From: Candidatus Leucobacter sulfamidivorax
Lineage (GTDB): Bacteria > Actinomycetota > Actinomycetes > Actinomycetales > Microbacteriaceae
DNA: 64,000 nucleotides
Assembly: GCA_016771945.1 (NCBI GenBank)
Contig: QZLF01000001.1
Coordinates: 1,383,447 to 1,447,446, forward strand
Direction: 5' to 3'
A program made the translations under genes and the position numbers. Of this stretch, positions 1-64,000 are shown one piece after another (within the stretch, counting starts at the first letter, position 1; the number at the start of each line of letters is the position of its first letter). Under the pieces are notes generated by a model. That model was not told where the DNA came from, made no database searches, and was given only the letters and a program-made list of their open reading frames with translations.

Positions 1-995
1 GTCGACTGGGCCGAGGCGGATCGGCGCTTCGTGCGGGCGGCGGAGCGCTACGGCTTCAGCCACACCGCGCGCGTGGTGCCGGACGGCTCGACGACCCGCC
101 GGTGCAGCTGCCCGAGGGCGTGAAGGACGTCCCCGCGCGGCTCATGGACCCTGCGTACCCGGTCATGCACCGCCTCGCCCTGCTCGAGGGCCGCTGGTTC
201 TCACCGCAGGACCGGGAGCTGCTCGCACCGCCCGTGGTGATCAACGAGCCGCTGTGGGACCTGCTCGGTCGGGTGCCGCTCGATCGGCACCCGACCCTGC
301 GCATGGGCGGCGCGTTGGCGGGCGTGTATCCGATCGTCGGCGTGACGCCCCGGGAGGGGATGTGGGACACCCGACCCAGGGTCGAGATGCTGCTCGACCA
401 CTACCGCGAGCGGCTCGGAGCGGTGCTGGCCGAGGTGCAGGTCATGTGGGAGGCCTGGGGGCCCGGCTAGCTGGCCTCGGACATCGGCCCCGTGCTCGCG
501 ATGGATCTGCGCGCCCAGCTGCCGCCCGGCCTCGAGGTGTCGGTGAGCCGGACCGACTGGGCCGCGCAGCCGGGCTTCGAGCAATCGTTCCTCATGATGC
601 AGCTGGTCACCGGCGGCGTCGCCGGCATCGTGCTGCTGCTGGGCGGGCTCAGCCTCGTCAACATCCAGCTCGTCGCCATGCGCCAGCGCATCCGGGAGAT
701 CGGCGTGCGCCGCAGCTTCGGGGCCTCGGACGGTCGCATCTTCGCCTCGGTCATGCTCGAGAGCGTCGTCGCCACCACCGCCGCGGGGGTGATCGGCATC
801 GCCGTGGCCGTCGCGGTGCTGCGCAGCCCCTGGGTGACGCAGAGTCTCTTCTCGGGGCTGCAGGACGTGCCGCCGTTCCCCTTCGGGGCGGCGATCGTCG
901 GTCTCGTGGCCTCCGTGGCGGTCGGCGCGCTCGCCGGGCTGATCCCGGCGCTCGTCGCCCTGCGGGTGCGCGTCATCGACGCGATCCGCTTCTGA
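1..995 (+). pseudogene. Broken FtsX/MacB-type ABC transporter permease (3' part)
   Basis: The left edge enters an ABC transporter permease that lacks an intact frame. Bases 1 to about 95 read in frame 1. The sense then moves to frame 3 near 90-100, as if one C were lost from a C run. In frame 3 an amber codon at 468-470 interrupts the reading, which resumes in the same frame to the stop at 993-995. The last part has four hydrophobic segments and the FtsX-type cytoplasmic signature (REIGVRRSFGAS, about 60 residues after the ATG at 492). Family knowledge: such permeases move lipoproteins, peptides or drugs with a MacB-like ATPase, which is not visible here. It converges on trpD with a 14-base gap. 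Confidence 0.75.
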
Positions 996-1009
996 GCGCT
1001 CGGACCCAC

Positions 1010-2071
1010 TCAGCCCGCGACGGCGCTGCTCGCCAGGGCCCAGCTCTCGAGCTTCGCGATCGCCGCTCCGGAATCGATCGCCTCCGCCGCGACCCGCATC
1101 CGCTCCCCGAGGCGTTCCAGCATGGGGCGATCCGCCGTCTCGGGATCGGCCATCAGCTCGTAGGCGACGAGGCCGGCCGCAGCGTTGAGCAGGACGATGT
1201 CGCGCACGGCACCCTCCTCCCCCGCGAGCACCCGGCGCACGACGGCCGCGTTCTCGTCGGGGGTGCCCCCGACGAGGTCCTCCATGCGGGCCCGCGGGAT
1301 GCCGAGATCCCGGGGATCGAGGTCGTGCTCCGTGAGCGCGCCGTGGCTGACCTCCCAGATGTGCGAGTGCCCCGTCGTGGTGAGCTCGTCGAGCCCGTCA
1401 TCGCCGCGGAAGACCAGGGCGGTGGCGCCGCGGAAGCGGAACAGGTCGGCGAAGAGCGGCGCGCGGGCCAGGTCGGCGACGCCGGCCGCGTTGGCGTCGG
1501 GGCGGGCGGGGTTGCACAGCGGGCCGAGATAGTTGAACACCGTCTGGATGCCGAGCTCGGCGCGCACGGGCGCGACGTGGCGGAATCCCGGGAGGAAGCG
1601 CGCCGCGTGGACGAAGGCGATCCCGGTGCGGTCGAACACCTCGCGCAGCTGCTCGGGCCCGAGCGCGTAGTTCACGCCGAGCGCCGTGAGCACGTCCGAG
1701 GATCCGGACTTGCTGCTCGCCGCCTTGTTGCCGTGCTTCACCACGGGGACGCCCGTCGCCGCCGCGATGATGGCCGCCATCGTCGAGATGTTGACGGTCC
1801 CGAAGCGGTCCCCGCCGGTGCCGACGATGTCGAGCGACCTCGGGGGCAGCGGCACCTCGACGGCCTCGGCGAGCACGGCATCGCGGAAGCCGACGATCTC
1901 GTCGACCGTCACACCCTTCGACTGCAGCGCCGTCAGGAAGGCGCCCATCTGGGCCGGGCTCGCCTCGCCGGTCATGAATCCGGACATCGCCCACTCGGCC
2001 TGGGAGACGCTGAGGTTCTCCCCCTCGAGAAGCGCGGTGAGAACCGAGGGCCAGGTGCGTTCGTCGATCAT
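1010..2071 (-). CDS. trpD: Anthranilate phosphoribosyltransferase
   Basis: A 353-residue protein that transfers the phosphoribosyl group of PRPP to anthranilate in tryptophan biosynthesis. Visible motifs are the PRPP loop GTGGD (84-88), NIST (94-97), KHGNKA (112-117, where many homologues have KHGNRA) and DGLDE near 225. Length is normal for the family. No other trp gene is nearby; a lone trpD beside the cytochrome oxidase genes is a common actinobacterial arrangement. It is transcribed divergently from ctaE across about 160 bases. Confidence 0.96.
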   Translation of the reverse strand: MIDERTWPSVLTALLEGENLSVSQAEWAMSGFMTGEASPAQMGAFLTALQSKGVTVDEIVGFRDAVLAEAVEVPLPPRSLDIVGTGGDRFGTVNISTMAAIIAAATGVPVVKHGNKAASSKSGSSDVLTALGVNYALGPEQLREVFDRTGIAFVHAARFLPGFRHVAPVRAELGIQTVFNYLGPLCNPARPDANAAGVADLARAPLFADLFRFRGATALVFRGDDGLDELTTTGHSHIWEVSHGALTEHDLDPRDLGIPRARMEDLVGGTPDENAAVVRRVLAGEEGAVRDIVLLNAAAGLVAYELMADPETADRPMLERLGERMRVAAEAIDSGAAIAKLESWALASSAVAG

Positions 2072-2144
2072 CCGGCCAGTCTACCGGGGGCGGATCCCCC
2101 GCTTCCGCGGCCTCGCGCGGCGCGGCCGGGGCCCGCGGAGGCGA

Positions 2145-2229
2145 TAGGCTGGAGTGCAGAGTCGCGGAAAGTTCGGCGCGCCGTGTGAATGTGAAATATG
2201 CACACCAAACTTTCAGCCATAATGGAGAG
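2145..2229 (+). promoter_or_regulatory. Candidate promoters for ctaE-qcrCAB, one possibly leaderless
   Basis: Two -10-like hexamers precede ctaE: TAGGCT at 2145-2150 and CATAAT at 2218-2223. The second ends six bases before the GTG at 2230, the geometry expected if transcription starts at the start codon. No clear -35 is seen for either. The sequence GGAGAG touches the GTG and is too close to act as a ribosome site for it, which favours a leaderless reading or initiation at the downstream ATG at 2245. Confidence 0.4.
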
Positions 2230-2859
2230 GTGACTACGACCACCATGAATACGAAGTCAGCCGCGACAGCGGTGAAACGGCCGAATTTCGTCGCCGTCGG
2301 CACCATCGTGTGGCTCGGCAGCGAGGTGATGTTCTTCGCCGGACTCTTCGCGATCTACTTCACGCTCCGCGCGATGAACCCCGAGCTCTGGGCAGAGCAG
2401 ACCGAGAAGCACAATTTCGTGTTCGCGCTGATCAACACCATCATCCTGGTGCTCTCGTCGTTCACCTGCCAGGCCGGCGTCTTCGCCGCCGAGCGCATGC
2501 AGCCCCGCGCGACCGGGGCGAGCCCCGCGAAGTGGGGCGCGGTCGAGTGGTTCTACCTCACCTTCTTCATGGGCGCGATCTTCGTCGCCGGTCAGGCCTG
2601 GGAGTATGCGACCTTCGTCTCGGAGGGCATCACCTTCGACGGCGATCCCTACGGATCGGCGTTCTACATCACGACCGGCTTCCACGGCATCCACGTGTCG
2701 CTCGGCCTCGTGGCGTTCCTGCTGGTGATCGGCCGCATCTACGCGGTCAAGAACTTCACCCACAAGGAGGAGACCAGCGCGGTCGTGGTGTCGTACTACT
2801 GGCACTTCGTCGACATCGTGTGGATCGTCCTGTTCATCATCATCTACGTCCTTCGATAG
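2230..2859 (+). CDS. ctaE: Cytochrome c oxidase subunit III
   Basis: A 209-residue membrane protein with five hydrophobic helices and the subunit III pattern (RPNFVAVGTIVWLGSE at the N-terminus, TGFHGIHVSLG in the middle, YYWHFVDIVWI at the end). It is a structural subunit of the aa3 oxidase in the plasma membrane. I chose the GTG at 2230; an upstream GTG at 2185 adds residues unlike the family, and the ATG at 2245 is an alternative. It is first in a run with qcrC, qcrA and qcrB, the standard actinobacterial arrangement for the bcc-aa3 supercomplex. Confidence 0.94.
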   Translation: MTTTTMNTKSAATAVKRPNFVAVGTIVWLGSEVMFFAGLFAIYFTLRAMNPELWAEQTEKHNFVFALINTIILVLSSFTCQAGVFAAERMQPRATGASPAKWGAVEWFYLTFFMGAIFVAGQAWEYATFVSEGITFDGDPYGSAFYITTGFHGIHVSLGLVAFLLVIGRIYAVKNFTHKEETSAVVVSYYWHFVDIVWIVLFIIIYVLR

Positions 2860-2878
2860 CTCAGGAGTACACGAGATC

Positions 2879-3691
2879 ATGGCTCGCGCCAAGAACACCG
2901 TCGCCAAATCCGGCCGTCGCCACCCCCTCGCCACCGCCGCTCTGGTGCTCGTCGGGCTGCTCGTGACCGGAGCCGCCTACGTCGGCTTCACGCAGTCGTC
3001 GGCGACCGCCGAGGACGACTGGTACAGCTACGTCCAGACCGAAGAGGCAAGGCTCGCCGGCGAGAAGCTCTTCGGGGCGAACTGCGCCACCTGCCACGGC
3101 GCGAACGCGCAGGGCACGCCCGACGGCCCCTCGCTCATCGGCGTCGGCGCCGCCTCGGTCAACTTCCAGGTCGGCACGGGACGCATGCCCCTCGCCTTCT
3201 CGGGCCCGCAGGGCATGGTGAAGCCCAAGCAGTTCGACGAGAAGCAGACCATCGAGCTGGCCGCCTTCGTCGCCTCCCTCGCGCCCGGACCGGGGCTGCC
3301 CGACAGCCGGTACCTGCAGGGCGACGGGGACGTGGCCGCCGGCGGCACGCTCTTCCGCATCAACTGCGCCATGTGCCACAACGTGGCCGCCGCGGGCGGC
3401 GCGCTGACCGAGGGCAAGTTCGCCCCCTCGCTCATGGGCGTCGGAGCGACCCACGTCTACGAGGCGATGGTCACCGGCCCGCAGAACATGCCCGTCTTCA
3501 ACGATGCGAACATCACGCCGCAGCAGAAGGCCGACATCATCAGCTACCTGAAGTACATCGAGGACAAGCCCGCGGTGGGCGGGCTGACTCTCGGCTCGAT
3601 CGGCCCGGTGGCCGAGGGCCTCTTCATCTGGGTCATCGGCCTCGGCATGATCGTCGCGCTCACGGTGTGGGTCACCGCGAAGTCGAACTAG
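2879..3691 (+). CDS. qcrC: Dihaem cytochrome c subunit of the bcc complex
   Basis: A 270-residue protein with an N-terminal membrane anchor (about 19-36), two c-type haem sites CATCH (69-73) and CAMCH (163-167), and a C-terminal helix (about 240-262). It replaces soluble cytochrome c and passes electrons from the bcc complex to the aa3 oxidase. The start ATG follows an AGGAG box at 2863-2867. It sits 19 bases after ctaE and about 50 bases before qcrA in the same operon. Confidence 0.96.
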   Translation: MARAKNTVAKSGRRHPLATAALVLVGLLVTGAAYVGFTQSSATAEDDWYSYVQTEEARLAGEKLFGANCATCHGANAQGTPDGPSLIGVGAASVNFQVGTGRMPLAFSGPQGMVKPKQFDEKQTIELAAFVASLAPGPGLPDSRYLQGDGDVAAGGTLFRINCAMCHNVAAAGGALTEGKFAPSLMGVGATHVYEAMVTGPQNMPVFNDANITPQQKADIISYLKYIEDKPAVGGLTLGSIGPVAEGLFIWVIGLGMIVALTVWVTAKSN

Positions 3692-3740
3692 ACACGACGC
3701 GACACGCACAGCATTGAACAGTCAGGAACCAAGGAGCAAC

Positions 3741-4823
3741 ATGGCAGAGGAAGCGAAGAACGGCGGGAACGCCGCGCTCGCCACCCCAGGCCACGGCGCG
3801 GACGGGGCTGCGGTCGGTACCGCGGTCATCTCGCCCGACGCGGTGCAGAACCCGGGCCTTCCCCCGCATCGCGAGCGCGTCACCGACGTCGACCCGAAGA
3901 AGGAGAAGCGGGCCGAGCGCGTCGTCTACACCCTCTTCTACCTGTCGGTGCTCGGCAGCATCGGCGCGGTCCTCGCCTACATGTTCTTCCCGATCGAGGA
4001 CGGCCGCCTCGAGGCCATCCGCATGCAGACGATGTTCGTCGGCGTCGGCATGACCCTCGCGCTGCTCGCCATCGGCATCGGCGCCGTGCACTGGGCCAAG
4101 GCCCTCATGGCCGACCACGAGTCAGTCGACGAGCGCCACCCCGTCCCGAGCAGCGAGGAGACCCGCAAGGCCTCGGGCGAGATCTTTGCGATCGCCGACA
4201 AGGAGTCGGGCTTCAGCCGCCGCACGCTCGTGCGCAACAGCCTGCTCGGCGCGCTCATCGCCTTCCCCCTCCCCGGCATCACCCTGCTGCGCAGCCTCGC
4301 CCCGCAGGATCAGGATCCGGTCGTGCTGCTGAAGCACACCATGTGGGACACGGGCGTGCACCTCGCCCGCGACCTCGGCGGCGCGAGCGTCGGCGAGAAG
4401 ATCCGCGCGGCGGACGTCACGATCGGCTCGGTGTTCCACGTCGTCCCCGCCAATCTCGACGAGGCCACCAACGTGCTCGATGAGAAGGCGAAGGCGATCG
4501 TCCTGCTGATGCGCCTCGATCCGAAGGACCTGCACCCCTCGCCCGGCCGCGAGGACTGGGCCTACGACGGCATCGTGGCCTACTCGAAGGTCTGCACGCA
4601 CGTCGGCTGCCCCGTCGCGCTCTACGAGCAGCACACGCACCATCTGCTGTGCCCCTGCCACCAGTCGCAGTTCGACGTGTCGCACGAGGCCAAGGTGATC
4701 TTCGGCCCCGCGAAGCGGCCGCTCCCGCAGCTGCCCATCGAGGTCGACGGCGAGGGCTACCTGGTCGCGAAGAGCGACTTCGAAGAACCCGTCGGCCCGA
4801 GCTTCTGGGAGCGCCTCAAGTGA
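3741..4823 (+). CDS. qcrA: Rieske iron-sulfur subunit of the bcc complex
   Basis: A 360-residue Rieske protein. The C-terminal domain carries the 2Fe-2S ligands CTHVGC (about 285-290) and CPCHQSQF (about 304-311). Three helices in the N-terminal half match the actinobacterial QcrA layout, which is longer than the single-helix Rieske protein of other bacteria. The ATG at 3741 is preferred over one at 3714 because AAGGAG lies at 3731-3736. Its stop overlaps the qcrB start by four bases. Confidence 0.95.
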   Translation: MAEEAKNGGNAALATPGHGADGAAVGTAVISPDAVQNPGLPPHRERVTDVDPKKEKRAERVVYTLFYLSVLGSIGAVLAYMFFPIEDGRLEAIRMQTMFVGVGMTLALLAIGIGAVHWAKALMADHESVDERHPVPSSEETRKASGEIFAIADKESGFSRRTLVRNSLLGALIAFPLPGITLLRSLAPQDQDPVVLLKHTMWDTGVHLARDLGGASVGEKIRAADVTIGSVFHVVPANLDEATNVLDEKAKAIVLLMRLDPKDLHPSPGREDWAYDGIVAYSKVCTHVGCPVALYEQHTHHLLCPCHQSQFDVSHEAKVIFGPAKRPLPQLPIEVDGEGYLVAKSDFEEPVGPSFWERLK

Positions 4824-6430
4824 GCACCGTCACCACACCCCCCGCGCAGCGCGGAGACCGCTTCACCGTCGCCGCCGCGAAGTACATCGACGATCGCACC
4901 AAGGCCGGCGTCGCGGTCAAGGAGTTCGGCCGCAAGGTCTTCCCCGACCACTGGTCGTTCCTCCTCGGCGAGGTCGCGCTCTACAGCTTCATCGTCATCC
5001 TGATCTCGGGCACCTTCCTGACCCTGTTCTTCCAGGCGTCCATGGTCGAGACCCACTACACCGGGCCCTACGTGCCGATGAAGGGCATCGAGATGTCGGC
5101 CGCCATGGCCTCGACGCTCGACATCTCCTTCTCCGTGCGCGGCGGTCTGCTGATGCGCCAGGTGCACCACTGGGCGGCGCTGCTCTTCGTGGCCTCCATC
5201 GGGCTGCACATGCTGCGCATCTTCTTCACCGGCGCCTTCCGCAAGCCGCGCGAGCTCAACTGGGTCATCGGCTTCGTGCTCTTCGTCCTGGCCATGGCCG
5301 AGGGCTTCACCGGCTACTCGCTCCCCGACGACGTGCTCTCCGGCAACGGCCTCCGCATCATCGACGGCATCATCAAGGCGATCCCGGTCATCGGCACCTA
5401 CCTGTCGTTCTTCTTCTTCGGCGGCGAGTTCCCGGGCACCGACATCGTCGGACGCCTCTACATGCTGCACATCATGGTGCTGCCGGCGCTGGTGATCCTG
5501 TTCGTGGCGCTGCACCTGGCGTTCGTCGTGATCCACAAGCACACCCAGTACCCCGGCCCGGGCAAGACGCAGCAGAACGTCGTCGGCTTCCCGGTGCTCC
5601 CGGTGTACGCGGCCAAGGCCGGCGGCTTCTTCTTCATCGTGTTCGGCGTGATCATGCTGATCGCCTCCTTCGTGGCGATCAACCCGATCTGGAACTACGG
5701 GCCCTACGACCCGTCCCCCGTGTCCGCGGGCACCCAGCCGGACTGGTACATCGGCTTCGCCGACGGCGCGCTGCGCCTCGTACCACCGGGCTTGGAGACG
5801 GAGTGGTTCGGCTACACCTGGTCGTGGAACATGCTGATCCCCGTCGGCATCATCGGGATCTTCTTCGTCCTGGTCGCCATCTACCCCTTCGTGGAGGCGT
5901 GGGTCACCGGCGACAAGCGCGAGCACCATCTGCTCGACCGCCCGCGCAACGCCCCGACCCGCACCGCGATCGGCGCCGCCGGCGTCACCTTCTACGCGGT
6001 GATGTGGGCCGCGGCCTCGTCCGACCTGATCGCGACGCACTTCCAGCTCGCCATGGAGGGCGTGATCCACGGCCTGCAGGCGCTGCTGATCATCGGCCCG
6101 ATCGTCGCCTACGTGATCACCAAGCGCATCTGCCTCGGCCTGCAGAAGAAGGACCGCTCGATCGCGCTGCACGGCTACGAGTCGGCGCGCATCGTCCGCC
6201 TGCCCGGCGGCGAGTTCATCGAGGTCCACAAGCCGCTCAACGAGTACGAGCGCTGGCAGCTGGTCAGCTACCACTCCTACGAGCCGCTGATGCTGCGCCC
6301 GAACGCCGACGGCCGCATCCCCTTCGGCAAGCGCCTGCGCGCCGGCTTCACCCGCTGGTTCTTCCAGGACCGCATCGTGCCCCCGACGCAGGGCGAGATC
6401 GAGCGGGCCGAGCACGAGGGCCATCACTAG
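4820..6430 (+). CDS. qcrB: Cytochrome b subunit of the bcc complex
   Basis: A 536-residue multi-helix protein that oxidises menaquinol and binds the two b haems. Visible features include the RQVHHWAALLF and GLHMLRIFFTG haem regions in the first half and a long hydrophilic C-terminal tail typical of actinobacterial QcrB. It starts at the GTG of a GTGA overlap with qcrA, so translation is probably coupled. It is the last gene of the run and is followed at once by a strong hairpin. Confidence 0.96.
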   Translation: MSTVTTPPAQRGDRFTVAAAKYIDDRTKAGVAVKEFGRKVFPDHWSFLLGEVALYSFIVILISGTFLTLFFQASMVETHYTGPYVPMKGIEMSAAMASTLDISFSVRGGLLMRQVHHWAALLFVASIGLHMLRIFFTGAFRKPRELNWVIGFVLFVLAMAEGFTGYSLPDDVLSGNGLRIIDGIIKAIPVIGTYLSFFFFGGEFPGTDIVGRLYMLHIMVLPALVILFVALHLAFVVIHKHTQYPGPGKTQQNVVGFPVLPVYAAKAGGFFFIVFGVIMLIASFVAINPIWNYGPYDPSPVSAGTQPDWYIGFADGALRLVPPGLETEWFGYTWSWNMLIPVGIIGIFFVLVAIYPFVEAWVTGDKREHHLLDRPRNAPTRTAIGAAGVTFYAVMWAAASSDLIATHFQLAMEGVIHGLQALLIIGPIVAYVITKRICLGLQKKDRSIALHGYESARIVRLPGGEFIEVHKPLNEYERWQLVSYHSYEPLMLRPNADGRIPFGKRLRAGFTRWFFQDRIVPPTQGEIERAEHEGHH

Positions 6431-6448
6431 GTCGACGGACTGAAGATG

Positions 6449-6482
6449 GAGGGGCTCGGAGGATTCGTCCTCCGAGCCCCTC
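6449..6482. terminator. Hairpin terminator after qcrB
   Basis: A perfect 15-bp stem (6449-6463 pairing with 6468-6482) closed by a TTCG loop lies 18 bases after the qcrB stop. There is no T-run, as is usual in GC-rich actinobacteria. It stands between the qcrB end and the end of the convergent esterase remnant, so it could serve both strands. Confidence 0.85.
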
Positions 6483-6501
6483 CTCGTTGTCTCTCGCCCG
6501 A

Positions 6502-8009
6502 TTACAGCAGCGCGGCGGCCGAGTCGTAGGCGCCGAGAGCCTCATGCACCGGGACGTCGAAGACGCGAGTCGGGCCCGCTCCCCCGGCATCGGGCTCCCA
6601 CCCCGGGTCGCCGCGCTCCGCGAGGCCCACGAGCGCCCCGTGCACGGCATCGGCGAGCCGCTGCGGGGGCGTCGGTCCGGCGACGAGATCCACCCCCGGA
6701 CTGGTCAGGCAGTCGAACACGAAGGGGACGTCGATGCAGTGGCCGGCGTGGTCGGGTCGTCGGCGTGCCAGGAGAAGCGATAGCTCCAGGTGGGTCCGGC
6801 ATCGGGCGAGGCGGTGCGGGCGCGGGCGACGCGCGGCAACCAGGAGCGGAAGACCGCGTCTGTGGCGTAGCGGCCGACGAGCTGCTTGGATCCCGGGACC
6901 GCCGCGATCGCGGGATCGGCCAGCCAGCGCGCCGCCTGCGCGCTTCCCGCGCCGAGCGTGCGCAGCAGGGCCTTTCACGGTGCGTGGTCGAGCAGGCCGC
7001 CCGGATGCAGGAGTCCCGCGAGCTCGCCGTCCGTCGTCCCGAGCACGAGCGGGACCGTCGCGCTCGCACCCCGCGAGACCGCCGTCGCGACGTCGGCGAG
7101 CACGGTCTCCCCGTCGATGACGGGCCCGATCATCAGCCCGTCGGTGAGCAGCTCGCGGAACCCGTGCAGCAGGTGAGGCCTGCTCGGCTTCGCTATCTCC
7201 GGCTGCAGCTCGAGGATCCGCGCCTCGGAGAGCTCCCCGATGCCGTCGACGTCCGGGCTCACTCCGGCGAGACTCGCGAGACGTGCACCCCGCTCCCGCG
7301 CGGCGTCCGTCGAGGGGTCGGCGATGGCGGCCGACATGGCGTAGGCGCCGTGGAACAGACCGGTCGCGCCCGGGGCGCCGAGCAGCGTGAGCACGGCGGA
7401 TCCGCCCGCGGACTGGCCGGCGATCGTGACCCGGGCGGGGTCGCCGCCGAACGCAGCGATATGGTCCCGCACCCACTCGAGCGCGCAGATCCAGTCCAGC
7501 ACTCCCCGATTCTGCGCCGTCCCCTCGATCCAGCCGAAACCGGTGAAGCCCAGCCGGTAGGAGAGCGTGACCAGCACGACGCCGTCGCGCGCGAAGGCTC
7601 GCCCGTCGTACCAGGGGCTCGCGGGCGAGCCGGAGAAGTAGCCGCCGCCGTGGATCCAGACGACGACCGGCAGCCCCGCACCGGGCTCCGGTCGCGGGGT
7701 ACACACGTTGACGCTGAGCGTGTCGTCGCCCGGGATCGCATGCTCGGGGATGCGCGTGATGCCGCGCTCCTCGCGCTGAGGGATCGGCCCGAACGCGGTG
7801 GCGTCCCGCGTCCCCTGCCAAGGGCGGCGGCGCTGCGGCGGCACGAAACGCAGCTCCCCGACGGGCGGTTCGGCATACGGGATCCCGCGGAAGACGGCGA
7901 TTCGGGCCTCGGGGTCGCCGGATCGGCCGGACTCCTCCCACACCCCTCGCACCGCACCGGAAGCGGTGCGGACCACGGGGCCGTCCCACCCAGCCGTCCG
8001 GGAACTCAT
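6502..8009 (-). pseudogene. Carboxylesterase type B, interrupted
   Basis: The remains of a protein of about 500 residues from the carboxylesterase/para-nitrobenzyl esterase family. The start is intact (ATG at 8009). The oxyanion region VVWIHGGGYFSGS, the nucleophile elbow GQSAGG and a late GHCIDVPFVFD histidine motif are all readable, but not in one frame. A TGA at 6975-6977 interrupts the reading; it continues in the same frame afterwards, consistent with a TGG-to-TGA change. A one-base indel near 6745-6765 then moves the C-terminal 80 or so residues to another frame. A TetR regulator lies 10 bases upstream on the same strand. Confidence 0.85.
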
Positions 8010-8019
8010 GCCCGCGGCC

Positions 8020-8463
8020 TCAGCGGCGTCCGCTCGGGGCCGGGACAGCCGGGAGAAGCCCGCGCGCACCGCGCAGGAGGAGCGACTCGAAGGCCTGCTC
8101 GCCGATCGATGCGCGCAGCGCCGTGAGACGCTCCCCGAGCTCGCCGCCCAGCGACCCCTCCGTGCCGAGCGCCGCGACGGCCTGCAGCATCAGACGGGCG
8201 GCCTGCTCGTCGCCGTCACCGTCGCCGTCCGGCCCCGCCTCGCCGAGCAGCTCGGCGGCCCGGGATACGCAGGCCAGGAAGAGCTCCTGCTTGGTGCGGA
8301 AGTTGGTGTAGACGTGCGGCTGGGGAACGCCCGCCCGAGCGGCGATGTCGCTCGTCGACGCCCCCTGGTAGCCGTACAGGCCGAACGCCGAGATACCGGC
8401 CTGCAGCAGCCGCTCCCGGTTCTCCCCGGGGCGACGGCGCGGGCGGCGCTCGGCGTTCGGCAC
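8020..8463 (-). CDS. TetR-family transcriptional regulator
   Basis: A 147-residue protein with a TetR DNA-binding domain at about 12-60 (RERLLQAGISAF, then TSDIAARAGVPQPHVYTNF). The ligand-binding part is shorter than the usual 130 or so residues and ends in an unconvincing tail, so it may be truncated. It directly precedes the broken esterase on the same strand and was probably its repressor, although the effector is unknown. Its start lies 10 bases beyond the end of ctaF. Confidence 0.75.
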   Translation of the reverse strand: MPNAERRPRRRPGENRERLLQAGISAFGLYGYQGASTSDIAARAGVPQPHVYTNFRTKQELFLACVSRAAELLGEAGPDGDGDGDEQAARLMLQAVAALGTEGSLGGELGERLTALRASIGEQAFESLLLRGARGLLPAVPAPSGRR

Positions 8464-8473
8464 CTGGTGGCGC

Positions 8474-8896
8474 TCAGCGCGCGAAGTGGCCTCGGTAGTA
8501 CTCGTAGATCCAGCCCACCACGGCGATCGGGACGAGCGGCAGCGCGAGGAAGGCGAGCCAGAAGTTGTTCCCGATGCTGAGGCCGATCACGAACAGCCCC
8601 GCACCGAAGGCGAGCACGATGGGCCACCAGCTCCAGGGGCTGAACTCGCCGATGTCGGGATCGCCGTCGTCGATATCGCTATCGGGCAGGTCCTCCACCA
8701 GCGTTCCGCCCTGCTTCCGGTGCGCCAGCGTGAGGAAGCCCGCGATGAAGCCGGTCAGACCGCCCGAGAGCAGGATCGCCAGGGTGCCGGCCCATTCGAT
8801 GTGGCCGATCGCGGCGATGCTCCAGAAGGTGTACACCGCGGCGACGATGAGGAAGTACGCCGTGAGGATCCAGAAGATGACGATGTTGGATTTCAT
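8474..8896 (-). CDS. ctaF: Cytochrome c oxidase subunit IV, actinobacterial type
   Basis: A 140-residue protein with four hydrophobic helices and an acidic loop (about 70-82) between helices two and three, ending YEYYRGHFAR as in actinobacterial CtaF. It is a small structural subunit of the aa3 oxidase. It lies 21 bases after ctaD and completes the ctaC-ctaD-ctaF block. Confidence 0.92.
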   Translation of the reverse strand: MKSNIVIFWILTAYFLIVAAVYTFWSIAAIGHIEWAGTLAILLSGGLTGFIAGFLTLAHRKQGGTLVEDLPDSDIDDGDPDIGEFSPWSWWPIVLAFGAGLFVIGLSIGNNFWLAFLALPLVPIAVVGWIYEYYRGHFAR

Positions 8897-8917
8897 GGGT
8901 GCGAAGCCTTTCGATCG

Positions 8918-10564
8918 CTACTTCTGGCCGGCGAGCTCGGCCTGCGGCACGGCCGGCACCGGCTGCTCGACGCCGCTCACCTCGGGGTGATTCAGGTCGA
9001 AGGCCGGCGACTCCGAGCGGATGCGCGGGATCGAGGTGAAGTTGTGCCGCGGCGGCGGGCAGGAGGTGGCCCACTCGAGCGATCGGCCGAAGCCCCAGGG
9101 ATCGTTCACGGTGACCTTCGGGGCCCTGCGCGCGGTGACGTAGACGTTGAGCAGGAACGGGATCATCGAGATGCCGAGGATCATCGCGCCGACCGTCGAG
9201 ACCTGGTTCATCCAGGTGACGCCGTCCGAGGGCAGGTACGTGTAGTAGCGGCGGGGCATCGCGAGCACGCCGAGCCAGTGCTGCACCAGGAAGGTCGTGT
9301 GGAAGCCGATGAACAGCAGCCAGAAGTGGATCTTGCCGAGCCGCTCGTTCAGCATCCGCCCCGTCCACTTGGGCCACCAGAAGTAGAAGCCCGAGAACAT
9401 GGCGAACACGACCGTGCCGAAGACCACGTAGTGGAAGTGGGCGACGACGAAGTAGGTGTCCGAGAGGTGGAAGTCGAGGGCCGGCGAGGCCAGGATGACG
9501 CCGGTCAGGCCGCCGAACACGAAGGTCACGAGGAAGCCGAGAGCCCACAGCATGGGCGTCTCGAAGGTGATCGAGCCCCGCCACATCGTGCCGATCCAGT
9601 TGAAGATCTTCACGCCCGTCGGCACCGCGATGAGCATCGTCATCAGGGAGAAGAACGGCAGCAGGATCGAGCCGGTGACGTACATGTGGTGCGCCCACAC
9701 GGTCATCGACAGCGCGGCGATCGCGATGGTCGCGTAGACCAGGGTCTTGTACCCGAAGAGCGGTTTGCGGCTGAAGACCGGGAACACCTCGGAGACGATG
9801 CCGAAGAACGGCAGCGCGATGACGTACACCTCGGGATGCCCGAAGAACCAGAAGAGGTGCTGCCAGAGGATGGCCCCGCCCTCCCCGTTGAAGATGTGCG
9901 CGCCGAAGATGCGGTCGGAGGCAAGCCCGAAGAACGCCGCGGCCAGCACCGGGAAGATCAGGATGACGAGCACCGAGGTGATCATCGTGTTCCAGGTGAA
10001 GATCGACATGCGCCACATGGTCATGCCAGGTGCGCGCATCGTGATGATGGTCGTGATGAAGTTCACGCCGCCCATGATGGTGCCGAAGCCGCCGATGCCG
10101 AGGCCCAGGATCCACAGGTTGCCGCCGACGCCGGGCGAGAAGGTGACGTCGCTCAGCGGGGCATAGGCGAACCAGCCGAAGGAGGCCGCGCCCTGCGGCG
10201 TCAGGAAGCCGCCGACCGCGATGAGCGAGCCGAAGGTGTAGAGCCAGAAGGCGAAGGCGTTCAGACGCGGGAAGGCCACGTCGGGCGCGCCGATCTGCAG
10301 CGGCATGAGCACGTTCGCGAAGCCGGCGAAGAGCGGCGTGGCGAACATGAGCAGCATGATCGTGCCGTGCATGGTGAACAGCTGGTTGTACTGCTCGGGG
10401 GTCGCCACGACCTCGAGGCCGGGCGCGAACAGCTGGGCGCGGATCAGCAGGGCCATGAGGCCGCCGACCAGGAACCAGACGAAGGAGCTGATCAGGTACA
10501 TGTACCCGATGACCTTGTGATCCGTGGAAGTGATCCACGAAACGACGATGTTACCCTTCTTCAT
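8918..10564 (-). CDS. ctaD: Cytochrome c oxidase subunit I
   Basis: The catalytic subunit of the aa3 oxidase, about 548 residues with twelve hydrophobic helices. Ligand motifs are visible: MHGTIMLL (low-spin haem a), HPEVY (CuB and the cross-linked Tyr), WAHHMY (CuB) and VAHFHY (haem a3 and haem a). I chose the ATG at 10564, preceded by AGAGGTG; a GTG at 10573 that overlaps the ctaC stop is an equal alternative and would indicate coupling. Confidence 0.97.
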
Positions 10565-10569
10565 TGAGT

Positions 10570-11451
10570 TCACCTCTGGTTCTCATTGGCAGCTGTGGCC
10601 TCGTCACCGAAGAAGAGGTCCTGATTCGCGTTGTACTCGGCGCCCACGAGACCGGGCTTCAGCACGCCCTGCGCGAGCAGCTCCGACATCTTCGCCTCGT
10701 ACTCGTCCTGCGGCAGCACGACAACCTTGAAGAGCATCTGCGAGTGGTACTCGCCGCAGAGCTCGGCGCACTTGCCCAGGTACTCGCCGACCTGGGTCGG
10801 GGTGATGGACATGTAGTTCGTCTGCCCCGGGATCATGTCCTTCTTGTAGAGGAACTCGACGATCCAGAACGAGTGGATCACGTCGCGCGACTCGATGCGG
10901 ATCTCGGTGGTCTTGTCCACCGGCAGATACAGCACCGGGTAGGTCTCTTCCGTCGGCTCGTGGTTCTCGTCGAACTGCACCTGCACGCCCTGGAAGTGGA
11001 CGTCGTCGGTGACGTAGTTGAAGTCCCAGGCCCAGCGCTTGCCGAAGACCTCGACGACGTTCTCGGGGTTCTCGTAGCGCGCCTCGATCCGGTCCATCGT
11101 CTGCGCGGTGAAGCCGAAGAAGCCGAGCACCAGGATCACCGGCACGACGGTGAAGAAGGTCTCGATGGGCATGTTGTAGCGCAGCTGCACCGGCAGGCCG
11201 GTCTGGCCCTTGCGACGGCGGTACGCGATCGTCGCCCAGATGATGAGGCTCCAGGTGATCACGCCGACGACGAGCAGCACGATCCAGGAGTTCACCCAGA
11301 GCGCGGTGATCGCGGGCGTGTGATCGGTCGCGTTCGTTGAGTTCGGCGGGAGGAATCCGCGCTGCTGCTCGGCAGTGCAACCGGCGAGCAGCAGCGCCGC
11401 TCCCACAGCCGCAGGAGCCGCGACCCATTTCATTCGACGATTGAAACGCAC
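10570..11451 (-). CDS. ctaC: Cytochrome c oxidase subunit II, lipoprotein
   Basis: A 293-residue subunit with a lipoprotein signal (LLLAGC, Cys 25), two membrane helices and a C-terminal cupredoxin domain holding the CuA motif [12 protein letters not shown]. It accepts electrons from QcrC. The GTG at 11451 follows an AAAGG site and gives a proper signal peptide; a longer frame from 11550 would add residues unlike the family. It is first in the ctaC-ctaD-ctaF block. Confidence 0.94.
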
Positions 11452-11515
11452 CGCATACCTTTCGAAAACGTTGTCGTGCGGCCCGCAGCAGCGGGCGCAG
11501 TCGTTGACCCTTTTT

Positions 11516-11521
11516 AGCTTA
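11516..11521 (-). promoter_or_regulatory. Candidate -10 element for ctaC
   Basis: TAAGCT on the reverse strand lies about 65 bases before the ctaC start, in the only AT-richer patch of the gap between erpA and ctaC. No convincing -35 is seen. Confidence 0.35.
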
Positions 11522-11581
11522 GCGCGAAGCTGATGGTTTGCTGAACACACGCCGGGCTTCGCGGAGAATACCCGCCGGCCG

Positions 11582-11935
11582 TCAGCTGAAGCTGTCGCCG
11601 CAGGCGCAGCTGCCCTGCGCGTTGGGGTTGTCGATGGTGAAGCCCTGCTTCTGGATCGTGTCCTCGAAGTCGATCGTGGCCCCGCTCAGATAGGGGACGC
11701 TCATCTGGTCGACGACGACCTCCACGCCCGCGAAATCGACGATCGCGTCGCCGTCGAGCGTGCGCTCGTCGAAGTAGAGCTGGTAGATCAGGCCGGAGCA
11801 GCCGCCCGGCTGCACCGCGATGCGCAATCGGAGATCGTCCCGGCCCTCCTGCTCGAGCAGGCTGCGGACCTTCTCGCGCGCGGTGTCGGTGAGCCCGACC
11901 TGGTGCGCGGGGGTTTCGGTGGCTGTGGCGGTCAT
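11582..11935 (-). CDS. erpA: A-type iron-sulfur cluster carrier (HesB/IscA family)
   Basis: A 117-residue protein with the three conserved cysteines of A-type carriers: Cys 46 in GGCSG, and Cys 110 and Cys 112 in the terminal CACG. It passes iron-sulfur clusters to target enzymes. A gene of this type upstream of the oxidase subunit II gene is common in actinobacteria; a role in supplying the neighbouring Rieske protein is possible but is inference. It diverges from the DUF3043 gene. Confidence 0.92.
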   Translation of the reverse strand: MTATATETPAHQVGLTDTAREKVRSLLEQEGRDDLRLRIAVQPGGCSGLIYQLYFDERTLDGDAIVDFAGVEVVVDQMSVPYLSGATIDFEDTIQKQGFTIDNPNAQGSCACGDSFS

Positions 11936-12077
11936 GCTGACTCCTCACTCTTCGCTGCTCCCAGTCTACGCTCCACATGGCCTCCCCGCTCCGCGGTAGG
12001 CTGGGTGGGAGTGCGGGCGCAGCCGATGAGCCGTGCCCGCAGCCGAACAGCCGACGAGTGCAGCGGAGAGGAATCGC

Positions 12078-12650
12078 GTGGCGAGGAAGAGCAGCCCCAT
12101 CGACGACGGCGAGGCCCAGGCCGAGGAGACGCCGTCGATCGGCAAGGGCCGCCCGACGCCGAGCCGCAAGGAGGCCCAGGCCGCCAAGGCGCAGCCGCTC
12201 GTCGGCAGCCGCGACCGGGCGAGCATGAAGGCGCAGCGCGCCAAGCAGGCCGAGGCCCGCGAGCAGGCCCGGGTCGGGATGATGCGCGGCGACGAGCGCT
12301 ACCTGGGCCCGCGCGACAAGGGGCCGCAGCGGCGCTACGTGCGCGACTACGTCGACGCGCGCCTCAGCATCGGCGAGTGGCTGATCCCCTTCATGGTCAT
12401 CGTGCTGCTCGCGATGTTCCTGCCGGGGCCGATCCAGGTGGTCCTCGTCATGGTGGTCTGGGGCTTCGTGCTGCTCGCGGTGGTCGACGCGATCCTCCTC
12501 GGCTTCCGCCTGAAGAACAAGCTCTCCGAGAAGTTCGGCGCGGATCGGGTGCAGCCCGGCTTCCGCTGGTACGCCGCGATGCGGGCCTTCCAGTTCCGCA
12601 TGCTGCGGATGCCGAAGCCGCAGGTCAAGCGCTTTCAGTTTCCCCAGTAG
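12078..12650 (+). CDS. DUF3043 membrane protein
   Basis: A 190-residue protein with a charged Lys/Arg/Ala-rich N-terminal half, two hydrophobic helices (about 100-140) and a basic C-terminus, matching actinobacterial DUF3043 proteins. No function is known to me. The GTG at 12078 follows GAGAGG; an in-frame start at 12033 lacks such a site. A TAGGCT hexamer about 85 bases upstream may be its -10. It converges with pyrD, three bases apart. Confidence 0.8.
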   Translation: MARKSSPIDDGEAQAEETPSIGKGRPTPSRKEAQAAKAQPLVGSRDRASMKAQRAKQAEAREQARVGMMRGDERYLGPRDKGPQRRYVRDYVDARLSIGEWLIPFMVIVLLAMFLPGPIQVVLVMVVWGFVLLAVVDAILLGFRLKNKLSEKFGADRVQPGFRWYAAMRAFQFRMLRMPKPQVKRFQFPQ

Positions 12651-12653
12651 AAC

Positions 12654-13697
12654 TCAGGCCGCGTTGCCCCGGTAGCCCGCCGCCACGAGTCCCCGGTTGA
12701 TCGCCCGCGCCCAGAGCGGCCCCTCGTAGATGAAGGCCGTGAAGCCCTGCACGAGGGTCGCCCCGGCCTCCAGCCGCCCGAGCACGTCGGCCGCGGAGCG
12801 CACGCCCCCGACTGAGATCACGCAGAAGTCGGCGGGCGCGGACGCGCGGACGCGGCGGAGCACCTCGAGCGAGCGCTCGGCGAGCGGCGCTCCGCTGAGC
12901 CCCCCGGCCCCCATCGCCTCGACCTCCGCGGCGGGGGTGCGCAGCCCCTCCCGCGAGACGGTCGTGTTCGTCGCGATGATGCCGTCGAGCCCGAGCTCGA
13001 GTGACAGCGCGACGATGCCGTCGATCTGCTCGTCGTCCATGTCCGGCGCGATCTTCACGAGTAGCGGCGTCTCCCCCGCGGTCTCCCGGACGGCCTCGAG
13101 CAGCGGGCGCAGCGAGTCGAGCTCCTGCAGGCCGCGCAGGCCCGGCGTGTTCGGCGAGCTCACGTTCACGGCGAGGTAGTCGGCGATCGGGGCCAGCCGC
13201 CCGGCGCTCCAAACGTAGTCGCCGACGGCGTCCGCCACCTCGGTGATGCGGCTCTTGCCGATGTTCACGCCGATGATCGGGCGGTGGGCGGCGAGTCTCG
13301 CCCGCTCGATGCGCGGCACGGCGGCGGCGGATCCCTGGTTGTTGAAGCCCATCCGGTTGATGAGGGCGCGGTCGGCGACGAGGCGGTACTCGCGCGGCTT
13401 CGGATTGCCCGGCTGGGGGTGGCGCGTGAGCGTGCCGACCTCGACGTGCCCGAAGCCGAGCGCTCCGAGACCCAGGACGCCCTGGGCGTTCTTGTCGAAG
13501 CCGGCGGCCAGGCCGAAGGGGCTCGGGAAGTCGAGACCGAGGGCGCGGACGCGCAGCGACGGCGCCGGGGCGCAGAACTCGCGCACGACGCCCGCCGAGT
13601 AGGGGGCGGCCTGGATCGCGCGGAACGCCAGGTGGTGCGCGGACTCCGGGTCCATGCGTCTCAGAACCGTGCGGAAGAGAATGTCGTATGCGCTCAT
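12654..13697 (-). CDS. pyrD: Dihydroorotate dehydrogenase (quinone), class 2
   Basis: A 347-residue FMN enzyme that oxidises dihydroorotate to orotate in pyrimidine synthesis and reduces menaquinone at the membrane. The class 2 N-terminal extension (MDPESAHHLAFRA), the AAGFDKNAQG FMN region, NRMGFNN, and NVSSPNTPGL with the catalytic Ser are all present. It is the last gene of a four-gene reverse-strand run with nrdR ten bases upstream. Confidence 0.96.
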   Translation of the reverse strand: MSAYDILFRTVLRRMDPESAHHLAFRAIQAAPYSAGVVREFCAPAPSLRVRALGLDFPSPFGLAAGFDKNAQGVLGLGALGFGHVEVGTLTRHPQPGNPKPREYRLVADRALINRMGFNNQGSAAAVPRIERARLAAHRPIIGVNIGKSRITEVADAVGDYVWSAGRLAPIADYLAVNVSSPNTPGLRGLQELDSLRPLLEAVRETAGETPLLVKIAPDMDDEQIDGIVALSLELGLDGIIATNTTVSREGLRTPAAEVEAMGAGGLSGAPLAERSLEVLRRVRASAPADFCVISVGGVRSAADVLGRLEAGATLVQGFTAFIYEGPLWARAINRGLVAAGYRGNAA

Positions 13698-13707
13698 CGG
13701 ATCAAGC

Positions 13708-14178
13708 CTAATCCAGGGCGGCCGCGCCGGTCCCCGGATGCGCGCGCAGCTCGGCGATGGCCGCGTCGAAGTCCTCGAGCGACTCGAAGGCCTGGTAGAC
13801 GCTCGCGAAGCGCAGATAGGCGACCTCGTCGAGCTCGCGCAGGTGCGGCAGCACGGCGAGCCCGATGTCGTTGGCGTCGAGCTGCGCCTGGCCGGTGGAC
13901 CGCACCGACTCCTCGACCTGCTGGGCGAGCAGGGCGAGGTCGCTCTCGGTGACGGGCCTGCCCTGGCACGCCTTGCGCACCCCGCTCATGACCTTCTCCC
14001 GACTGAAGGCCTCGACCACTCCCGAGCGCTTGATCACAGTGAGGCTCGCGGTCTCGGTCGTGGAGAAGCGGCGGCCGCATTCGGGGCACTGGCGGCGGCG
14101 GCGGATCGAGAGCCCGTCGTCGCTCGTGCGCGAGTCGATGACCCGGGAATCGGGGTGGCGGCAGAAGGGGCAGTGCAC
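13708..14178 (-). CDS. nrdR: Transcriptional repressor NrdR
   Basis: A 156-residue regulator of ribonucleotide reductase genes. The N-terminal zinc ribbon has CPFC (3-6) and CPEC (31-34), followed by an ATP-cone domain that senses dATP and ATP. The tail beyond about residue 148 is dispensable in the family. It sits ten bases after hisD and ten bases before pyrD, so it is probably transcribed with both. The nrd genes it controls are not in this window. Confidence 0.96.
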
Positions 14179-14188
14179 GGCGCCTCCC

Positions 14189-15505
14189 CTACGCCCCGCG
14201 CCTCGGGAAGCGGGCGCTGACGGCCTCGCCGTGGGCTGGCAGGCCCTCCGCCCCGGCCACTGCGAGCTGCGGGGCCTCGAGCGCCTCGAGTGCCTCGCGG
14301 TCGTAGCGGACGATCTGCTGGGGGCGCAGGAAGGTGTGCGCCCCCAGCCCGGCGGCGAAGCGGGCCGTCCCGCCCGTCGGCAGCACGTGGTTGGAACCCG
14401 CCAGGTAGTCGCCGAGGCTCACGGGCGAGTAGCCGCCCATGAAGATCGCGCCGGCATTCGAGATCAGCCCGAGCACGCCCTCGTCGTCGCGGGTCTGGAT
14501 CTCCAGGTGCTCCGGTCCGTAGGCGTCGCTCACGCGGGCGGCGGCGGGCAGGTCGTCGACGAGGATCACGGCCGACTGCGGCCCCCCGAGCGCCTCGAGC
14601 GCCCGCGCCGAGTGGCGGGTGCCCGACGCGCGCTGCTCGACGCGCGACCGGACCCGGTCCGCGAACTCCGCGGAATCGGTGACGAGCACGGAAGCGGCGG
14701 CCTCGTCGTGCTCGGCCTGGCTGACCAGGTCGGCGGCGACGAAGTCGGGGTCGGCCGAGTCGTCGGCGATGATGAGGATCTCGGTCGTGCCGGCCTCGCT
14801 GTCGATGCCGACGAGCCCCGTCACGGCCCGCTTCGCCGCGGCCACGAAGACGTTGCCGGGGCCGGTGACGACATCGACCGGCTCGAGTCCGATGCTCGGC
14901 ACGCCGAAGGCGAAGGCCGCGATGGCGCCGGCGCCGCCGATCGCGTAGACCTCCTCGAGCCCGGCGAGCGCGGCCGCCCAGAGCACCGCCTCGTGCGGCC
15001 TGCCGCCGCCATCGCGCTGCGCGGGCGAGGCGAGCGCCAGGGCGGGCACTCCCGCGGCCTGGGCGGACACGGCGTTCATGAGCACCGAGGAGGGGTAGGC
15101 GGCCTTGCCGCCGGGCGCGTAGAGACCCACGCGGGAGACCGGCTGCCAGCGTTGCACGATGGTGGCGCCGTCGGCGAAACGGGTGGTGCGCTCGGCGGGC
15201 ACCTGGGCCGCCGAGGCCTCGCGCAGCCGCTCGATTAGGCGCTCGAGCGCGGCGCGCACCTCGGGCGGGCAGCTGCGCAGCGAGTCGGCGATCTCCTCGG
15301 CCGGGACGCGCAGGGCGTGGCCCTCGACCCCGTCGAAGTCGCGCGCCTGCTCGCGCAGCGCCGCCTCTCCACGCTCGCGCACCGCGTCGACGAGCGGTTT
15401 GACCCTTTCGACGGCCGCCGCCGTGTCGACCGCGGCGCGCGGCACGAGGCGCAGCAGCTCCGATCGGCCGGGATCCTTGCCTCTGAGGTCGATAGTGCGC
15501 AGCAT
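14189..15505 (-). CDS. hisD: Histidinol dehydrogenase
   Basis: A 438-residue NAD-dependent, zinc-dependent enzyme that carries out the last two oxidations of histidine synthesis. Family motifs include [27 protein letters not shown] and EHLEIQ, and length is normal. No other his gene is adjacent; in actinobacteria hisD next to nrdR is a known arrangement. It follows the methyltransferase gene after seven bases. Confidence 0.96.
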
Positions 15506-15512
15506 AAGGGTT

Positions 15513-17078
15513 CTATTCTACCGGGGCGCGCAGCATGCCGAACCAGACGAGCTCCCGGAAGCCCGCCACCAGTGCCTCCGCGGCCGCCTCGGCGTCGACC
15601 TCGAGCAGCGTGGCGAGCGCATCGGCGATCTGCGCCAGGGACAGCTCGCCGTCGCAGGCGCCCACCGCCGCGGCGAGCAGCGGATCCGCGACCACCGTGC
15701 GCGCGATCGGCCGCTCGGTGCGCAGCGCGATCGAACGCGGTCCCTCCTCCCCCGGAGCGTGCTCGCGCAGCTCGGCGACGGCCTCGTCCCGCACCCAGTG
15801 GACGGCGAGGATCTCGGCGTCGCTCATACCCTCGGCGGCGATCCCCGCGGCGAAGGCCGCGGCGAGACCGGGGCCGGGCTCCCGTGCGAGGGGCCCGTCC
15901 ACATGCTCGAGGCGGATCGCGGGGGTCTCCCCCGCGGCGCTGCGCAGGATCCGCACCGAGCCGAGGCCGATCGAGACGACCCGGCGATCGGCGAACTCGC
16001 GCAGCCAGGCCTCCATGAGCGCCTCGAAGCCGGCCTCGCCGGGTCGTGCGCCGCCGTCGCGCGCCCAGGTCTCGGCGTAGCGCGCGGGATCCAGCAGCTC
16101 GCGCTCGATCGCCCAGCCGGCGAGCGACCCCTCGCCGCCGAGCCCCTCGGCGCCGGCCTCGATCCACTCGCCCACTCGCGCCAGCCCCCGGCCTCCCCAC
16201 GGCGTCTCCCAGTTGGCGAGGCACAGCAGGGTGCCGCCGGGATTCAGCAGCGCCGGGGCCTCGCGCACGACGCGCGCGGCGAGCTCGTCGCCCCGCATCC
16301 CGCCGTCGCGGTACTCGTAGCGCGGCACCGAGTCGTCGCCGCGCGGGGTGATGACGAAGGGCGGATTGCTCAGTATCAGGTCGAAGCGCTCCCCGGCGAC
16401 GGGCGCGAAGAGGTCTCCCGAGCGGAAGTCGATGCGCCCTCCCAGCCCGTTCAGGCGGGCGTTCGCGCGGGCGAGGCTGAGCGCCCGCCCGGAGATGTCC
16501 GTCGCCACGACGCGGCGCGCCCCGGCGCGCGCGAGGTGCAGCGCGACGACGCCGCAGCCGGTGCCGAGGTCGAGCACCGAGCCGGGAGGCTCCGTCCCGG
16601 GGCCGAGCGGGGCCTGGGCGATGAGGGACCGCGTCGCGCCGCCGACCCCCATCACGTGATCGGGGCGCGCAGGTCCGCGGCGCAGCTGGTCGTCGAGGTC
16701 GGACAGGATCCACCACGACGCGATCGCGCCGGTCTCCCCCGCCGGATCCGGCAGCTCGACGGGGTTCAGCGACAGCGCGGCCCGGAACCCGTCGGTACCC
16801 TCGGCGAGCAGTCCGAGGCGCATCGCGCCCGCGGCCCCGAGCGAGGGCAGCGCCGCGGCGAGGTCCTCCTCGGCGAGCGCCTCTCCCAGGAGGAACAGAC
16901 GGATCAGCGTGCCGAAGGGGCTCCCGCCGTGCTCATCGAGCACCCGCCGCGCGGGCGCGAACACACCTCGCGCTCGCGCGTCATCAGCAGCGACGCCGAG
17001 CAGCGCCCGCACCCCAGCAGCGGAATACTCGGCGCGCTCGAGATCCTCACGGAGCAGGTCGACCAGCGCATCATCCAC
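15513..17078 (-). CDS. SAM-dependent methyltransferase with actinobacterial N-terminal domain (DUF7059-like)
   Basis: A 521-residue protein. The middle part is a Rossmann methyltransferase with motif I DLGTGCG and the catalytic-type NPPF in DLILSNPPFVIT, as in HemK/PrmC and RlmG-like enzymes that modify amide or amino groups. An N-terminal domain of about 140 residues and a C-terminal extension of about 180 residues are typical of an uncharacterised actinobacterial family. The substrate is unknown; a ribosomal or release-factor target is only suggested by the NPPF class. It is first in the run to hisD, nrdR and pyrD. Confidence 0.8.
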   Translation of the reverse strand: MDDALVDLLREDLERAEYSAAGVRALLGVAADDARARGVFAPARRVLDEHGGSPFGTLIRLFLLGEALAEEDLAAALPSLGAAGAMRLGLLAEGTDGFRAALSLNPVELPDPAGETGAIASWWILSDLDDQLRRGPARPDHVMGVGGATRSLIAQAPLGPGTEPPGSVLDLGTGCGVVALHLARAGARRVVATDISGRALSLARANARLNGLGGRIDFRSGDLFAPVAGERFDLILSNPPFVITPRGDDSVPRYEYRDGGMRGDELAARVVREAPALLNPGGTLLCLANWETPWGGRGLARVGEWIEAGAEGLGGEGSLAGWAIERELLDPARYAETWARDGGARPGEAGFEALMEAWLREFADRRVVSIGLGSVRILRSAAGETPAIRLEHVDGPLAREPGPGLAAAFAAGIAAEGMSDAEILAVHWVRDEAVAELREHAPGEEGPRSIALRTERPIARTVVADPLLAAAVGACDGELSLAQIADALATLLEVDAEAAAEALVAGFRELVWFGMLRAPVE

Positions 17079-17092
17079 CAGACAAGGCTAGC

Positions 17093-17202
17093 GGCGAGGA
17101 GCGACCCCCCGTTTTCCGTCCCCTTCGCGGGAGCACGATGCGGTATCCCGACCGCATCGCGAACACGCGACCAGGGATGGAAAACGGGGGTCGCCCCTCG
17201 CC
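17093..17202. repeat. Long imperfect inverted repeat with nested palindrome
   Basis: Two 28-29-base arms (17093-17121 and 17175-17202) are inverted copies with three differences, including a one-C length change. The 53-base centre contains a second palindrome, GATGCGGT...ACCGCATC, near 17138-17159. It fills most of the gap between the NAD(P)-binding gene stop and the methyltransferase start. It could terminate transcription, but the arms are far longer than the terminators elsewhere in this window and look more like a small mobile or repetitive palindromic element. Confidence 0.75.
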
Positions 17203-17210
17203 GCGGGACC

Positions 17211-17855
17211 TCAGTAAGCGACGGTGAAGCGCTGACGATGGTGCTTCGGGGTCTCGATCTCGTCGACGATCGCCACGCCGAAATCGGCCCCGCCGATCGT
17301 GGAGTTGCCCTCGCCGTCGACGAGCAGCACATCCCCGCCGACCCGGTACTCTCCGCGGTACTCCCCCGCGGCCCAGGCGCCGAACGCCCCGGCGGGGCTG
17401 ACGAAGAACCAGTCGAGGTTCTCCGGAGCGGCGCGCAGGTCGTCGAGCACCCCGCCCATTTCGCGGGCCTCGGGCTTCACCTCGTCGGGGAAGTCCGGTC
17501 CGTCCACGACGAGCGGGCCGCCCTCGCTCTGCTGCAACGACCCTGCGCCGCCGATCACGCCGAGGCGCACCCCGGCAGCGGCGGCGTCGGCCGCGAGCTC
17601 GGCAATCGCGGACCGGACCCGACCCTCCATGTCGCCCCGCGGGGAGACCGCGGCGATCACGACATCGGCGCCGTCGAGGGCTCGCGCACGATCCGCCGCC
17701 TCCGTGATCGACCCCTGCACGTAGCGCACGCCGGCCACCTGCTCCGCGGCCTCCTTGCGGCTCATGCTCGTCACGTCGAGGCCGCGGACGACCGCCGCCT
17801 CCACGATGTGCGATCCGGCGTATCCACTGCCTCCGATGACGGCCACCTTGGTCAT
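17211..17855 (-). CDS. NAD(P)-binding atypical SDR (NADH-flavin reductase-like)
   Basis: A 214-residue single-domain protein with the nucleotide-binding start VAVIGGSGYAGSHI and the overall pattern of COG2910-type NAD(P)-binding proteins, sometimes called putative NADH-flavin reductases. No catalytic Tyr-Lys pair of classical SDRs is evident. The physiological role is unknown. Upstream, a small palindrome CGGGA-TGTAT-TCCCG (17924-17938) lies about 70 bases before the start and may be an operator. Confidence 0.75.
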   Translation of the reverse strand: MTKVAVIGGSGYAGSHIVEAAVVRGLDVTSMSRKEAAEQVAGVRYVQGSITEAADRARALDGADVVIAAVSPRGDMEGRVRSAIAELAADAAAAGVRLGVIGGAGSLQQSEGGPLVVDGPDFPDEVKPEAREMGGVLDDLRAAPENLDWFFVSPAGAFGAWAAGEYRGEYRVGGDVLLVDGEGNSTIGGADFGVAIVDEIETPKHHRQRFTVAY

Positions 17856-17950
17856 GTCAGGTCCTTTCGTCCCGGCCCGCGCTCGTTACGGGGCGGGCTC
17901 CATCACCGGCAACGACGATCCGCCGGGATGTATTCCCGATCCGTGCCGGG

Positions 17951-19487
17951 TCAGGCGAAGGCCCGGTCGAACGCCGTGACGGGAGCCGGCAGCACGGTCG
18001 AGCCGGTCAGATGCGCGTCGACCGCGGCGGCGACCGCGCGGCCCTCGGCGATCGCCCACACGATGAGCGACTGCCCGCGCCCCGCGTCGCCGGCCACGAA
18101 CACGCCGGGCAGCTCGGTCGCGTAGTCGCGCTCGCGGGCGAACGCGCCGCGCGAGCCGAGCGGCAGCGAGAAGCCGGCCTCGTGCAGCGGCTCGGGCCCG
18201 GTGAAGCCCATCGCGATGAGCACCAGGTCCGCCGGCAGGTCCCGCTCCGTGCCGGGCGTCGGCACGCGCCCGTGCTCGGTGTACGCGGTCTCCGCCACGC
18301 GCAGACCGGTCACCCGGCCGGAGCCGTCGCCCACGAACTCCACGGTGGAGGCGAGGTAGCTGCGCTCGCCGCCCTCCTCGTGCGAGCTCGACACCTCGAA
18401 CAGCGTCGGGTGCACCGGCCAGGGCTGGGTGTCGGAGCGCTCGGCCGGCGGCTTGCGGCCGATCGCGAGGTTCGTCACGGAGGCGGCGCCCTGGCGGTGG
18501 GCGGTGCCGATGCAGTCGGCGCCCGTGTCGCCGCCGCCGATCACGATCACGTGCTTGCCGCTCGCGTCGATCGGGGTCGCTTCCAGCGCCCCGGTGCCCA
18601 CGCGGTTCTGCGCGGTGAGGTACTCCATGGCGTAGTGGACGCCGTCGAGATCGCGGCCGGGCAGGTCGAGCGGCCGGGGCACGGTGGCACCGGTCGCGAC
18701 GATCACCGCGTCGTAGCGGCGGCGCAGCTCGCTCCAGCTCATGTCGCGGCCGACCTCGACGCCGGTGCGGAAGCGGGTGCCCTCCTGCTTCATCTGCTCG
18801 ATGCGGCGCTCCACGAGCGCCTTCTCGAGCTTGAAGTCGGGGATGCCCAGGGTGAGCAGGCCCCCCGCCACCTCGTCGCGCTCGTACACGGCCACCGTGT
18901 GCCCGGCCCGGGTCAGCTGCTGCGCCGCGGCGAGCCCCGCGGGCCCGGACCCCACGACCGCGACGGTCTTGCCCGTGAGCCGCTCGGGCGGCACCGGCAC
19001 GACCCAGCCGTTCGCGAAGCCCTGGTCGATGATCGAGTTCTCGATCTGCTTGATCGTGACCGCGGGCTGGTTGATGCCGAGCACGCAGGCCGACTCGCAG
19101 GGCGCGGGGCAGGCGCGGCCCGTGAACTCGGGGAAGTTGTTCGTCGCGTGCAGGCGGTCGAGCGCCTCGCGCTCCCGGCCGCGCTGCACGAGGTCGTTCC
19201 ACTCGGGGATGAGGTTGCCGAGCGGGCAGCCCTGGTGGCAGAAGGCCACGCCGCAGTCCATGCAGCGCGTGGCCTGGCGCGATGACTTCCGACTCGTGGG
19301 CCAGCAGCATTTCCAGCGCTGGCAGTCCGGCGGGAGTGTGGCGCAAAGGCTCGCATTCGAGAACCGCGACCATGGTCGGGTCGGCGATGTCCACCACTTC
19401 CCGCCAGTCCATGAGCCGCAGCGCCACGGGACGCTTCGGAGCGAGCTCGCGCTCGCGGATCTTCAGGAATCCGCGCGGATCAGCCAC
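17951..19487 (-). pseudogene. gltD: Glutamate synthase small subunit, frame disrupted by an insert
   Basis: The small subunit takes NADPH electrons to the large subunit through FAD and iron-sulfur clusters. The N-terminus is correct ([14 protein letters not shown] from the ATG at 19487, overlapping gltB by eight bases). The rest from 19261 on is also correct: [14 protein letters not shown] cluster ligands, [12 protein letters not shown] for FAD and [11 protein letters not shown] for NADPH. Between them, 19280-19367 carries about 88 bases that do not belong to GltD and shift the frame. An internal start at 19261 would give 436 residues lacking part of the cluster domain, so activity is doubtful unless the insert is an assembly error. 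Confidence 0.85.
19280..19367 (-). other. Foreign-looking insert in gltD resembling a PriB fragment
   Basis: Read in the upstream gltD frame, this piece encodes [18 protein letters not shown] followed by [11 protein letters not shown]. That matches my memory of the conserved LRYTPAGIPVL...L.HES core of primosomal protein N (PriB) from beta-proteobacteria, a protein that actinobacteria lack. Codons such as GTT, GAA, TTG, CTT and ACT are unlike the neighbouring gltD codons. Removing 88 bases joins the two halves of gltD in frame. Boundaries are uncertain by a few bases because GCCAGGCCACGCG fits either reading. Confidence 0.65.
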
Positions 19488-22400
19488 GGGTCGCCTCCAG
19501 GATCTGCGACCATGCGCGGTCGCCGTCGGGGTCCCTGCCCTCCTCGCGGGCGAGCTCGCGGATCTCGAGCACGCGCGCGTAGTCGCGCGGGATCAGTCGG
19601 GTGAATCGGGACCAGACGGACGCGGGGTCCTCGTCGAGCCGGGCCATGAGCGAGGCCGCGAGCTCGGAGCCGGTCTGCTCCCGGTGCCGCTTCAGCAGGG
19701 CGAGCACGCGCTCGCGCAGCGCGCTCGCCGGCTCCGTCGGCGCGTCGAGCGGCTCCAGCAGCAGCGACCCGCTGCCGAGCTCGGCCGAGTTGACGTCGGC
19801 GGGGTCGAGGTCGAGCAGGACGGCCTCGCCGCCCGACATGCCGGCGCCGATGTTGCGGCCGGTGGGGCCGAGGATCAGCGCGAAGCCGCCGGTGAAGTAC
19901 TCGAGCGCGTGGTCGCCGGTGCCCTCGACGACGGCCGTGGCGCCCGAGCCGCGCACGAGGAAGCGCTCGCCCACGACGCCCGCGATCCACAGCGCGCCGC
20001 CGGTGGCGCCGTAGCCGATGACGTTGCCCGCGATGACGTTGCCCGCGGCGGGGTGGCCGGCCTCCGGATGCGGGCGCACGGTGATCTCGCCGCCGGAGAG
20101 CCCCTTGCCGACGTAGTCGTTCGCGTCGCCGATGAGGCGCAGCGTGACGCCCGCGGGCAGGAACGCCCCGAGCGACTGCCCGGCCGAGCCGGTCAGCGTG
20201 ACGTCGATCGTCTTGGGGGCGAGCCCCGCCGCGCCGAAGCGCTTGGTCACCTCGTGGCCCAGCATGGTGCCGACCGCCCGGTCGACGTTGCGGATCGGCA
20301 CGTCGATCACCACCGGCTCGCGCCGCTCGAGCGCGTCGGCCGACGCCTCGATCAGCGCGTGGTCGAAGTGATCCGCCAGCTCGTGGTCCTGCTCCCGGCC
20401 GTGACGGCGCGGCTCGCCCTCCGCGAAGGCGGGGCCGCGCAGGACCGGCGTCAGGTCGAGGCCCTCGGCCTTCCAGTGCCGCATCGCCTCGTCGACGTCG
20501 AGCGCCGCGGTGTCGCCGACGGCCTCCTCGAGCGAGCGGTAGCCGAGCGAGGCGAGGATCTCGCGCACCTCCTCGGCGATGAAGCGGAAGAAGTTGACGA
20601 CGTGCTCGGCCTGCCCGGTGAAGCGGGAGCGCAGCTCGGGATTCTGCGTCGCGACGCCCACCGGACAGGTGTCGAGATGGCACACGCGCATCATGATGCA
20701 GCCCGAGACGACGAGCGCGGAGGTGGCGAAGCCGTACTCCTCGGCACCCAGCAGCGTGGCGATCACCACGTCCCGGCCGGTCTTCAGCTGGCCGTCGACC
20801 TGCAGGATCACCCGGTCGCGCAGCCCGTTGAGCATGAGGGTCTGCTGCGCCTCGGCGAGGCCGAGCTCCCAGGGGGCGCCCGCGTGCTTGAGCGAGTTCA
20901 TGGGGCTCGCGCCGGTGCCGCCGTCGTGGCCCGAGACCAGCACGACGTCGCTCAGCGCCTTGGCGACGCCCGCGGCGACGGGGCCGATGCCCGACTGCGA
21001 GACGAGCTTCGTCGAGATGCGGGCGCTCGGGTTCGCGCGCTTCAGGTCGAAGATCAGCTGCTTCAGATCCTCGATCGAGTAGATGTCGTGGTGCGGCGGC
21101 GGCGAGATGAGGCCCACGCCGGGGGTCGCGTGCCGGGTGCGCGCGATCCACGGGTACATCTTCTGCGGCGGCAGCTGCCCGCCCTCGCCGGGCTTGGCGC
21201 CCTGCGCGAGCTTGATCTGGATCTCGTCGGCGTTCGTCAGGTACATCGAGGTGACGCCGAAGCGCCCCGAGGCCACCTGCTTGATCGCGCTGCGCCGCTC
21301 GGGGTCGGTGAGGCGCTCCTCGTTCTCGCCGCCCTCGCCGGTGTTCGACTTGCCGCCGATGCGGTTCATGGCGATGGCGAGAGTCTGGTGGGCCTCGGGC
21401 GAGATCGAGCCGTAGCTCATGGCGCCCGTCGCGAAGCGGGGCATGATGGCCTCGATCGGCTCGACCTCCTCGAGCGGCACCGGGGGCCGCTGCGGGGCGA
21501 AGCGGAACAGCCCGCGCAGGGTCATGAGGCGCTCCTGCTGCTCGTTGACCCGGGCCGTGTACTGGGCGAAGATGTCCCGGCGCGCGGTGCGGGTGGCGTG
21601 CTGGAGCTTGTAGATCGTCTCGGGGTCGAAGAGGTGAGGCTCCTCGCCCCGGCGCCAGCGGTACTCGCCGCCGGTCTCGAGGCGGCGCCCCGCGAGGGCC
21701 GCGGGGTCGTCGGGGTAGGCGCGGCGGTGGCGCGCGGCGACCTCCGCGGCAAGCACTTCGAGGCCGACTCCCCCGAGCTTCGAGGCGGTGCCGGTGAAGT
21801 AGCGGTCCACGACCTCCTGGGAGAGGCCGATGGCCTCGAAGGTCTGCGCGCCGCAGTACGAGGCGACGGTCGAGATGCCCATCTTGCTCATGACCTTGAG
21901 CAGCCCCTTGCCGAGCGCCTTGATGAGGTGGCGCACGGCCTCGTCGGCCGTGACCCCCTCGAGCTCGCCCGAGCGCACGAGGCCCTCGACGGTCTCCATC
22001 GCCAGGTACGGGTTGACCGCGGCCGCGCCGTAGCCGATGAGAGCGGCGACGTGGTGCACCTCGCGCACGTCGCCGGCCTCGGCGATGAGCGCGACGCGCA
22101 TGCGGGTCCCCTCGCGGATCAGGTGGTGGTGCACGGCCGAGACCGCGAGCAGGGAGGGCACCGGGGCCAGATCCTTGTCCGAGTCGCGATCGGAGAGGAT
22201 CAGGAACTCGGCGCCCGCGGCCACCGCGGCGCTCGCCTCGCGGCACATCGCGTCGAGCCGGTCGGCGAGGCCCTTCGCGTGGTAGTCCACCGGGTAGAGT
22301 CCGCGGATCGTGACCGTGCGCTCGAGCTCGGGATCGTCCGCGAAGTGCTGGATCCGCGCGAGGTCGTCATTGTCGATGACCGGGAAGTCCAGGATCACCT

Positions 22401-24138
22401 GGCGGGCGTGCTCGGCCGACTGCGTCAGCAGGTTCGCCTGCGGGCCGATCGAGGTCAGCAGGCTCGTCACGAGCTCCTCGCGCAGGGCGTCGAGCGGCGG
22501 GTTCGTCACCTGCGCGAACTGCTGCACGAAGTAGTCGAAGAGGAGCCGCGGCCGGCTCGAGAGCACGGCGATCGGGGTGTCGGTGCCCATGGCCGCGAGC
22601 GGCTCGGCGCCTTCGCGGGCCATCGGGCCGATGAGCACGCGCAGTTCCTCCTCCGTGTAGCCGAAGGTGCGCTGGCGGCGCACGATCGACGCCGGCGGGT
22701 GCACGAGGTGCTCGCGCTCCGGCAGGTCGGAGAGGCGGATCCGCCCCTCCTCGAGCCACTCGCCCCACGGAGCCGCGTGCGCGAGCTCGCGCTTGACCTC
22801 CTCGTCCTCGCGGATCGCGCCGCTGGCGAGATCGACCGCGATGAGGCGGCCCGGCTGCAACCGGCCGCGGCGCACGACCCGCTCGGGGGCGAACTCGAGC
22901 ACGCCAGTCTCGCTCGCGATCACGAGCAGGCCGTCTGCGGTGACCTGGTAGCGCCCCGGCCGCAGTCCGTTGCGGTCGAGCAGGGCGACGAGCTGGTCGC
23001 CGTCGCTCGCGATCATCGCCGCCGGGCCGTCCCAGGGCTCCATGACCAGGGAGTGATACTCGAGGAAGTCGCGCAGCTCGGGTTCGAGGCCGGTCTCGCT
23101 CTCCCACGCCTCGGGCACCATCATCGCGAGGGCGTGCGGCAGGCTGCGGCCCGACACGACGAGCAGCTCGAGCACCTCGTCGAAACTCGCCGAGTCGCTG
23201 CCGCCCGGGGTGCAGATCGGCAGCAGGTGCCGCATATCACCGATGGCCTCGCTCGCGAGCTGGCCCTCGCGGGCCCGCATCCAGTTGCGGTTGCCGCGCA
23301 CCGTGTTGATCTCACCGTTGTGCGCGACCATGCGCAGCGGCTGCGCCAGGTGCCACGAGGGGAAGGTGTTGGTGCTGTAGCGGGAGTGGACGATCGCGAA
23401 GCGCGCCTCGAGGCGCGGATCCGACAGCTCCGGGTAGAAGGCCGGCAGCTGCAGCGTCGTGACCATGCCCTTGACGACCATCGTGCGCGAGCTCAGCGAG
23501 GGCAGGTAGACCCCGGTCTCGCGCTCGATGCGCTTGCGGGTGCGGAAGGCCCGCACCTCGAGCCACCGCGAGTGATCGGTCTGCGAGGCGGGGGCCCCGT
23601 GCCCCTCGTGGATCTTGGGCGAGGTCCCCGCGGCGCGGCCCTTGGCCGCGAGGAAGACCTGCTCGATCGTCGGGGCCGCGGCGCGTGCGGCGTCGCCCAG
23701 CACCTCGGGTCGCACCTCGACCTCGCGCCAGGCGAGCACCTCGAGCCCCTCCTCGGCGGCGATCGCGCCGATGCGGTACTTCACCGCCCGGCGCTCGGCC
23801 GAGCCGGTCGGCAAAAAGCAGAGGCCGGTCGCGTAGCGGCCGGCCTCCGGGAGTTGCAGTTCAGGGGTGCGCTCCAGCAGCACCTCCCGGAGGAAGCGGT
23901 CGGGCAGCTCGAGCAGGATGCCCGCGCCGTCGCCGGTGCCCGCGTCGGAGCCCACGGCGCCGCGGTGCTCCAGGTTCTCGAGAGCCTCGAGCGCGAGCTC
24001 CACGATCTCGTGACTGGCCCGACCCGTGAGCGAGACCACCGCAGCGAGACCGCAGGCGTCCTTCTCGTCCGCCGGGTCGTAGAGACCGGCGGCGACGGGA
24101 GCCTGGGTTCGCTGGGGATTCGGGGTCGGGTGCGTCAT
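19480..24138 (-). CDS. gltB: Glutamate synthase large subunit
   Basis: A 1552-residue enzyme that makes two glutamates from glutamine and 2-oxoglutarate. The glutaminase domain begins at Cys 29 (in DEKDACG) after a propeptide longer than usual. The FMN/synthase domain carries [10 protein letters not shown] and the 3Fe-4S cluster motif [15 protein letters not shown], and the C-terminal GXGXG beta-helix is present. No frame break is seen. It forms an operon with gltD. Direct repeats upstream suggest nitrogen control. Confidence 0.97.
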
Positions 24139-24199
24139 CGACGTCCTCTCGGTCAGGCGGGACGTCTACGGCCCTGCGCGCGGGAATCGGGATTTGAGC

Positions 24200-24236
24200 G
24201 TAACACCGCGACCCCTGCTCGAAACAAATTCGAAAC
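24200..24236 (-). promoter_or_regulatory. Repeated GAAAC boxes upstream of gltB
   Basis: GTAAC (24200-24204), GAAAC (24221-24225) and GAAAC (24232-24236) lie 60-100 bases before the gltB start; the two GAAAC boxes are 11 bases apart. GlnR, the actinobacterial nitrogen regulator, binds GTnAC and GAAAC half-sites separated by about six bases, and this block resembles that. The two boxes also sit in the only A-rich stretch of the gap, so core promoter function is an alternative. Confidence 0.35.
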
Positions 24237-24295
24237 AAAGATTTTCCGGCGTCGAAATCTGCCGGTTCGCGGGCGCCCGGCCGCCTCGCGCCCGG

Positions 24296-25057
24296 CTACC
24301 CGGCGAAGCTCGACGTGTCGCCGACCAGGCGGGTGTGATCGGCCGGAATCGGCTCGACCGCGGCGAGGGCGACCTCGGCCGCGAACTCGCCCACGTTGTA
24401 GAGGCGCCCGGCCTGCTCGCGACGTGCCTCGATGGCGCCCGGATTCATGCGGTTGAGCAGGGTCGCCGTGACGGTGCCCTCGATCATGTCGCCGGAGACG
24501 ACGACGAAGTCGAGGCCGCGCTCCGCGAGCTCCGGGATCCGCTCGCGCAGCGCGTCCTCCCCCGCCCGCTTCGACAGCGCGACGGGCTCGTACTCGGGCA
24601 TGGTGGGCGTGGTCCGGATGAAGTGCGCCTGGTGGCTCGTCACGAAGACGACCCGTGACCCCTCGCCCATCAGCGGGAGCGCCGCCTCGAGCACGTTCAG
24701 CTGGGCGTCGCGGTTGAGCTTCAGCGCGTAGTCCTCGCCCATGCCGCTCTCCATGCCCCCCGAGGCGTTGAGCACCAGGATGTCGAGACCCCCGAGCTCG
24801 GCGCGGACGGCCGCCATCATCTCCGCGAGCGAGGCGGGGTCGGTCAGATCCGCCCCCTGCACCAGCACGCGCACCCCGAGCTCGCGCAGCTCGCCCGCGA
24901 GCTTCTCGGCGCGGGGGGCCTTGGCGCGGTAGTTCACCACGACGTCGGCACCCGCCTCGGCGAAGTAGCGCACGGTGTCGGCGCCGATGCCGCGCGAGGA
25001 TCCGGTGACGAGTGCGCGGCGGCCGGCGAGGCTGCCCGGGGCGAGCGGTTGGGACAC
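24296..25057 (-). CDS. SDR-family oxidoreductase
   Basis: A 253-residue Rossmann protein with the cofactor motif TGSSRGIGAD near the N-terminus and an NASGG motif in place of NNAG. The classical catalytic YxxxK is not seen; the equivalent region reads YEPVALSKRA with a longer Tyr-Lys spacing. The GTG at 25057 follows AAGGAG, so an earlier in-frame start at 25099 is less likely. It diverges from the AraC regulator. The substrate is unknown. Confidence 0.78.
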   Translation of the reverse strand: MSQPLAPGSLAGRRALVTGSSRGIGADTVRYFAEAGADVVVNYRAKAPRAEKLAGELRELGVRVLVQGADLTDPASLAEMMAAVRAELGGLDILVLNASGGMESGMGEDYALKLNRDAQLNVLEAALPLMGEGSRVVFVTSHQAHFIRTTPTMPEYEPVALSKRAGEDALRERIPELAERGLDFVVVSGDMIEGTVTATLLNRMNPGAIEARREQAGRLYNVGEFAAEVALAAVEPIPADHTRLVGDTSSFAG

Positions 25058-25197
25058 GGTGGCTCCTTGGGGACGGGGCGGACGGATCGTCACCGACAAG
25101 CGTATCCGAGAGGCCCGCCGCGACGCCGCAGTCGTGGCCGTCGCACTCGCGGGGACGGAGGGTTATGCTGGCCTTCACCACGAGGAGGAGGCACGCG

Positions 25198-26130
25198 ATG
25201 GCGGGTGCGACGCGGACGAGCGTCGGCGAGCTGCGCACGCGCGACAGCGCGAGCTTCGAGCAGGCCATATCGACGAAGATCGCGCCGATCCGCTTCGTCT
25301 CCTCCACCGTCGGCTTCTTCGGGAGGTTCCGCTGGGCGCAGCGCCACGGCCTGCACATCGGCCGGGCGACGAACGGCGAGGTGCGCGCGAACAGCCTCGG
25401 CGAGTCCGCGCACGAGACCCCGCGCTTCGTCTTCTGCGTGCAGGTGTCCGGTCGCGGCACGGTGGAGCAGGACGGCAGGCGCGCGGAGGTGGGCGCCGGC
25501 CAGGTCACCCTGTACCGGTCCAACGCCCCCTACGAGCTCGTCTTCCCCGCCCCGGGCGAGCGCGTCGGCGTGGCGATCCCCGCCGCCGCGCTCGGCGTCG
25601 CGCCCCGGAGCCTCGAGCGCCTGACCGGCACGCGGCTCGACATCTCCGACCCGCTGCTCGCCGCGGTGGTCCAGTCGATCATCACGTACGAGAACACCCT
25701 GCACGCCGTGCCCGAGGCGCAGCGCCGTCACGTCTTCGACCTCATCGTCGGCGGGCTGCGCGCCTCCCTCGGCGCGCTCGAGGAGAGGGGGCGGCCCGAT
25801 CCCCGGGACGAGCTGTTCCGCCGCGCCGCCGAGCTCGTCGAGGAGCGGCTGGACGACCCTTCGCTCGGCCCGCGGACCGTCGCCGAGGCGCTCTTCGTGT
25901 CCACCCGCAGCCTGCAGCAGGCATTCGCCGCCTCCGGCTGCGGCGTCGCGCAGTTCATCCGCGAGCGGCGGCTCGAGCGGGCCGCGGGCGACCTCGCCGA
26001 CCCGGCCCTCTCGCACGTCCCGATCGGCGACATCGCGCAGCGCTGGTGCTTCGGCTCGCCCTCGCACTTCGCCGAGCTCGTCCGGGCCCGCTTCGGGGTC
26101 TCTCCGCGGGATCTCCGCACGGCCGGCTGA
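25198..26130 (+). CDS. AraC-family regulator with AraC-binding-like domain
   Basis: A 310-residue activator-type protein. Residues about 50-190 match the AraC-binding-like sensor domain (PF14525 type) and the last 100 residues hold two helix-turn-helix units (TVAEALFVSTRSLQQAF and PIGDIAQRWCFGSPSHFAELVRA, which is read here as two pieces: PIGDIAQRW and SPSHFAELV). The ATG at 25198 has GAGGAGG before it. It lies directly upstream of the monooxygenase operon, whose promoter region carries a direct repeat with AraC-type spacing. Confidence 0.88.
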   Translation: MAGATRTSVGELRTRDSASFEQAISTKIAPIRFVSSTVGFFGRFRWAQRHGLHIGRATNGEVRANSLGESAHETPRFVFCVQVSGRGTVEQDGRRAEVGAGQVTLYRSNAPYELVFPAPGERVGVAIPAAALGVAPRSLERLTGTRLDISDPLLAAVVQSIITYENTLHAVPEAQRRHVFDLIVGGLRASLGALEERGRPDPRDELFRRAAELVEERLDDPSLGPRTVAEALFVSTRSLQQAFAASGCGVAQFIRERRLERAAGDLADPALSHVPIGDIAQRWCFGSPSHFAELVRARFGVSPRDLRTAG

Positions 26131-26160
26131 TCGTCCCGCTCCTGCCCGCTGCGGCATTCG

Positions 26161-26223
26161 TGCGCATACGCGGCAGAGCGCTGCGCATTCGCGGCATCAC
26201 CGGGCCCGCTCCCTGCCTAGCCT
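26161..26223 (+). promoter_or_regulatory. Direct-repeat operator and promoter before the monooxygenase operon
   Basis: Two 15-base direct repeats, TGCGCATACGCGGCA (26161-26175) and TGCGCATTCGCGGCA (26182-26196), differ at one base and start 21 bases apart, two helical turns. A -10-like TAGCCT lies at 26218-26223 and the second repeat abuts the expected -35 position, which is itself poor. This is the layout of a class II AraC-type activated promoter. Confidence 0.65.
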
Positions 26224-26254
26224 GATCCGCACACCCCATGTGCGAGGAGGCACC

Positions 26255-27670
26255 ATGACACCGCAGAACGAACTCCCCACCACCTATCTCGTGGTCGGGG
26301 CGGGCCCCTTCGGCCTGCTCACCGCCCGCGGACTGCTGCACCAGGGCATCGACGTCGAGATCGTCGAACGGCACGACGACGTCGGCGGCATCTGGGACAT
26401 CGGGAATCCCGGCTCCCCGATGTACGACACCTGCCACTTCATCACGAGCAAGACGCTCGGGGGCTACGTCGACTTCCCGATGCCCGACGACTATCCGACC
26501 TATCCGAGCCAGCGCCAGGTGCTCGACTACGTGCGGGCCTTCGCGCGCGCCTACGGCCTCTACGAACGGACCCGCTTCGGCACCGAGGTCGTGCGGGCCG
26601 AGCCGGTGGGAGAGGGCGACGACGCCTACTGGCGGGTCGAGACGAGCGACGGCGAGGAGCGGCTGTACCGGGGCGTCTTCGCCGCCTGCGGGCAGCAGTG
26701 GTGGCCCTACGTGCCGGAGCTGCCGGGGGCCGACGAGTTCCTGGGCGAGATCTACCACTCCTCGCAGTACCACTCGCCGCAGCAGTTCGCGGGCAAGCGC
26801 GTGCTCGTCGTCGGCGCGGGCAACAGCGGCGTCGACATCGCGGTCGACGCCGCCGAGCACGGCGAGGCGTCCTTCATCTCGACGCGCCGGGACTACTACT
26901 GGTTCCCCAAGCAGGTCTACGGCGTGCCGACGCCCGATCTCATGACTGGCAAGGCCCCGTTCCCGCAGATGCCGCTGCTCGGACGCACCCCCGACCCGAT
27001 GGAGACCGTCGCGCTCGTGCTCGCCGCCATCGGCCCGATGTCGGCCTACGGCCTGCCCGAGCCGAGCGATCCCGTCGGCTCGACCCACCCCATCGTGAGC
27101 GACCTCGCGCTGCACTGCTTCACGCACGGCACCCTGCAGCACCGCCCGGGCATCGCGCGCATCACCGCCGATGCGGTCGAGTTCGTCGACGGCCGCAGCG
27201 AGCGGGTCGACGTGATCGTGCTCGCCACGGGCTACGACATGCGGTACCCATGGCTGCCCGACGGCGCCGTCGATTACGAGGAGGGCCACCCCGTGTTCCA
27301 TCTCGGCACCTTCGGCAGGGTGCGCGGCCTCTACGGCGTGGGCACGATCCACCCGAGCCGGGCCGACGCGTGGCAGATCTTCGACCAGCTCACGCATCTC
27401 GCGATCGCGGATGCGAAGGCGACGCTCACCGGAGAGAACGCGGAGAACCTCCGCGTGCTGCGCGAGGAGTACGAGATCGACCTCAAGGGCGGTTTCCCGT
27501 ACCTCGATGTGCGCCGCAACGTCAACCAGGCGGCCGACGCGCCGTTGCGACAGCTCTTCGACGACCTGCAGCACCGCTTCGGCATCGAGATGCCGACCGA
27601 GCTGAAGGGCGGCTTCTTCCCCGCGGGCACGGAAGCCGCCATGACGGCGACCGCGGCCGTGACGGCCTGA
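26255..27670 (+). CDS. Flavin-containing monooxygenase (class B)
   Basis: A 471-residue FAD/NADPH enzyme that inserts oxygen. It shows the FAD motif GAGPFG, an FxGxxxHxxxY fingerprint (FLGEIYHSSQY), the NADPH motif GAGNSG and an LATGYDMRYPW segment. The fingerprint is that of FMO-type enzymes; some of these also perform Baeyer-Villiger oxidations. The ATG follows GAGGAGG. It is first of three co-directional genes, 27 bases before the hydrolase, under the putative AraC operator. Confidence 0.88.
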   Translation: MTPQNELPTTYLVVGAGPFGLLTARGLLHQGIDVEIVERHDDVGGIWDIGNPGSPMYDTCHFITSKTLGGYVDFPMPDDYPTYPSQRQVLDYVRAFARAYGLYERTRFGTEVVRAEPVGEGDDAYWRVETSDGEERLYRGVFAACGQQWWPYVPELPGADEFLGEIYHSSQYHSPQQFAGKRVLVVGAGNSGVDIAVDAAEHGEASFISTRRDYYWFPKQVYGVPTPDLMTGKAPFPQMPLLGRTPDPMETVALVLAAIGPMSAYGLPEPSDPVGSTHPIVSDLALHCFTHGTLQHRPGIARITADAVEFVDGRSERVDVIVLATGYDMRYPWLPDGAVDYEEGHPVFHLGTFGRVRGLYGVGTIHPSRADAWQIFDQLTHLAIADAKATLTGENAENLRVLREEYEIDLKGGFPYLDVRRNVNQAADAPLRQLFDDLQHRFGIEMPTELKGGFFPAGTEAAMTATAAVTA

Positions 27671-27697
27671 GACCCCACCGAATCAGAAAGGACAGCC

Positions 27698-28855
27698 ATG
27701 TCTGCACCCACCCCCGCGCCGCCGGGCCTGCCGCCCGTCGCCGCCCTCGCCGGCGAATCCCGTGAGAGCGGCGCTGCACTGCGCGAGGCCTTCTCCCGCT
27801 CCGCGGCCCGCAGCCGCCCGGCCGCCCAGCTGGCGGTATCCCGGCAGGGCGACACGGTCGTCGACCTCGCCCACGGCATCGAGACCGATCGCCCGGTGCA
27901 GGTCTTCTCGGTCTCCAAGTCGCTGGTCGCCGTGGCCGCGGCGCTCGCGCACGACCGCGGCGAGCTCGACCTCGACGCGCCGCTCGCCGACTACTGGCCG
28001 GCCTTCGACCGCCCGGCGACCCGCGGCATCACCGCGATGCACGTGCTCGACCACTCGAGCGGCATCTCGGCGATCGCGTCGCCCCTGACCGCCGAGCAGC
28101 TCGTCGCGGGGGCGCTCGGCGAGGCCGTCGAGAGCCAGGATCCCATGTGGGAGCCGGGCAGCGCGCACGCCTACGGCGCGTTCACCTTCGGCGCGCTCAT
28201 GGCGGGCGTCTTCCGCCACGGAGTCGGATCGACGGTGCAGCAGTACGTCGCCCGCGAGATCGTGGAGCCCGCGGGGGCGTTCTTCTCCTTCGGCGCCGAT
28301 CCGGCGCTGCGGTCGCGGCTCGCGCCGCTGGAGTTCCGGCCGCCCGTGCTCACCGAGGCGCAGGCGCAGGAGCTCATGGCCGGCACCGCGCTGCAGGACG
28401 GCTCGATGCTGCCGATCATGATGGACTCCCCCGGGTTCTTCACGAACCCCGACGTGCTCGCCTGCGACTGGCCCGCGATGTCCGGGATCACCACCGCGCA
28501 CGATCTCGCCCGGATCTTCGAGGCGGTGATGGGCTACGGACGGGAGCACGCCCTGCTCTCCCCCGCCGCGCTCGCGCGCCTCACGGGCGAGCGGCACTCC
28601 GGGCCGGATCGCGGCATCCCGTTCATCAGCCGCTACGGCGCGGGCGTCGAGCTGCCGCACGCGCTCTCGCCGCTGCTCGGTCCCGGATCCTTCGGCCACC
28701 AGGGCGCCGGCGGCTCCGTCGTCGCCGTCGACCCCGGGACCGGCACCGTCTTCGCCTACGTCTCGACGCTCATGGACGCGACCGTCGGGATCTCGGATCA
28801 GGCGCTCGTGCTGCTCGCCGCGACGGCGGCCGATGGCGTCGGAGGCCCGCGATGA
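27698..28855 (+). CDS. Serine hydrolase of the beta-lactamase/EstB family
   Basis: A 385-residue esterase-like member of the class C beta-lactamase fold. The nucleophile motif is SVSK (Ser 71, Lys 74), with a probable second-motif Tyr 160 in HAYGA and a late GHQGAGGS in place of the KTG-type motif. No signal peptide is seen, so it is cytoplasmic and probably cleaves esters or lactones rather than peptidoglycan or antibiotics. Its stop overlaps the dehydrogenase start (ATGA). Confidence 0.85.
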   Translation: MSAPTPAPPGLPPVAALAGESRESGAALREAFSRSAARSRPAAQLAVSRQGDTVVDLAHGIETDRPVQVFSVSKSLVAVAAALAHDRGELDLDAPLADYWPAFDRPATRGITAMHVLDHSSGISAIASPLTAEQLVAGALGEAVESQDPMWEPGSAHAYGAFTFGALMAGVFRHGVGSTVQQYVAREIVEPAGAFFSFGADPALRSRLAPLEFRPPVLTEAQAQELMAGTALQDGSMLPIMMDSPGFFTNPDVLACDWPAMSGITTAHDLARIFEAVMGYGREHALLSPAALARLTGERHSGPDRGIPFISRYGAGVELPHALSPLLGPGSFGHQGAGGSVVAVDPGTGTVFAYVSTLMDATVGISDQALVLLAATAADGVGGPR

Positions 28856-29886
28856 GGGCGGCGTACCTCGAGGCCGTCGGGCGGGTCGCCATCCGGGAGG
28901 TGGACGAGCCGCGGATCGAGGCCGCGACCGACGCGATCGTCGACATCGTCGCCACCTCGATCTGCGGCAGCGACCTGCACATCGTGCTGGGGCACCTGGG
29001 CGGGGAGATCGGCTTCACCCTCGGTCACGAGTACGTCGGCGTGATCCGCGAGGTGGGTCCGGCGGTGCGCGAGTTCGCGGTGGGCGACCGGGTGGTCGGG
29101 CCGCCCGCCCCGTGGTGCGGTGTCTGCGCGCGCTGCCGCCGGGGGGACGCCGCGCACTGCGAGCGCGGCGGCGTGCTCGGCTCGGGCACGGCCTTCGGGG
29201 GCTTCGGCGGCACGCAGGCCGAGCGCATGCGCGTGCCCTACGCGGATCGCGACCTGGTGCGGGTGCCCGAGCAGGTGGGCGACGCCTCGGCCCTCGGAGT
29301 GGCCGACGCCTTCATGACCGGCGCGACCGGCGCCCGGAACGCCGGGGCGGGCCCCGGTCGCAGCCTCGCCGTCTTCTGCTGCGGCCCGATCGGGCTCATG
29401 GCGATCCACGCCGCGGCGGCGCGGGGCGCCCGGCGGATCATCGCCGTCGACCCGGTCGCGGAGCGTCGGCAGCTCGCGCTCGCCCTCGGCGCATCGCACG
29501 AGACCGGCGACGCGGATCCGCGCGCCTTCATCGCCGAGGCGACCGGCGGCCGCGGGGTCGACGGGGCCGTCGAGGCCGTCGGCCTGCCCTCGACCTTCGC
29601 CGCGGCGCTCGACGCGCTCGGCCCGAACGGCGAGCTCGCGGTGCTCGGCATCGGAGGCGAGCCCTTCTCCTTCGCCGCCGGTCCGACCCTGCTGAAGACC
29701 GTGCGGATGTGGATCGGGCTCGGCGACGTGACCCTGCAGGAGGGCCTCATGGCGCTCATCGCGGACGGGCTCGCGGATCCCGCCCCGCTCTTCGACCTCG
29801 AGGTCGGCCTCGACGAGGTGCCCGCGCTCTACGAACGGCTGCAGACGCCCGGCCACGGCATCACGAAGGCGCTGATCCGCCCCTGA
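28852..29886 (+). CDS. Zinc-dependent alcohol dehydrogenase
   Basis: A 344-residue MDR-family dehydrogenase. Catalytic zinc ligands are Cys 38 and the His 59/Glu 60 pair; structural zinc cysteines are 89, 92, 95 and 103. The nucleotide fold begins near residue 170 (FCCGPIGLMA) with Asp in AVDPVAER, which favours NAD. Translationally coupled to the hydrolase. With the monooxygenase and hydrolase it could form an alcohol to ketone to ester to acid plus alcohol route. Confidence 0.9.
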   Translation: MRAAYLEAVGRVAIREVDEPRIEAATDAIVDIVATSICGSDLHIVLGHLGGEIGFTLGHEYVGVIREVGPAVREFAVGDRVVGPPAPWCGVCARCRRGDAAHCERGGVLGSGTAFGGFGGTQAERMRVPYADRDLVRVPEQVGDASALGVADAFMTGATGARNAGAGPGRSLAVFCCGPIGLMAIHAAAARGARRIIAVDPVAERRQLALALGASHETGDADPRAFIAEATGGRGVDGAVEAVGLPSTFAAALDALGPNGELAVLGIGGEPFSFAAGPTLLKTVRMWIGLGDVTLQEGLMALIADGLADPAPLFDLEVGLDEVPALYERLQTPGHGITKALIRP

Positions 29887-29900
29887 TGCCGGATGGACGC

Positions 29901-29935
29901 CGGGGCCCGGGGTGACGCGTTCGCCCCGGGCCCCG
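29901..29935 (+). terminator. Hairpin terminator after the dehydrogenase
   Basis: A perfect 12-bp G+C stem (29901-29912 with 29924-29935) and an 11-base loop lie 15 bases after the dehydrogenase stop, without a T-run. Confidence 0.8.
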
Positions 29936-30068
29936 TTCGCGTGACACGGAGAGGTATCGATCCGCGCAAGGGGGTACCCGTGGGCTCCCGAGCGGAGTAG
30001 CCTCGCATCAAGGCCGTTCCACGACGACGTGGATGGCCGAGACGGGACCGCCGAGATGGGGAGGATCC

Positions 30069-30434
30069 ATGGCCGAGCGAACGCTTCGAGGAGCGCGGAT
30101 CGGATCCTCGAGCCTGCAGGGCGATGAGGGCATCGAGTTCTCGCCCCGCCGCAGGGTCACCTACATGACCGAGAAGGGCACGAGCTTCAGCGTCATGTTC
30201 GACGCCGACGCCGAGCCGCCGGCCGAGTGGTTCGACCCCCGCAGCGGGGAGGCGGGCTTCCTCGACGACGAGGCCGGCCGCGCCGCGCGCGCCGAGTTCG
30301 AGGAGCGGGAGAGCCAGCAGCGCACCCACTGGGACATGCTGCTCGAGCGCCGCACGCGCGAGGAGCTGGAAGAGCTGCTGCAGGAGCGCCTCGAGCTGCT
30401 GCGGGCCCGCCGCGCGAGCGGCGACGGCGCCTGA
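30069..30434 (+). CDS. rbpA: RNA polymerase-binding protein RbpA
   Basis: A 121-residue actinobacterial transcription factor that contacts the principal sigma factor and stabilises the open promoter complex. The N-terminal tail (LRGARIGSSS), the central beta domain and the sigma-interaction domain (RTHWDMLLERRTREELEELL) match RbpA. A -10-like TAGCCT is present about 70 bases upstream. It converges on lnt with a 16-base gap; the ppm1 gene usual beside rbpA and lnt is absent. Confidence 0.95.
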   Translation: MAERTLRGARIGSSSLQGDEGIEFSPRRRVTYMTEKGTSFSVMFDADAEPPAEWFDPRSGEAGFLDDEAGRAARAEFEERESQQRTHWDMLLERRTREELEELLQERLELLRARRASGDGA

Positions 30435-30450
30435 TCCTCGGGAGGAGCGA

Positions 30451-32124
30451 TCAGCCGCGCGGCGCGCGGGAGCGGATCGAGCCGTACAGGCCCACCAGGA
30501 GGCCCGCGCCTCCGAGCAGCATCCACGCCGCGGCGATCCAGCCGCCGAAGCGCGACGCGGGGGTGAGCCCGTCGACGAGCGGCACCTCGGCGACCATGAA
30601 CCCGACGGTGTGCGGCTCGATCGCGGCGAGATCGGCGCCGTCGGGCGCGACGATCGCGCTCGTGCCCACGGTCGAGATGTTCACGAGCGCGCGCCCCGTC
30701 TCGACGGCCCGCAGACGCGCGATCTGCAGCTGCTGCGCGCTCTGATCGGTGCGGCCGAAGTCGGCGTTGTTGGTCTGCGCGAAGATCACCTGCGCGCCGG
30801 CCTCCCCGCCGGTCGCAGGCTGCTGCGTCATCATCGCATCGGCGTGGTCGTCGAAGACGATGTCGAAGCAGATGGCGATGCCTGCTCGGAAGGGCCCGGC
30901 GGCCCCGTCGACCTCCAGCACGGCGGGCAGCGTCCCCGCGGTGTACTCCAGCTGCACGAGGTCGACGAGGTCCGGTGCGAGCGCGCGGAAGAAGGGCCGG
31001 TTCGGCATGTACTCGGCGAAGGGCACGGGCCGGCGCTTGTCGTAGCGGCCCTCGATGATCGTCGGCGTGCTCGCATCGCCGCTGACGACGAGCGTGCTGT
31101 TCGTGTAGACGATGTCCCGCTCGCCGTCGCCGTCCTCGTCGTCGCCCGGCTCGGCGAGGATCGTGCCGAGCACGATCGGCGCGCCCGCCCGCTCGGCCAG
31201 CCGCTGCACGGCGGACATGCGGTCCCGGTGGCCGGGCAGGGCGAACTCGGCGCTGTTCTCCGGCCAGACGATCACGTCCACGCGCTCGCCGCGGGCCTCG
31301 AGCTCGTCGAGCATCCGCCCGGTCTCTTCGAGGTGGCTGCGGAAGACGTCGCCGTTCTCGCGGTCGTCGAAGATGCCCGACTTCGAGTTCCCCTGCACGG
31401 CGGCCACGCGCAGGTCGCCCGAGCGCGCGAGCGGCGCCGGGGGCGCGAGCGCGAGCAGCACGAGGGCGAGGACGGTCGCGGCCGACACCAGGATCGGCGC
31501 GAGCGGACGACGAGCCGCTCCGCCTCCGCGCGCGAACCACGCCGCGACCGGCAGCGCGCAGGCGAACACCAGGATGCCGGAGAGCCCCGGGAAGCCGAGC
31601 CAGGAGACGAGGGCCGCGAGCGGACCCTCCGCCTGCGTGTGCGCGATGCGGCCCCAGGCGAAGCCGCCGTAGGGCCAGGTGCTCTGCAGCTGCTCGCGCA
31701 GCACCCAGAGCCCCGCGGCGGCGACGGCCTGCGCGGCGACGCGCGCCCAGGCCGGGATCGGCAGACGGGCGATGCCGCGCGTCGCGACCGCGACCGCGAG
31801 GCCGAGCAAGGCGAACCAGGCGATCATGACCCCGGCGAGCCCCAGCCACGGCACCGGGCCCAGGTAGAGCGTGAGCCAGTGGATGTTCGGCAGCCAGAAC
31901 GCGGCACCGGCGGCGGCGCCGAGACCGAGTCCCGCGCGGGCGCGCTGCTGCCACAGGGCGACGAGGATCAGCGCCGCCCCGACGAGCGCCGCCGGCCACC
32001 AGGCGAGCCAGGGGGTGGCCGCGTCGAGCCCGAGGCCGCCCAGCATGGCGAACGGCAGGGCGAGCCACCAGCGCAGTCGGCGCGGTGCTGCGGGCGGCGG
32101 CGCGGGCTCGGCCGGCGCCGTCAC
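30451..32124 (-). CDS. lnt: Apolipoprotein N-acyltransferase
   Basis: A 557-residue membrane enzyme that adds the third acyl chain to lipoproteins. Six or more N-terminal helices precede a nitrilase-like domain with the catalytic Glu in WPENSAEF, Lys in YDKRRPVPF and Cys in GIAICFDIVF, and a last helix anchors the C-terminus. It starts at a GTG that overlaps the helicase stop (GTGA). Several lipoproteins in this window (CtaC, the FKBP-like protein) are potential substrates. Confidence 0.93.
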   Translation of the reverse strand: MTAPAEPAPPPAAPRRLRWWLALPFAMLGGLGLDAATPWLAWWPAALVGAALILVALWQQRARAGLGLGAAAGAAFWLPNIHWLTLYLGPVPWLGLAGVMIAWFALLGLAVAVATRGIARLPIPAWARVAAQAVAAAGLWVLREQLQSTWPYGGFAWGRIAHTQAEGPLAALVSWLGFPGLSGILVFACALPVAAWFARGGGAARRPLAPILVSAATVLALVLLALAPPAPLARSGDLRVAAVQGNSKSGIFDDRENGDVFRSHLEETGRMLDELEARGERVDVIVWPENSAEFALPGHRDRMSAVQRLAERAGAPIVLGTILAEPGDDEDGDGERDIVYTNSTLVVSGDASTPTIIEGRYDKRRPVPFAEYMPNRPFFRALAPDLVDLVQLEYTAGTLPAVLEVDGAAGPFRAGIAICFDIVFDDHADAMMTQQPATGGEAGAQVIFAQTNNADFGRTDQSAQQLQIARLRAVETGRALVNISTVGTSAIVAPDGADLAAIEPHTVGFMVAEVPLVDGLTPASRFGGWIAAAWMLLGGAGLLVGLYGSIRSRAPRG

Positions 32125-34448
32125 GAGGAGCTCGCCGTCTCGACGATGCCGCGGCGCACCCGCCGCTTCGCCTCCCGGGCGAGCTGCGCGAGCGCCGCGA
32201 GGCGGTCGGCATCGCCCTGGATGTCGGCGCCCGCGTGCTCGCAGGCCTGGGCGATCTGGTCGAGCAGATCGATGGTCTGCTTCGTCCAGCGCACGAAGTC
32301 CCCCGCGCCGATGCCGGCGTGCTCGAGCACGCGTCCGAGCGCCCATCCGCCCGCCCAGCCCTGCAGCGCGGAGGCGAGACCGGCGTGCGGCGCGTCGCCG
32401 CTCGGCAGCCGGTGCTGCCCGCCCAGCTCGGCGAGCTCCTCCCAGACCTCGAGCGTGCGCTCGAAGGCCTGCCGGAACGGCCCGCCGGGCCACCGCCCCT
32501 CGGGCTCGTCGTCCCGCCGGGGCTCGTAGCTGAGGGCGCAGCAGAGGGCCGCGAGGCCGGGGGCGTCGAGGCCGCGCCAGGCGTCGCGGCGCAGGCACTC
32601 GGCGATGAGCAGATCCCGCTCCCCGTAGACGCGGGCGAGCAGATGGCCGTAGGGCGTGACCTCGAGGGCCGCGTCGGGGGCCGGAGCGAGGTAGCCGAGC
32701 TCGGTGAGCAGCGCCACCACCCGGTCGAAGGTGCGCGCGATCGTCCCGGTCCGGGCCTCCACGCGGCGCCGGCCGCGCTCGATCTGGCGGCGCAGCTTCC
32801 GCGCCCGATCCTCCCAGCGCTTCCTGTCGGCGCCCTTCGCCCGCCTGGCCGCCTGATCGTAGCCCGCGAGCGAGGCCTGCTCGGCCCGCAGCTCGCGCGC
32901 CTGGTCGACGACGGCGCGATCCGCCTGGAACTGCGCGAACGACAGCTCCAGGGTGTCGCGCGCGAGCGCGGGCGTGAGCCGCTGCAGCAGGTTCACCGCC
33001 ATGTTCGGGGTGGGCCGGAAGCTCGAGCGCACCGGGAAGGAGCGGGCCGACGCGAGGTGCGCGAGCCCCTCGAGGTCGAGGCCGTCGCGCCAGACGACGA
33101 CCGCGTGGCCCTCGTGGTCGATGCCGCGGCGCCCCGCCCGCCCGGTGAGCTGCGTGTACTCGCCCGAGGTGAGCGGCAGGCGCTCCTCGCCGTTGAACTT
33201 GTCGAGCCGCTCGATCGTGACCGAGCGCGCCGGCATGTTGATGCCGAGCGCGAGCGTCTCGGTCGCGAAGACGAGCTTCACGAGCCGGCGCTGGAAGAGC
33301 TGCTCGACGACCGACTTGAACTGCGGCAGCAGGCCGGCGTGATGCGCGGCGATGCCGCGCTCGAGGCCCGAGACCCACTCGTGCACTCCCAGCACCCGCA
33401 GATCCTCGTCGTCGAGCGAGGCGAGCGCCGCGCTCGTGAGGCGGCGGATCTCCTCGCGCTCCTCGCGCGTGGTCAGCCGGATGCCCTCCTGCAGGCACTG
33501 GCGCACGGCCTGGTCGCAGCCGTTGCGGCTGAAGATGAAGACGATGCCGGGCAGCAGGCCGGTCTCGTCGAGGGCGCGCGCGATGTCGCCCCGCGAGATG
33601 CGCTGCGCGCGTCGCACGGGAGCGCGTCCTCGCGAGCGATCCCGGCTCGAGCGGTAGCGCTCGTACCCCCCGTGGTCGCTGCGGGATCCGCCTCCGCGGG
33701 GCCGGTGCTCGGAGCGATCCGTTCGCTCCGAGCGGCCCGATCCCCCGCGCTCCAGGCGCCCCAGCTCAGGGTTGAGCCGGCCCCGTTCCACGAGCTCTCC
33801 GTCGCCGTCGACGTAGAGCGGCAGCAGTGCCTTCGCCGTGAGCACGTGCTGGTAGAGGGGCACGGGCCGGTGCTCGGAGAGGATGACGTCGGTGTCGCCG
33901 CGCACCGCGTGCATCCAGTCGCCGAACTCCTCCGCGTTCGACACGGTCGCCGAGAGCGAGACCAGCCGCACGGACTGCGGCAGGTGCAGGATGATCTCCT
34001 CCCAGACCGCGCCGCGCCAGCGATCGGCGAGGTAGTGCACCTCGTCGAGCACGACGAAGGCCAGGCCTTCGAGCGCGCTGCTCTCTGCGTAGATCATGTT
34101 GCGCAGCACCTCGGTCGTCATGACCACGATCGGGGCGTCGCCGCGCAGGTTCACGTCTCCGGTGAGCAGGCCCACCTCGCTCTCGCCGTACTCGGCGCAC
34201 AGCTCGCGGAACTTCTGGTTCGACAGCGCCTTGATGGGCGCCGTGTAGAAGATGCGACGGTCGCTCTCGCGGCGGGCCAGGTGCACGGCGAACTCGGCGA
34301 CGGTCGTCTTGCCCGAGCCGGTGGGGGCTGCGACGAGCACGCTGCGGCCCTCCTCGAGCCGCTCGCACGCGGTGCGCTGGAAGGGATCGAGCGGGAAGCC
34401 GAGCCGCGCGGCGAAGGCGTCGACCGCCGGATGCGTCGCCCCGTTCAC
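32121..34448 (-). CDS. helY: Ski2/Mtr4-like DEAD/DEAH RNA helicase
   Basis: A 775-residue helicase. Visible motifs are APTGSGKT (motif I), DEVHYLADRWRG (motif II), LSATVSN (motif III), the second RecA domain with AHHAGLLP, and QLTGRAGRRG (motif VI), followed by a helical C-terminal region. An Arg/Ser/Gly-rich insert lies between the two RecA domains. The GTG at 34448 overlaps the tatC stop. Order pafB-pafC-tatC-helY is the conserved actinobacterial order minus tatA. Confidence 0.92.
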   Translation of the reverse strand: MNGATHPAVDAFAARLGFPLDPFQRTACERLEEGRSVLVAAPTGSGKTTVAEFAVHLARRESDRRIFYTAPIKALSNQKFRELCAEYGESEVGLLTGDVNLRGDAPIVVMTTEVLRNMIYAESSALEGLAFVVLDEVHYLADRWRGAVWEEIILHLPQSVRLVSLSATVSNAEEFGDWMHAVRGDTDVILSEHRPVPLYQHVLTAKALLPLYVDGDGELVERGRLNPELGRLERGGSGRSERTDRSEHRPRGGGSRSDHGGYERYRSSRDRSRGRAPVRRAQRISRGDIARALDETGLLPGIVFIFSRNGCDQAVRQCLQEGIRLTTREEREEIRRLTSAALASLDDEDLRVLGVHEWVSGLERGIAAHHAGLLPQFKSVVEQLFQRRLVKLVFATETLALGINMPARSVTIERLDKFNGEERLPLTSGEYTQLTGRAGRRGIDHEGHAVVVWRDGLDLEGLAHLASARSFPVRSSFRPTPNMAVNLLQRLTPALARDTLELSFAQFQADRAVVDQARELRAEQASLAGYDQAARRAKGADRKRWEDRARKLRRQIERGRRRVEARTGTIARTFDRVVALLTELGYLAPAPDAALEVTPYGHLLARVYGERDLLIAECLRRDAWRGLDAPGLAALCCALSYEPRRDDEPEGRWPGGPFRQAFERTLEVWEELAELGGQHRLPSGDAPHAGLASALQGWAGGWALGRVLEHAGIGAGDFVRWTKQTIDLLDQIAQACEHAGADIQGDADRLAALAQLAREAKRRVRRGIVETASSS

Positions 34449-35272
34449 GCGCGATCCCCGGAGGCCCGCGGATCCGCCGCGTCGTCGGCGAGGTCGTACT
34501 CCGCGAGCTCGGCCGCCCGCCTCCGATCGACCCGGCGGTCGTGCAGGATGCCGACGGCGGCCGCGACGAAGTAGAGCAGCACGATGGGCGCAGCGAGCAT
34601 GAACATGCTCATGAGGTCGGTCGCGGGCGTCGCGATGCCCGCGAAGAGCACGATCGCGATGAGCGCCACCCGCCAGCTCTTCAGGATCGACGCGCCGCGC
34701 AGCACGCCGAGGAAGTTGAGCATGACGAGGAACACGGGCATGACGAAGCCGATGCCGACCGCGAGCATGAGCTTCACGGCGAAGTCGAGGTAGGTGCGGG
34801 CGTTGAGCTGGAAGGCGTCCTCGGTGGGCTGGAAGCTCGCCATGAGGCGGACGATGTTCGGCAGCACGGTCCACCCGGCGTAGGCGCCGCCGAGGAAGAG
34901 GGGCACCGCGACGGCGATGAAGCCCACCGAGTAGCCCTTCTCCCGGCGGGTGAGCCCCGGGGCGAAGAACGCCCAGATCTGGTACAGCCAGATGGGCGAT
35001 GCGACGAGGACTCCGATGAACAGCGCGATCTGCAGTCGCAGGTCGAAACCGCTGCCGATGTCGGAGTAGGTGATCTGGGCGACGCGACCGCCGATGTCGT
35101 TGATCGGCCGGCGCAGCGCGTCCCACACCCAGTCGGTCAGGAACCAGCCGGCGACCGTGCCCACGACGATCGCCGCGGCCGAGATGAAGAGGCGATTGCG
35201 GAACTCGATGAGGTGCGCGCCGAGGCTCATCCTGCCCTCGGGGTTCCTCCCTCGCCTGGTCGCTCTGGCCAC
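34445..35272 (-). CDS. tatC: Sec-independent protein translocase TatC
   Basis: A 275-residue six-helix membrane protein that recognises twin-arginine signals. The N-terminal MSLGAHLIEFRNRL motif and the FLNFLGVL region fit TatC. An ATG within the first 15 codons (MSLGAH) is a plausible alternative start. tatA normally precedes it; here only 48 bases separate it from pafC and no TatA-like frame fits. Confidence 0.94.
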   Translation of the reverse strand: MARATRRGRNPEGRMSLGAHLIEFRNRLFISAAAIVVGTVAGWFLTDWVWDALRRPINDIGGRVAQITYSDIGSGFDLRLQIALFIGVLVASPIWLYQIWAFFAPGLTRREKGYSVGFIAVAVPLFLGGAYAGWTVLPNIVRLMASFQPTEDAFQLNARTYLDFAVKLMLAVGIGFVMPVFLVMLNFLGVLRGASILKSWRVALIAIVLFAGIATPATDLMSMFMLAAPIVLLYFVAAAVGILHDRRVDRRRAAELAEYDLADDAADPRASGDRA

Positions 35273-35320
35273 CCGGTCAGTCTAGCCGTGGAGGTGCCGA
35301 AGCCTCGCTGGGAGGGCGGA

Positions 35321-36322
35321 TCAGTCGCCGTAGGGCGCGAGCGCGCGCTCCGCCCAGTCGCGCACCGCCTCCCGCGCCTCGGCCGGCCGCTCGACGATCA
35401 CCTCGCCGGGGGCCGCCTGCACGAGGCGGATCGCCGCCGCCGGATGTCCGAGCTGCACCTCGGCGCGCACCCAGCCGGAATCGCCTCCATCGTCGGCCGG
35501 GCCGATCACGCGAGGCGAGAACGCGGCGATCCGGTGCAGGGCCGCCTCGCCGAGGCGCACGACCGCGACGATCTCCGCGGCCTCGGGTCCGATCCGGCTG
35601 CCTCCGGCGCCGTGACCTCGGCCGGGCGCCGGGCGCTGCTCCGCCGCCTCGTCCTGGGCTCGCGCGCCGCGCATCGCGTCGACGAGGAAGGTGCGCTCGG
35701 CCCCGCGATCGAGGCAGTGCGCGCGCAGGTACCAGGCGCCGCCGAGCTGGGAGAGCTCGAGCGGTTCGACGGTGCGCCGCGTGGTCTCGCCCCGCAGGTC
35801 CCGGTAGTCGAAGGAGACGCGGCGGCCGCTCTCCATCGCGTCGAGCAGCACCGCGAGCGCGGGATCGCCCGGATCCGGGGTGATCGAGATCGCGGGCTCG
35901 GGCGAGGATCCGCCCGGCGCGGCCTGGGCCAGGGCGAGCTTCGCCGCCGCGCGCTCGACCCCGCTCCGCTCCTCCGGCGGCAGCATCTCGCGCAGCGCGT
36001 GCAGACCGGCGACGAGGGCGGCGTGCTCGGCCGGGGAGAAGCGCGGGGTGTCGTCGACCGCGACGATGTGGGTGAGGCTCACGATGTCGTGCTGCTCGAA
36101 CGCGTCCCAGTCGATGTCGAAGAGATCCTCGGGCTGATAGGTGTGCGTCTCCCCGGGCACGCCCGCGGTGCCGAGGAAGGCGACCAGGCGGCGCACCGCG
36201 TCCTCGCTCTCGCCGAAGGCGAGGGCGAGCTCCGAGACGGGTGTGGGGCCGTGCTCCCGCAGATACGGCACGAGCGCGAGCAGCAGCACGACGCGGTCGG
36301 CGGTGGTCAGCGCCCTAGCCAC
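35321..36322 (-). CDS. pafC: WYL-domain regulator PafC
   Basis: A 333-residue protein with an N-terminal winged helix-turn-helix and a WYL domain (WYLRAHCLDRGAERTF region). PafB and PafC form a heterodimer that activates SOS-independent DNA-damage genes in actinobacteria. It overlaps pafB by eight bases. The names derive from co-occurrence with pafA, which is missing here. Confidence 0.88.
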   Translation of the reverse strand: MARALTTADRVVLLLALVPYLREHGPTPVSELALAFGESEDAVRRLVAFLGTAGVPGETHTYQPEDLFDIDWDAFEQHDIVSLTHIVAVDDTPRFSPAEHAALVAGLHALREMLPPEERSGVERAAAKLALAQAAPGGSSPEPAISITPDPGDPALAVLLDAMESGRRVSFDYRDLRGETTRRTVEPLELSQLGGAWYLRAHCLDRGAERTFLVDAMRGARAQDEAAEQRPAPGRGHGAGGSRIGPEAAEIVAVVRLGEAALHRIAAFSPRVIGPADDGGDSGWVRAEVQLGHPAAAIRLVQAAPGEVIVERPAEAREAVRDWAERALAPYGD

Positions 36323-37382
36323 GGCCGCCTCCGTCGGGGTCGCCCGAGTGCTGCGCGCGGACCCGGCGCAGGATCGCGACGGCGTCGTCGCGCAGCTCGG
36401 CGGGTCCCGTCACCTCGAGCTCGTCGCCGTGGGCGGCGATCTCGACGGCGAGCTCGCGATAGTCGAGGGTGCCCAGCTCGAGCAGCCGCGGATCCGCCGC
36501 CGCTCGATCCCGCCCGTCCTCCCCGCCCGCGCCGCGCCGCGCCCGCGCTGCGAGCCGGGCCTCCGCCACCGATCCCGCCCGCACGCGCACGGTGGCGCGC
36601 AGCCGCTCCTCGAGCGCCAGCAGCTCGCGGAGCACCGCGTCCCGGCGCCCCAGCAGCCCCGGCTCGAAGGGCTCCGGGCCGATCCGCACCTCGCCGACGA
36701 TGCGCGAGAGCAGGAAGACCCGATCCGCCTCGCGGTCGAGGTCGTGCGCGATGAGGTGCCAGCGGCCGTCGGCGCGGTGCAGGCCGAGCGGCGCCACCCG
36801 CCGGCCGAGCGGCGCGGAGCGGTCGGGCAGGCGGTAGTCGAAGCGGGCGACGAGCAGCTCCTCGACGCCGCGGCGCAGGGCCGGCGCCGCGGGCTCGGTG
36901 ATGCCCAGCTGCGGCGCGACCCCGAGATGCCGCACGTCGAGCCCGGCGCCCAGCGCCTCCAGCTTCATCACGGCCCGCCGCGCCTCGGCGGTCAGGCTGC
37001 CCTCGCGCCACGCCAGCGCCGCGCCGCGCAGCAGTGCGAGCTCGCGCTCGGTGAAGCGCAGCCCGGCCGGCATCTGCAGCAGCTCCTTCGAGATGCGGTA
37101 GCGCGTGAGCTGGTTGTTGCCGGGCTCCTGGGGCGAGTCGATCGCGTCGATCGGGATGCCGAGCTCGCGCAGTTGCGCCTTGTCGCGCTCGAACCGCCGT
37201 TCGAGCGCGACGTCGCCCTCGCCTCCGCGGCCCCGGGCTCCGTCGCGATCCGCGTAACCGTAGACGCTCGACAGCAGCTCGCGCTTGGTCAGGCCCTGCG
37301 GGCTCGCCACGAGCGCGAGCACCAGGCTGAAGACGCGCTGCTCGCCGGGGACGGATGCGCGACGCGCCTGACCCCCCGCCAT
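36315..37382 (-). CDS. pafB: WYL-domain regulator PafB
   Basis: A 355-residue protein with an N-terminal helix-turn-helix (QRVFSLVLALVAS...TKRELLSSVYGY) and a WYL domain (GRWHLIAHDLDREADRVF region), the partner of PafC. Its start lies three bases after the stop of the upstream FKBP-like lipoprotein gene, so the four genes pafB, pafC, tatC and helY are likely one transcript with it. Confidence 0.88.
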   Translation of the reverse strand: MAGGQARRASVPGEQRVFSLVLALVASPQGLTKRELLSSVYGYADRDGARGRGGEGDVALERRFERDKAQLRELGIPIDAIDSPQEPGNNQLTRYRISKELLQMPAGLRFTERELALLRGAALAWREGSLTAEARRAVMKLEALGAGLDVRHLGVAPQLGITEPAAPALRRGVEELLVARFDYRLPDRSAPLGRRVAPLGLHRADGRWHLIAHDLDREADRVFLLSRIVGEVRIGPEPFEPGLLGRRDAVLRELLALEERLRATVRVRAGSVAEARLAARARRGAGGEDGRDRAAADPRLLELGTLDYRELAVEIAAHGDELEVTGPAELRDDAVAILRRVRAQHSGDPDGGGRG

Positions 37383-37385
37383 CGG

Positions 37386-38324
37386 CTACCCGACGGCGAT
37401 GATGTCGACCACGTGCACGACCGGGTCTCCGCCGTTCGGGTCGAGGATGACGACCCGGGAGCCGACGGTGTGCCCCGTCAGCGCGGGTCGGAACGCGTAC
37501 GCCGCGGGCTGCGACTCGGAGCCGAGCTCGACGAGGTTCGACTCCCAGGTGTTCTCGCGCACCTTGCGGTCGTTCCAGCCGACCGTGAGCACGTGGCCGA
37601 TCATGTAGTCGTCGGCGGTGACCTCGGCGCCGCTCCCCGCGATCGCGGTCGCGACGCGCTGCTCGCTCGGGGCGGCCTGCGGCGGCAGCACCAGTCCGGG
37701 CCGACCAGTCTCGTCCTCGGTCAGCGCGGGGAAGCCCCAGGGCAGCGCCAGGCTCGCGCCGCTGGCGGCCGAGCCGTGCGCGTCGAGCACCTCGACGACC
37801 ATGACCGTCGCGTCCGCGCCGATCTGCGACGACTGGGCCTGGCCCGGAGTGATCGCGACCGCGAGCACATCGCCCGGCGCCGAGCAGACGAGGCCGGCCA
37901 TCAGCAGGTCGGTGTAGACGAGCCGATCCGACTCCCCGCTCGCCAGGTACTCCGTGAAGTCGGGCTGGATGTCCTTCGGCAGCGCCTGCAGGAAGCGCTT
38001 CTGGGTCGGGGCGATGCTCTCGCCGCTCTCGCCGTCGAAGATCGTGACGTTCGCCGTGACGACCTCCCCGCCGCGGATGACGCCCGCGCCCTCGCCGTGG
38101 CGGATCACCGAGCGCTGCGCGTTCACGATGTCGGTGCGGCCGCCGATCTTCACCTCGGGCGTCCCGCCCACGGTCCCCTGCAGCTCGACGCCGTCGCTGA
38201 GCACTCCCGGCCGCAGCGCCGCCGTGCAGTCGTCGCCGGACGCGGAGCCCGCCGAGCTGCACCCGACGAGACCGGTGAGCAGCACGGCCGAGACAGAGGC
38301 TGCGGCGAGGATTCGACGGCTCAT
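37386..38324 (-). CDS. FKBP-type peptidyl-prolyl isomerase-like lipoprotein
   Basis: A 312-residue exported lipoprotein: basic start, hydrophobic stretch and lipobox LVGC (Cys 22). It contains FKBP-like segments (e.g. GDVLAVAITPGQA, and SRVVILDPNGGDPVVHVVDI at the end). In related genomes a protein of this kind lies between pafA and pafB. Here its neighbour on the other side is trmI, 51 bases away. Confidence 0.72.
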   Translation of the reverse strand: MSRRILAAASVSAVLLTGLVGCSSAGSASGDDCTAALRPGVLSDGVELQGTVGGTPEVKIGGRTDIVNAQRSVIRHGEGAGVIRGGEVVTANVTIFDGESGESIAPTQKRFLQALPKDIQPDFTEYLASGESDRLVYTDLLMAGLVCSAPGDVLAVAITPGQAQSSQIGADATVMVVEVLDAHGSAASGASLALPWGFPALTEDETGRPGLVLPPQAAPSEQRVATAIAGSGAEVTADDYMIGHVLTVGWNDRKVRENTWESNLVELGSESQPAAYAFRPALTGHTVGSRVVILDPNGGDPVVHVVDIIAVG

Positions 38325-38375
38325 GAAGACCTTTCGGAAGTGGGCGTCCGGAAGCCGGACCGCTCGGGAACCACG

Positions 38376-40113
<1,738 letters not shown>

Positions 40114-40225
40114 ACCAGCCTAGGGCCGGTCGATGGGGCCGGCCGACGCGGACGGCGGACCGGCGAACGGCGGACGGACGGACCCGCGGACTGCGAAGGA
40201 TCTCCGCGCGACTATCCTGGAGACT

Positions 40226-41134
40226 ATGGACGATGAGACGGGAACCGGGCCGCACCCGCGGGTGCTCATCGCCGCGTTCGAGGGGTGGAGCGACGCCGGA
40301 GCGGCGACGACCACCGTGCTGCAGCATCTGGGCGAGCTGATCGACGCGGACGTGCTGCACTCGATCGGCGCCGACGGCTTCGTCGACTACCAGGTGCACC
40401 GGCCGAAGATCAGCTTCGACGATGACGGGCGGCGCGTGCTCGACTGGCCCGAGACCCGTCTCTACGGCCGGGTGGAGCGCCCCGGGGAGCCCGCGGACCC
40501 CGAGGAGGAGACGATCCGCCGCATCGACGGCAGCCCGGTCTCCGACCTCTTCCTGCTCGCGGGCGTCGAGCCGGCCCGCGATTGGGCGGCCTTCGCCGAC
40601 GAGGTGGTCGACGTCATCGACGCGTGGGAGATCGACACCGTGATCCTGCTCGGCTCGCTCTATTCGGATGCGCCGCACTCGCGCCCGATCATCATCTCGC
40701 TCTCGAGCGAGGACGCCGCCGTGCGCTCGAGCACGGGCGCGACCCGCAGCGACTACGAGGGGCCGGTGGGCATCACGACGGTGCTCGAGCTCGCGCTCGT
40801 CGAGCTCGAGGTGCCGGTGCTCACGCTCTGGGCGCAGGTGCCCCACTACGTGCACAGCGCGCCCTCCCCCAAGGCGACGCTCGCCATGCTCGACAAGCTC
40901 GAGGAGCTGCTCGACGTCGTCATCCCGCGCGGCGAGCTGCTCGCGGCCGCGAACGAGTGGGAGGCGAACATCGACCGCATCGCCGCCGCCGACGAGGACA
41001 TGGCCCGCTACATCCGCGCGCTCGAGGACGCCCGCGACGCGACCTCCGCCCCCGAGGCCACCGGGGACGCGATCGCGTACGAGTTCGAGAAGTTCCTCAA
41101 CGTCGAGCCCGACGAGGACGACGAGCGGGAGTAG
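40226..41134 (+). CDS. PAC2-family protein
   Basis: A 302-residue member of the PAC2 (proteasome assembly chaperone-like) family, with the family start RVLIAAFEGWSDAGAA and an acidic C-terminus. PAC2 proteins are universal in actinobacteria but their role is not settled. The ATG at 40226 follows CTGGAGA; a TATCCT hexamer at 40213-40218 may be the -10. It diverges from the HAD gene and converges on mshC. Confidence 0.85.
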   Translation: MDDETGTGPHPRVLIAAFEGWSDAGAATTTVLQHLGELIDADVLHSIGADGFVDYQVHRPKISFDDDGRRVLDWPETRLYGRVERPGEPADPEEETIRRIDGSPVSDLFLLAGVEPARDWAAFADEVVDVIDAWEIDTVILLGSLYSDAPHSRPIIISLSSEDAAVRSSTGATRSDYEGPVGITTVLELALVELEVPVLTLWAQVPHYVHSAPSPKATLAMLDKLEELLDVVIPRGELLAAANEWEANIDRIAAADEDMARYIRALEDARDATSAPEATGDAIAYEFEKFLNVEPDEDDERE

Positions 41135-41149
41135 AGGCCGGCGGCAGCC

Positions 41150-42412
41150 CTATTCCTCCCGCAGCTCCACGCCGAGCAGGGCCATCGCCGCGTCGGCGAT
41201 GAGCGCGGGGTCGTCGACGCCGCGGTCGAGCGCGGCGTCCAGCGTCGCGAGCATCACCGGCGTGTCGAGGTCGTTCGCGAGCGCCTGCCGCAGCCGCTGC
41301 AGCACCGCCGCAGCGTTCGCCGGATCCTCGCCGACGCGCTCGATCCCCTCGCGCCAGGCACGCAGCCGGCGCGTCGCGACCTCGAGGTCGCCGTCGAACC
41401 ACTCCCACTCCTGCCGGTAGTGGTGGGCCAGGATCCCGAGCCGGATCGCGGACGGATCGGCCCCGCCGTTCAGGAGCTTCGACACGAGCACCAGGTTGCC
41501 GCGCGATTTCGACATCTTGTGGCCCTCGTAGGCGATGAGCCCCACGTGGCAGTAGGCGTGCGCGAGCGGCGTCCCGGTGAGCGCCGTGGCGTGCGCCGCG
41601 GTGAACTCGTGATGCGGGAAGACCAGGTCCTCACCGCCCCCCTGCACCGTGAACGCCGGGCCGAGCGCCTCGCTCGCGATCACCGCGCACTCGATGTGCC
41701 AGCCGGGCCGCCCGAGCCCGAGCACGGTGCCCCAGCTCGGCTCGCCGTCGCGGGCCGCGCGCCACAGCAGCGGATCGAGCGGATCGCGCTTGCCCGCGCG
41801 TCCCGGGTCGCCTCCGCGCTCGCTGCTCAGCAGCTCCATCAGCTCGCGATCGTAGGGCGCGACGTCGCCGAGCCGCCACTGGGTCTCGGCCTCGGCCCCG
41901 CGGGTGTCGAAGTAGAGGTCGTCGCCGGCGCCGGGCGAGGCGTCGTCCGTGGGCACCGGGTAGGCGAGGCCGCGCGCCCGGAGGCGCTGCACGGCCTCGG
42001 CGATGCGGTCGATCCGCTCGGTCACGGCCACGTAGTCCGCCGGCGGGATCATGCCCAGCCGGTGCATGTCGCTGCGGAAGAGGCCGATCTGCTCGTCGGC
42101 GAGGGCGCGCCAGTCGACGCCGGTCGCGTTCGCCCGCTCGAGCAGCGGATCGTCGACGTCGGTGATGTTCTGCGCGTAGTGCACCTCGATGCCCGCGTCG
42201 AGCCAGGCGCGCTGCATGACGTCGAAGGCCAGGTAGGTCGCGGCATGGCCGAGGTGCGTCGCATCGTAGGGGGTCACGCCGCAGACGTAGAGCGTCGCGC
42301 GCTCGTCCTCGACGGGCGGGTGCTCGAGGCGGCCGGTCGCCGTGTTGAACAGCCTGGGCGCCTGGCCGCTGCCGGGCAGCTCGGGGATGCGGGGCGGCGT
42401 CCAGGTCCTCAC
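41150..42412 (-). CDS. mshC: Cysteine:glucosaminyl-inositol ligase (mycothiol synthesis)
   Basis: A 420-residue ligase that joins cysteine to GlcN-Ins in an ATP-dependent step of mycothiol synthesis. It resembles cysteinyl-tRNA synthetase: zinc Cys and HIGH-like motif in [16 protein letters not shown], and KMSKS in [10 protein letters not shown], but lacks the tRNA-binding tail, which separates MshC from CysS. It starts at a GTG overlapping the uppP stop (GTGA). Confidence 0.94.
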
Positions 42413-43266
42413 TGCGCCACTCCCTGCGCGACGGCGACGCCCCCGTCGGCGGTCAGCACTCCCGTGGCGAGCAGCACGATGATGACGATACCGAGCAGCA
42501 CCCGGTATACGACGAACGGCATGAAGCTTCCCTTCGATATGTAGCGCATGAACACCCCGATCACCACGAGGGCGACGACGAAGGCGATCACGGTGGCGAC
42601 GGCCGTGTAGCCCATCGGGGTCGTCGCGGGCTCCCGCAGTGCCTTGGCGAGCTGGTAGAAGCCCGAGCCGAGCACGGCGGGGATCGCGAGCAGGAACGAG
42701 TAGCGCGCCGCGGCCTCCCGCTTGTACCCCATGAGCAGGCCCGCGGTGATGGTGCCGCCCGAGCGGGAGACGCCCGGCACGAGGGCGAGGGCCTGCGCGA
42801 GGCCGAAGAGCACCGCGTGCTTCCAGCCGAGCCGGTCGAGCGTCAGCGCGCGCCGGCCGAGGCGATCCGCGAGCCCCAGCAGCAGGCCGAAGAGGATGAG
42901 CATCGCCGCGACGATCCAGAGCGAGCGGAACGTGGTCTCGATCTGATCCTGGAACAGCAGGCCCAGCACGACGATCGGGATCGTGCCGAGGATGATCCAC
43001 CAGCCCATGAGGGCGTCAGGGTCGCGACGCGGCACGGCGCCCCAGAGCGAGCGGAACCAGCGGCCGATGATCCGCACGATGTCCCGCCAGAAGAACACGA
43101 TGACGGCCGCCTCGGTGCCGATCTGGGTGATCGCGGTGAAGGCCGCGCCGGCGTCGCCGGCGCCCATGAGCTCGCTCGCGATGCGCAGGTGCGCGCTCGA
43201 CGAGATGGGCAGGAACTCGGTGAGTCCCTGGATGAGCCCGAGCACGATCGCCTCGAACAGACCCAT
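42409..43266 (-). CDS. uppP: Undecaprenyl-diphosphate phosphatase
   Basis: A 285-residue integral membrane enzyme that recycles the lipid carrier for cell-wall synthesis. It has about eight helices and both family motifs, [12 protein letters not shown] near the N-terminus and [14 protein letters not shown] in the middle. Coupled by overlap to mshC, as in many actinobacteria. Confidence 0.95.
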
Positions 43267-43328
43267 GCGGTTCCTCCGTATCCCCCGCCCGCCGGGAGCG
43301 GGCCAGCGTCAAGACTAGCGGGTCGGTC

Positions 43329-44666
43329 TCAGTAGCTGCGCAGCAGGTCCACGAGCACGCGATGGCCGAAGTCGAGGGCGTCGAGCGGCACCCGCTCGTC
43401 CACACCGTGGAACATGCCGGGGAAGTCGAGGTCGGCGGGCAGGCGGAGCGGCGCGAAGCCGTAGCCGGTGATGCCGAGGCGCGCGAGCGCCTTGTTGTCG
43501 GTGCCTCCGGAGAGCATGTAGGGTAGCACGCGCGCCTCGGGATCGTGGCGCTCGAGGCAGGCGACCACGGCCTCGACCAGCTCGCCCGCGAAGGGCGCCT
43601 CGAGCCCGATGTCGCTGTGCACGGTCTCGATCTCGATGTCGTCGCCGACGATGCGCTGGATCTCGTCCAGGATCCCCGGCTGGTCGGCGGGCAGCGTGCG
43701 CACGTCGACCAGCGCCTCCGCCGTCTCCGGGATGACGTTGTGCTTGTACCCGGCGCTCAGCACGGTCGGGTTGCTCGTGGTGCGCAGGCTCGCCTGGATG
43801 AAGCCCGCGGCGGGTCCGATGCTCAGGATCAGCTGCTCGGGGTCCAGCTGCCTCGGCTCCTGGCCGAGGATCGCCGCGATCTCGTCGACCAGCTCACGGG
43901 TCGTGTCGCACAGGACCACCGGCCACTCGTGCCGGCCGAGCGCCGCGATCGCCTCGGCGAGGCGCGTCACCGCGTTGTCGTGCCACACCCGCGAACCGTG
44001 CGCGGCGCGGCCCCGGGCCCGCAGGCGGATCCAGTCCATCGCCTTCTCGCCGGTCTGCACGAGATAGGCGCGGGTGCCCGCGAGATCGATCGAGTAGCCG
44101 CCGACCTCGCTGATCGCCGTCCCCGCCCCGGCGAAGAGCTCCGGATGCGCGTCGACGAGGTGGTGGGAGCCGTAGACGCCGCCGTTCTCCTCGTCCGAGA
44201 AGAAGGCCAGGATCACGTCCCGGCGGGGCCGCTCCCCCGCGCGCAGCAGCTCGGCGACCGAGGTCAGGATCATCGCGTCCATGTCCTTCATGTCCACCGC
44301 GCCGCGGCCCCACAGCATGCCGTCGCGGACCACTCCCTCGAAGGGATCGACGCTCCAGTTGGATGCGTCGGCCGGCACCACGTCGAGATGGCCGTGCAGG
44401 ACGAGCGCGGGCAGGCCCGGATCGGCGCCCTGCACGCGCGCGATCGCGCTCGCGCGGCCCGGTGCGGACTCGATGATCACGGGATCGAGGCCGAGATCGC
44501 GCAGATAGGCCGCGACGTAGTCGGCCGCGGGGCGCTCGGGGTTCGCGTCGCCGCCGCCCCGGTTCGAGGTGTCGAAGCGGATCAGATCGCGCGCGATGCG
44601 CGCGGTCTCGGAGAGCACGGGCTCGGCGCCGCGGCTCTCGGGATCGGTGCTCTGGACGTCGCTCAT
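43329..44666 (-). CDS. M20-family metallopeptidase/deacylase
   Basis: A 445-residue di-zinc hydrolase of the M20/M25/M40 group. The first metal region is LHGHLDVVPAD, followed by GRGAVDMKDMDAM, with the general-base Glu in FFSDEENGG and a dimerisation domain about 200-330. Substrate (dipeptide, N-acyl amino acid or similar) is unclear. It is the last chromosomal gene before the tRNA and the mobile element. Confidence 0.88.
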   Translation of the reverse strand: MSDVQSTDPESRGAEPVLSETARIARDLIRFDTSNRGGGDANPERPAADYVAAYLRDLGLDPVIIESAPGRASAIARVQGADPGLPALVLHGHLDVVPADASNWSVDPFEGVVRDGMLWGRGAVDMKDMDAMILTSVAELLRAGERPRRDVILAFFSDEENGGVYGSHHLVDAHPELFAGAGTAISEVGGYSIDLAGTRAYLVQTGEKAMDWIRLRARGRAAHGSRVWHDNAVTRLAEAIAALGRHEWPVVLCDTTRELVDEIAAILGQEPRQLDPEQLILSIGPAAGFIQASLRTTSNPTVLSAGYKHNVIPETAEALVDVRTLPADQPGILDEIQRIVGDDIEIETVHSDIGLEAPFAGELVEAVVACLERHDPEARVLPYMLSGGTDNKALARLGITGYGFAPLRLPADLDFPGMFHGVDERVPLDALDFGHRVLVDLLRSY

Positions 44667-44710
44667 GCCCTCCAGCCTAACCAGGCGAGCGGGCGGTGTT
44701 CATCTGTGTT

Positions 44711-44743
44711 CCGGCGGATGACCGGCGGATGACCGGCCGATCC
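44711..44743. repeat. Short tandem repeat upstream of tRNA-Leu
   Basis: Two exact copies of CCGGCGGATGA (44711-44721, 44722-44732) and a third degenerate copy stand in the 150-base gap between the peptidase start and the tRNA. No function is evident. Confidence 0.6.
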
Positions 44744-44781
44744 TGCGACGGATTCGTGCGCACCCCGGATCCGTGCTAGGT

Positions 44782-44787
44782 TATTCT
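44782..44787 (+). promoter_or_regulatory. Candidate -10 of the tRNA-Leu promoter
   Basis: TATTCT ends about 31 bases before the tRNA. No clear -35 is seen. Confidence 0.4.
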
Positions 44788-44818
44788 CTGTTCGCCGGGA
44801 GGAACCGGCGGATCGTTC

Positions 44819-44904
44819 GCGCGGGTGGCGGAATTGGCAGACGCGCTAGCTTGAGGTGCTAGTGCCCGTATTAGGGCGTGGGGGTTCAAGTCCCCCCTCG
44901 CGCA
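44819..44904 (+). tRNA. tRNA-Leu (anticodon GAG)
   Basis: An 86-base class II tRNA. The acceptor stem pairs GCGCGGG with CTCGCGC (one G-T pair), discriminator A, no encoded CCA. The anticodon arm is CTAGC-TTGAGGT-GCTAG, giving GAG, which reads CUC. A long variable arm and the TTCAAGT T-loop follow. Its last bases form the left attachment site of the mobile element, which regenerates an intact tRNA. Confidence 0.96.
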
Positions 44905-44906
44905 CG
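44884..44906 (+). other. attL core
   Basis: The 3' end of tRNA-Leu from the T-loop through the acceptor stem plus two bases. It is identical to 56132-56154; sequence diverges immediately outside both ends. Confidence 0.92.
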
Positions 44907-44910
44907 AACA

Positions 44911-44961
44911 GAAAATGGCCTCTGACCTGGGGTTTAGATCCCCGGGTTGGGGGTCATTTTC
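44911..44961. terminator. Element-borne hairpin after tRNA-Leu
   Basis: GAAAATGG near 44911 pairs with the matching arm ending TCATTTTC at 44961; a long stem with several G-T pairs encloses an inner GGGG/CCCC hairpin. It stands between the tRNA and the convergent integrase end and probably terminates both. It replaces the original tRNA terminator now located at 56160-56191. Confidence 0.6.
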
Positions 44962-44965
44962 GTGC

Positions 44966-44986
44966 CATGTGCTGAGATATGTGCTA
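44966..44986 (+). other. Left arm-type integrase sites
   Basis: CATGTGCT (44966-44973) and TATGTGCT (44978-44985) form a direct repeat with a 12-base period, 60 bases inside the left end. The same repeat with the same period occurs near the right end (55993-56013). Confidence 0.6.
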
Positions 44987-46270
44987 AGCCCCACCGAGAT
45001 GGGCCGCGAAGCGGTCTGCTGCGGCTTTCTGCATCGTCGGGGTGACATGGCTGTAGATGTTCATCGTGGTTGTGATGGTGGAGTGCCCCAGGCGCTCCTG
45101 TACTACCTTGGGATGCTCGCCAAGCTCCAGCAGGAGTGTGGCGTGCGTGTGGCGCAGCCCCTTGATCGTCACGCGGGGCAGCGTCGGGTGTGCCTTGGCG
45201 AGCCAGTTCATGCGGCGATCCCAGCGGCTCGTCATGGCGTCGGGTGAGCGCAGCTTGCCCTCGTCGTCACCGAACACATACGCATCGGCTTTCGCCAAAT
45301 CGAACGACACTTCGGCGCGGGCGACCTTGTAGGAGGCGAGCACTTTGAGGGTCGCGGCGTCCACGTCGATCACGCGGGCGGTGCCCGTTTTCGTGGTCTT
45401 GGTGGTCGTCCAGTCCTCGGTGTTCACCGCTCGCCGGATGCTGATGCGCCCGGTCTTGGTGTTGATGTCGTTCCATCTGAGCGCGAGAGCTTCGGAGCGT
45501 CGCATCCCGGTGTAGGCGATCAGTCGCCACAGTGGGAACAGTTCGTCTTGCAGTTCCTTCTCGTTCCAAGTGAGGAACGTCTGTAGCTGCTCGCCCGTCC
45601 AGGTCACGATTTCCGGTTTCTGCGCTCGAACCTGTGACGACTTCGGGGCGTTCACGGTGCGCTTCTTCTTTGCCGGGTTGACTTGGATCAGCCCATCGTC
45701 GATTGCGGCGTCGAGGATCGCGCCGAGGACGACGTGCACCTTGTGGATGCTGTTGGCCGAGAGTGGTTTGCCTTTGCCGTACTCGTCCTTGCGCCCGCTC
45801 TTTTCCAACTCCCGGTAGTGGGAGCCGATGCGGGTGGCGGTGAGCTTGTCGATCCTGATGCGACCCAGGTCGGGGGTGATGTGGTTACGGATGATCTTCC
45901 GATACCCCTTGATCGTGGAATCGGCCAGCCGCAAGCTCGACATCCAATGCTCGGCGTACACACCGACCGTGGGGGTCTTGCCCTGGAACTTCTCGTTCCT
46001 CGCTTTCTTTCGTAGCGCCTCGGTGAGCGCGGCCTGTGCTTCTTCGAGGTCGGTGAACCCGCCACGGGTGAGCCGCTTCTCGCCCAGCTCGGGCTTCTCC
46101 GGGTCGATCAGCACATAGATTTGGAACTTCCACCGTCGCCCCTTGCGGGTCTGGTAGTCGCCCAGCGATCCCTGATGCCGCGACCGGGAACGTCGCTGCT
46201 GCTTCTGCTTCACCCCCTCAACGCTGCTCGGTGCCGCCTCGTCCGGCGGCGGGTGACTGGCTGGTGCCAT
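44984..46270 (-). CDS. int: Tyrosine-recombinase integrase
   Basis: A 428-residue site-specific recombinase. It has an N-terminal arm-binding region rich in basic residues (QRRSRSRHQGS, TRKGRRWKFQIYV), a SAM-like core-binding domain (about 105-200) and a catalytic domain with Arg in YTGMRRSEAL, the LRHTHAT box and the nucleophile Tyr in MNIYSHVTP. The ATG at 46270 follows AAAGGAG. It lies next to attL and reads toward it, the usual arrangement. Confidence 0.95.
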   Translation of the reverse strand: MAPASHPPPDEAAPSSVEGVKQKQQRRSRSRHQGSLGDYQTRKGRRWKFQIYVLIDPEKPELGEKRLTRGGFTDLEEAQAALTEALRKKARNEKFQGKTPTVGVYAEHWMSSLRLADSTIKGYRKIIRNHITPDLGRIRIDKLTATRIGSHYRELEKSGRKDEYGKGKPLSANSIHKVHVVLGAILDAAIDDGLIQVNPAKKKRTVNAPKSSQVRAQKPEIVTWTGEQLQTFLTWNEKELQDELFPLWRLIAYTGMRRSEALALRWNDINTKTGRISIRRAVNTEDWTTTKTTKTGTARVIDVDAATLKVLASYKVARAEVSFDLAKADAYVFGDDEGKLRSPDAMTSRWDRRMNWLAKAHPTLPRVTIKGLRHTHATLLLELGEHPKVVQERLGHSTITTTMNIYSHVTPTMQKAAADRFAAHLGGA

Positions 46271-46301
46271 AGACCTTGCTCCTTTCTCTCGTGGTGGTTC
46301 G

Positions 46302-46862
46302 TTACTCGAACGCGAGTGAGGCGTTCGGGTCGAGTTGCAACAGCCTGCCGGTGGCGTGTTCCTCGCGGGCGGTCTGCACGTCGTAGCGTTCCTGGTACAC
46401 CTCGCGCGGAGTGATACCAACCTGGCCGCGGTCGTACTTGGCGAGTATTTCCTCGGCCCAGTGCGCCGAGTTGATCGCTTGGAAGCGTTGCTCTTTCCAG
46501 TAGCGCACCAAGTCCTCGGTGGTGAGCTTCACGGCGCCTGCGACCCATGCCTGTATCTCTTCGGGTAGGAACGACTCGGGCACCCCGGTCAGCGTGACCG
46601 CCTCAGCAAGCGGGGTAAGAAGAGCTGCGGGTGTGGTGCGGAGGATGTAGGCGAGGGCGGTGAGGTCGTCCACGTCCACGCGCCGGTCGCCGTTCTCGAT
46701 CTTGCTGATCCCCGACGGGGCGAGCTTTCGGCCCGCCTCGGTCATCAGCCGGGCGGCGGTGCGCACGTCCATGCCGATGGCCTGGCGTGCGGTGCGGAGG
46801 TTCTGGGCGACGTGCTCGTGCGTGATCCCGGCGGGGTTTCCCCGCACTCGTTCTGTTTCCAT
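46302..46862 (-). CDS. XRE-family regulator of the element
   Basis: A 186-residue protein with a Cro/CI-type helix-turn-helix at about 15-75 (DVRTAARLMTEAGRKLAPSG, SKIENGDRRVDV) and an acidic C-terminal part of unknown fold. It lies 31 bases before int on the same strand and is probably co-transcribed with it. The promoter (TTGACG, 17 bases, TACGTT) places the start of transcription at or next to the ATG, so the mRNA is probably leaderless. Confidence 0.85.
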   Translation of the reverse strand: METERVRGNPAGITHEHVAQNLRTARQAIGMDVRTAARLMTEAGRKLAPSGISKIENGDRRVDVDDLTALAYILRTTPAALLTPLAEAVTLTGVPESFLPEEIQAWVAGAVKLTTEDLVRYWKEQRFQAINSAHWAEEILAKYDRGQVGITPREVYQERYDVQTAREEHATGRLLQLDPNASLAFE

Positions 46863-46868
46863 ACTAGG

Positions 46869-46914
46869 AACGTACATGCCCGCTCTTGACTCGTCAAGCA
46901 CCATACTGTACTTT
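46869..46914. promoter_or_regulatory. Divergent promoter pair sharing one palindrome
   Basis: Reverse: -35 TTGACG (46897-46892), 17-base spacer, -10 TACGTT (46874-46869), driving the XRE regulator. Forward: -35 TTGACT (46886-46891), 17-base spacer, -10 TACTTT (46909-46914), driving the excisionase-like gene. The two -35 boxes abut and together form the palindrome TTGACTCGTCAA (46886-46897), so one bound repressor could block both directions. Confidence 0.75.
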
Positions 46915-46957
46915 ATTGGGAACTCAGGACTCTTGATTAGGGACGGCAGGCAGGGCG

Positions 46958-47197
46958 ATGAGAGACATATCGGTGACATTGGACGACTTACGGGCCTCCC
47001 GTAACGCGGTCATTACACGGGCGGAGGCTGCGGCGGCGCTCGGGGTCGATCCCCGCACGATCACGGCGAGCATCGAGAACGGGTCGATCCCGTCCGTGAA
47101 GCTCGGCAGGCGGGTCGTGATTCCACGAGAGAAGTTCCTGCGCATCTTCGACGGCGACGACGCACACTCCACGGTTCCCGGCACCCCCGCGCGGTGA
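46958..47197 (+). CDS. Excisionase-like DNA-binding protein
   Basis: A 79-residue protein with a MerR/excisionase-type helix-turn-helix (TRAEAAAALGVDPRTITASI, then ENGSIPSVKLGRRVVIPREK as a wing). Position opposite the XRE gene and size suggest the excisionase (Xis) that directs Int to excision. A replication-related DNA-binding role is the alternative. Confidence 0.75.
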   Translation: MRDISVTLDDLRASRNAVITRAEAAAALGVDPRTITASIENGSIPSVKLGRRVVIPREKFLRIFDGDDAHSTVPGTPAR

Positions 47198-47236
47198 ACA
47201 GGGCTGGTGGTGCCGATTCGGCACTCCCGTGCTGGT

Positions 47237-47270
47237 CGTCCGGCGCTTTGTCGGACGTGCCGCGTAGACT
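47237..47270 (+). promoter_or_regulatory. Candidate operator and -10 of the VbhA-Fic module
   Basis: An inverted repeat CGTCCG (47237-47242) / CGGACG (47252-47257) lies just before a -10-like TAGACT (47265-47270). Ribosome site AAGGAGG follows at 47291-47297, nine bases before the antitoxin ATG. Confidence 0.45.
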
Positions 47271-47306
47271 GAACTCACGAAGCCGACCACAAGGAGGCAC
47301 CCCATT

Positions 47307-47513
47307 ATGGCGACGAAGACTCGCGTATCCGAGGCGCACGTTCAGCGCGTGCTCACTGAGGTGCAGGCCGGGCAGCAGACCGCCGGTGAGCAGATGACCC
47401 CCGAGGGGCTGGAGCTTCTGGCCCGCCAGGTGCGCGGCGAGATCACCGTGGACGAGGCTGTCGAAGTGATCGCCGCCCGTACCCGCGCACGCCTGGCCGC
47501 TCGCACCGCCTGA
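47307..47513 (+). CDS. VbhA-like Fic antitoxin
   Basis: A 68-residue helical protein. The second half (LARQVRGEITVDEAVEV) matches the VbhA antitoxin pattern and the gene directly precedes fic, the usual order. The inhibitory [S/T]xxxE[G/N] motif of VbhA is not visible; the aligned stretch reads GQQTAG. It either inhibits by another route or is degenerate. Confidence 0.7.
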   Translation: MATKTRVSEAHVQRVLTEVQAGQQTAGEQMTPEGLELLARQVRGEITVDEAVEVIAARTRARLAARTA

Positions 47514-47529
47514 ACCGCTCGGCGTCGCG

Positions 47530-48315
47530 ATGCCTGATCGGTACACCTATCCGGGAAGCGATGTTCTGGTCAACACGTTCGGCATCACCGACTACGACGA
47601 CTGGAAAGATGCTGAGGCCGACTTCATCGGTGCCCGCATGGGTGCGCTACGCGAGCACCCCGTCGCTGGTGGCTACGATCTGCCGCACTTGCAAGCGATC
47701 CACGCCTACCTGACGCAAGATATGTACTCCTGGGGTGGCGAGATTCGCGCCACCGACACCCATCCCGGCGGCACCGGCATTGCGCATTGCCGCCCGCAGT
47801 TCATCGTTCCCGAGACGGAGCGCGTGTTTGGTGCGCTCGCCCAGCGCGACTACCTGCGCGACCTGGACGTGGATGCGTTCTCGGATGGGCTGGCGTGGGT
47901 GTGGGGTGAGACGACGGCGATCCATCCGTTCCGTGACGTGAACACGCGCAGTCAGCATGTCTTCTTCAACCAGCTCGCCCGCGATGCCGGGTGGGTGATC
48001 GACTGGTCGCAGATCCCCGGCGACGTGTTCGCCCATGCCCGCACCCTCGCCATCGTGGAAGATCACTCCGGGCTTGACGCGCTGATCCGCCCGAACCTCG
48101 TCACCGTCGAAGACGCCGCACGCTCCGACCGGCTCACGGCGAGCCTGGACGGGCACGCACAGGGCTTCACCACTCGCCGGTCGGTGCGCGACCCGGAGAC
48201 GTTGGATCGCGCGCTCGACGCCGCCCGGCAGCGCCGCTGGAACCTCCAGCCGCCTGAGGCGTTCGGTGGCGCGTCGCCCTGTGATCCGCGCAGCGGCCCC
48301 TCGCTCGGCCTATAA
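47530..48315 (+). CDS. Fic-domain protein with variant active-site motif
   Basis: A 261-residue Fic protein. Fic enzymes usually transfer AMP to target proteins through HxFx(D/E)GN(G/K)R. Here the loop reads HPFRDVNTR (132-140): catalytic His, Asp, Asn and first Arg are kept, but the two glycines of the anion hole are Val and Thr and the later Arg is His. Chemistry may be altered (as in Doc kinases) or lost. It lies 16 bases after the VbhA-like gene and converges on the relaxase tail. Confidence 0.82.
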   Translation: MPDRYTYPGSDVLVNTFGITDYDDWKDAEADFIGARMGALREHPVAGGYDLPHLQAIHAYLTQDMYSWGGEIRATDTHPGGTGIAHCRPQFIVPETERVFGALAQRDYLRDLDVDAFSDGLAWVWGETTAIHPFRDVNTRSQHVFFNQLARDAGWVIDWSQIPGDVFAHARTLAIVEDHSGLDALIRPNLVTVEDAARSDRLTASLDGHAQGFTTRRSVRDPETLDRALDAARQRRWNLQPPEAFGGASPCDPRSGPSLGL

Positions 48316-48849
48316 GCCCAGGATCGGGCCGTCACGCCGTGGCTCTGTGCTCGGGTGGTTCTGCTCGACCGTGCCGCGCAGTCGCCGCGCGCGGTCAGCG
48401 GCAAGCTGCCGGAGCTGCTCTGCCGCTGCACGCTTCACTTCGACCAGTGCGGCGGCTTGCTCGGGCGGCAGGGCGCGCAATTCCTCGGCATCGCGCCGCG
48501 CCACCGCCGCCTGTGCGTGCACGTTGCGGGCTTCGCGGTCGGGGCGGATGAACCGTGCTCGTATCGGGTCACGACGCACCCGTTCGACCCCCAACTCTCG
48601 CGCGAGCAGCGTGAGGCGTTCGCGGTTGTGCTGGTCTTTGAGCGCCGCCCGCCCAGACTGCGCATCCGCGAGGCGGCGGTCAGCGTCGATCACTCGCGGG
48701 TCGTTCTCGGCACGCCGCTCGGCAGCGGTGGTGGCCCACTCGGTGAGGCCGTCACCGTGGCGCGGTAGTACACCCCAGGCGTCGCGCACCTGCTCGCGTG
48801 CCGTGTGGGTGCGCTCGGTCGCGGCCTGGTACTCCTGTCGCGCTCGGCG
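48310..48849 (-). pseudogene. C-terminal remnant of the MobF relaxase
   Basis: Reads in the same frame as the relaxase immediately after its TGA at 48850-48852, as a continuous helical, Arg/Glu/Ala-rich tail (QEYQAATERTHTAREQVRDAW onward). Joining both parts gives about 1,150 residues, the length I expect for actinobacterial MobF proteins. A GTG at 48789 could start a separate 159-residue protein, but no ribosome site supports it. Confidence 0.6.
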
Positions 48850-51768
48850 TCATCCGAACCTGCCCGACGTGGCGAGCCGTTCCGATGTGGTGCTCTCGGC
48901 GGTGACGGCTGTGAGGTAGGTTTCGCCGTCCTCGACGGCCTGCGGCACCAACTCCGCGACGACCTCGGCGCGGGCTTGGGCTGTGTGAGTCTCGGCGGCG
49001 CGGATCATCTCGGCGCTTTGCTCGTCCTCCGCCTGGTGGTTGGCCTGCTGCTGGTCGAGCCGCTCCGCGATCTGCTCCCACTTCTCGGCCGTTCGCTCGG
49101 CGCGCTCAGCGTCACGCAGGAGTCGGACAACCTCGTCGTTGACGAGCTTCACCGGGCCGTCAGCGACGAGGCCGCGCACCGCTTCGGCCGCGCGTTCGGT
49201 CGCGTCGGCGAGTCCTCGGTCTGCGCGGTCGCGTTCGATCGCCTCGATGAACTGCGCTCGGGCGTCGGCCATGCTTTCCGCGACGACGTGCAGGGTGTTC
49301 TCGTTTCGGCCGCGGGTCATGCCAACATAGACGGTCGCGCCGCCCATCTGCTCGGTGAGGACGGTGTGTGAGGCGGGCACGGTAACGCCCTGCACCCCAT
49401 AGGCGGTCGCGGCATAGGAGAGGTGGGTGTGCTCGCGCACATACTCGGCGGGCAGGCGGATTGAGTGTTCGCGTTTGCGGTCGCTGTGCGCGTCACGCAC
49501 CCAGAGCGACCCATCCTGCTCGACTCGTTGGACGATCCACGGTTGCCGGTTCGCCACGCCCAGGTCGGCGCGGTTCTGCCGGGTCTGGATCAGATCACCG
49601 CGCCCGATGCTGAGGCTGTCGCTGCCGGTGGTCGTGGTGGTGTCGTCGACGATGCCCGCGCGGGTGCGTTCGTCTCGGATGCGATCATTCAGCCGGGCCG
49701 CCTCGTCATTCGATGCGACGGTGACGGCGTCGCCGTCGTGTCTGCTGGTGGCGAGGTCTTCGCGCAGTTCGTCGGCATCGGTGTGGAGCCGGATCAGCCC
49801 GAGCTTGCGCAGCCGGTCGAACACCTCGCCGGGGTTGCGACGGTCGCGCATCTGCACGGTGACCTCGGCGTAGGCGGGGTTGGTGAAGCGGTGTACCTCA
49901 TCCATGTCGAACGTGCGGCCCCTGAGTTGTGCGGCCATGTCGAGCACGCCGCCCCTGCCGACTGCGGGCAGTTGCGCGCGGTCGCCGACGAGCGCGAGGG
50001 TTGCGCCCGTCTCGGCTGTGACGGTGAACAGGGCGAGTGCGGTGTCTTGGTCGAGCATCCCGGCCTCGTCCACGACGATCCGCTCGCCACGGCGCAACTG
50101 CGCGTCTCGGGGTGGGCCGGTGTAGGTTCCGCCAGTCATCGGATCGGTGTCGCCTGGGGCGAGGCGTGTCCATACGCCGTCCTGGTTCCAGCGCCATCCG
50201 TACGCGTAGACGAGGGCGGCGACGCTTTCGGCGGGCACGCCAAGTTCTTGGTGCGCGACCTCGGCGGCACGCTTGGTCGGCGCAACCACCCGCACCCTGC
50301 CGCCGCGCTGCTCAGCGGCGCGGATCGCGGTGGCGAGCATCGTGGTCTTGCCCGCGCCTGCGGCGCCCTCCACGATCACCAACGGATCGCGCGAGGCAAC
50401 CGCTGCGGCCGCGACGAGCTGGCCAGGGTCAAGCTGCTGCCCGAGTGCGGCCGCGTGCTCGCGCACGTCGCCGTGTTTCGGCTCGCGGTCGGGTGTTCGG
50501 GCGGTGATGAGGTCGCGCAGTTCCGTCTCTACCTGCACCACCCGCAAACTCGTGAGGTGCGCGACATGCTCCGGGGTAGCGGTGTCAGGCGGCAGGATCG
50601 AGAAGCAATCCTCGAGCGCGAGCGTCGCTGCAACGGTCACCAGTTCGCGCAACTCCTGCGGGGTGGCACGCACGCCCGCCTCGGTGATGATGCGGGTGGC
50701 GTGTTCCTGCACGGTGTGGCGAGTCCATGCCGACTCTGCTGCGGCGCAATGATCCAGCGCACGCGATGCGATCCGCTGCACCGAGACCTCATCCGGTGAT
50801 ACCGGCACACGCGCCGGCATGCGGGCCAGGTGTTCGGGGTCGTAGCCGACCTCGCGGAGCTCGGTCAGCCAGGCTTCCTCTTCCCGCAAGGTCGTGGGCT
50901 TCTTCGCGGGGCGCTCATACGCCCACGCCTGCGCTGTCAGCCGAGATGAGACGACCGGCCCCATCGTCTCGCCCGGATGCGCCGTCTCCCACTCGGCTTC
51001 GAGCCGTTCCAGGTTCTTCCGCACCTGCTCGCCGCGCTTCGACATGAGCGCGTTGAACGGTTCGAGTTCGGTGACTTCGCCAGTCACCGGGTCGAGGAGG
51101 AGGCCGTGACGGTCGAGCACTTCCGCGAGTTCGGGGCTGGCGGCGATCACGGCAGTACCGAGGGCGCGGATCGCGCCTTGCTGCCGGAACGTCGCCGCCG
51201 TGTCGAGCGCCCGCCACTTGCCCGCCGCCCAGACACGGGCGCCGATCTGCATGTGGATATGCCGGTGAGGATCACCGGCCCGGCTCGTCCGGTGCGTGAT
51301 GCCGACCACCTGCATGTGCTCAATAGGTACGACCTCCTGCTTGCCGCGCGGGCCGACACGAGTCACGGAGTACTGGGCGAGCCACCGCTGAATCTCCGCC
51401 AGGGCGTCCTGCTGTGCTGCGTCCAGCGCCTTGGATACCTCGGGATGCAAGGCGGCAGCGACGGACAGGCTCTTGGGGGTGTTGATGACCATTTCCGCGA
51501 ACCGGGGCGACCCCTGCCGATCCAACCCCGCGAGGCGAGGCCTTCCCATCTGCTCGCCGGTATCGGGATTGATCCAGTCCACCCATCCCGCATACTCGTC
51601 AGCGGTCAGCACCCGACTACTCACGGCCTCGCCCGAAGCGTCGAGCACCGCGTACTGAACCCCGGTGCTGTCAGACAGGTAGTAGTCGTCAGCACGCGAG
51701 CGGTCGGCCTCGACATAGCGCAGCGCATCAGCCCCGGTGCCCCGGAGCAAGATCACGCCGCCCTGCAT
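48850..51768 (-). CDS. MobF-family conjugative relaxase/helicase
   Basis: A protein of about 972 residues. The TrwC-type relaxase domain carries the histidine cluster THRTSRAGDPHRHIH about 165-180 residues in, with probable nicking tyrosines in the N-terminal 45 residues (DDYYLSD). A RecD-like helicase follows: Walker A GAAGAGKTT, Walker B VVDEAG, and late SYAATAYGVQGVTV and YVGMTRGRN motifs. It should nick oriT and unwind the transferred strand. It ends early at an in-frame TGA that removes about 180 residues. Starts at 51783, 51780 or 51777 are alternatives to the ATG used here. Confidence 0.88.
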   Translation of the reverse strand: MQGGVILLRGTGADALRYVEADRSRADDYYLSDSTGVQYAVLDASGEAVSSRVLTADEYAGWVDWINPDTGEQMGRPRLAGLDRQGSPRFAEMVINTPKSLSVAAALHPEVSKALDAAQQDALAEIQRWLAQYSVTRVGPRGKQEVVPIEHMQVVGITHRTSRAGDPHRHIHMQIGARVWAAGKWRALDTAATFRQQGAIRALGTAVIAASPELAEVLDRHGLLLDPVTGEVTELEPFNALMSKRGEQVRKNLERLEAEWETAHPGETMGPVVSSRLTAQAWAYERPAKKPTTLREEEAWLTELREVGYDPEHLARMPARVPVSPDEVSVQRIASRALDHCAAAESAWTRHTVQEHATRIITEAGVRATPQELRELVTVAATLALEDCFSILPPDTATPEHVAHLTSLRVVQVETELRDLITARTPDREPKHGDVREHAAALGQQLDPGQLVAAAAVASRDPLVIVEGAAGAGKTTMLATAIRAAEQRGGRVRVVAPTKRAAEVAHQELGVPAESVAALVYAYGWRWNQDGVWTRLAPGDTDPMTGGTYTGPPRDAQLRRGERIVVDEAGMLDQDTALALFTVTAETGATLALVGDRAQLPAVGRGGVLDMAAQLRGRTFDMDEVHRFTNPAYAEVTVQMRDRRNPGEVFDRLRKLGLIRLHTDADELREDLATSRHDGDAVTVASNDEAARLNDRIRDERTRAGIVDDTTTTTGSDSLSIGRGDLIQTRQNRADLGVANRQPWIVQRVEQDGSLWVRDAHSDRKREHSIRLPAEYVREHTHLSYAATAYGVQGVTVPASHTVLTEQMGGATVYVGMTRGRNENTLHVVAESMADARAQFIEAIERDRADRGLADATERAAEAVRGLVADGPVKLVNDEVVRLLRDAERAERTAEKWEQIAERLDQQQANHQAEDEQSAEMIRAAETHTAQARAEVVAELVPQAVEDGETYLTAVTAESTTSERLATSGRFG

Positions 51769-51784
51769 CGCTCTCACCACCAAT

Positions 51785-51822
51785 GTTTCTAAACTAGAAA
51801 CTCTATCTATCTACCACGGTAG
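51785..51822. promoter_or_regulatory. Two palindromes upstream of the relaxase
   Basis: GTTTCTA-AAC-TAGAAAC (51785-51801) overlaps a -10-like TAGTTT on the reverse strand, and CTACCACGGTAG (51811-51822) lies ten bases on. Between them is CTATCTATC. They could be operators, or part of the origin of transfer; the rest of the 200-base gap to chrA shows only a weak GCGAT...ATCGC repeat. Confidence 0.45.
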
Positions 51823-51985
51823 CATACGTTCATTCAGAAGTCAGCAGAGCGATCTTAGAATCGCACTGTGCGACACGGAAGGTTCGCGTAAGTCGGTGAC
51901 GGCTTCTGAGCCGCGAGTGAACACTGCGTGAATGCAGCGCGGCGAGTAGCGCCAGTCCCGGATGGTGCCCCATTCTGAGTAAGAA

Positions 51986-53200
51986 ATGTTATCCGCAGAA
52001 GGTGGCCGTCGAACCGACTTTGGCGCGCCATTGCTGGTCCTTCTGGTGTTCTTGAGGTTAGGGTGCACGTCGTTCGGTGGCCCGGTCGCTCATCTTGGAT
52101 ATTTTCGAGCAGAGTTCGTCGAGCGACGCAGATGGCTGGGTGATCGCGCGTATGCGGATCTTGTCGCATTGTGCCAGTTTCTTCCCGGCCCGGCATCAAG
52201 CCAGGTCGGCATGGCGATCGGTTTGCAGAGAGCTGGAATACTCGGTCTTGTCGCGGCATGGCTCGGGTTCACACTGCCATCTGCGGTATTGCTGTTCGGG
52301 TTCGCGCTCGGCGTATCGACCCTTGGCGACGTATCGCAGGCTGGATGGGTGCTGGGCCTGAAGGCTGCGGCGGTCGCGGTCGTGGGTCATGCTGTGCTCG
52401 GGATGGCAAAGTCACTCACGCCTGATGCGCGACGAGCGACGATTGCTGTCGGGGTGCTCACTGTCGTGCTGCTCGTACCCGGCCCGCTGACGATGTTCGG
52501 CGCGATGGCCTTGGCCGGGATCGCGGGGTTCTTCGTCTGTCGATCCCCGAGCACGACCGAGAACGATGAACCGCGTTTCCGGGTGCGCCTGCGGCCCGCA
52601 GTCGGATGGTTGAGCCTGGCTGTGTTCGTCATGCTGCTCGCAGGGTTGCCGATTTTTGCTGTGTTCACCGGCAACGCCACGGTAGGCCTGATTGACACCT
52701 TCTATCGTGCGGGGTCGTTCGTGTTCGGCGGCGGGCATGTCGTGCTCCCGCTTTTGCAGGCTGAAACAGTGCAGACTGGACTGGTGGAGCCGGGTGCGTT
52801 CCTCGCGGGGTATGGTGCCGCGCAGGCGGTGCCAGGGCCGCTGTTCACCTTCGCCGCGTTTCTCGGAGCGGTCACCACGGGCGGCCCGAGTGGGCTGCTC
52901 GGCGCATCCATTGCGCTGCTCGCGATCTTTCTGCCGTCTGCGCTGCTCGTGATGGGGGTGCTGCCCTTCTGGGAGCGGTTGCGTCGTGCGCCGAGAGTGC
53001 AGCGTGTGCTGACGGGCGTGAACTCCGGAGTCGTCGGGCTGCTCGCCGCCGCGCTGTACGACCCCGTATTCACCGCGGGTGTCACGAACGCCGCATCACT
53101 CGTCGTCGCGGCACTCGCGTTTGTCGCACTCACGTCCTGGAAAACACCGGCATGGGCGGTAGTGCTCGGGGCCGCAGGAGCCGGGGCATTGCTGCTCTGA
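51986..53200 (+). CDS. chrA: Chromate transporter, two-domain type
   Basis: A 404-residue CHR-family membrane protein, likely a proton-coupled exporter of chromate. Two homologous halves are visible: FGGPVAHLG and QFLPGPASSQ in the first, FGGGHVVLPLL and QAVPGPLFTFAAF in the second, with ten or so helices. It is the first cargo gene on the element and diverges from the relaxase. No ChrB or ChrR partner is present. Confidence 0.92.
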   Translation: MLSAEGGRRTDFGAPLLVLLVFLRLGCTSFGGPVAHLGYFRAEFVERRRWLGDRAYADLVALCQFLPGPASSQVGMAIGLQRAGILGLVAAWLGFTLPSAVLLFGFALGVSTLGDVSQAGWVLGLKAAAVAVVGHAVLGMAKSLTPDARRATIAVGVLTVVLLVPGPLTMFGAMALAGIAGFFVCRSPSTTENDEPRFRVRLRPAVGWLSLAVFVMLLAGLPIFAVFTGNATVGLIDTFYRAGSFVFGGGHVVLPLLQAETVQTGLVEPGAFLAGYGAAQAVPGPLFTFAAFLGAVTTGGPSGLLGASIALLAIFLPSALLVMGVLPFWERLRRAPRVQRVLTGVNSGVVGLLAAALYDPVFTAGVTNAASLVVAALAFVALTSWKTPAWAVVLGAAGAGALLL

Positions 53201-53233
53201 ACGCGCTACGCGGATACTCAGGCGAGGCTGGCC

Positions 53234-53239
53234 TACAAT
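53234..53239 (+). promoter_or_regulatory. Candidate -10 for the ATPase-VIT1 pair
   Basis: TACAAT lies 34 bases before the ATPase start in the 72-base gap after chrA; no good -35 is seen. The following GGGAGG is the ribosome site. Confidence 0.4.
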
Positions 53240-53272
53240 GCGAGAAGCGTGCCCGCCTGGGAGGATTGAAGC

Positions 53273-55231
53273 ATGAGCCGTTTTTCGTCTCTGGTCAGGG
53301 CATATCCACTCGTGATCGCAACACTGTTGGTGGCTATGATCGGGTTGGTTCTTTTAGCGACTCCGGCCATTGAGTCGGCCAGCTGGATTGTGGGTGCGTA
53401 TGCGCTCGTGATTGCCGGGTGGGAGGCGGTCGGGATGATCCGGCAGCTCATCCGAGGGCACGCCGGGCTCGACATTCTTGCGGTGACGGCAATCACCGCT
53501 GCAGTGCTCGTTGGGGAGCCGTGGGCGGCGCTCGTGGTGGTGCTGATGCTCACCGGCGGGGCGGCCCTCGAAGATTACGCTGAGAACCGTTCGAAGCGGG
53601 AACTGACCGCGCTGCTGCGTAAGGCACCCCAGCAGGCCACGCGCATCCTCGCCCCAAGCGCACCCGGCGCGGACATGCACGGGCATACTGCCGAGGTCAC
53701 GACCGAGGACATACCGGTCGAAGAAGTCGAGGTGGGTGATCTGTTGTTGGTGCGGCCGGGTGCACTCGTGCCTGTGGACTCGATCCTCGTCTCCGAGCAC
53801 GCCGTGTTCGATGAGTCGTCATTGACCGGTGAAAGTCTGCCCGTTGAGCGTGACGCGGGAGAGAAAGTGTCGAGCGGTGCGGTGAATGGACAAGCCGCAG
53901 TCACCATGCGGGCTGCGGCTCCGGCCGCCGAGAGCGAGTATCAGCAGATTGTTCGGCTCGTCGAACAAGCCGCGGGGAGCAAAGCCAAAGTCGTGCGGCT
54001 CGCAGATCGGTACGCGGTGCCGTTCACAGTGCTCGCGCTCGTGATCGCCGGGATCGCGTGGGCGGTCAGTGGAGAGGCTGTCCGGTTTGCCGAGGTGCTG
54101 GTGGTGGCGACCCCATGCCCGCTGCTGATCGCCGCGCCGGTCGCGTTTCTCGGTGGCATGAGCCGTGCCGCGAGGTTCGGGCTGATCGTCAAGGGCGGCG
54201 GCACCCTCGAACAGCTTTCACGAGCCCGCTCGGCGGCATTCGATAAGACCGGCACCATCACTACCGGCAAGCCAGTGCTCGAACGCCTTCTGCCCGCCGA
54301 CCGCGCCAGCGAAGACGAGCTGCTGCGTTTCGCAGCCTCAGCGGAGGTGTACTCCTCTCACGTGCTTGCGGACTCCGTCGTGCAGGCCGCGAAACAGCAC
54401 GGCTTGTCGCTCGTCGAAGCCGAACATGCCGAGGAGATCGCGACAAACGGAGTCGCGGCTGTGTTCCGCACTCCTGACGCACCTGAGGCAGTGACGGTTC
54501 GTGTCGGCAAGCCCTCCTGGGTGCGCCACTCCGCGCCGGACCTCGTGCTGGCAGACCTTGCTCCAGGGGAACTCGCAATCTACGTCTCAGTCGATGGCCG
54601 TTTCGCCGGAGCCATCGTCATGCGCGACCAGGTGCGCGAAGAAGCAGCCCAGGCTCTCCGTCAGCTGAGCGCACTCGGTATCGAGCGTACGCTCATGGTC
54701 ACCGGAGACGTTGCAGCCACCGCCGAACCCATCGCGCGGCGCCTTGGAATCAGCGAGGTGCACGCGGAGTGCCGCCCCGGCGACAAAGTTCGCATTGTCA
54801 GTAGCGTGCAGCCCCGCCCGCTCATCATGGTCGGTGACGGCCTCAACGATGCCCCGGTGCTCGCTGCTGCGGATATTGGCTTCGCAATGGGGGCGCGCGG
54901 TGCAACCGCAGCATCGGAGTCTGCGGACATCGTGAACCGCTACGACACGCTCTCGGCCCTGCCGCGCGCGGTGAGCATCGGCAAGGACACCGTGCGGATC
55001 GCACTGCAAAGCATCTGGCTCGGCATCATCATCAGCGTCGGCCTCATGCTCATCGCCGCCTTCGGGTTCCTCCCAACACTCCTCGGCGCGTGGCTGCAAG
55101 AAGTCGTTGACCTGGTGGCCATCCTCGGCGCACTCCGTGCAGTCGGCCCACGATCTGAGCGAATCACACGATCATCACCAGTCGCATCGACGGAACAACT
55201 TCACTTCAGCACGACCCAAGACAGGAAATGA
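53273..55231 (+). CDS. Heavy-metal P1B-type ATPase
   Basis: A 652-residue metal pump without an N-terminal metal-binding domain. Motifs: TGES (185-188), TPCP in helix six (280-283, in place of CPC or SPC), DKTGT (324-328) and GDGLNDAP. The HP dipeptide that marks P1B pumps reads SSHVLA (361-366), with Val for Pro. Metal specificity cannot be assigned from TPCP. Overlaps the VIT1-type gene (ATGA), so the two are co-translated. Confidence 0.9.
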   Translation: MSRFSSLVRAYPLVIATLLVAMIGLVLLATPAIESASWIVGAYALVIAGWEAVGMIRQLIRGHAGLDILAVTAITAAVLVGEPWAALVVVLMLTGGAALEDYAENRSKRELTALLRKAPQQATRILAPSAPGADMHGHTAEVTTEDIPVEEVEVGDLLLVRPGALVPVDSILVSEHAVFDESSLTGESLPVERDAGEKVSSGAVNGQAAVTMRAAAPAAESEYQQIVRLVEQAAGSKAKVVRLADRYAVPFTVLALVIAGIAWAVSGEAVRFAEVLVVATPCPLLIAAPVAFLGGMSRAARFGLIVKGGGTLEQLSRARSAAFDKTGTITTGKPVLERLLPADRASEDELLRFAASAEVYSSHVLADSVVQAAKQHGLSLVEAEHAEEIATNGVAAVFRTPDAPEAVTVRVGKPSWVRHSAPDLVLADLAPGELAIYVSVDGRFAGAIVMRDQVREEAAQALRQLSALGIERTLMVTGDVAATAEPIARRLGISEVHAECRPGDKVRIVSSVQPRPLIMVGDGLNDAPVLAAADIGFAMGARGATAASESADIVNRYDTLSALPRAVSIGKDTVRIALQSIWLGIIISVGLMLIAAFGFLPTLLGAWLQEVVDLVAILGALRAVGPRSERITRSSPVASTEQLHFSTTQDRK

Positions 55232-55965
55232 ACAATATGGCATCCGACTCAAGCACCACGCCGCATCCCGGCGAAGCCCACCTGCAGAACGTGGGCCAAC
55301 GTTTGAACTGGCTACGTGCAGGGGTGCTCGGCGCAAACGACGGCATCGTCTCTACCGCGGGTGTCGTCGTCGGTGTCGCTGCCGCTACACCAAACAACGT
55401 ACTGGCAATCGCGACGGCCGGTATCGCCGCCGTAGTTGCCGGGGCGTTCTCAATGGCTGGCGGAGAGTATGTTTCGGTGAGCACCCAACGCGACACAGAG
55501 AAAGCGCTCATCGCAAAAGAACGGTGGGAGCTCGAAACCATGCCCGAGGAGGAGCTTGAAGAACTCACCGAGCTCTATCGACAGCGGGGCCTCTCAGATG
55601 ACCTCGCACATCAGGTCGCGGTGCAGCTTACCGAGACGGACGCTCTCGCCGCTCACGCAGAGGTCGAACTCGGAATCGACCATGAAGAGTTCACAAGCCC
55701 GTGGGCAGCCGCCGTGTCATCGTTCATTGCGTTCGCCGTTGGAGCGCTGATCCCACTCATCATGATCTTGCTCCCCGTCGGCGGACACCGAGTTTGGATC
55801 GCAGCCATCGCAGTTGTGATCGGCCTCTTCCTCACCGGTTGGATCAGCGCTGCGCTCGGTGGCGCGCCGCGCGGTCGCGCAATTCTCCGGAACGTGGTCA
55901 TGGGCTCAGCGACCATGATCGCCACATACGCCATTGGGGCACTCTTTGGCGTGGCCATCGGATAG
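55228..55965 (+). CDS. VIT1/CCC1-family iron or manganese transporter
   Basis: A 245-residue five-helix protein. The first helices carry GANDGIVSTAGVVVGVAAA and GAFSMAGGEYVSVSTQ, the family signature, followed by an acidic cytosolic metal-binding segment (EEELEELTELYRQRG) and three C-terminal helices. Family members move Fe2+ or Mn2+ out of the cytosol, usually by proton exchange. It is coupled to the P1B ATPase; together they suggest a metal-detoxification pair. Confidence 0.9.
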   Translation: MNNMASDSSTTPHPGEAHLQNVGQRLNWLRAGVLGANDGIVSTAGVVVGVAAATPNNVLAIATAGIAAVVAGAFSMAGGEYVSVSTQRDTEKALIAKERWELETMPEEELEELTELYRQRGLSDDLAHQVAVQLTETDALAAHAEVELGIDHEEFTSPWAAAVSSFIAFAVGALIPLIMILLPVGGHRVWIAAIAVVIGLFLTGWISAALGGAPRGRAILRNVVMGSATMIATYAIGALFGVAIG

Positions 55966-55992
55966 GCCGCTTCTCGTGATCCGGCCCGATTT

Positions 55993-56013
55993 CATGTGCT
56001 AACTCATGTGCTA
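55993..56013 (+). other. Right arm-type integrase sites
   Basis: CATGTGCTA (55993-56001) and CATGTGCTA (56005-56013), a direct repeat with a 12-base period about 120 bases inside attR. It matches the pair at 44966-44986 in sequence, spacing and orientation. The rest of the 55966-56131 end segment has no gene. Confidence 0.6.
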
Positions 56014-56131
56014 CCGACGCTGCTAGGTTGTGAATCGCGGTGCAGTTATCCACAGGTGGGCCTCGCAGAAACCGCGGAATCATGCGGCAGAACGCCGATT
56101 CACGATTTCGTGTGCGAGGGGGAACGGATCA

Positions 56132-56154
56132 GTTCAAGTCCCCCCTCGCGCACG
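56132..56154 (+). other. attR core
   Basis: A 23-base copy of the tRNA-Leu 3' end, identical to attL. It is preceded by GTGCGAGGGGGAAC (56111-56124), a shortened inverted copy, so the element arm and the core can pair as a stem. Confidence 0.92.
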
Positions 56155-56159
56155 CGAAC

Positions 56160-56191
56160 GAAATGGCAGGATCCAAGGATCCTGCCATTTC
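56160..56191 (+). terminator. Displaced original terminator of tRNA-Leu
   Basis: A perfect 15-bp stem (56160-56174 with 56177-56191), two-base loop and TGTTTT tail, six bases after attR. Before insertion it would have followed the tRNA directly. Confidence 0.85.
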
Positions 56192-56222
56192 TGTTTTCCC
56201 GACTGCTACGCTCTGCGGCAGC

Positions 56223-57377
56223 ATGATGTTCACTACGCCGTGGATCCCCGGGGACCGGACCATCGGGTTCGGCGCAGCGCTGTGCGGCCTCGCCATCGCG
56301 CTGCTCAACGCCGGCGCCCTCGTTGTCCAGGCCGCCCGCTTCGAGGCCTGGTGGCTCGCGCTCGCGCTCGCGACGCCCGCTTTGCAGCTCGTCGCGCTGC
56401 TCGGCTGGAGGCTGCTGCCCGCCCGGGCGCTCCGCGTCATCTGGATCCTGCAGCCCCTCCTGCTGCTCCTGGCCCTCGTCCTCGTCTACGCCGCCTGGAC
56501 CGACCGGCAGGGCGAGCCGTCGGCCCCCGTGATCTGGCTGCTCGACTCCACGGTCATCGCCGCAGCGGTGCTGGTCGTCCGCCTGCAGGTCGCGGCGGCG
56601 CTGACCTTCCTGCTCGCGGCGGCTCCCCTGCTCTCGGCGATGCTCTTCCTCGGGACGCTCCCGACCCCCCTGCTGACCCTGGGCTTCGTGCACGCGTCGA
56701 ACGTGATCTTCGTGATGCTCGTCTTCGTGGTGCGACAGCAGCTGCGCCGGCTGAGCCGGGCGCGCACGGTGGCCGAGAAGCTGGAGTCCGAGGGCAGGCG
56801 CGCGCAGGAGGAGTCGGCGGGCTTCCCCGAGTTCGCCCGCATGGTCCACGACGAGGTCCTCGCGAGCTTCGCCACCGCGCTCCGCTTCGAGGGCGCCCCG
56901 CCGGACGCCGTGCGGGCGAGCGCCGCGGCCGCGCTCCGGGCGCTCGGCCGCAGCGACGCGGTGACGGCGGGCTCCGAGGAGTCGATCGCCCTCGCTGCCG
57001 ACGACGCCGGCCAGCTGATCCTCGATCTCGTCGAGGCGAGCTCCCCCGATGTCCCGATGCTCCTCTCGACGGAGCCGGGCACCGTGCCCGCCGCCGCCGC
57101 GGAGGCGGTCGGCCTGGCCACCGCCGAGGCCGCGCGCAACGCCCTGCGCCACGCGGGCGGCGGCAGCGGCAGCGTGATGGTCTCGGACGGATCGATCCGG
57201 GTCACGATCTCGGACGCCGGCGGGGGCTTCGACCCGCGGGGCGTTCCGGGCGATCGCTTCGGCGTGCGCGAGAGCATCCTCGGCCGGCTCGACGGGCTCG
57301 AGGGCGGGCGCGTGCTCATCGACAGCGACGGGACCGGGACTTCGGTGGTGATGCGATGGACGCGTCCCGGCGAGTAG
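56223..57377 (+). CDS. Membrane sensor histidine kinase, NarL-partner type
   Basis: A 384-residue protein with about six N-terminal helices, a linker coiled coil (RRLSRARTVAEKLES), a HisKA_3-like helix with the presumed phospho-His in ARMVHDEVL, and a short ATPase domain: N-box EAARNALRHA and G-box ISDAGGGFDP. A longer frame from 56040 would start inside the element and is rejected. TACGCT at 56205-56210 may be the -10. The likely partner regulator is at 58461-59099. Confidence 0.8.
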   Translation: MMFTTPWIPGDRTIGFGAALCGLAIALLNAGALVVQAARFEAWWLALALATPALQLVALLGWRLLPARALRVIWILQPLLLLLALVLVYAAWTDRQGEPSAPVIWLLDSTVIAAAVLVVRLQVAAALTFLLAAAPLLSAMLFLGTLPTPLLTLGFVHASNVIFVMLVFVVRQQLRRLSRARTVAEKLESEGRRAQEESAGFPEFARMVHDEVLASFATALRFEGAPPDAVRASAAAALRALGRSDAVTAGSEESIALAADDAGQLILDLVEASSPDVPMLLSTEPGTVPAAAAEAVGLATAEAARNALRHAGGGSGSVMVSDGSIRVTISDAGGGFDPRGVPGDRFGVRESILGRLDGLEGGRVLIDSDGTGTSVVMRWTRPGE

Positions 57378-58439
57378 ACGCGGGGCTCTCGCACCCCCTG
57401 GCCCGCCCGACGCTGCTCTTCGGGCTGGTCATGCTGCTGATCGCCGCGATAGTCGGCGACGTCCTCTCGCCGAGGAACGTCTGGACGCCGGCCGAGTGCC
57501 TCGCGATCGTGGCGATCACCGTCGATTTCGTCGTGGCCACCACGCGGCGTCCGGGCCCTCTCGCGCGCTGGCGCCTCGCACTCGTCGTCGGTCTGAGCTG
57601 CCTCTCCGCCGCGCTGCTCCTCCTTCCCGGGGAGGGTGCTCCGGCGGGGCCCCTGTTCGGCTACCTCGGCCTGGGAGTCGCCCTGCTCGTCCCGCGCGGG
57701 CACCCCGTCATCGGCACGGTGACTTTCGGCTTCGTGTTCGCGGGGCTCGTCTCGTACAAGCTCATGCACGGGCTCGAGCTCCCCGAGCAGGCGGAGACCG
57801 TGGCGCAGCCGTTCATCGTGATCGTCGCGTGCTGGATCCTGTACCTGTTCAGCCGCACCGTCGCCGGCAGGCGCTCGCACGCGGTCGCCCGGCAGTTCGC
57901 GACCATCGCGGAGACGGACGCGGCGCGCAGCACCGGGGCGCCGGAGCGGCGCGCCATGAGCGAGATCCCGAGACTCGTCGAGCCGCTGCTCGCGCGTCTC
58001 GCGGCGGGCGAGCATCTCGACGAGGAGTTCAGGGCCGAGCTGGTCGCCGCCGACGAGGAGGTGCGGGGCCTGATCCGCCTCGACGTGCCGTACCACCCGG
58101 CCCTCATGCGCGCCGTCGACGCAGCGCGGCGCGGGGGCGCGAGCGTGCGGCTGATCGGCGCCGAGGATCCCGCGGGCGCGCGGATCTCCGCGGCTACCTC
58201 CTCGCACTCGCCGCGCAGGCTGGGAGGATCCCGCGGGCGCGCGGATCTCCGACGGGCTCGGCGAACGACTCGCCTCGCTCCTCGCCGTCGACGACGTCAC
58301 CAGGGCGACCGTGCGCTTCGTCCCGCCGGCGCGGGGCGGCGGGGGCTCGCTGCTGCTGGAGTGCGCGGGAGAGGGATGGGAGCGGATCCTGCGCTACGAC
58401 CTCGACGCGGAGGGCCGGATCGTCGGCGACCCGAAGTGA
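57356..58439 (+). pseudogene. Membrane protein downstream of the kinase, frameshifted by a repeat
   Basis: Overlaps the kinase by 22 bases. About 275 residues read cleanly: five or so helices, then a soluble helical part (AERRAMSEIPRLVEPLLARL...). At 58163-58251 a 28-base sequence occurs twice, 61 bases apart, and the frame is lost. After the second copy the sense resumes in another frame (ISDGLGERLASLLAVDDV to the stop at 58437-58439). Removing 61 bases restores one frame of about 340 residues. Function unknown; position suggests an accessory of the two-component system. Confidence 0.75.
58163..58251 (+). repeat. 28-base direct repeat inside the kinase-partner gene
   Basis: Identical 28-base copies at 58163-58190 and 58224-58251, separated by 33 unrelated bases. 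The 61-base period is not a multiple of three. Confidence 0.85.
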
Positions 58440-58460
58440 CCCCTCCCGCGCACGAGCGGC

Positions 58461-59099
58461 TCAGCCCTTGCGCTCCTCGATGATCCCGTCCTCCACCGCC
58501 CGGCGGTAGAGCTGCACCTTGGTCGTCGCCGGCCGGTCCACCGCGGCGTACTTGGCGCGGATGCGGCGCACATGGTCGACCACGGTCTCCCGCGAGATGA
58601 AGAGCTGCTCGCCGACGCGCTCCGCGGTCTCCCCCGCGGCGTACAGGGCGAGCACCTGGGTCTCCCGCTCGGTGAGCTGCGCGCGGAGCACGGGATCGAA
58701 CTCGAGCGCCGCAGCCCACTCGACCGACGCGACCACCTCTCCGCGCGCCGCCGCACGGATCGCCGCGAGCAGCTCGCCCGCCTCGCTCGACTTGCGGATC
58801 ATGCCGATCGCGCCGTGCCGCGCGGCCTCGCGGATCAGCTGGGGGCGATCTTCGCTCGTGAACACGAGGACGCGCGCCGCGGTGCTGGCCCGCAGTCTGC
58901 GCAGGTTCTCCGCGGGCGACGATCCGTCGGAGAGCGAGAGATCCAGCAGCACGACGTCGAACGAGCGGGCCGACGCCAGCAACTCGCGCGCCGTCGCGCC
59001 GCTGCCCACGAGCCGCAGCTCGGGCTGCTTCGCGATGAGCGCGGCCACGCCCAGAACGGTGGTCGGATGGTCGTCGACGATGCCGATGCGAACGTCCAT
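58461..59099 (-). CDS. NarL/LuxR-family response regulator
   Basis: A 212-residue regulator: receiver domain with Asp pair in IVDDHPTT, phospho-acceptor Asp in VVLLDLSLSD and Lys in RKSSEAG, then a LuxR helix-turn-helix (LTERETQVLALYAAGETAERV, with VGEQLFISRETVVDHVRRI as recognition part). It converges with the kinase pair, 21 bases away, and diverges from the APC permease, a plausible target. Confidence 0.9.
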   Translation of the reverse strand: MDVRIGIVDDHPTTVLGVAALIAKQPELRLVGSGATARELLASARSFDVVLLDLSLSDGSSPAENLRRLRASTAARVLVFTSEDRPQLIREAARHGAIGMIRKSSEAGELLAAIRAAARGEVVASVEWAAALEFDPVLRAQLTERETQVLALYAAGETAERVGEQLFISRETVVDHVRRIRAKYAAVDRPATTKVQLYRRAVEDGIIEERKG

Positions 59100-59275
59100 G
59101 TCCCCAGCCTCATCCCCGGCAGCGCTGCTCTGCTCACGGTGAAGCATAGACCGGCCCGGAAGGATAACGGCGACTCCGGCGATGCGGACGATCGAATCCC
59201 CCAGGTATGGGGGTGGAGGCGCCCCTCGCCCAGTCGCCATCCTGAATGTCGACGGCCCAGATCCGAGGGGGTTCC

Positions 59276-60734
59276 ATGTCCGGCACTGCGCAAGCGACGG
59301 ATTCGAAGCCGCGGACACCGGTCGCGAAGCTCTCGATGATGGCCATGACCGCCATGGTGGTCGGCTCGATGGTCGGTGCGGGGGGTCTTCTCCCTGCCCG
59401 GCCGGTTCGCCCGGGAGACGGGCGTCGCAGGCGCTCTCATCGCCTGGCTGGTCGCGGGCACCGGCATGCTCATGCTCGCCTTCGTGTTCCAGCTGCTCGC
59501 CGTGCGCAAGCCCGCCCTCGACGCCGGCGTCTACGCCTACGCGAAAGCCGGCTTCGGCGAGTACCTCGGCTTCTTCTCCGGTTTCGGATACTGGGCGAGC
59601 GCATGCGCGGGCAACACCTTCTACTGGGTCTTCATCATGTCGACGCTGACCGGGCTCGGCGTGGGCGGTCTCGGCGCGGGAGACACGTGGATCGCGGTGA
59701 TCGTGTCGTCCGCGGGCCTCTGGGCCTTCTACCTCCTCATCCGCAAGGGCGTGAAGAACGCGACCTTCATCAACACGGTCGTCACGATCGCGAAGGTCGT
59801 GCCGATCGTCGTGTTCGTGCTGCTGTGCGTCTTCGTCTTCGACCCGGCCGTGTTCGTGGAGAACTGGGGCGGCGCGGACTACGCCGGCTCCCTCTTCGAA
59901 CAGGTGCGCGGCACGATGCTGGTCACGGTGTTCGTCTTCCTCGGGGTCGAGGGCGCGAGCGTGTACTCCCGCCATGCGAAGCGGCGCGAGGACGTCGGCC
60001 GCGCGACGATCCTCGGCTTCCTCTCGGTCGTCGCCGTCTTCGCCTCGGTGACCATCGTCTCCTACGGCATCATGCCCATGTCCGAGATCGCCGCGCTCCC
60101 CCAGCCCTCGATGGTCGGCGTGCTCGAGCACGCGGTCGGTCCCTGGGGTCGCTGGTTCGTCAGCATCGGCCTGATCGTCTCGGTGCTCGGCGCCTACCTC
60201 GCATGGTCGCTCATGGCCGCCGAAGTGCTGAGCGTCGCGGCCGAGGGCAAGGACATGCCGCGGTTCCTCGCGAAGGTCAACGCCAACGGCGTGCCCGAGA
60301 ACGCGGTGCTGCTCTCCTCGCTCTTCGTGCAGGTCCTGCTCGTGATCCTCGTCTTCGCGAACGACGCGCTGAACCTCGCGCTCGACCTCACGAGCGCCCT
60401 CACGCTCATCCCCTTCTTCCTCGCCGCGCTCTACGCGCTGAAACTGGTGCTCACGAGGGACGGCTACGGCGACGACGGCCGCGGACTGCCGCGGGACCGT
60501 ATCGTCGCGATCCTGGCCGTGCTCTACACGGCGTTCCTCGTCTACGCGGCCGGGCTGCAGTTCCTGCTGCTCTCCTTCATCATCTACGCCCCGGCCACGA
60601 TCCTCTTCGCGATGACGCGTCGCGAGCAGGGCCGGAAGCTCTTCTCGCCCCGGGAGCTCGTCATCTTCATCGTCTCCGTGATCGGTGCGGCCATCGGACT
60701 GGTCGCGCTCGTCACCGGCTGGATCCGGCTCTGA
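59276..60734 (+). pseudogene. APC-family amino acid permease (ArcD-like), frameshifted
   Basis: An amino acid permease of about 485 residues with twelve helices, resembling basic amino acid/ornithine antiporters. The ATG at 59276 and the start MSGTAQATDSK are good, but a run of six G (59380-59385) shifts the frame within the first helix (MVGSMVGAG, then VFSLPGRFARE). One G fewer restores the family sequence. The rest to 60734 is intact. It lies 42 bases before arginine deiminase, so arginine/ornithine or arginine/citrulline exchange is likely. Confidence 0.85.
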
Positions 60735-60776
60735 CCGGCCGACCGCCGCCCCACCCGCCGCCAGAGAGGAACCATC

Positions 60777-62024
60777 ATGTCAGAGCCCGTCGCCCTCGGC
60801 GTCCACTCCGAAGTCGGCACGCTGCGCAAGGTGCTCGTCTGCGAGCCGCGGCTCGCCCACCGCCGCCTCACCCCGACGAACTGCGACGAGCTGCTCTTCG
60901 ACGATGTGATGTGGGTCGAGAACGGGCAGCGGGATCACGCCGCCTTCGTCGCCGATCTGCGCTCGCACGGCGTGGAGGTGGTCGAGCTGCACGCCCTGCT
61001 GGCCGAGACGGCCGCGATCCCCGAGGCGAAGTCGTGGCTGCTCGACCGCAAGGTGGTGCCGAACGAGGTGGGGATCGGCCTCGTCGAGGGGACGCGGGCC
61101 TTCCTCGAATCGCTGCACGAGGAGCGGCTCGCCGAGTTCCTCATCGGCGGCCGCTCCACCCTCGATCTGCCCGAGGACTACCGCACCGACTATCTCTCGC
61201 TCGCGCGCGAGTCGACCGGGGTCAACGAGTACCTCATGCCCCCGCTCCCGAACACGCTGTACACGCGCGACACGACGTGCTGGATCTACGGAGGCGTGAC
61301 GCTCAACCCGCTCCACTGGCCCGCGCGCCACGACGAGACCCTGCTGATGAAGGCGATCTACCAGTTCCACCCGGCCTTCCGCGATGCGACGGTCTGGTGG
61401 GGCGACCCGGAGCGCGACTGGGGCCGGGCCACGCTCGAGGGCGGTGATGTCATGCCGGTGGGAGGCGGGGTCGTGCTGATCGGCATGAGCGAGCGCAGCT
61501 CCCGCCAGGCCATCACGCAGCTCGCCGCCGAGCTCTTCGCGCGAGGCGCCGCCGAGCACGTGATCGTGGCCGGCATGCCTCGGCTGCGCTCGGCCATGCA
61601 CCTCGACACGGTCTTCACCTTCGTAGACCGCGACGCGGTGACGCTCTTCCCGAAGATCATGGACGGGGTGCACGCGTTCTCGCTGCGGCCCGGGGACCGC
61701 GACTCGGACGTCGAGGTGACCGACCACGGTTCGCGCTCCTTCGTCGACGTCGTCACGGAGGCGCTGGGGTTGACCTCGCTGCGCGTGATCGAGACGGCCG
61801 GGGACCACTACGAGTCGGAGCGGCAGCAGTGGGACAGCGGCAACAACGCGGTCGCACTGCGTCCGGGCGTCGTCTACACCTACGATCGCAACACGCTCAC
61901 CAACGAGCAGCTGCGCAAGGCGGGCATCGAGGTCATCCCGATCGTGGGCGCCGAGCTCGGCCGCGGTCGCGGCGGCGGGCACTGCATGACCTGTCCGATC
62001 GTGCGCGATCCCGTCGACTTCTGA
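60777..62024 (+). CDS. arcA: Arginine deiminase
   Basis: A 415-residue hydrolase converting arginine to citrulline and ammonia. The catalytic Cys 403 lies in GGHCMTCP near the C-terminus; upstream motifs include [10 protein letters not shown] and EGGDVMPVG. The pathway continues with ArcB and ArcC, neither of which is in this window. Ribosome site GAGAGGAACC precedes the ATG. Confidence 0.95.
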
Positions 62025-62052
62025 GCCCCGAGCGGCCTGACGGGAGCATGGC

Positions 62053-63591
62053 ATGAGCCGGAGGGAGCCCCGCCCGCGGCGGGCGCCGACGCTCGCCGAC
62101 GCGCTCATCCCGCTGATCGCGATGGTCGTGCTCATCGGCGGATCCCTGCTGATCTTCGGGCTCGGCGCGCTCGACGGCCCGATCCAGGTCGCCCTGATCG
62201 CCTCGTGCCTCGTCGCCGCGGTCATCGCCCTGAAGAACGGCTACCAGTGGGGCGATGTGCAGGCCGCGGGGCAGTCGGCCATGGGCTCGATCACCTCGGC
62301 GGTCTTCATCCTGCTCGCGGTCGGCGCGCTCATCGGCACCTGGAACCTCTCCGGCACGATCCCCACCCTGGTCTCCTACGGCCTGGCGGTGCTCTCGCCC
62401 TCGTGGTTCTACGCGGCGACGGCGGTGATCTGCGGCATCGTCGCGATGTCGATCGGCAGCTCGTGGACGACGGCGGGCACGATCGGCGTGGGTCTCGTCG
62501 GCATCGGCGCCATGCTGGGCGTGTCCCCGGCCATCACCGCCGGAGCCGTGATCAGCGGAGCCTACCTGGGAGACAAGCTCTCCCCCCTCTCCGAGACGAC
62601 GATCCTGACCGCGCAGATGGTCAAGATCGACGTGATGAGGCACATCCGTGCACAGGCCTGGACCTCGCTGCCGGCCTTCGCGATCGCCGTCGTGGTCTTC
62701 CTCGTCCTCGGCCTGACCACCGGCGGTCAGGCCGAGCCGCCCGCGCCGACCGAGGTCGAACTGGAGAAGCTCGCCGAGGTGTTCCACATCACCCCGTGGA
62801 ACCTGCTCCCCCTCGTGCTGCTCGTCGTGCTCTCGGTACGGAGGGTGCCCGCCCCGATGGCGCTCTTCCTCTCCGCGGTCTTCGCCGGCATCACGGGCGC
62901 GATCCTGCAGCCGCAGGTGTTCGCCGACTTCATCGGTCAGACCTACTTGACCTTCGTCGGCGGGATCGAGGCCACCTGGCAGGCCATGGCAACCGGCTTC
63001 TCGACATCGACGGGCATCGCCGACATCGACCGCCTGCTCTCGCGCGGGGGCATGGACTCGATGATGCTCACGCTGTGGCTGATCATCGGCGCCGTGACCT
63101 TCGGCGCGCTCATGGACGAGCTCGGCCTCATCAGCCGCATCACCGATCCGCTCATCGCCCGGGCGAAGAGCCGGGGCGCCCTGTATCTCACGGTCTTCGC
63201 CTCGGCCTTCGGCCTCAACATCGTCGCGGGCGATCAGTACATCGCACTCGTGCTGCCGGCCCGCACCTACCGGGCGGAGTTCGCCAAGCGCGGGCTCGCA
63301 CCGACGAACCTCTCCCGCCTCTGCGCGGACTCGGGCACGGTCACCTCACCCCTCGTGCCCTGGAACTCGTGCGGGGCGTTCATGGGGTCGACCCTCGGCG
63401 TCGGCACACTGCTGTACCTGCCCTTCGCCTTCTTCAACATCTTCAGCCCGCTGCTCAGCCTCATCTACGGCTTCACCGGGTTCAAGGTCGAGAAGGCGGC
63501 TCCCGAGGACGTCGAGGCGGCAGGGCCGGAGGATGGAGAGACCGAGCTCGAATCCGCCGGCGGCGGCCCGGAGAGCTCGGTCGATCCGTAG
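62053..63591 (+). CDS. NhaC-family Na+/H+ antiporter
   Basis: A 512-residue membrane protein of twelve or so helices with NhaC features: SIGSSWTTAGTIGVGL, SGAYLGDKLSPLSETT, and a late NIVAGDQYIALVLPAR. Such carriers exchange Na+ for H+ or amino acids. It lies 28 bases after arcA in the same direction; a role in pH homeostasis or substrate exchange during arginine use is inference. Confidence 0.88.
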   Translation: MSRREPRPRRAPTLADALIPLIAMVVLIGGSLLIFGLGALDGPIQVALIASCLVAAVIALKNGYQWGDVQAAGQSAMGSITSAVFILLAVGALIGTWNLSGTIPTLVSYGLAVLSPSWFYAATAVICGIVAMSIGSSWTTAGTIGVGLVGIGAMLGVSPAITAGAVISGAYLGDKLSPLSETTILTAQMVKIDVMRHIRAQAWTSLPAFAIAVVVFLVLGLTTGGQAEPPAPTEVELEKLAEVFHITPWNLLPLVLLVVLSVRRVPAPMALFLSAVFAGITGAILQPQVFADFIGQTYLTFVGGIEATWQAMATGFSTSTGIADIDRLLSRGGMDSMMLTLWLIIGAVTFGALMDELGLISRITDPLIARAKSRGALYLTVFASAFGLNIVAGDQYIALVLPARTYRAEFAKRGLAPTNLSRLCADSGTVTSPLVPWNSCGAFMGSTLGVGTLLYLPFAFFNIFSPLLSLIYGFTGFKVEKAAPEDVEAAGPEDGETELESAGGGPESSVDP

Positions 63592-63640
63592 AGAGTTCGA
63601 TCCATCCGTGGATGTCGGTGGTGCCTGCTTCACTGGTGCC

Positions 63641-64000
63641 ATGAACCTCCCGCGTACCGCCTTCGGCCCGAGCAGTCTCCTGCTGACCGAGCTCGATGCC
63701 GCTCTGACCCGGCTCGAGGCCATCGAGCAGCGGATCCGGGAAGCCGAAGCCGACCGGCTGCGCGAACTCGCCGTGATCTTCGACATCGCGTCGGCGGAAT
63801 CCGAGGACGACCTCTCGATGGTCCCTGCCGGGGAGCGCGCCGAGCTCGCGTACCGGGCCGTCCGCGCCGAGGTCGCGGCGCTCACCCGTCAGAGCGAGCG
63901 CACCGTCGAGCGGCAGTTCGACCACGCCCAGGCACTCACCCGCGACTACCCGGACGTGTACGAGACGTATCGTGCCGGACGCATCTCTCACCAGCACACC
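63641..64000 (+). CDS. DUF222/HNH endonuclease-family protein, 5' part
   Basis: 120 codons are visible before the window ends, with no stop. The segment RQFDHAQALTRDYPDVYETY followed by RAGRISHQHT matches the DUF222 domain that precedes an HNH nuclease domain in a large, repetitive actinobacterial family. The HNH part would lie beyond the edge. No clear ribosome site precedes the ATG. Confidence 0.8.
   Translation, partial: MNLPRTAFGPSSLLLTELDAALTRLEAIEQRIREAEADRLRELAVIFDIASAESEDDLSMVPAGERAELAYRAVRAEVAALTRQSERTVERQFDHAQALTRDYPDVYETYRAGRISHQHT

Follow-up and report, generated by a model that had tools for sequence, protein, structure and literature searches.

Within the window, the whole 64,000-nucleotide stretch of Candidatus Leucobacter sulfamidivorax DNA that was analysed, ARAGORN placed a tRNA-Leu(GAG) gene at 44819..44905 (plus strand), which is the integration target of the element described here and has been kept intact. 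Repeat comparison identified an exact 23-bp repeat that lies at the 3′ end of this tRNA (attL core, 44884..44906, plus strand) and recurs as the attR core at 56132..56154 (plus strand). The two copies lie 11,248 bp apart, which gives the element length and confirms the insertion site, the exact repeats and the size of about 11.3 kb proposed in a first-pass annotation of this DNA. The GC content of the element, taken in 1-kb segments from 45001 to 56000, is 61–70% in 10 of 11 segments and 72% in one, against mostly 70–77% on the left and 68–75% on the right of the element.

An element-borne hairpin (44909..44963, plus strand; fold z = −3.95 for 44907–44985) would substitute for the tRNA's own terminator, whose likely original hairpin (56159..56197, plus strand; fold z = −5.94 for 56140–56205) is displaced by the element. 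The empty site that the annotation had predicted by joining 44906 to 56155 places a terminator-like hairpin behind the tRNA, and it is nearly matched by the empty GAG site of a congener (G047), which has almost the same reading (CGAACGAAGAGGCAGGATCGTGACGATCCTGCCTCTTCTG vs CGAACGAAATGGCAGGATCCAAGGATCCTGCCATTTCTG). We found no strain whose wider flanks match those of the window around an unoccupied site, and a search of the genus with the window's flanking DNA returned, beyond the host, short weak matches only. By sequence, the tRNA 3′ end is rebuilt on insertion, and near-identical copies of the element occur in different chromosomal contexts.

Gene content between the att sites

Pfam and NCBIfam profiles were run on 12 reading frames within the element and bear out the gene list given earlier, namely an integrase, an XRE/Xis pair, a Fic module, a MobF relaxase and metal transporters. 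The tyrosine integrase (44984..46420, minus strand; PF00589, 3e-20) carries TGMRRSE and YSH motifs; its start codon is uncertain, and the listed frame overlaps the gene beside it. This neighbour encodes an XRE-type regulator (46302..46979, minus strand; HTH_31, 3.4e-6), whose start is probably further in, and divergent from it lies a gene for a 79-aa Xis-like protein with a profile match to HTH_17 (46958..47197, plus strand).

Next come a VbhA-like putative antitoxin of 68 aa (47307..47513, plus strand), which scores below the cut-off against PF18495 (E 0.0013; 19.1 bits, cut-off 25.9), and a Fic-fold protein (47530..48315, plus strand; PF02661, 1.4e-10). The two are paired in 17 rows of the comparison, representing 15 different records. 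Whereas the canonical Fic core is HPFx(D/E)GNGRxxR, the window protein lacks it and reads HPFRDVNTRSQH. The form HPFRDVNTR(S/T)QH is found in 12 of the 17 Fic rows (11 different records), one further protein (L060, also row L197) has HATRDVNTRSQH, and three (L061, L123, L198) align only outside the motif. Judged from these alignments, the unusual motif is conserved across the family and not decaying.

The cargo on the right comprises a chromate efflux transporter (51986..53200, plus strand; TIGR00937), a heavy-metal P1B-type ATPase of the cadmium type (53273..55231, plus strand; TIGR01525/TIGR01512) and a VIT1-family transporter (55228..55965, plus strand; PF01988, 6e-69). The claim that the element has no transfer channel holds, as the 12 scanned frames contain no coupling-protein or mating-channel genes, nor any FtsK/TraB-type translocase. 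An ICE was set aside for the absence of channel genes from these frames and an AICE of the FtsK/TraB type for the absence of an FtsK-type protein. A phage satellite was dropped since the relaxase and candidate oriT point to conjugation; viral contigs scanned for the att pattern, the relaxase and the oriT pattern gave zero matches for each. Outside the element, the host genome encodes four TraG/VirD4-type coupling proteins.

The MobF relaxase and a candidate oriT

The MobF (TrwC-type) relaxase-helicase (48850..51783, minus strand; 977 aa) matches TrwC at 9e-41 and the NCBIfam MobF model with 122 bits (cut-off 100). It has YY at 34, HRHIH at 173, Walker A GAAGAGKT at 473 and an AAA_30 match, and thus shows the N-terminal tyrosines, histidine triad and helicase with Walker A that mark the MobF family. 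An in-frame TGA at 48850–48852 ends the protein about 180 codons short of near-identical copies, while the frame stays open past it to 48310; by comparison with relatives, this continuation (48310..48849, minus strand) corresponds to the C-terminal part of the full-length proteins. Among 80 relatives, 72 relaxases measure about 1,145–1,175 aa, seven stop earlier and one runs into a contig end. Loss of some 180 C-terminal residues from the relaxase may impair the window copy. Of the earlier description as a complete integrative mobilizable element (IME), the IME part stands, but completeness is doubtful because the relaxase of this copy is shortened by the in-frame stop.

Upstream of the relaxase, conservation reveals a core, TGAATGAACGTATG, together with an inverted repeat CTACC/GGTAG (51811..51836, minus strand); a second inverted repeat, GTTTCT...AGAAAC (51785..51801, minus strand), lies between this core and the relaxase start. 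The first core alignment comprised 87 loci (92 relaxase-match loci plus the window, minus five without a gene start and one with a short upstream region), 14 of which a strict core pattern missed; removal of four duplicates left 83. In a separate set of 94 contexts, L226, L231 and L232 repeat L064, L116 and L117. All 83 testable loci carry ATGNACGTATG at most 140 bp upstream of the relaxase (1.7% in shuffles), with no mismatch in 56, one in 22 and two in five. The stem test was restricted to 51 distinct tails of 26 bases: 38 (75%; shuffled mean 6.6%, largest 15.7%) have a perfectly paired stem of 5 bp or more, and the other 13 lack one. The arms of the stems form 11 pairs, of which some are overlapping variants, as in a covarying inverted repeat. 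Across 398 Microbacteriaceae genomes, the pattern GAATGNACGTATGCTAC occurs in 14 places (reversed control, 0), each of them ahead of a MobF gene; eight of these are new and six are the window or loci already in the set.

We regard this site as a candidate oriT because of its conservation, its covariation, its genome-wide specificity and the switch points described below, and it provides a large set of MobF relaxases in actinobacteria with such a candidate. In the window, its inverted repeat is not the minimum-energy fold on either strand (z about −1.0 and −1.4).

Relatives and chimeric cassettes

The annotation had suggested a search for the element at tRNA-Leu genes elsewhere, and this was rewarded: two near-identical elements lie at tRNA-Leu(CAG), one in a MAG of an uncultured Microbacteriaceae (L047; 99.7% over 11.27 kb) and one in a Nesterenkonia MAG (L046; 99.5% over 7.6 kb). 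Their flanks have no DNA similarity to those of the window as far as compared (for L046, the left flank only). Contigs from MAGs may be binned to the wrong organism. The annotation had also staked mobility on variation in presence among relatives, and the integrase or a relative is found in 13 of the 54 Leucobacter genomes, one of which is the host, at 18 places (E <= 1e-60). Twelve of these places are tRNA-Leu genes (GAG 3, CAG 8, TAG 1), two tRNA-Ser, one tRNA-Tyr and one tRNA-Arg, and two have no tRNA in the stretch; one genome (G050) carries three integrases, at GAG, CAG and TAG. In 19 loci of other genomes, this integrase type sits at tRNA-Leu in 16, at tRNA-Ser in one and without a tRNA in two. 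Among 18 tRNA-bearing loci tested for an att repeat, the window included, 11 besides the window have an exact repeat of 21–23 bp, one has 15 bp only and five have none. Elements with both integrase and relaxase were found in Leucobacter, Microbacterium, Gulosibacter, Brachybacterium, Micrococcus and Mycetocola.

Comparison with the L. weissii element (L059) delimits an exchangeable cargo cassette from the candidate oriT to attR (51825..56154). Across this block the two elements are 99.8% identical, with eight differences, whereas beyond it they differ by 12–30% or more or do not align. The change in identity falls within 12 bp (51825..51836, minus strand), and at its far end the block stops at the att site; the crossover base can be placed only to these 12 bp, because the parents have them in common. 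An unrelated pair (L063/L068) has seven differences over 2.4 kb of cargo and then about 20% from the same core base. At the switch, both pairs have only about 12–16 bp of sequence in common. Four groups that are identical on the relaxase side (L055/L056, L066/L192/L198, L082/L125 and L094/L095) break at the same core, which constraint on the oriT could explain. Over 72 loci, near-identical blocks have 160 internal ends, which are not independent; eight of these ends lie at most 11 bp from the core. By sequence, the relatives include chimeras whose switch point is inside the conserved site just 5′ of the relaxase. Together, the relatives suggest that the element moves between genera and trades its metal-transporter cargo with other islands at the place where its transfer would be expected to start.

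A search for the cargo in plasmids gave no match, and in a draw of 249 genomes of the bacterial family there was no near-identical copy except that of the host, the best being 80% over 2.7 kb (G189). Other elements of the group carry dehydrogenases, a lyase and MFS genes as cargo. In one case only (L195), a tandem remnant is seen, with a second, interrupted integrase just past attR.

Proposed life cycle and rival readings

The element is probably an IME of a Micrococcales-wide family that combines a tRNA-Leu-preferring tyrosine integrase with a MobF relaxase and exchanges the cassette between oriT and attR. We hypothesize that the integrase and the Xis-like protein, under XRE control, would excise the element as a circle by recombining the two att cores. 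The relaxase would then nick within TGAATGNACGTA, in the candidate oriT, and lead one strand through a type IV secretion channel supplied by a conjugative element in the same cell. Reintegration at tRNA-Leu could be followed by tandem stacking of elements. Transfer from one oriT of such a stack to the next would yield the backbone of one element with the cargo of another; alternatively, the joining step may be a TrwC-like recombination of two oriTs. The block from oriT to attR, here with its chromate, cadmium-type and VIT1 transporters, would thus act as a swappable cassette. That MobF IMEs of Micrococcales have such a built-in exchange, with the relaxase joining the oriTs of stacked elements during transfer, we judge to have an even chance of being right.

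A possible, if doubtful, alternative is an ordinary IME whose switches upstream of the relaxase are products of cargo insertion or of homologous recombination by RecA, and which only look site-specific because the oriT has to be retained. One relative (L048) is a mosaic whose differences from the window fall off at about 50,800, away from the oriT, and therefore other recombination acts too; the four relaxase-side groups are explicable by constraint alone; and in the loose case of L073/L085 the change is not sharp, with 0–9% difference per 200 bp on the cargo side and about 15% on the relaxase side, rising within about 50 bp past the core. Against this reading, the window/L059 and L063/L068 pairs keep their cargo while the relaxase side changes at the same core base with so little sequence in common, and the window/L059 block ends at the att site on its other side.

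It is unlikely that the element is a decaying remnant, no longer mobile, with the relaxase stop as a loss of function: the in-frame TGA fits such decay, but near-identical copies with a full-length relaxase occupy other contexts at another tRNA-Leu, and family members retain the unusual Fic motif. We likewise give little weight to the conserved site being a promoter or operator of the relaxase rather than an oriT. Its core, some 50 bp away from the start codon, holds TATGCT, a −10-box-like sequence, yet 17 of the 59 distinct variants have TATGCC instead, in which this likeness is lost, and neither covarying arms nor switch points at the core are expected for a promoter. Promoter and oriT roles of the core may overlap.

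Should cassette exchange by oriT joining be true, the element would have in its oriT a second site for site-specific recombination, the cargo between oriT and att would be swapped as one block between well diverged elements, and every mating would be a chance of cargo reassortment. The proposal would explain, in a testable way, how adaptive genes, in this case for metal transport, switch vehicles. In the SXT/R391 family, large conjugative elements with a relaxase of another family, hybrids arise from tandem integrated elements; the likeness lies in hybrids formed from tandem stacks, whereas here 10–16 kb mobilizable elements exchange an oriT-to-att block.

According to Guedon et al. (2017, PMC5704250), canonical IMEs encode a relaxase and neither a coupling protein nor a channel, none is known with a MobF or MobH relaxase, and one only is from Actinobacteria. 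The present family shares with them the integrase, att repeats, an own relaxase and the lack of a T4SS, but differs in having MobF and in its spread through Micrococcales. In R388 (PMC3264647), TrwC recombines two tandem oriTs; common to both systems are the TrwC domain, paired N-terminal tyrosines, histidine triad and helicase, as well as an inverted repeat beside a short core, whereas the cores differ (TGAATGNACGTATG) and the element is integrative and without channel genes. Non-identical oriT cores recombine during mobilisation of staphylococcal plasmids (O'Brien et al. 2015, PMC4652767), but that was a laboratory event in plasmids, in contrast to the natural integrated chimeras seen here. 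Relaxase strand transfer between oriTs is known for TrwC; that MobF IMEs use it in nature appears to be new. A TrwC-type relaxase gene also lies beside the sad genes of Microbacterium (PMC6868719), likewise next to adaptive cargo and in related bacteria; the accessible part of that report describes the locus by its genes, with no element ends, oriT or integration site.

Integration site and gene content

The element occupies tRNA-Leu(GAG) (44819–44905), its integration target. The att repeat, GTTCAAGTCCCCCCTCGCGCACG, corresponds to the 3′ end of the tRNA, and an exact second copy lies 11,248 bp downstream at 56132–56154, bearing out the first-pass annotation, which had proposed an integrative mobilizable element (IME) with exact 23-bp att repeats. 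The gene types it had listed were confirmed. Between the repeats lie genes for an integrase and an XRE regulator, a divergently oriented gene for a Xis-like HTH_17 protein, genes for a Fic protein and its VbhA-like partner of 68 aa, the MobF relaxase-helicase gene, and transporter genes of three kinds: chromate (TIGR00937), cadmium-type P-ATPase and VIT1-family. The 12 frames scanned between the att sites included neither a coupling protein nor a channel gene, in agreement with the claimed lack of a transfer channel. The first-pass reading of the element stands apart from the relaxase, which makes its completeness doubtful: the frame is interrupted by an in-frame TGA (48850–48852) after 977 aa and remains open to 48310. 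The shortened protein retains the relaxase and helicase domains. Scanning genome contigs for the relaxase yielded 94 relatives, and the best 80 were retained. Because 72 of these 80 extend past the window's stop, to about 1,145–1,175 aa, intact copies exist; seven end earlier and one leaves its contig. Loci L046 and L047 from other genomes, each >99% identical, are among the intact copies.

A hairpin lies in the element's left end (44907–44985, z −3.95), and a terminator-like hairpin directly past attR (56140–56205, z −5.94). The insertion therefore preserves the tRNA and substitutes its terminator. Joining 44906 to 56155 gives a predicted empty site in which the tRNA is followed immediately by the terminator-like hairpin, and this prediction found a counterpart in a congener, where locus L146 (genome G047) is a close match. 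Thirty tRNA-Leu loci were fetched from the genus, with the 3′ end readable by the search pattern in 18. Three of these are occupied, each with an adjoining integrase (L144, which is the window, L148 and L156); the other 15 carry the hairpin without an integrase in the stretch.

Presence varies among relatives, as the first-pass annotation implied: 13 of 54 genus genomes, the host among them, carry the integrase or a relative, at 18 places (E ≤ 1e-60). The adjacent tRNA is Leu at 12 (GAG 3, CAG 8, TAG 1), Ser at two, Tyr at one and Arg at one; two places have no tRNA in the stretch. One Leucobacter genome (G050) has three integrase places, at GAG, CAG and TAG. More distant integrase relatives (47–59%; L136, L137, L138 and L140, the last within the host genome) lie at tRNA-Ser, tRNA-Tyr and tRNA-Arg, targets with a long variable arm, tRNA-Arg excepted. 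Host contig C2 holds a second element with this integrase type, at tRNA-Ser(GGA).

Relatives and variable cargo

An integrase of the same type (51–100% identical) accompanies the relaxase in 19 of the best 80 of 94 relatives, near tRNA-Leu in 16, tRNA-Ser in one and no tRNA in two; six further relaxase relatives have only a distant integrase match (25–26%). Exact att repeats of 21–23 bp were found in 12 of 18 tRNA-bearing loci, window counted, and att-to-att distances range from 9.8 to 16.3 kb. The same element was recovered at tRNA-Leu in other actinobacteria, where the earlier annotation had suggested looking: L047 (99.7% identity over 11.27 kb) and L046 (99.5% over 7.6 kb) both reside in tRNA-Leu(CAG). 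As far as compared, the flanks of the window, L046 and L047 have no DNA in common. Both loci come from MAGs, which makes the assigned organisms less certain than the change of context. The flanks of L048 and L059 (the L. weissii element) have only genes in common, at 71–73%. In L047 the last 45 bp before attR (window equivalent 56088–56131) differ, with att-to-att length unchanged, and this tail was found in no other fetched locus. In L046, a Nesterenkonia MAG, the gene for the chromate transporter gives way to unrelated sequence near a contig end (window equivalent ~52450).

The zone from the relaxase start to attR varies by member, holding a dehydrogenase and IclR in L191, a beta-eliminating lyase and MFS in L196, and Clp_N/polyketide-cyclase proteins in L064 and L197. 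L192 has an RND efflux gene upstream of the relaxase; its right end was not found.

The usual Fic core motif is glycine-rich. The core of the window's Fic protein (47530–48315) reads HPFRDVNTR(S/T)QH, an alteration common to the readable relatives (L046, L047, L048, L062, L066, L070, L080, L096, L191, L192 and L193); L060 reads HATRDVNTRSQH. A 68-aa partner accompanies each altered protein, and the altered core may indicate a different chemistry.

A candidate oriT at a probable module joint

We identified ATGNACGTATG within 140 bp upstream of the relaxase gene in all 83 testable loci, with no mismatch in 56, one in 22 and two in five; 1.7% of shuffled sequences reach two or fewer mismatches. 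An inverted repeat with covarying arms follows the core (11 complementary arm pairs, some being overlapping variants). Of 51 distinct tails, 38 form a perfect stem of 5 bp or more; among shuffles the proportion is 6.6% (at most 15.7%). Across 398 Microbacteriaceae genomes, GAATGNACGTATGCTAC has 14 matches and its reversed control none; all 14 lie directly upstream of a MobF gene (59–100% identical), eight of them at places that played no part in motif discovery. The candidate oriT occurs once in the window, at 51811–51836 on the minus strand. Folded as a single strand, the window's sequence does not preferentially form the short inverted repeat, which may therefore equally well be a palindrome bound by protein. 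Short tandem iterations upstream of the core end exactly there in L056 (TTCTGAATGTTCC-like), L094 (GAAT) and L095 (TTGAA), and may reflect repeated rounds of strand joining at the nick.

The window and L059 differ by 12–18% across most of the integrase and by 20–40% per 250 bp in the relaxase, with no good alignment around the Fic genes; divergence persists up to 51824, and the 4,330 bp that run from 51825 to attR contain 8 differences. The switch point lies inside TGAATGAACGTA (51825–51836). A separate MobF pair, L063/L068, differs at 7 positions over 2.4 kb of cargo and then by about 20%, switching at the very same base of the core. L063/L081 (94% against 80%) and L073/L085 change in the same direction, not sharply. 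Pairs of the opposite type, 90–100% identical on the relaxase side with cargo at chance level (L055/L056, L066/L192/L198, L082/L125, L094/L095), also break at the core. The full comparison covered 94 contexts, three of them duplicates, and 4,371 pairs. Among 44 pairs with a 300-bp relaxase-side stretch at least 93% identical, the cargo side is kept (≥90%) in 29, below 75% in 14 and between in one. Among 37 pairs with cargo at least 90% identical, the relaxase side is kept in 29, below 90% in seven (four of these being one event between the window's group and L059) and between in one. Near-identical blocks have 160 internal ends, many of them not independent; eight fall within 11 bp of the core. 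L048 is mosaic elsewhere, which counts against switching at the core. The probable origin of transfer thus resembles a joint between modules.

Proposed mechanism and related loci

Sequence comparison documents the insertion, the family, its spread, the conserved site and the switch points. Int/Xis would excise the element, the relaxase would nick within the 12-bp stretch 51825–51836, and the transfer channel would be borrowed. The host genome encodes four TraG/VirD4-type coupling proteins; the gene for one of them, at C1:1131438, lies some 34 kb from a distantly related MobF gene. Cargo would be exchanged by oriT–oriT joining inside tandem stacks: given the layout attL-Int-Rlx-oriT-cargo-attR, a transfer that starts at one oriT and stops at the following one would combine one element's backbone with its neighbour's cargo, and L059 looks like such a product. 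A tandem remnant is present in L195. The available portions of earlier reports describe TrwC recombining two tandem oriTs, a reaction that its N-terminal 600 residues carry out efficiently (PMC3264647), and oriT–oriT recombination in plasmids and ICEs (PMC4652767). Excision, a borrowed channel and oriT–oriT cargo exchange are most likely how the element works.

According to the portions available of a 2017 IME review, no canonical IME with a MobF relaxase was then known, and only one canonical IME had been found in Actinobacteria (PMC5704250). We found no description of this MobF IME family or its oriT in targeted searches of open-licence PMC papers, nor in the accessible parts of PMC11389934, PMC11104534, PMC5587640 and PMC6868719, the last of which, in the part available, places a TrwC-type relaxase beside sad genes. 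The kind of system is already known; what appears new is the variant, a family of MobF IMEs in which cassettes are exchanged at oriT.

Another shared stretch, reaching 8.9 kb, occurs in L086, L087, L088, L089 and L110 at about 99.9% identity or higher, and in L090 at 96%; the records bear the names Homoserinimonas, Kocuria, Intrasporangiaceae, Brevibacterium and Actinomycetota. It encodes a serine recombinase, a MerR-type regulator, an rRNA adenine dimethylase and a MobF relaxase that matches the window's at 66%. Host contigs C1, C2, C3, C5, C7 and C9 hold MobF, TraG-type or second-element loci, the further MobF genes matching at 68%, 59%, 37–39% and weaker; one more is split over two frames, at 81% and 68%.
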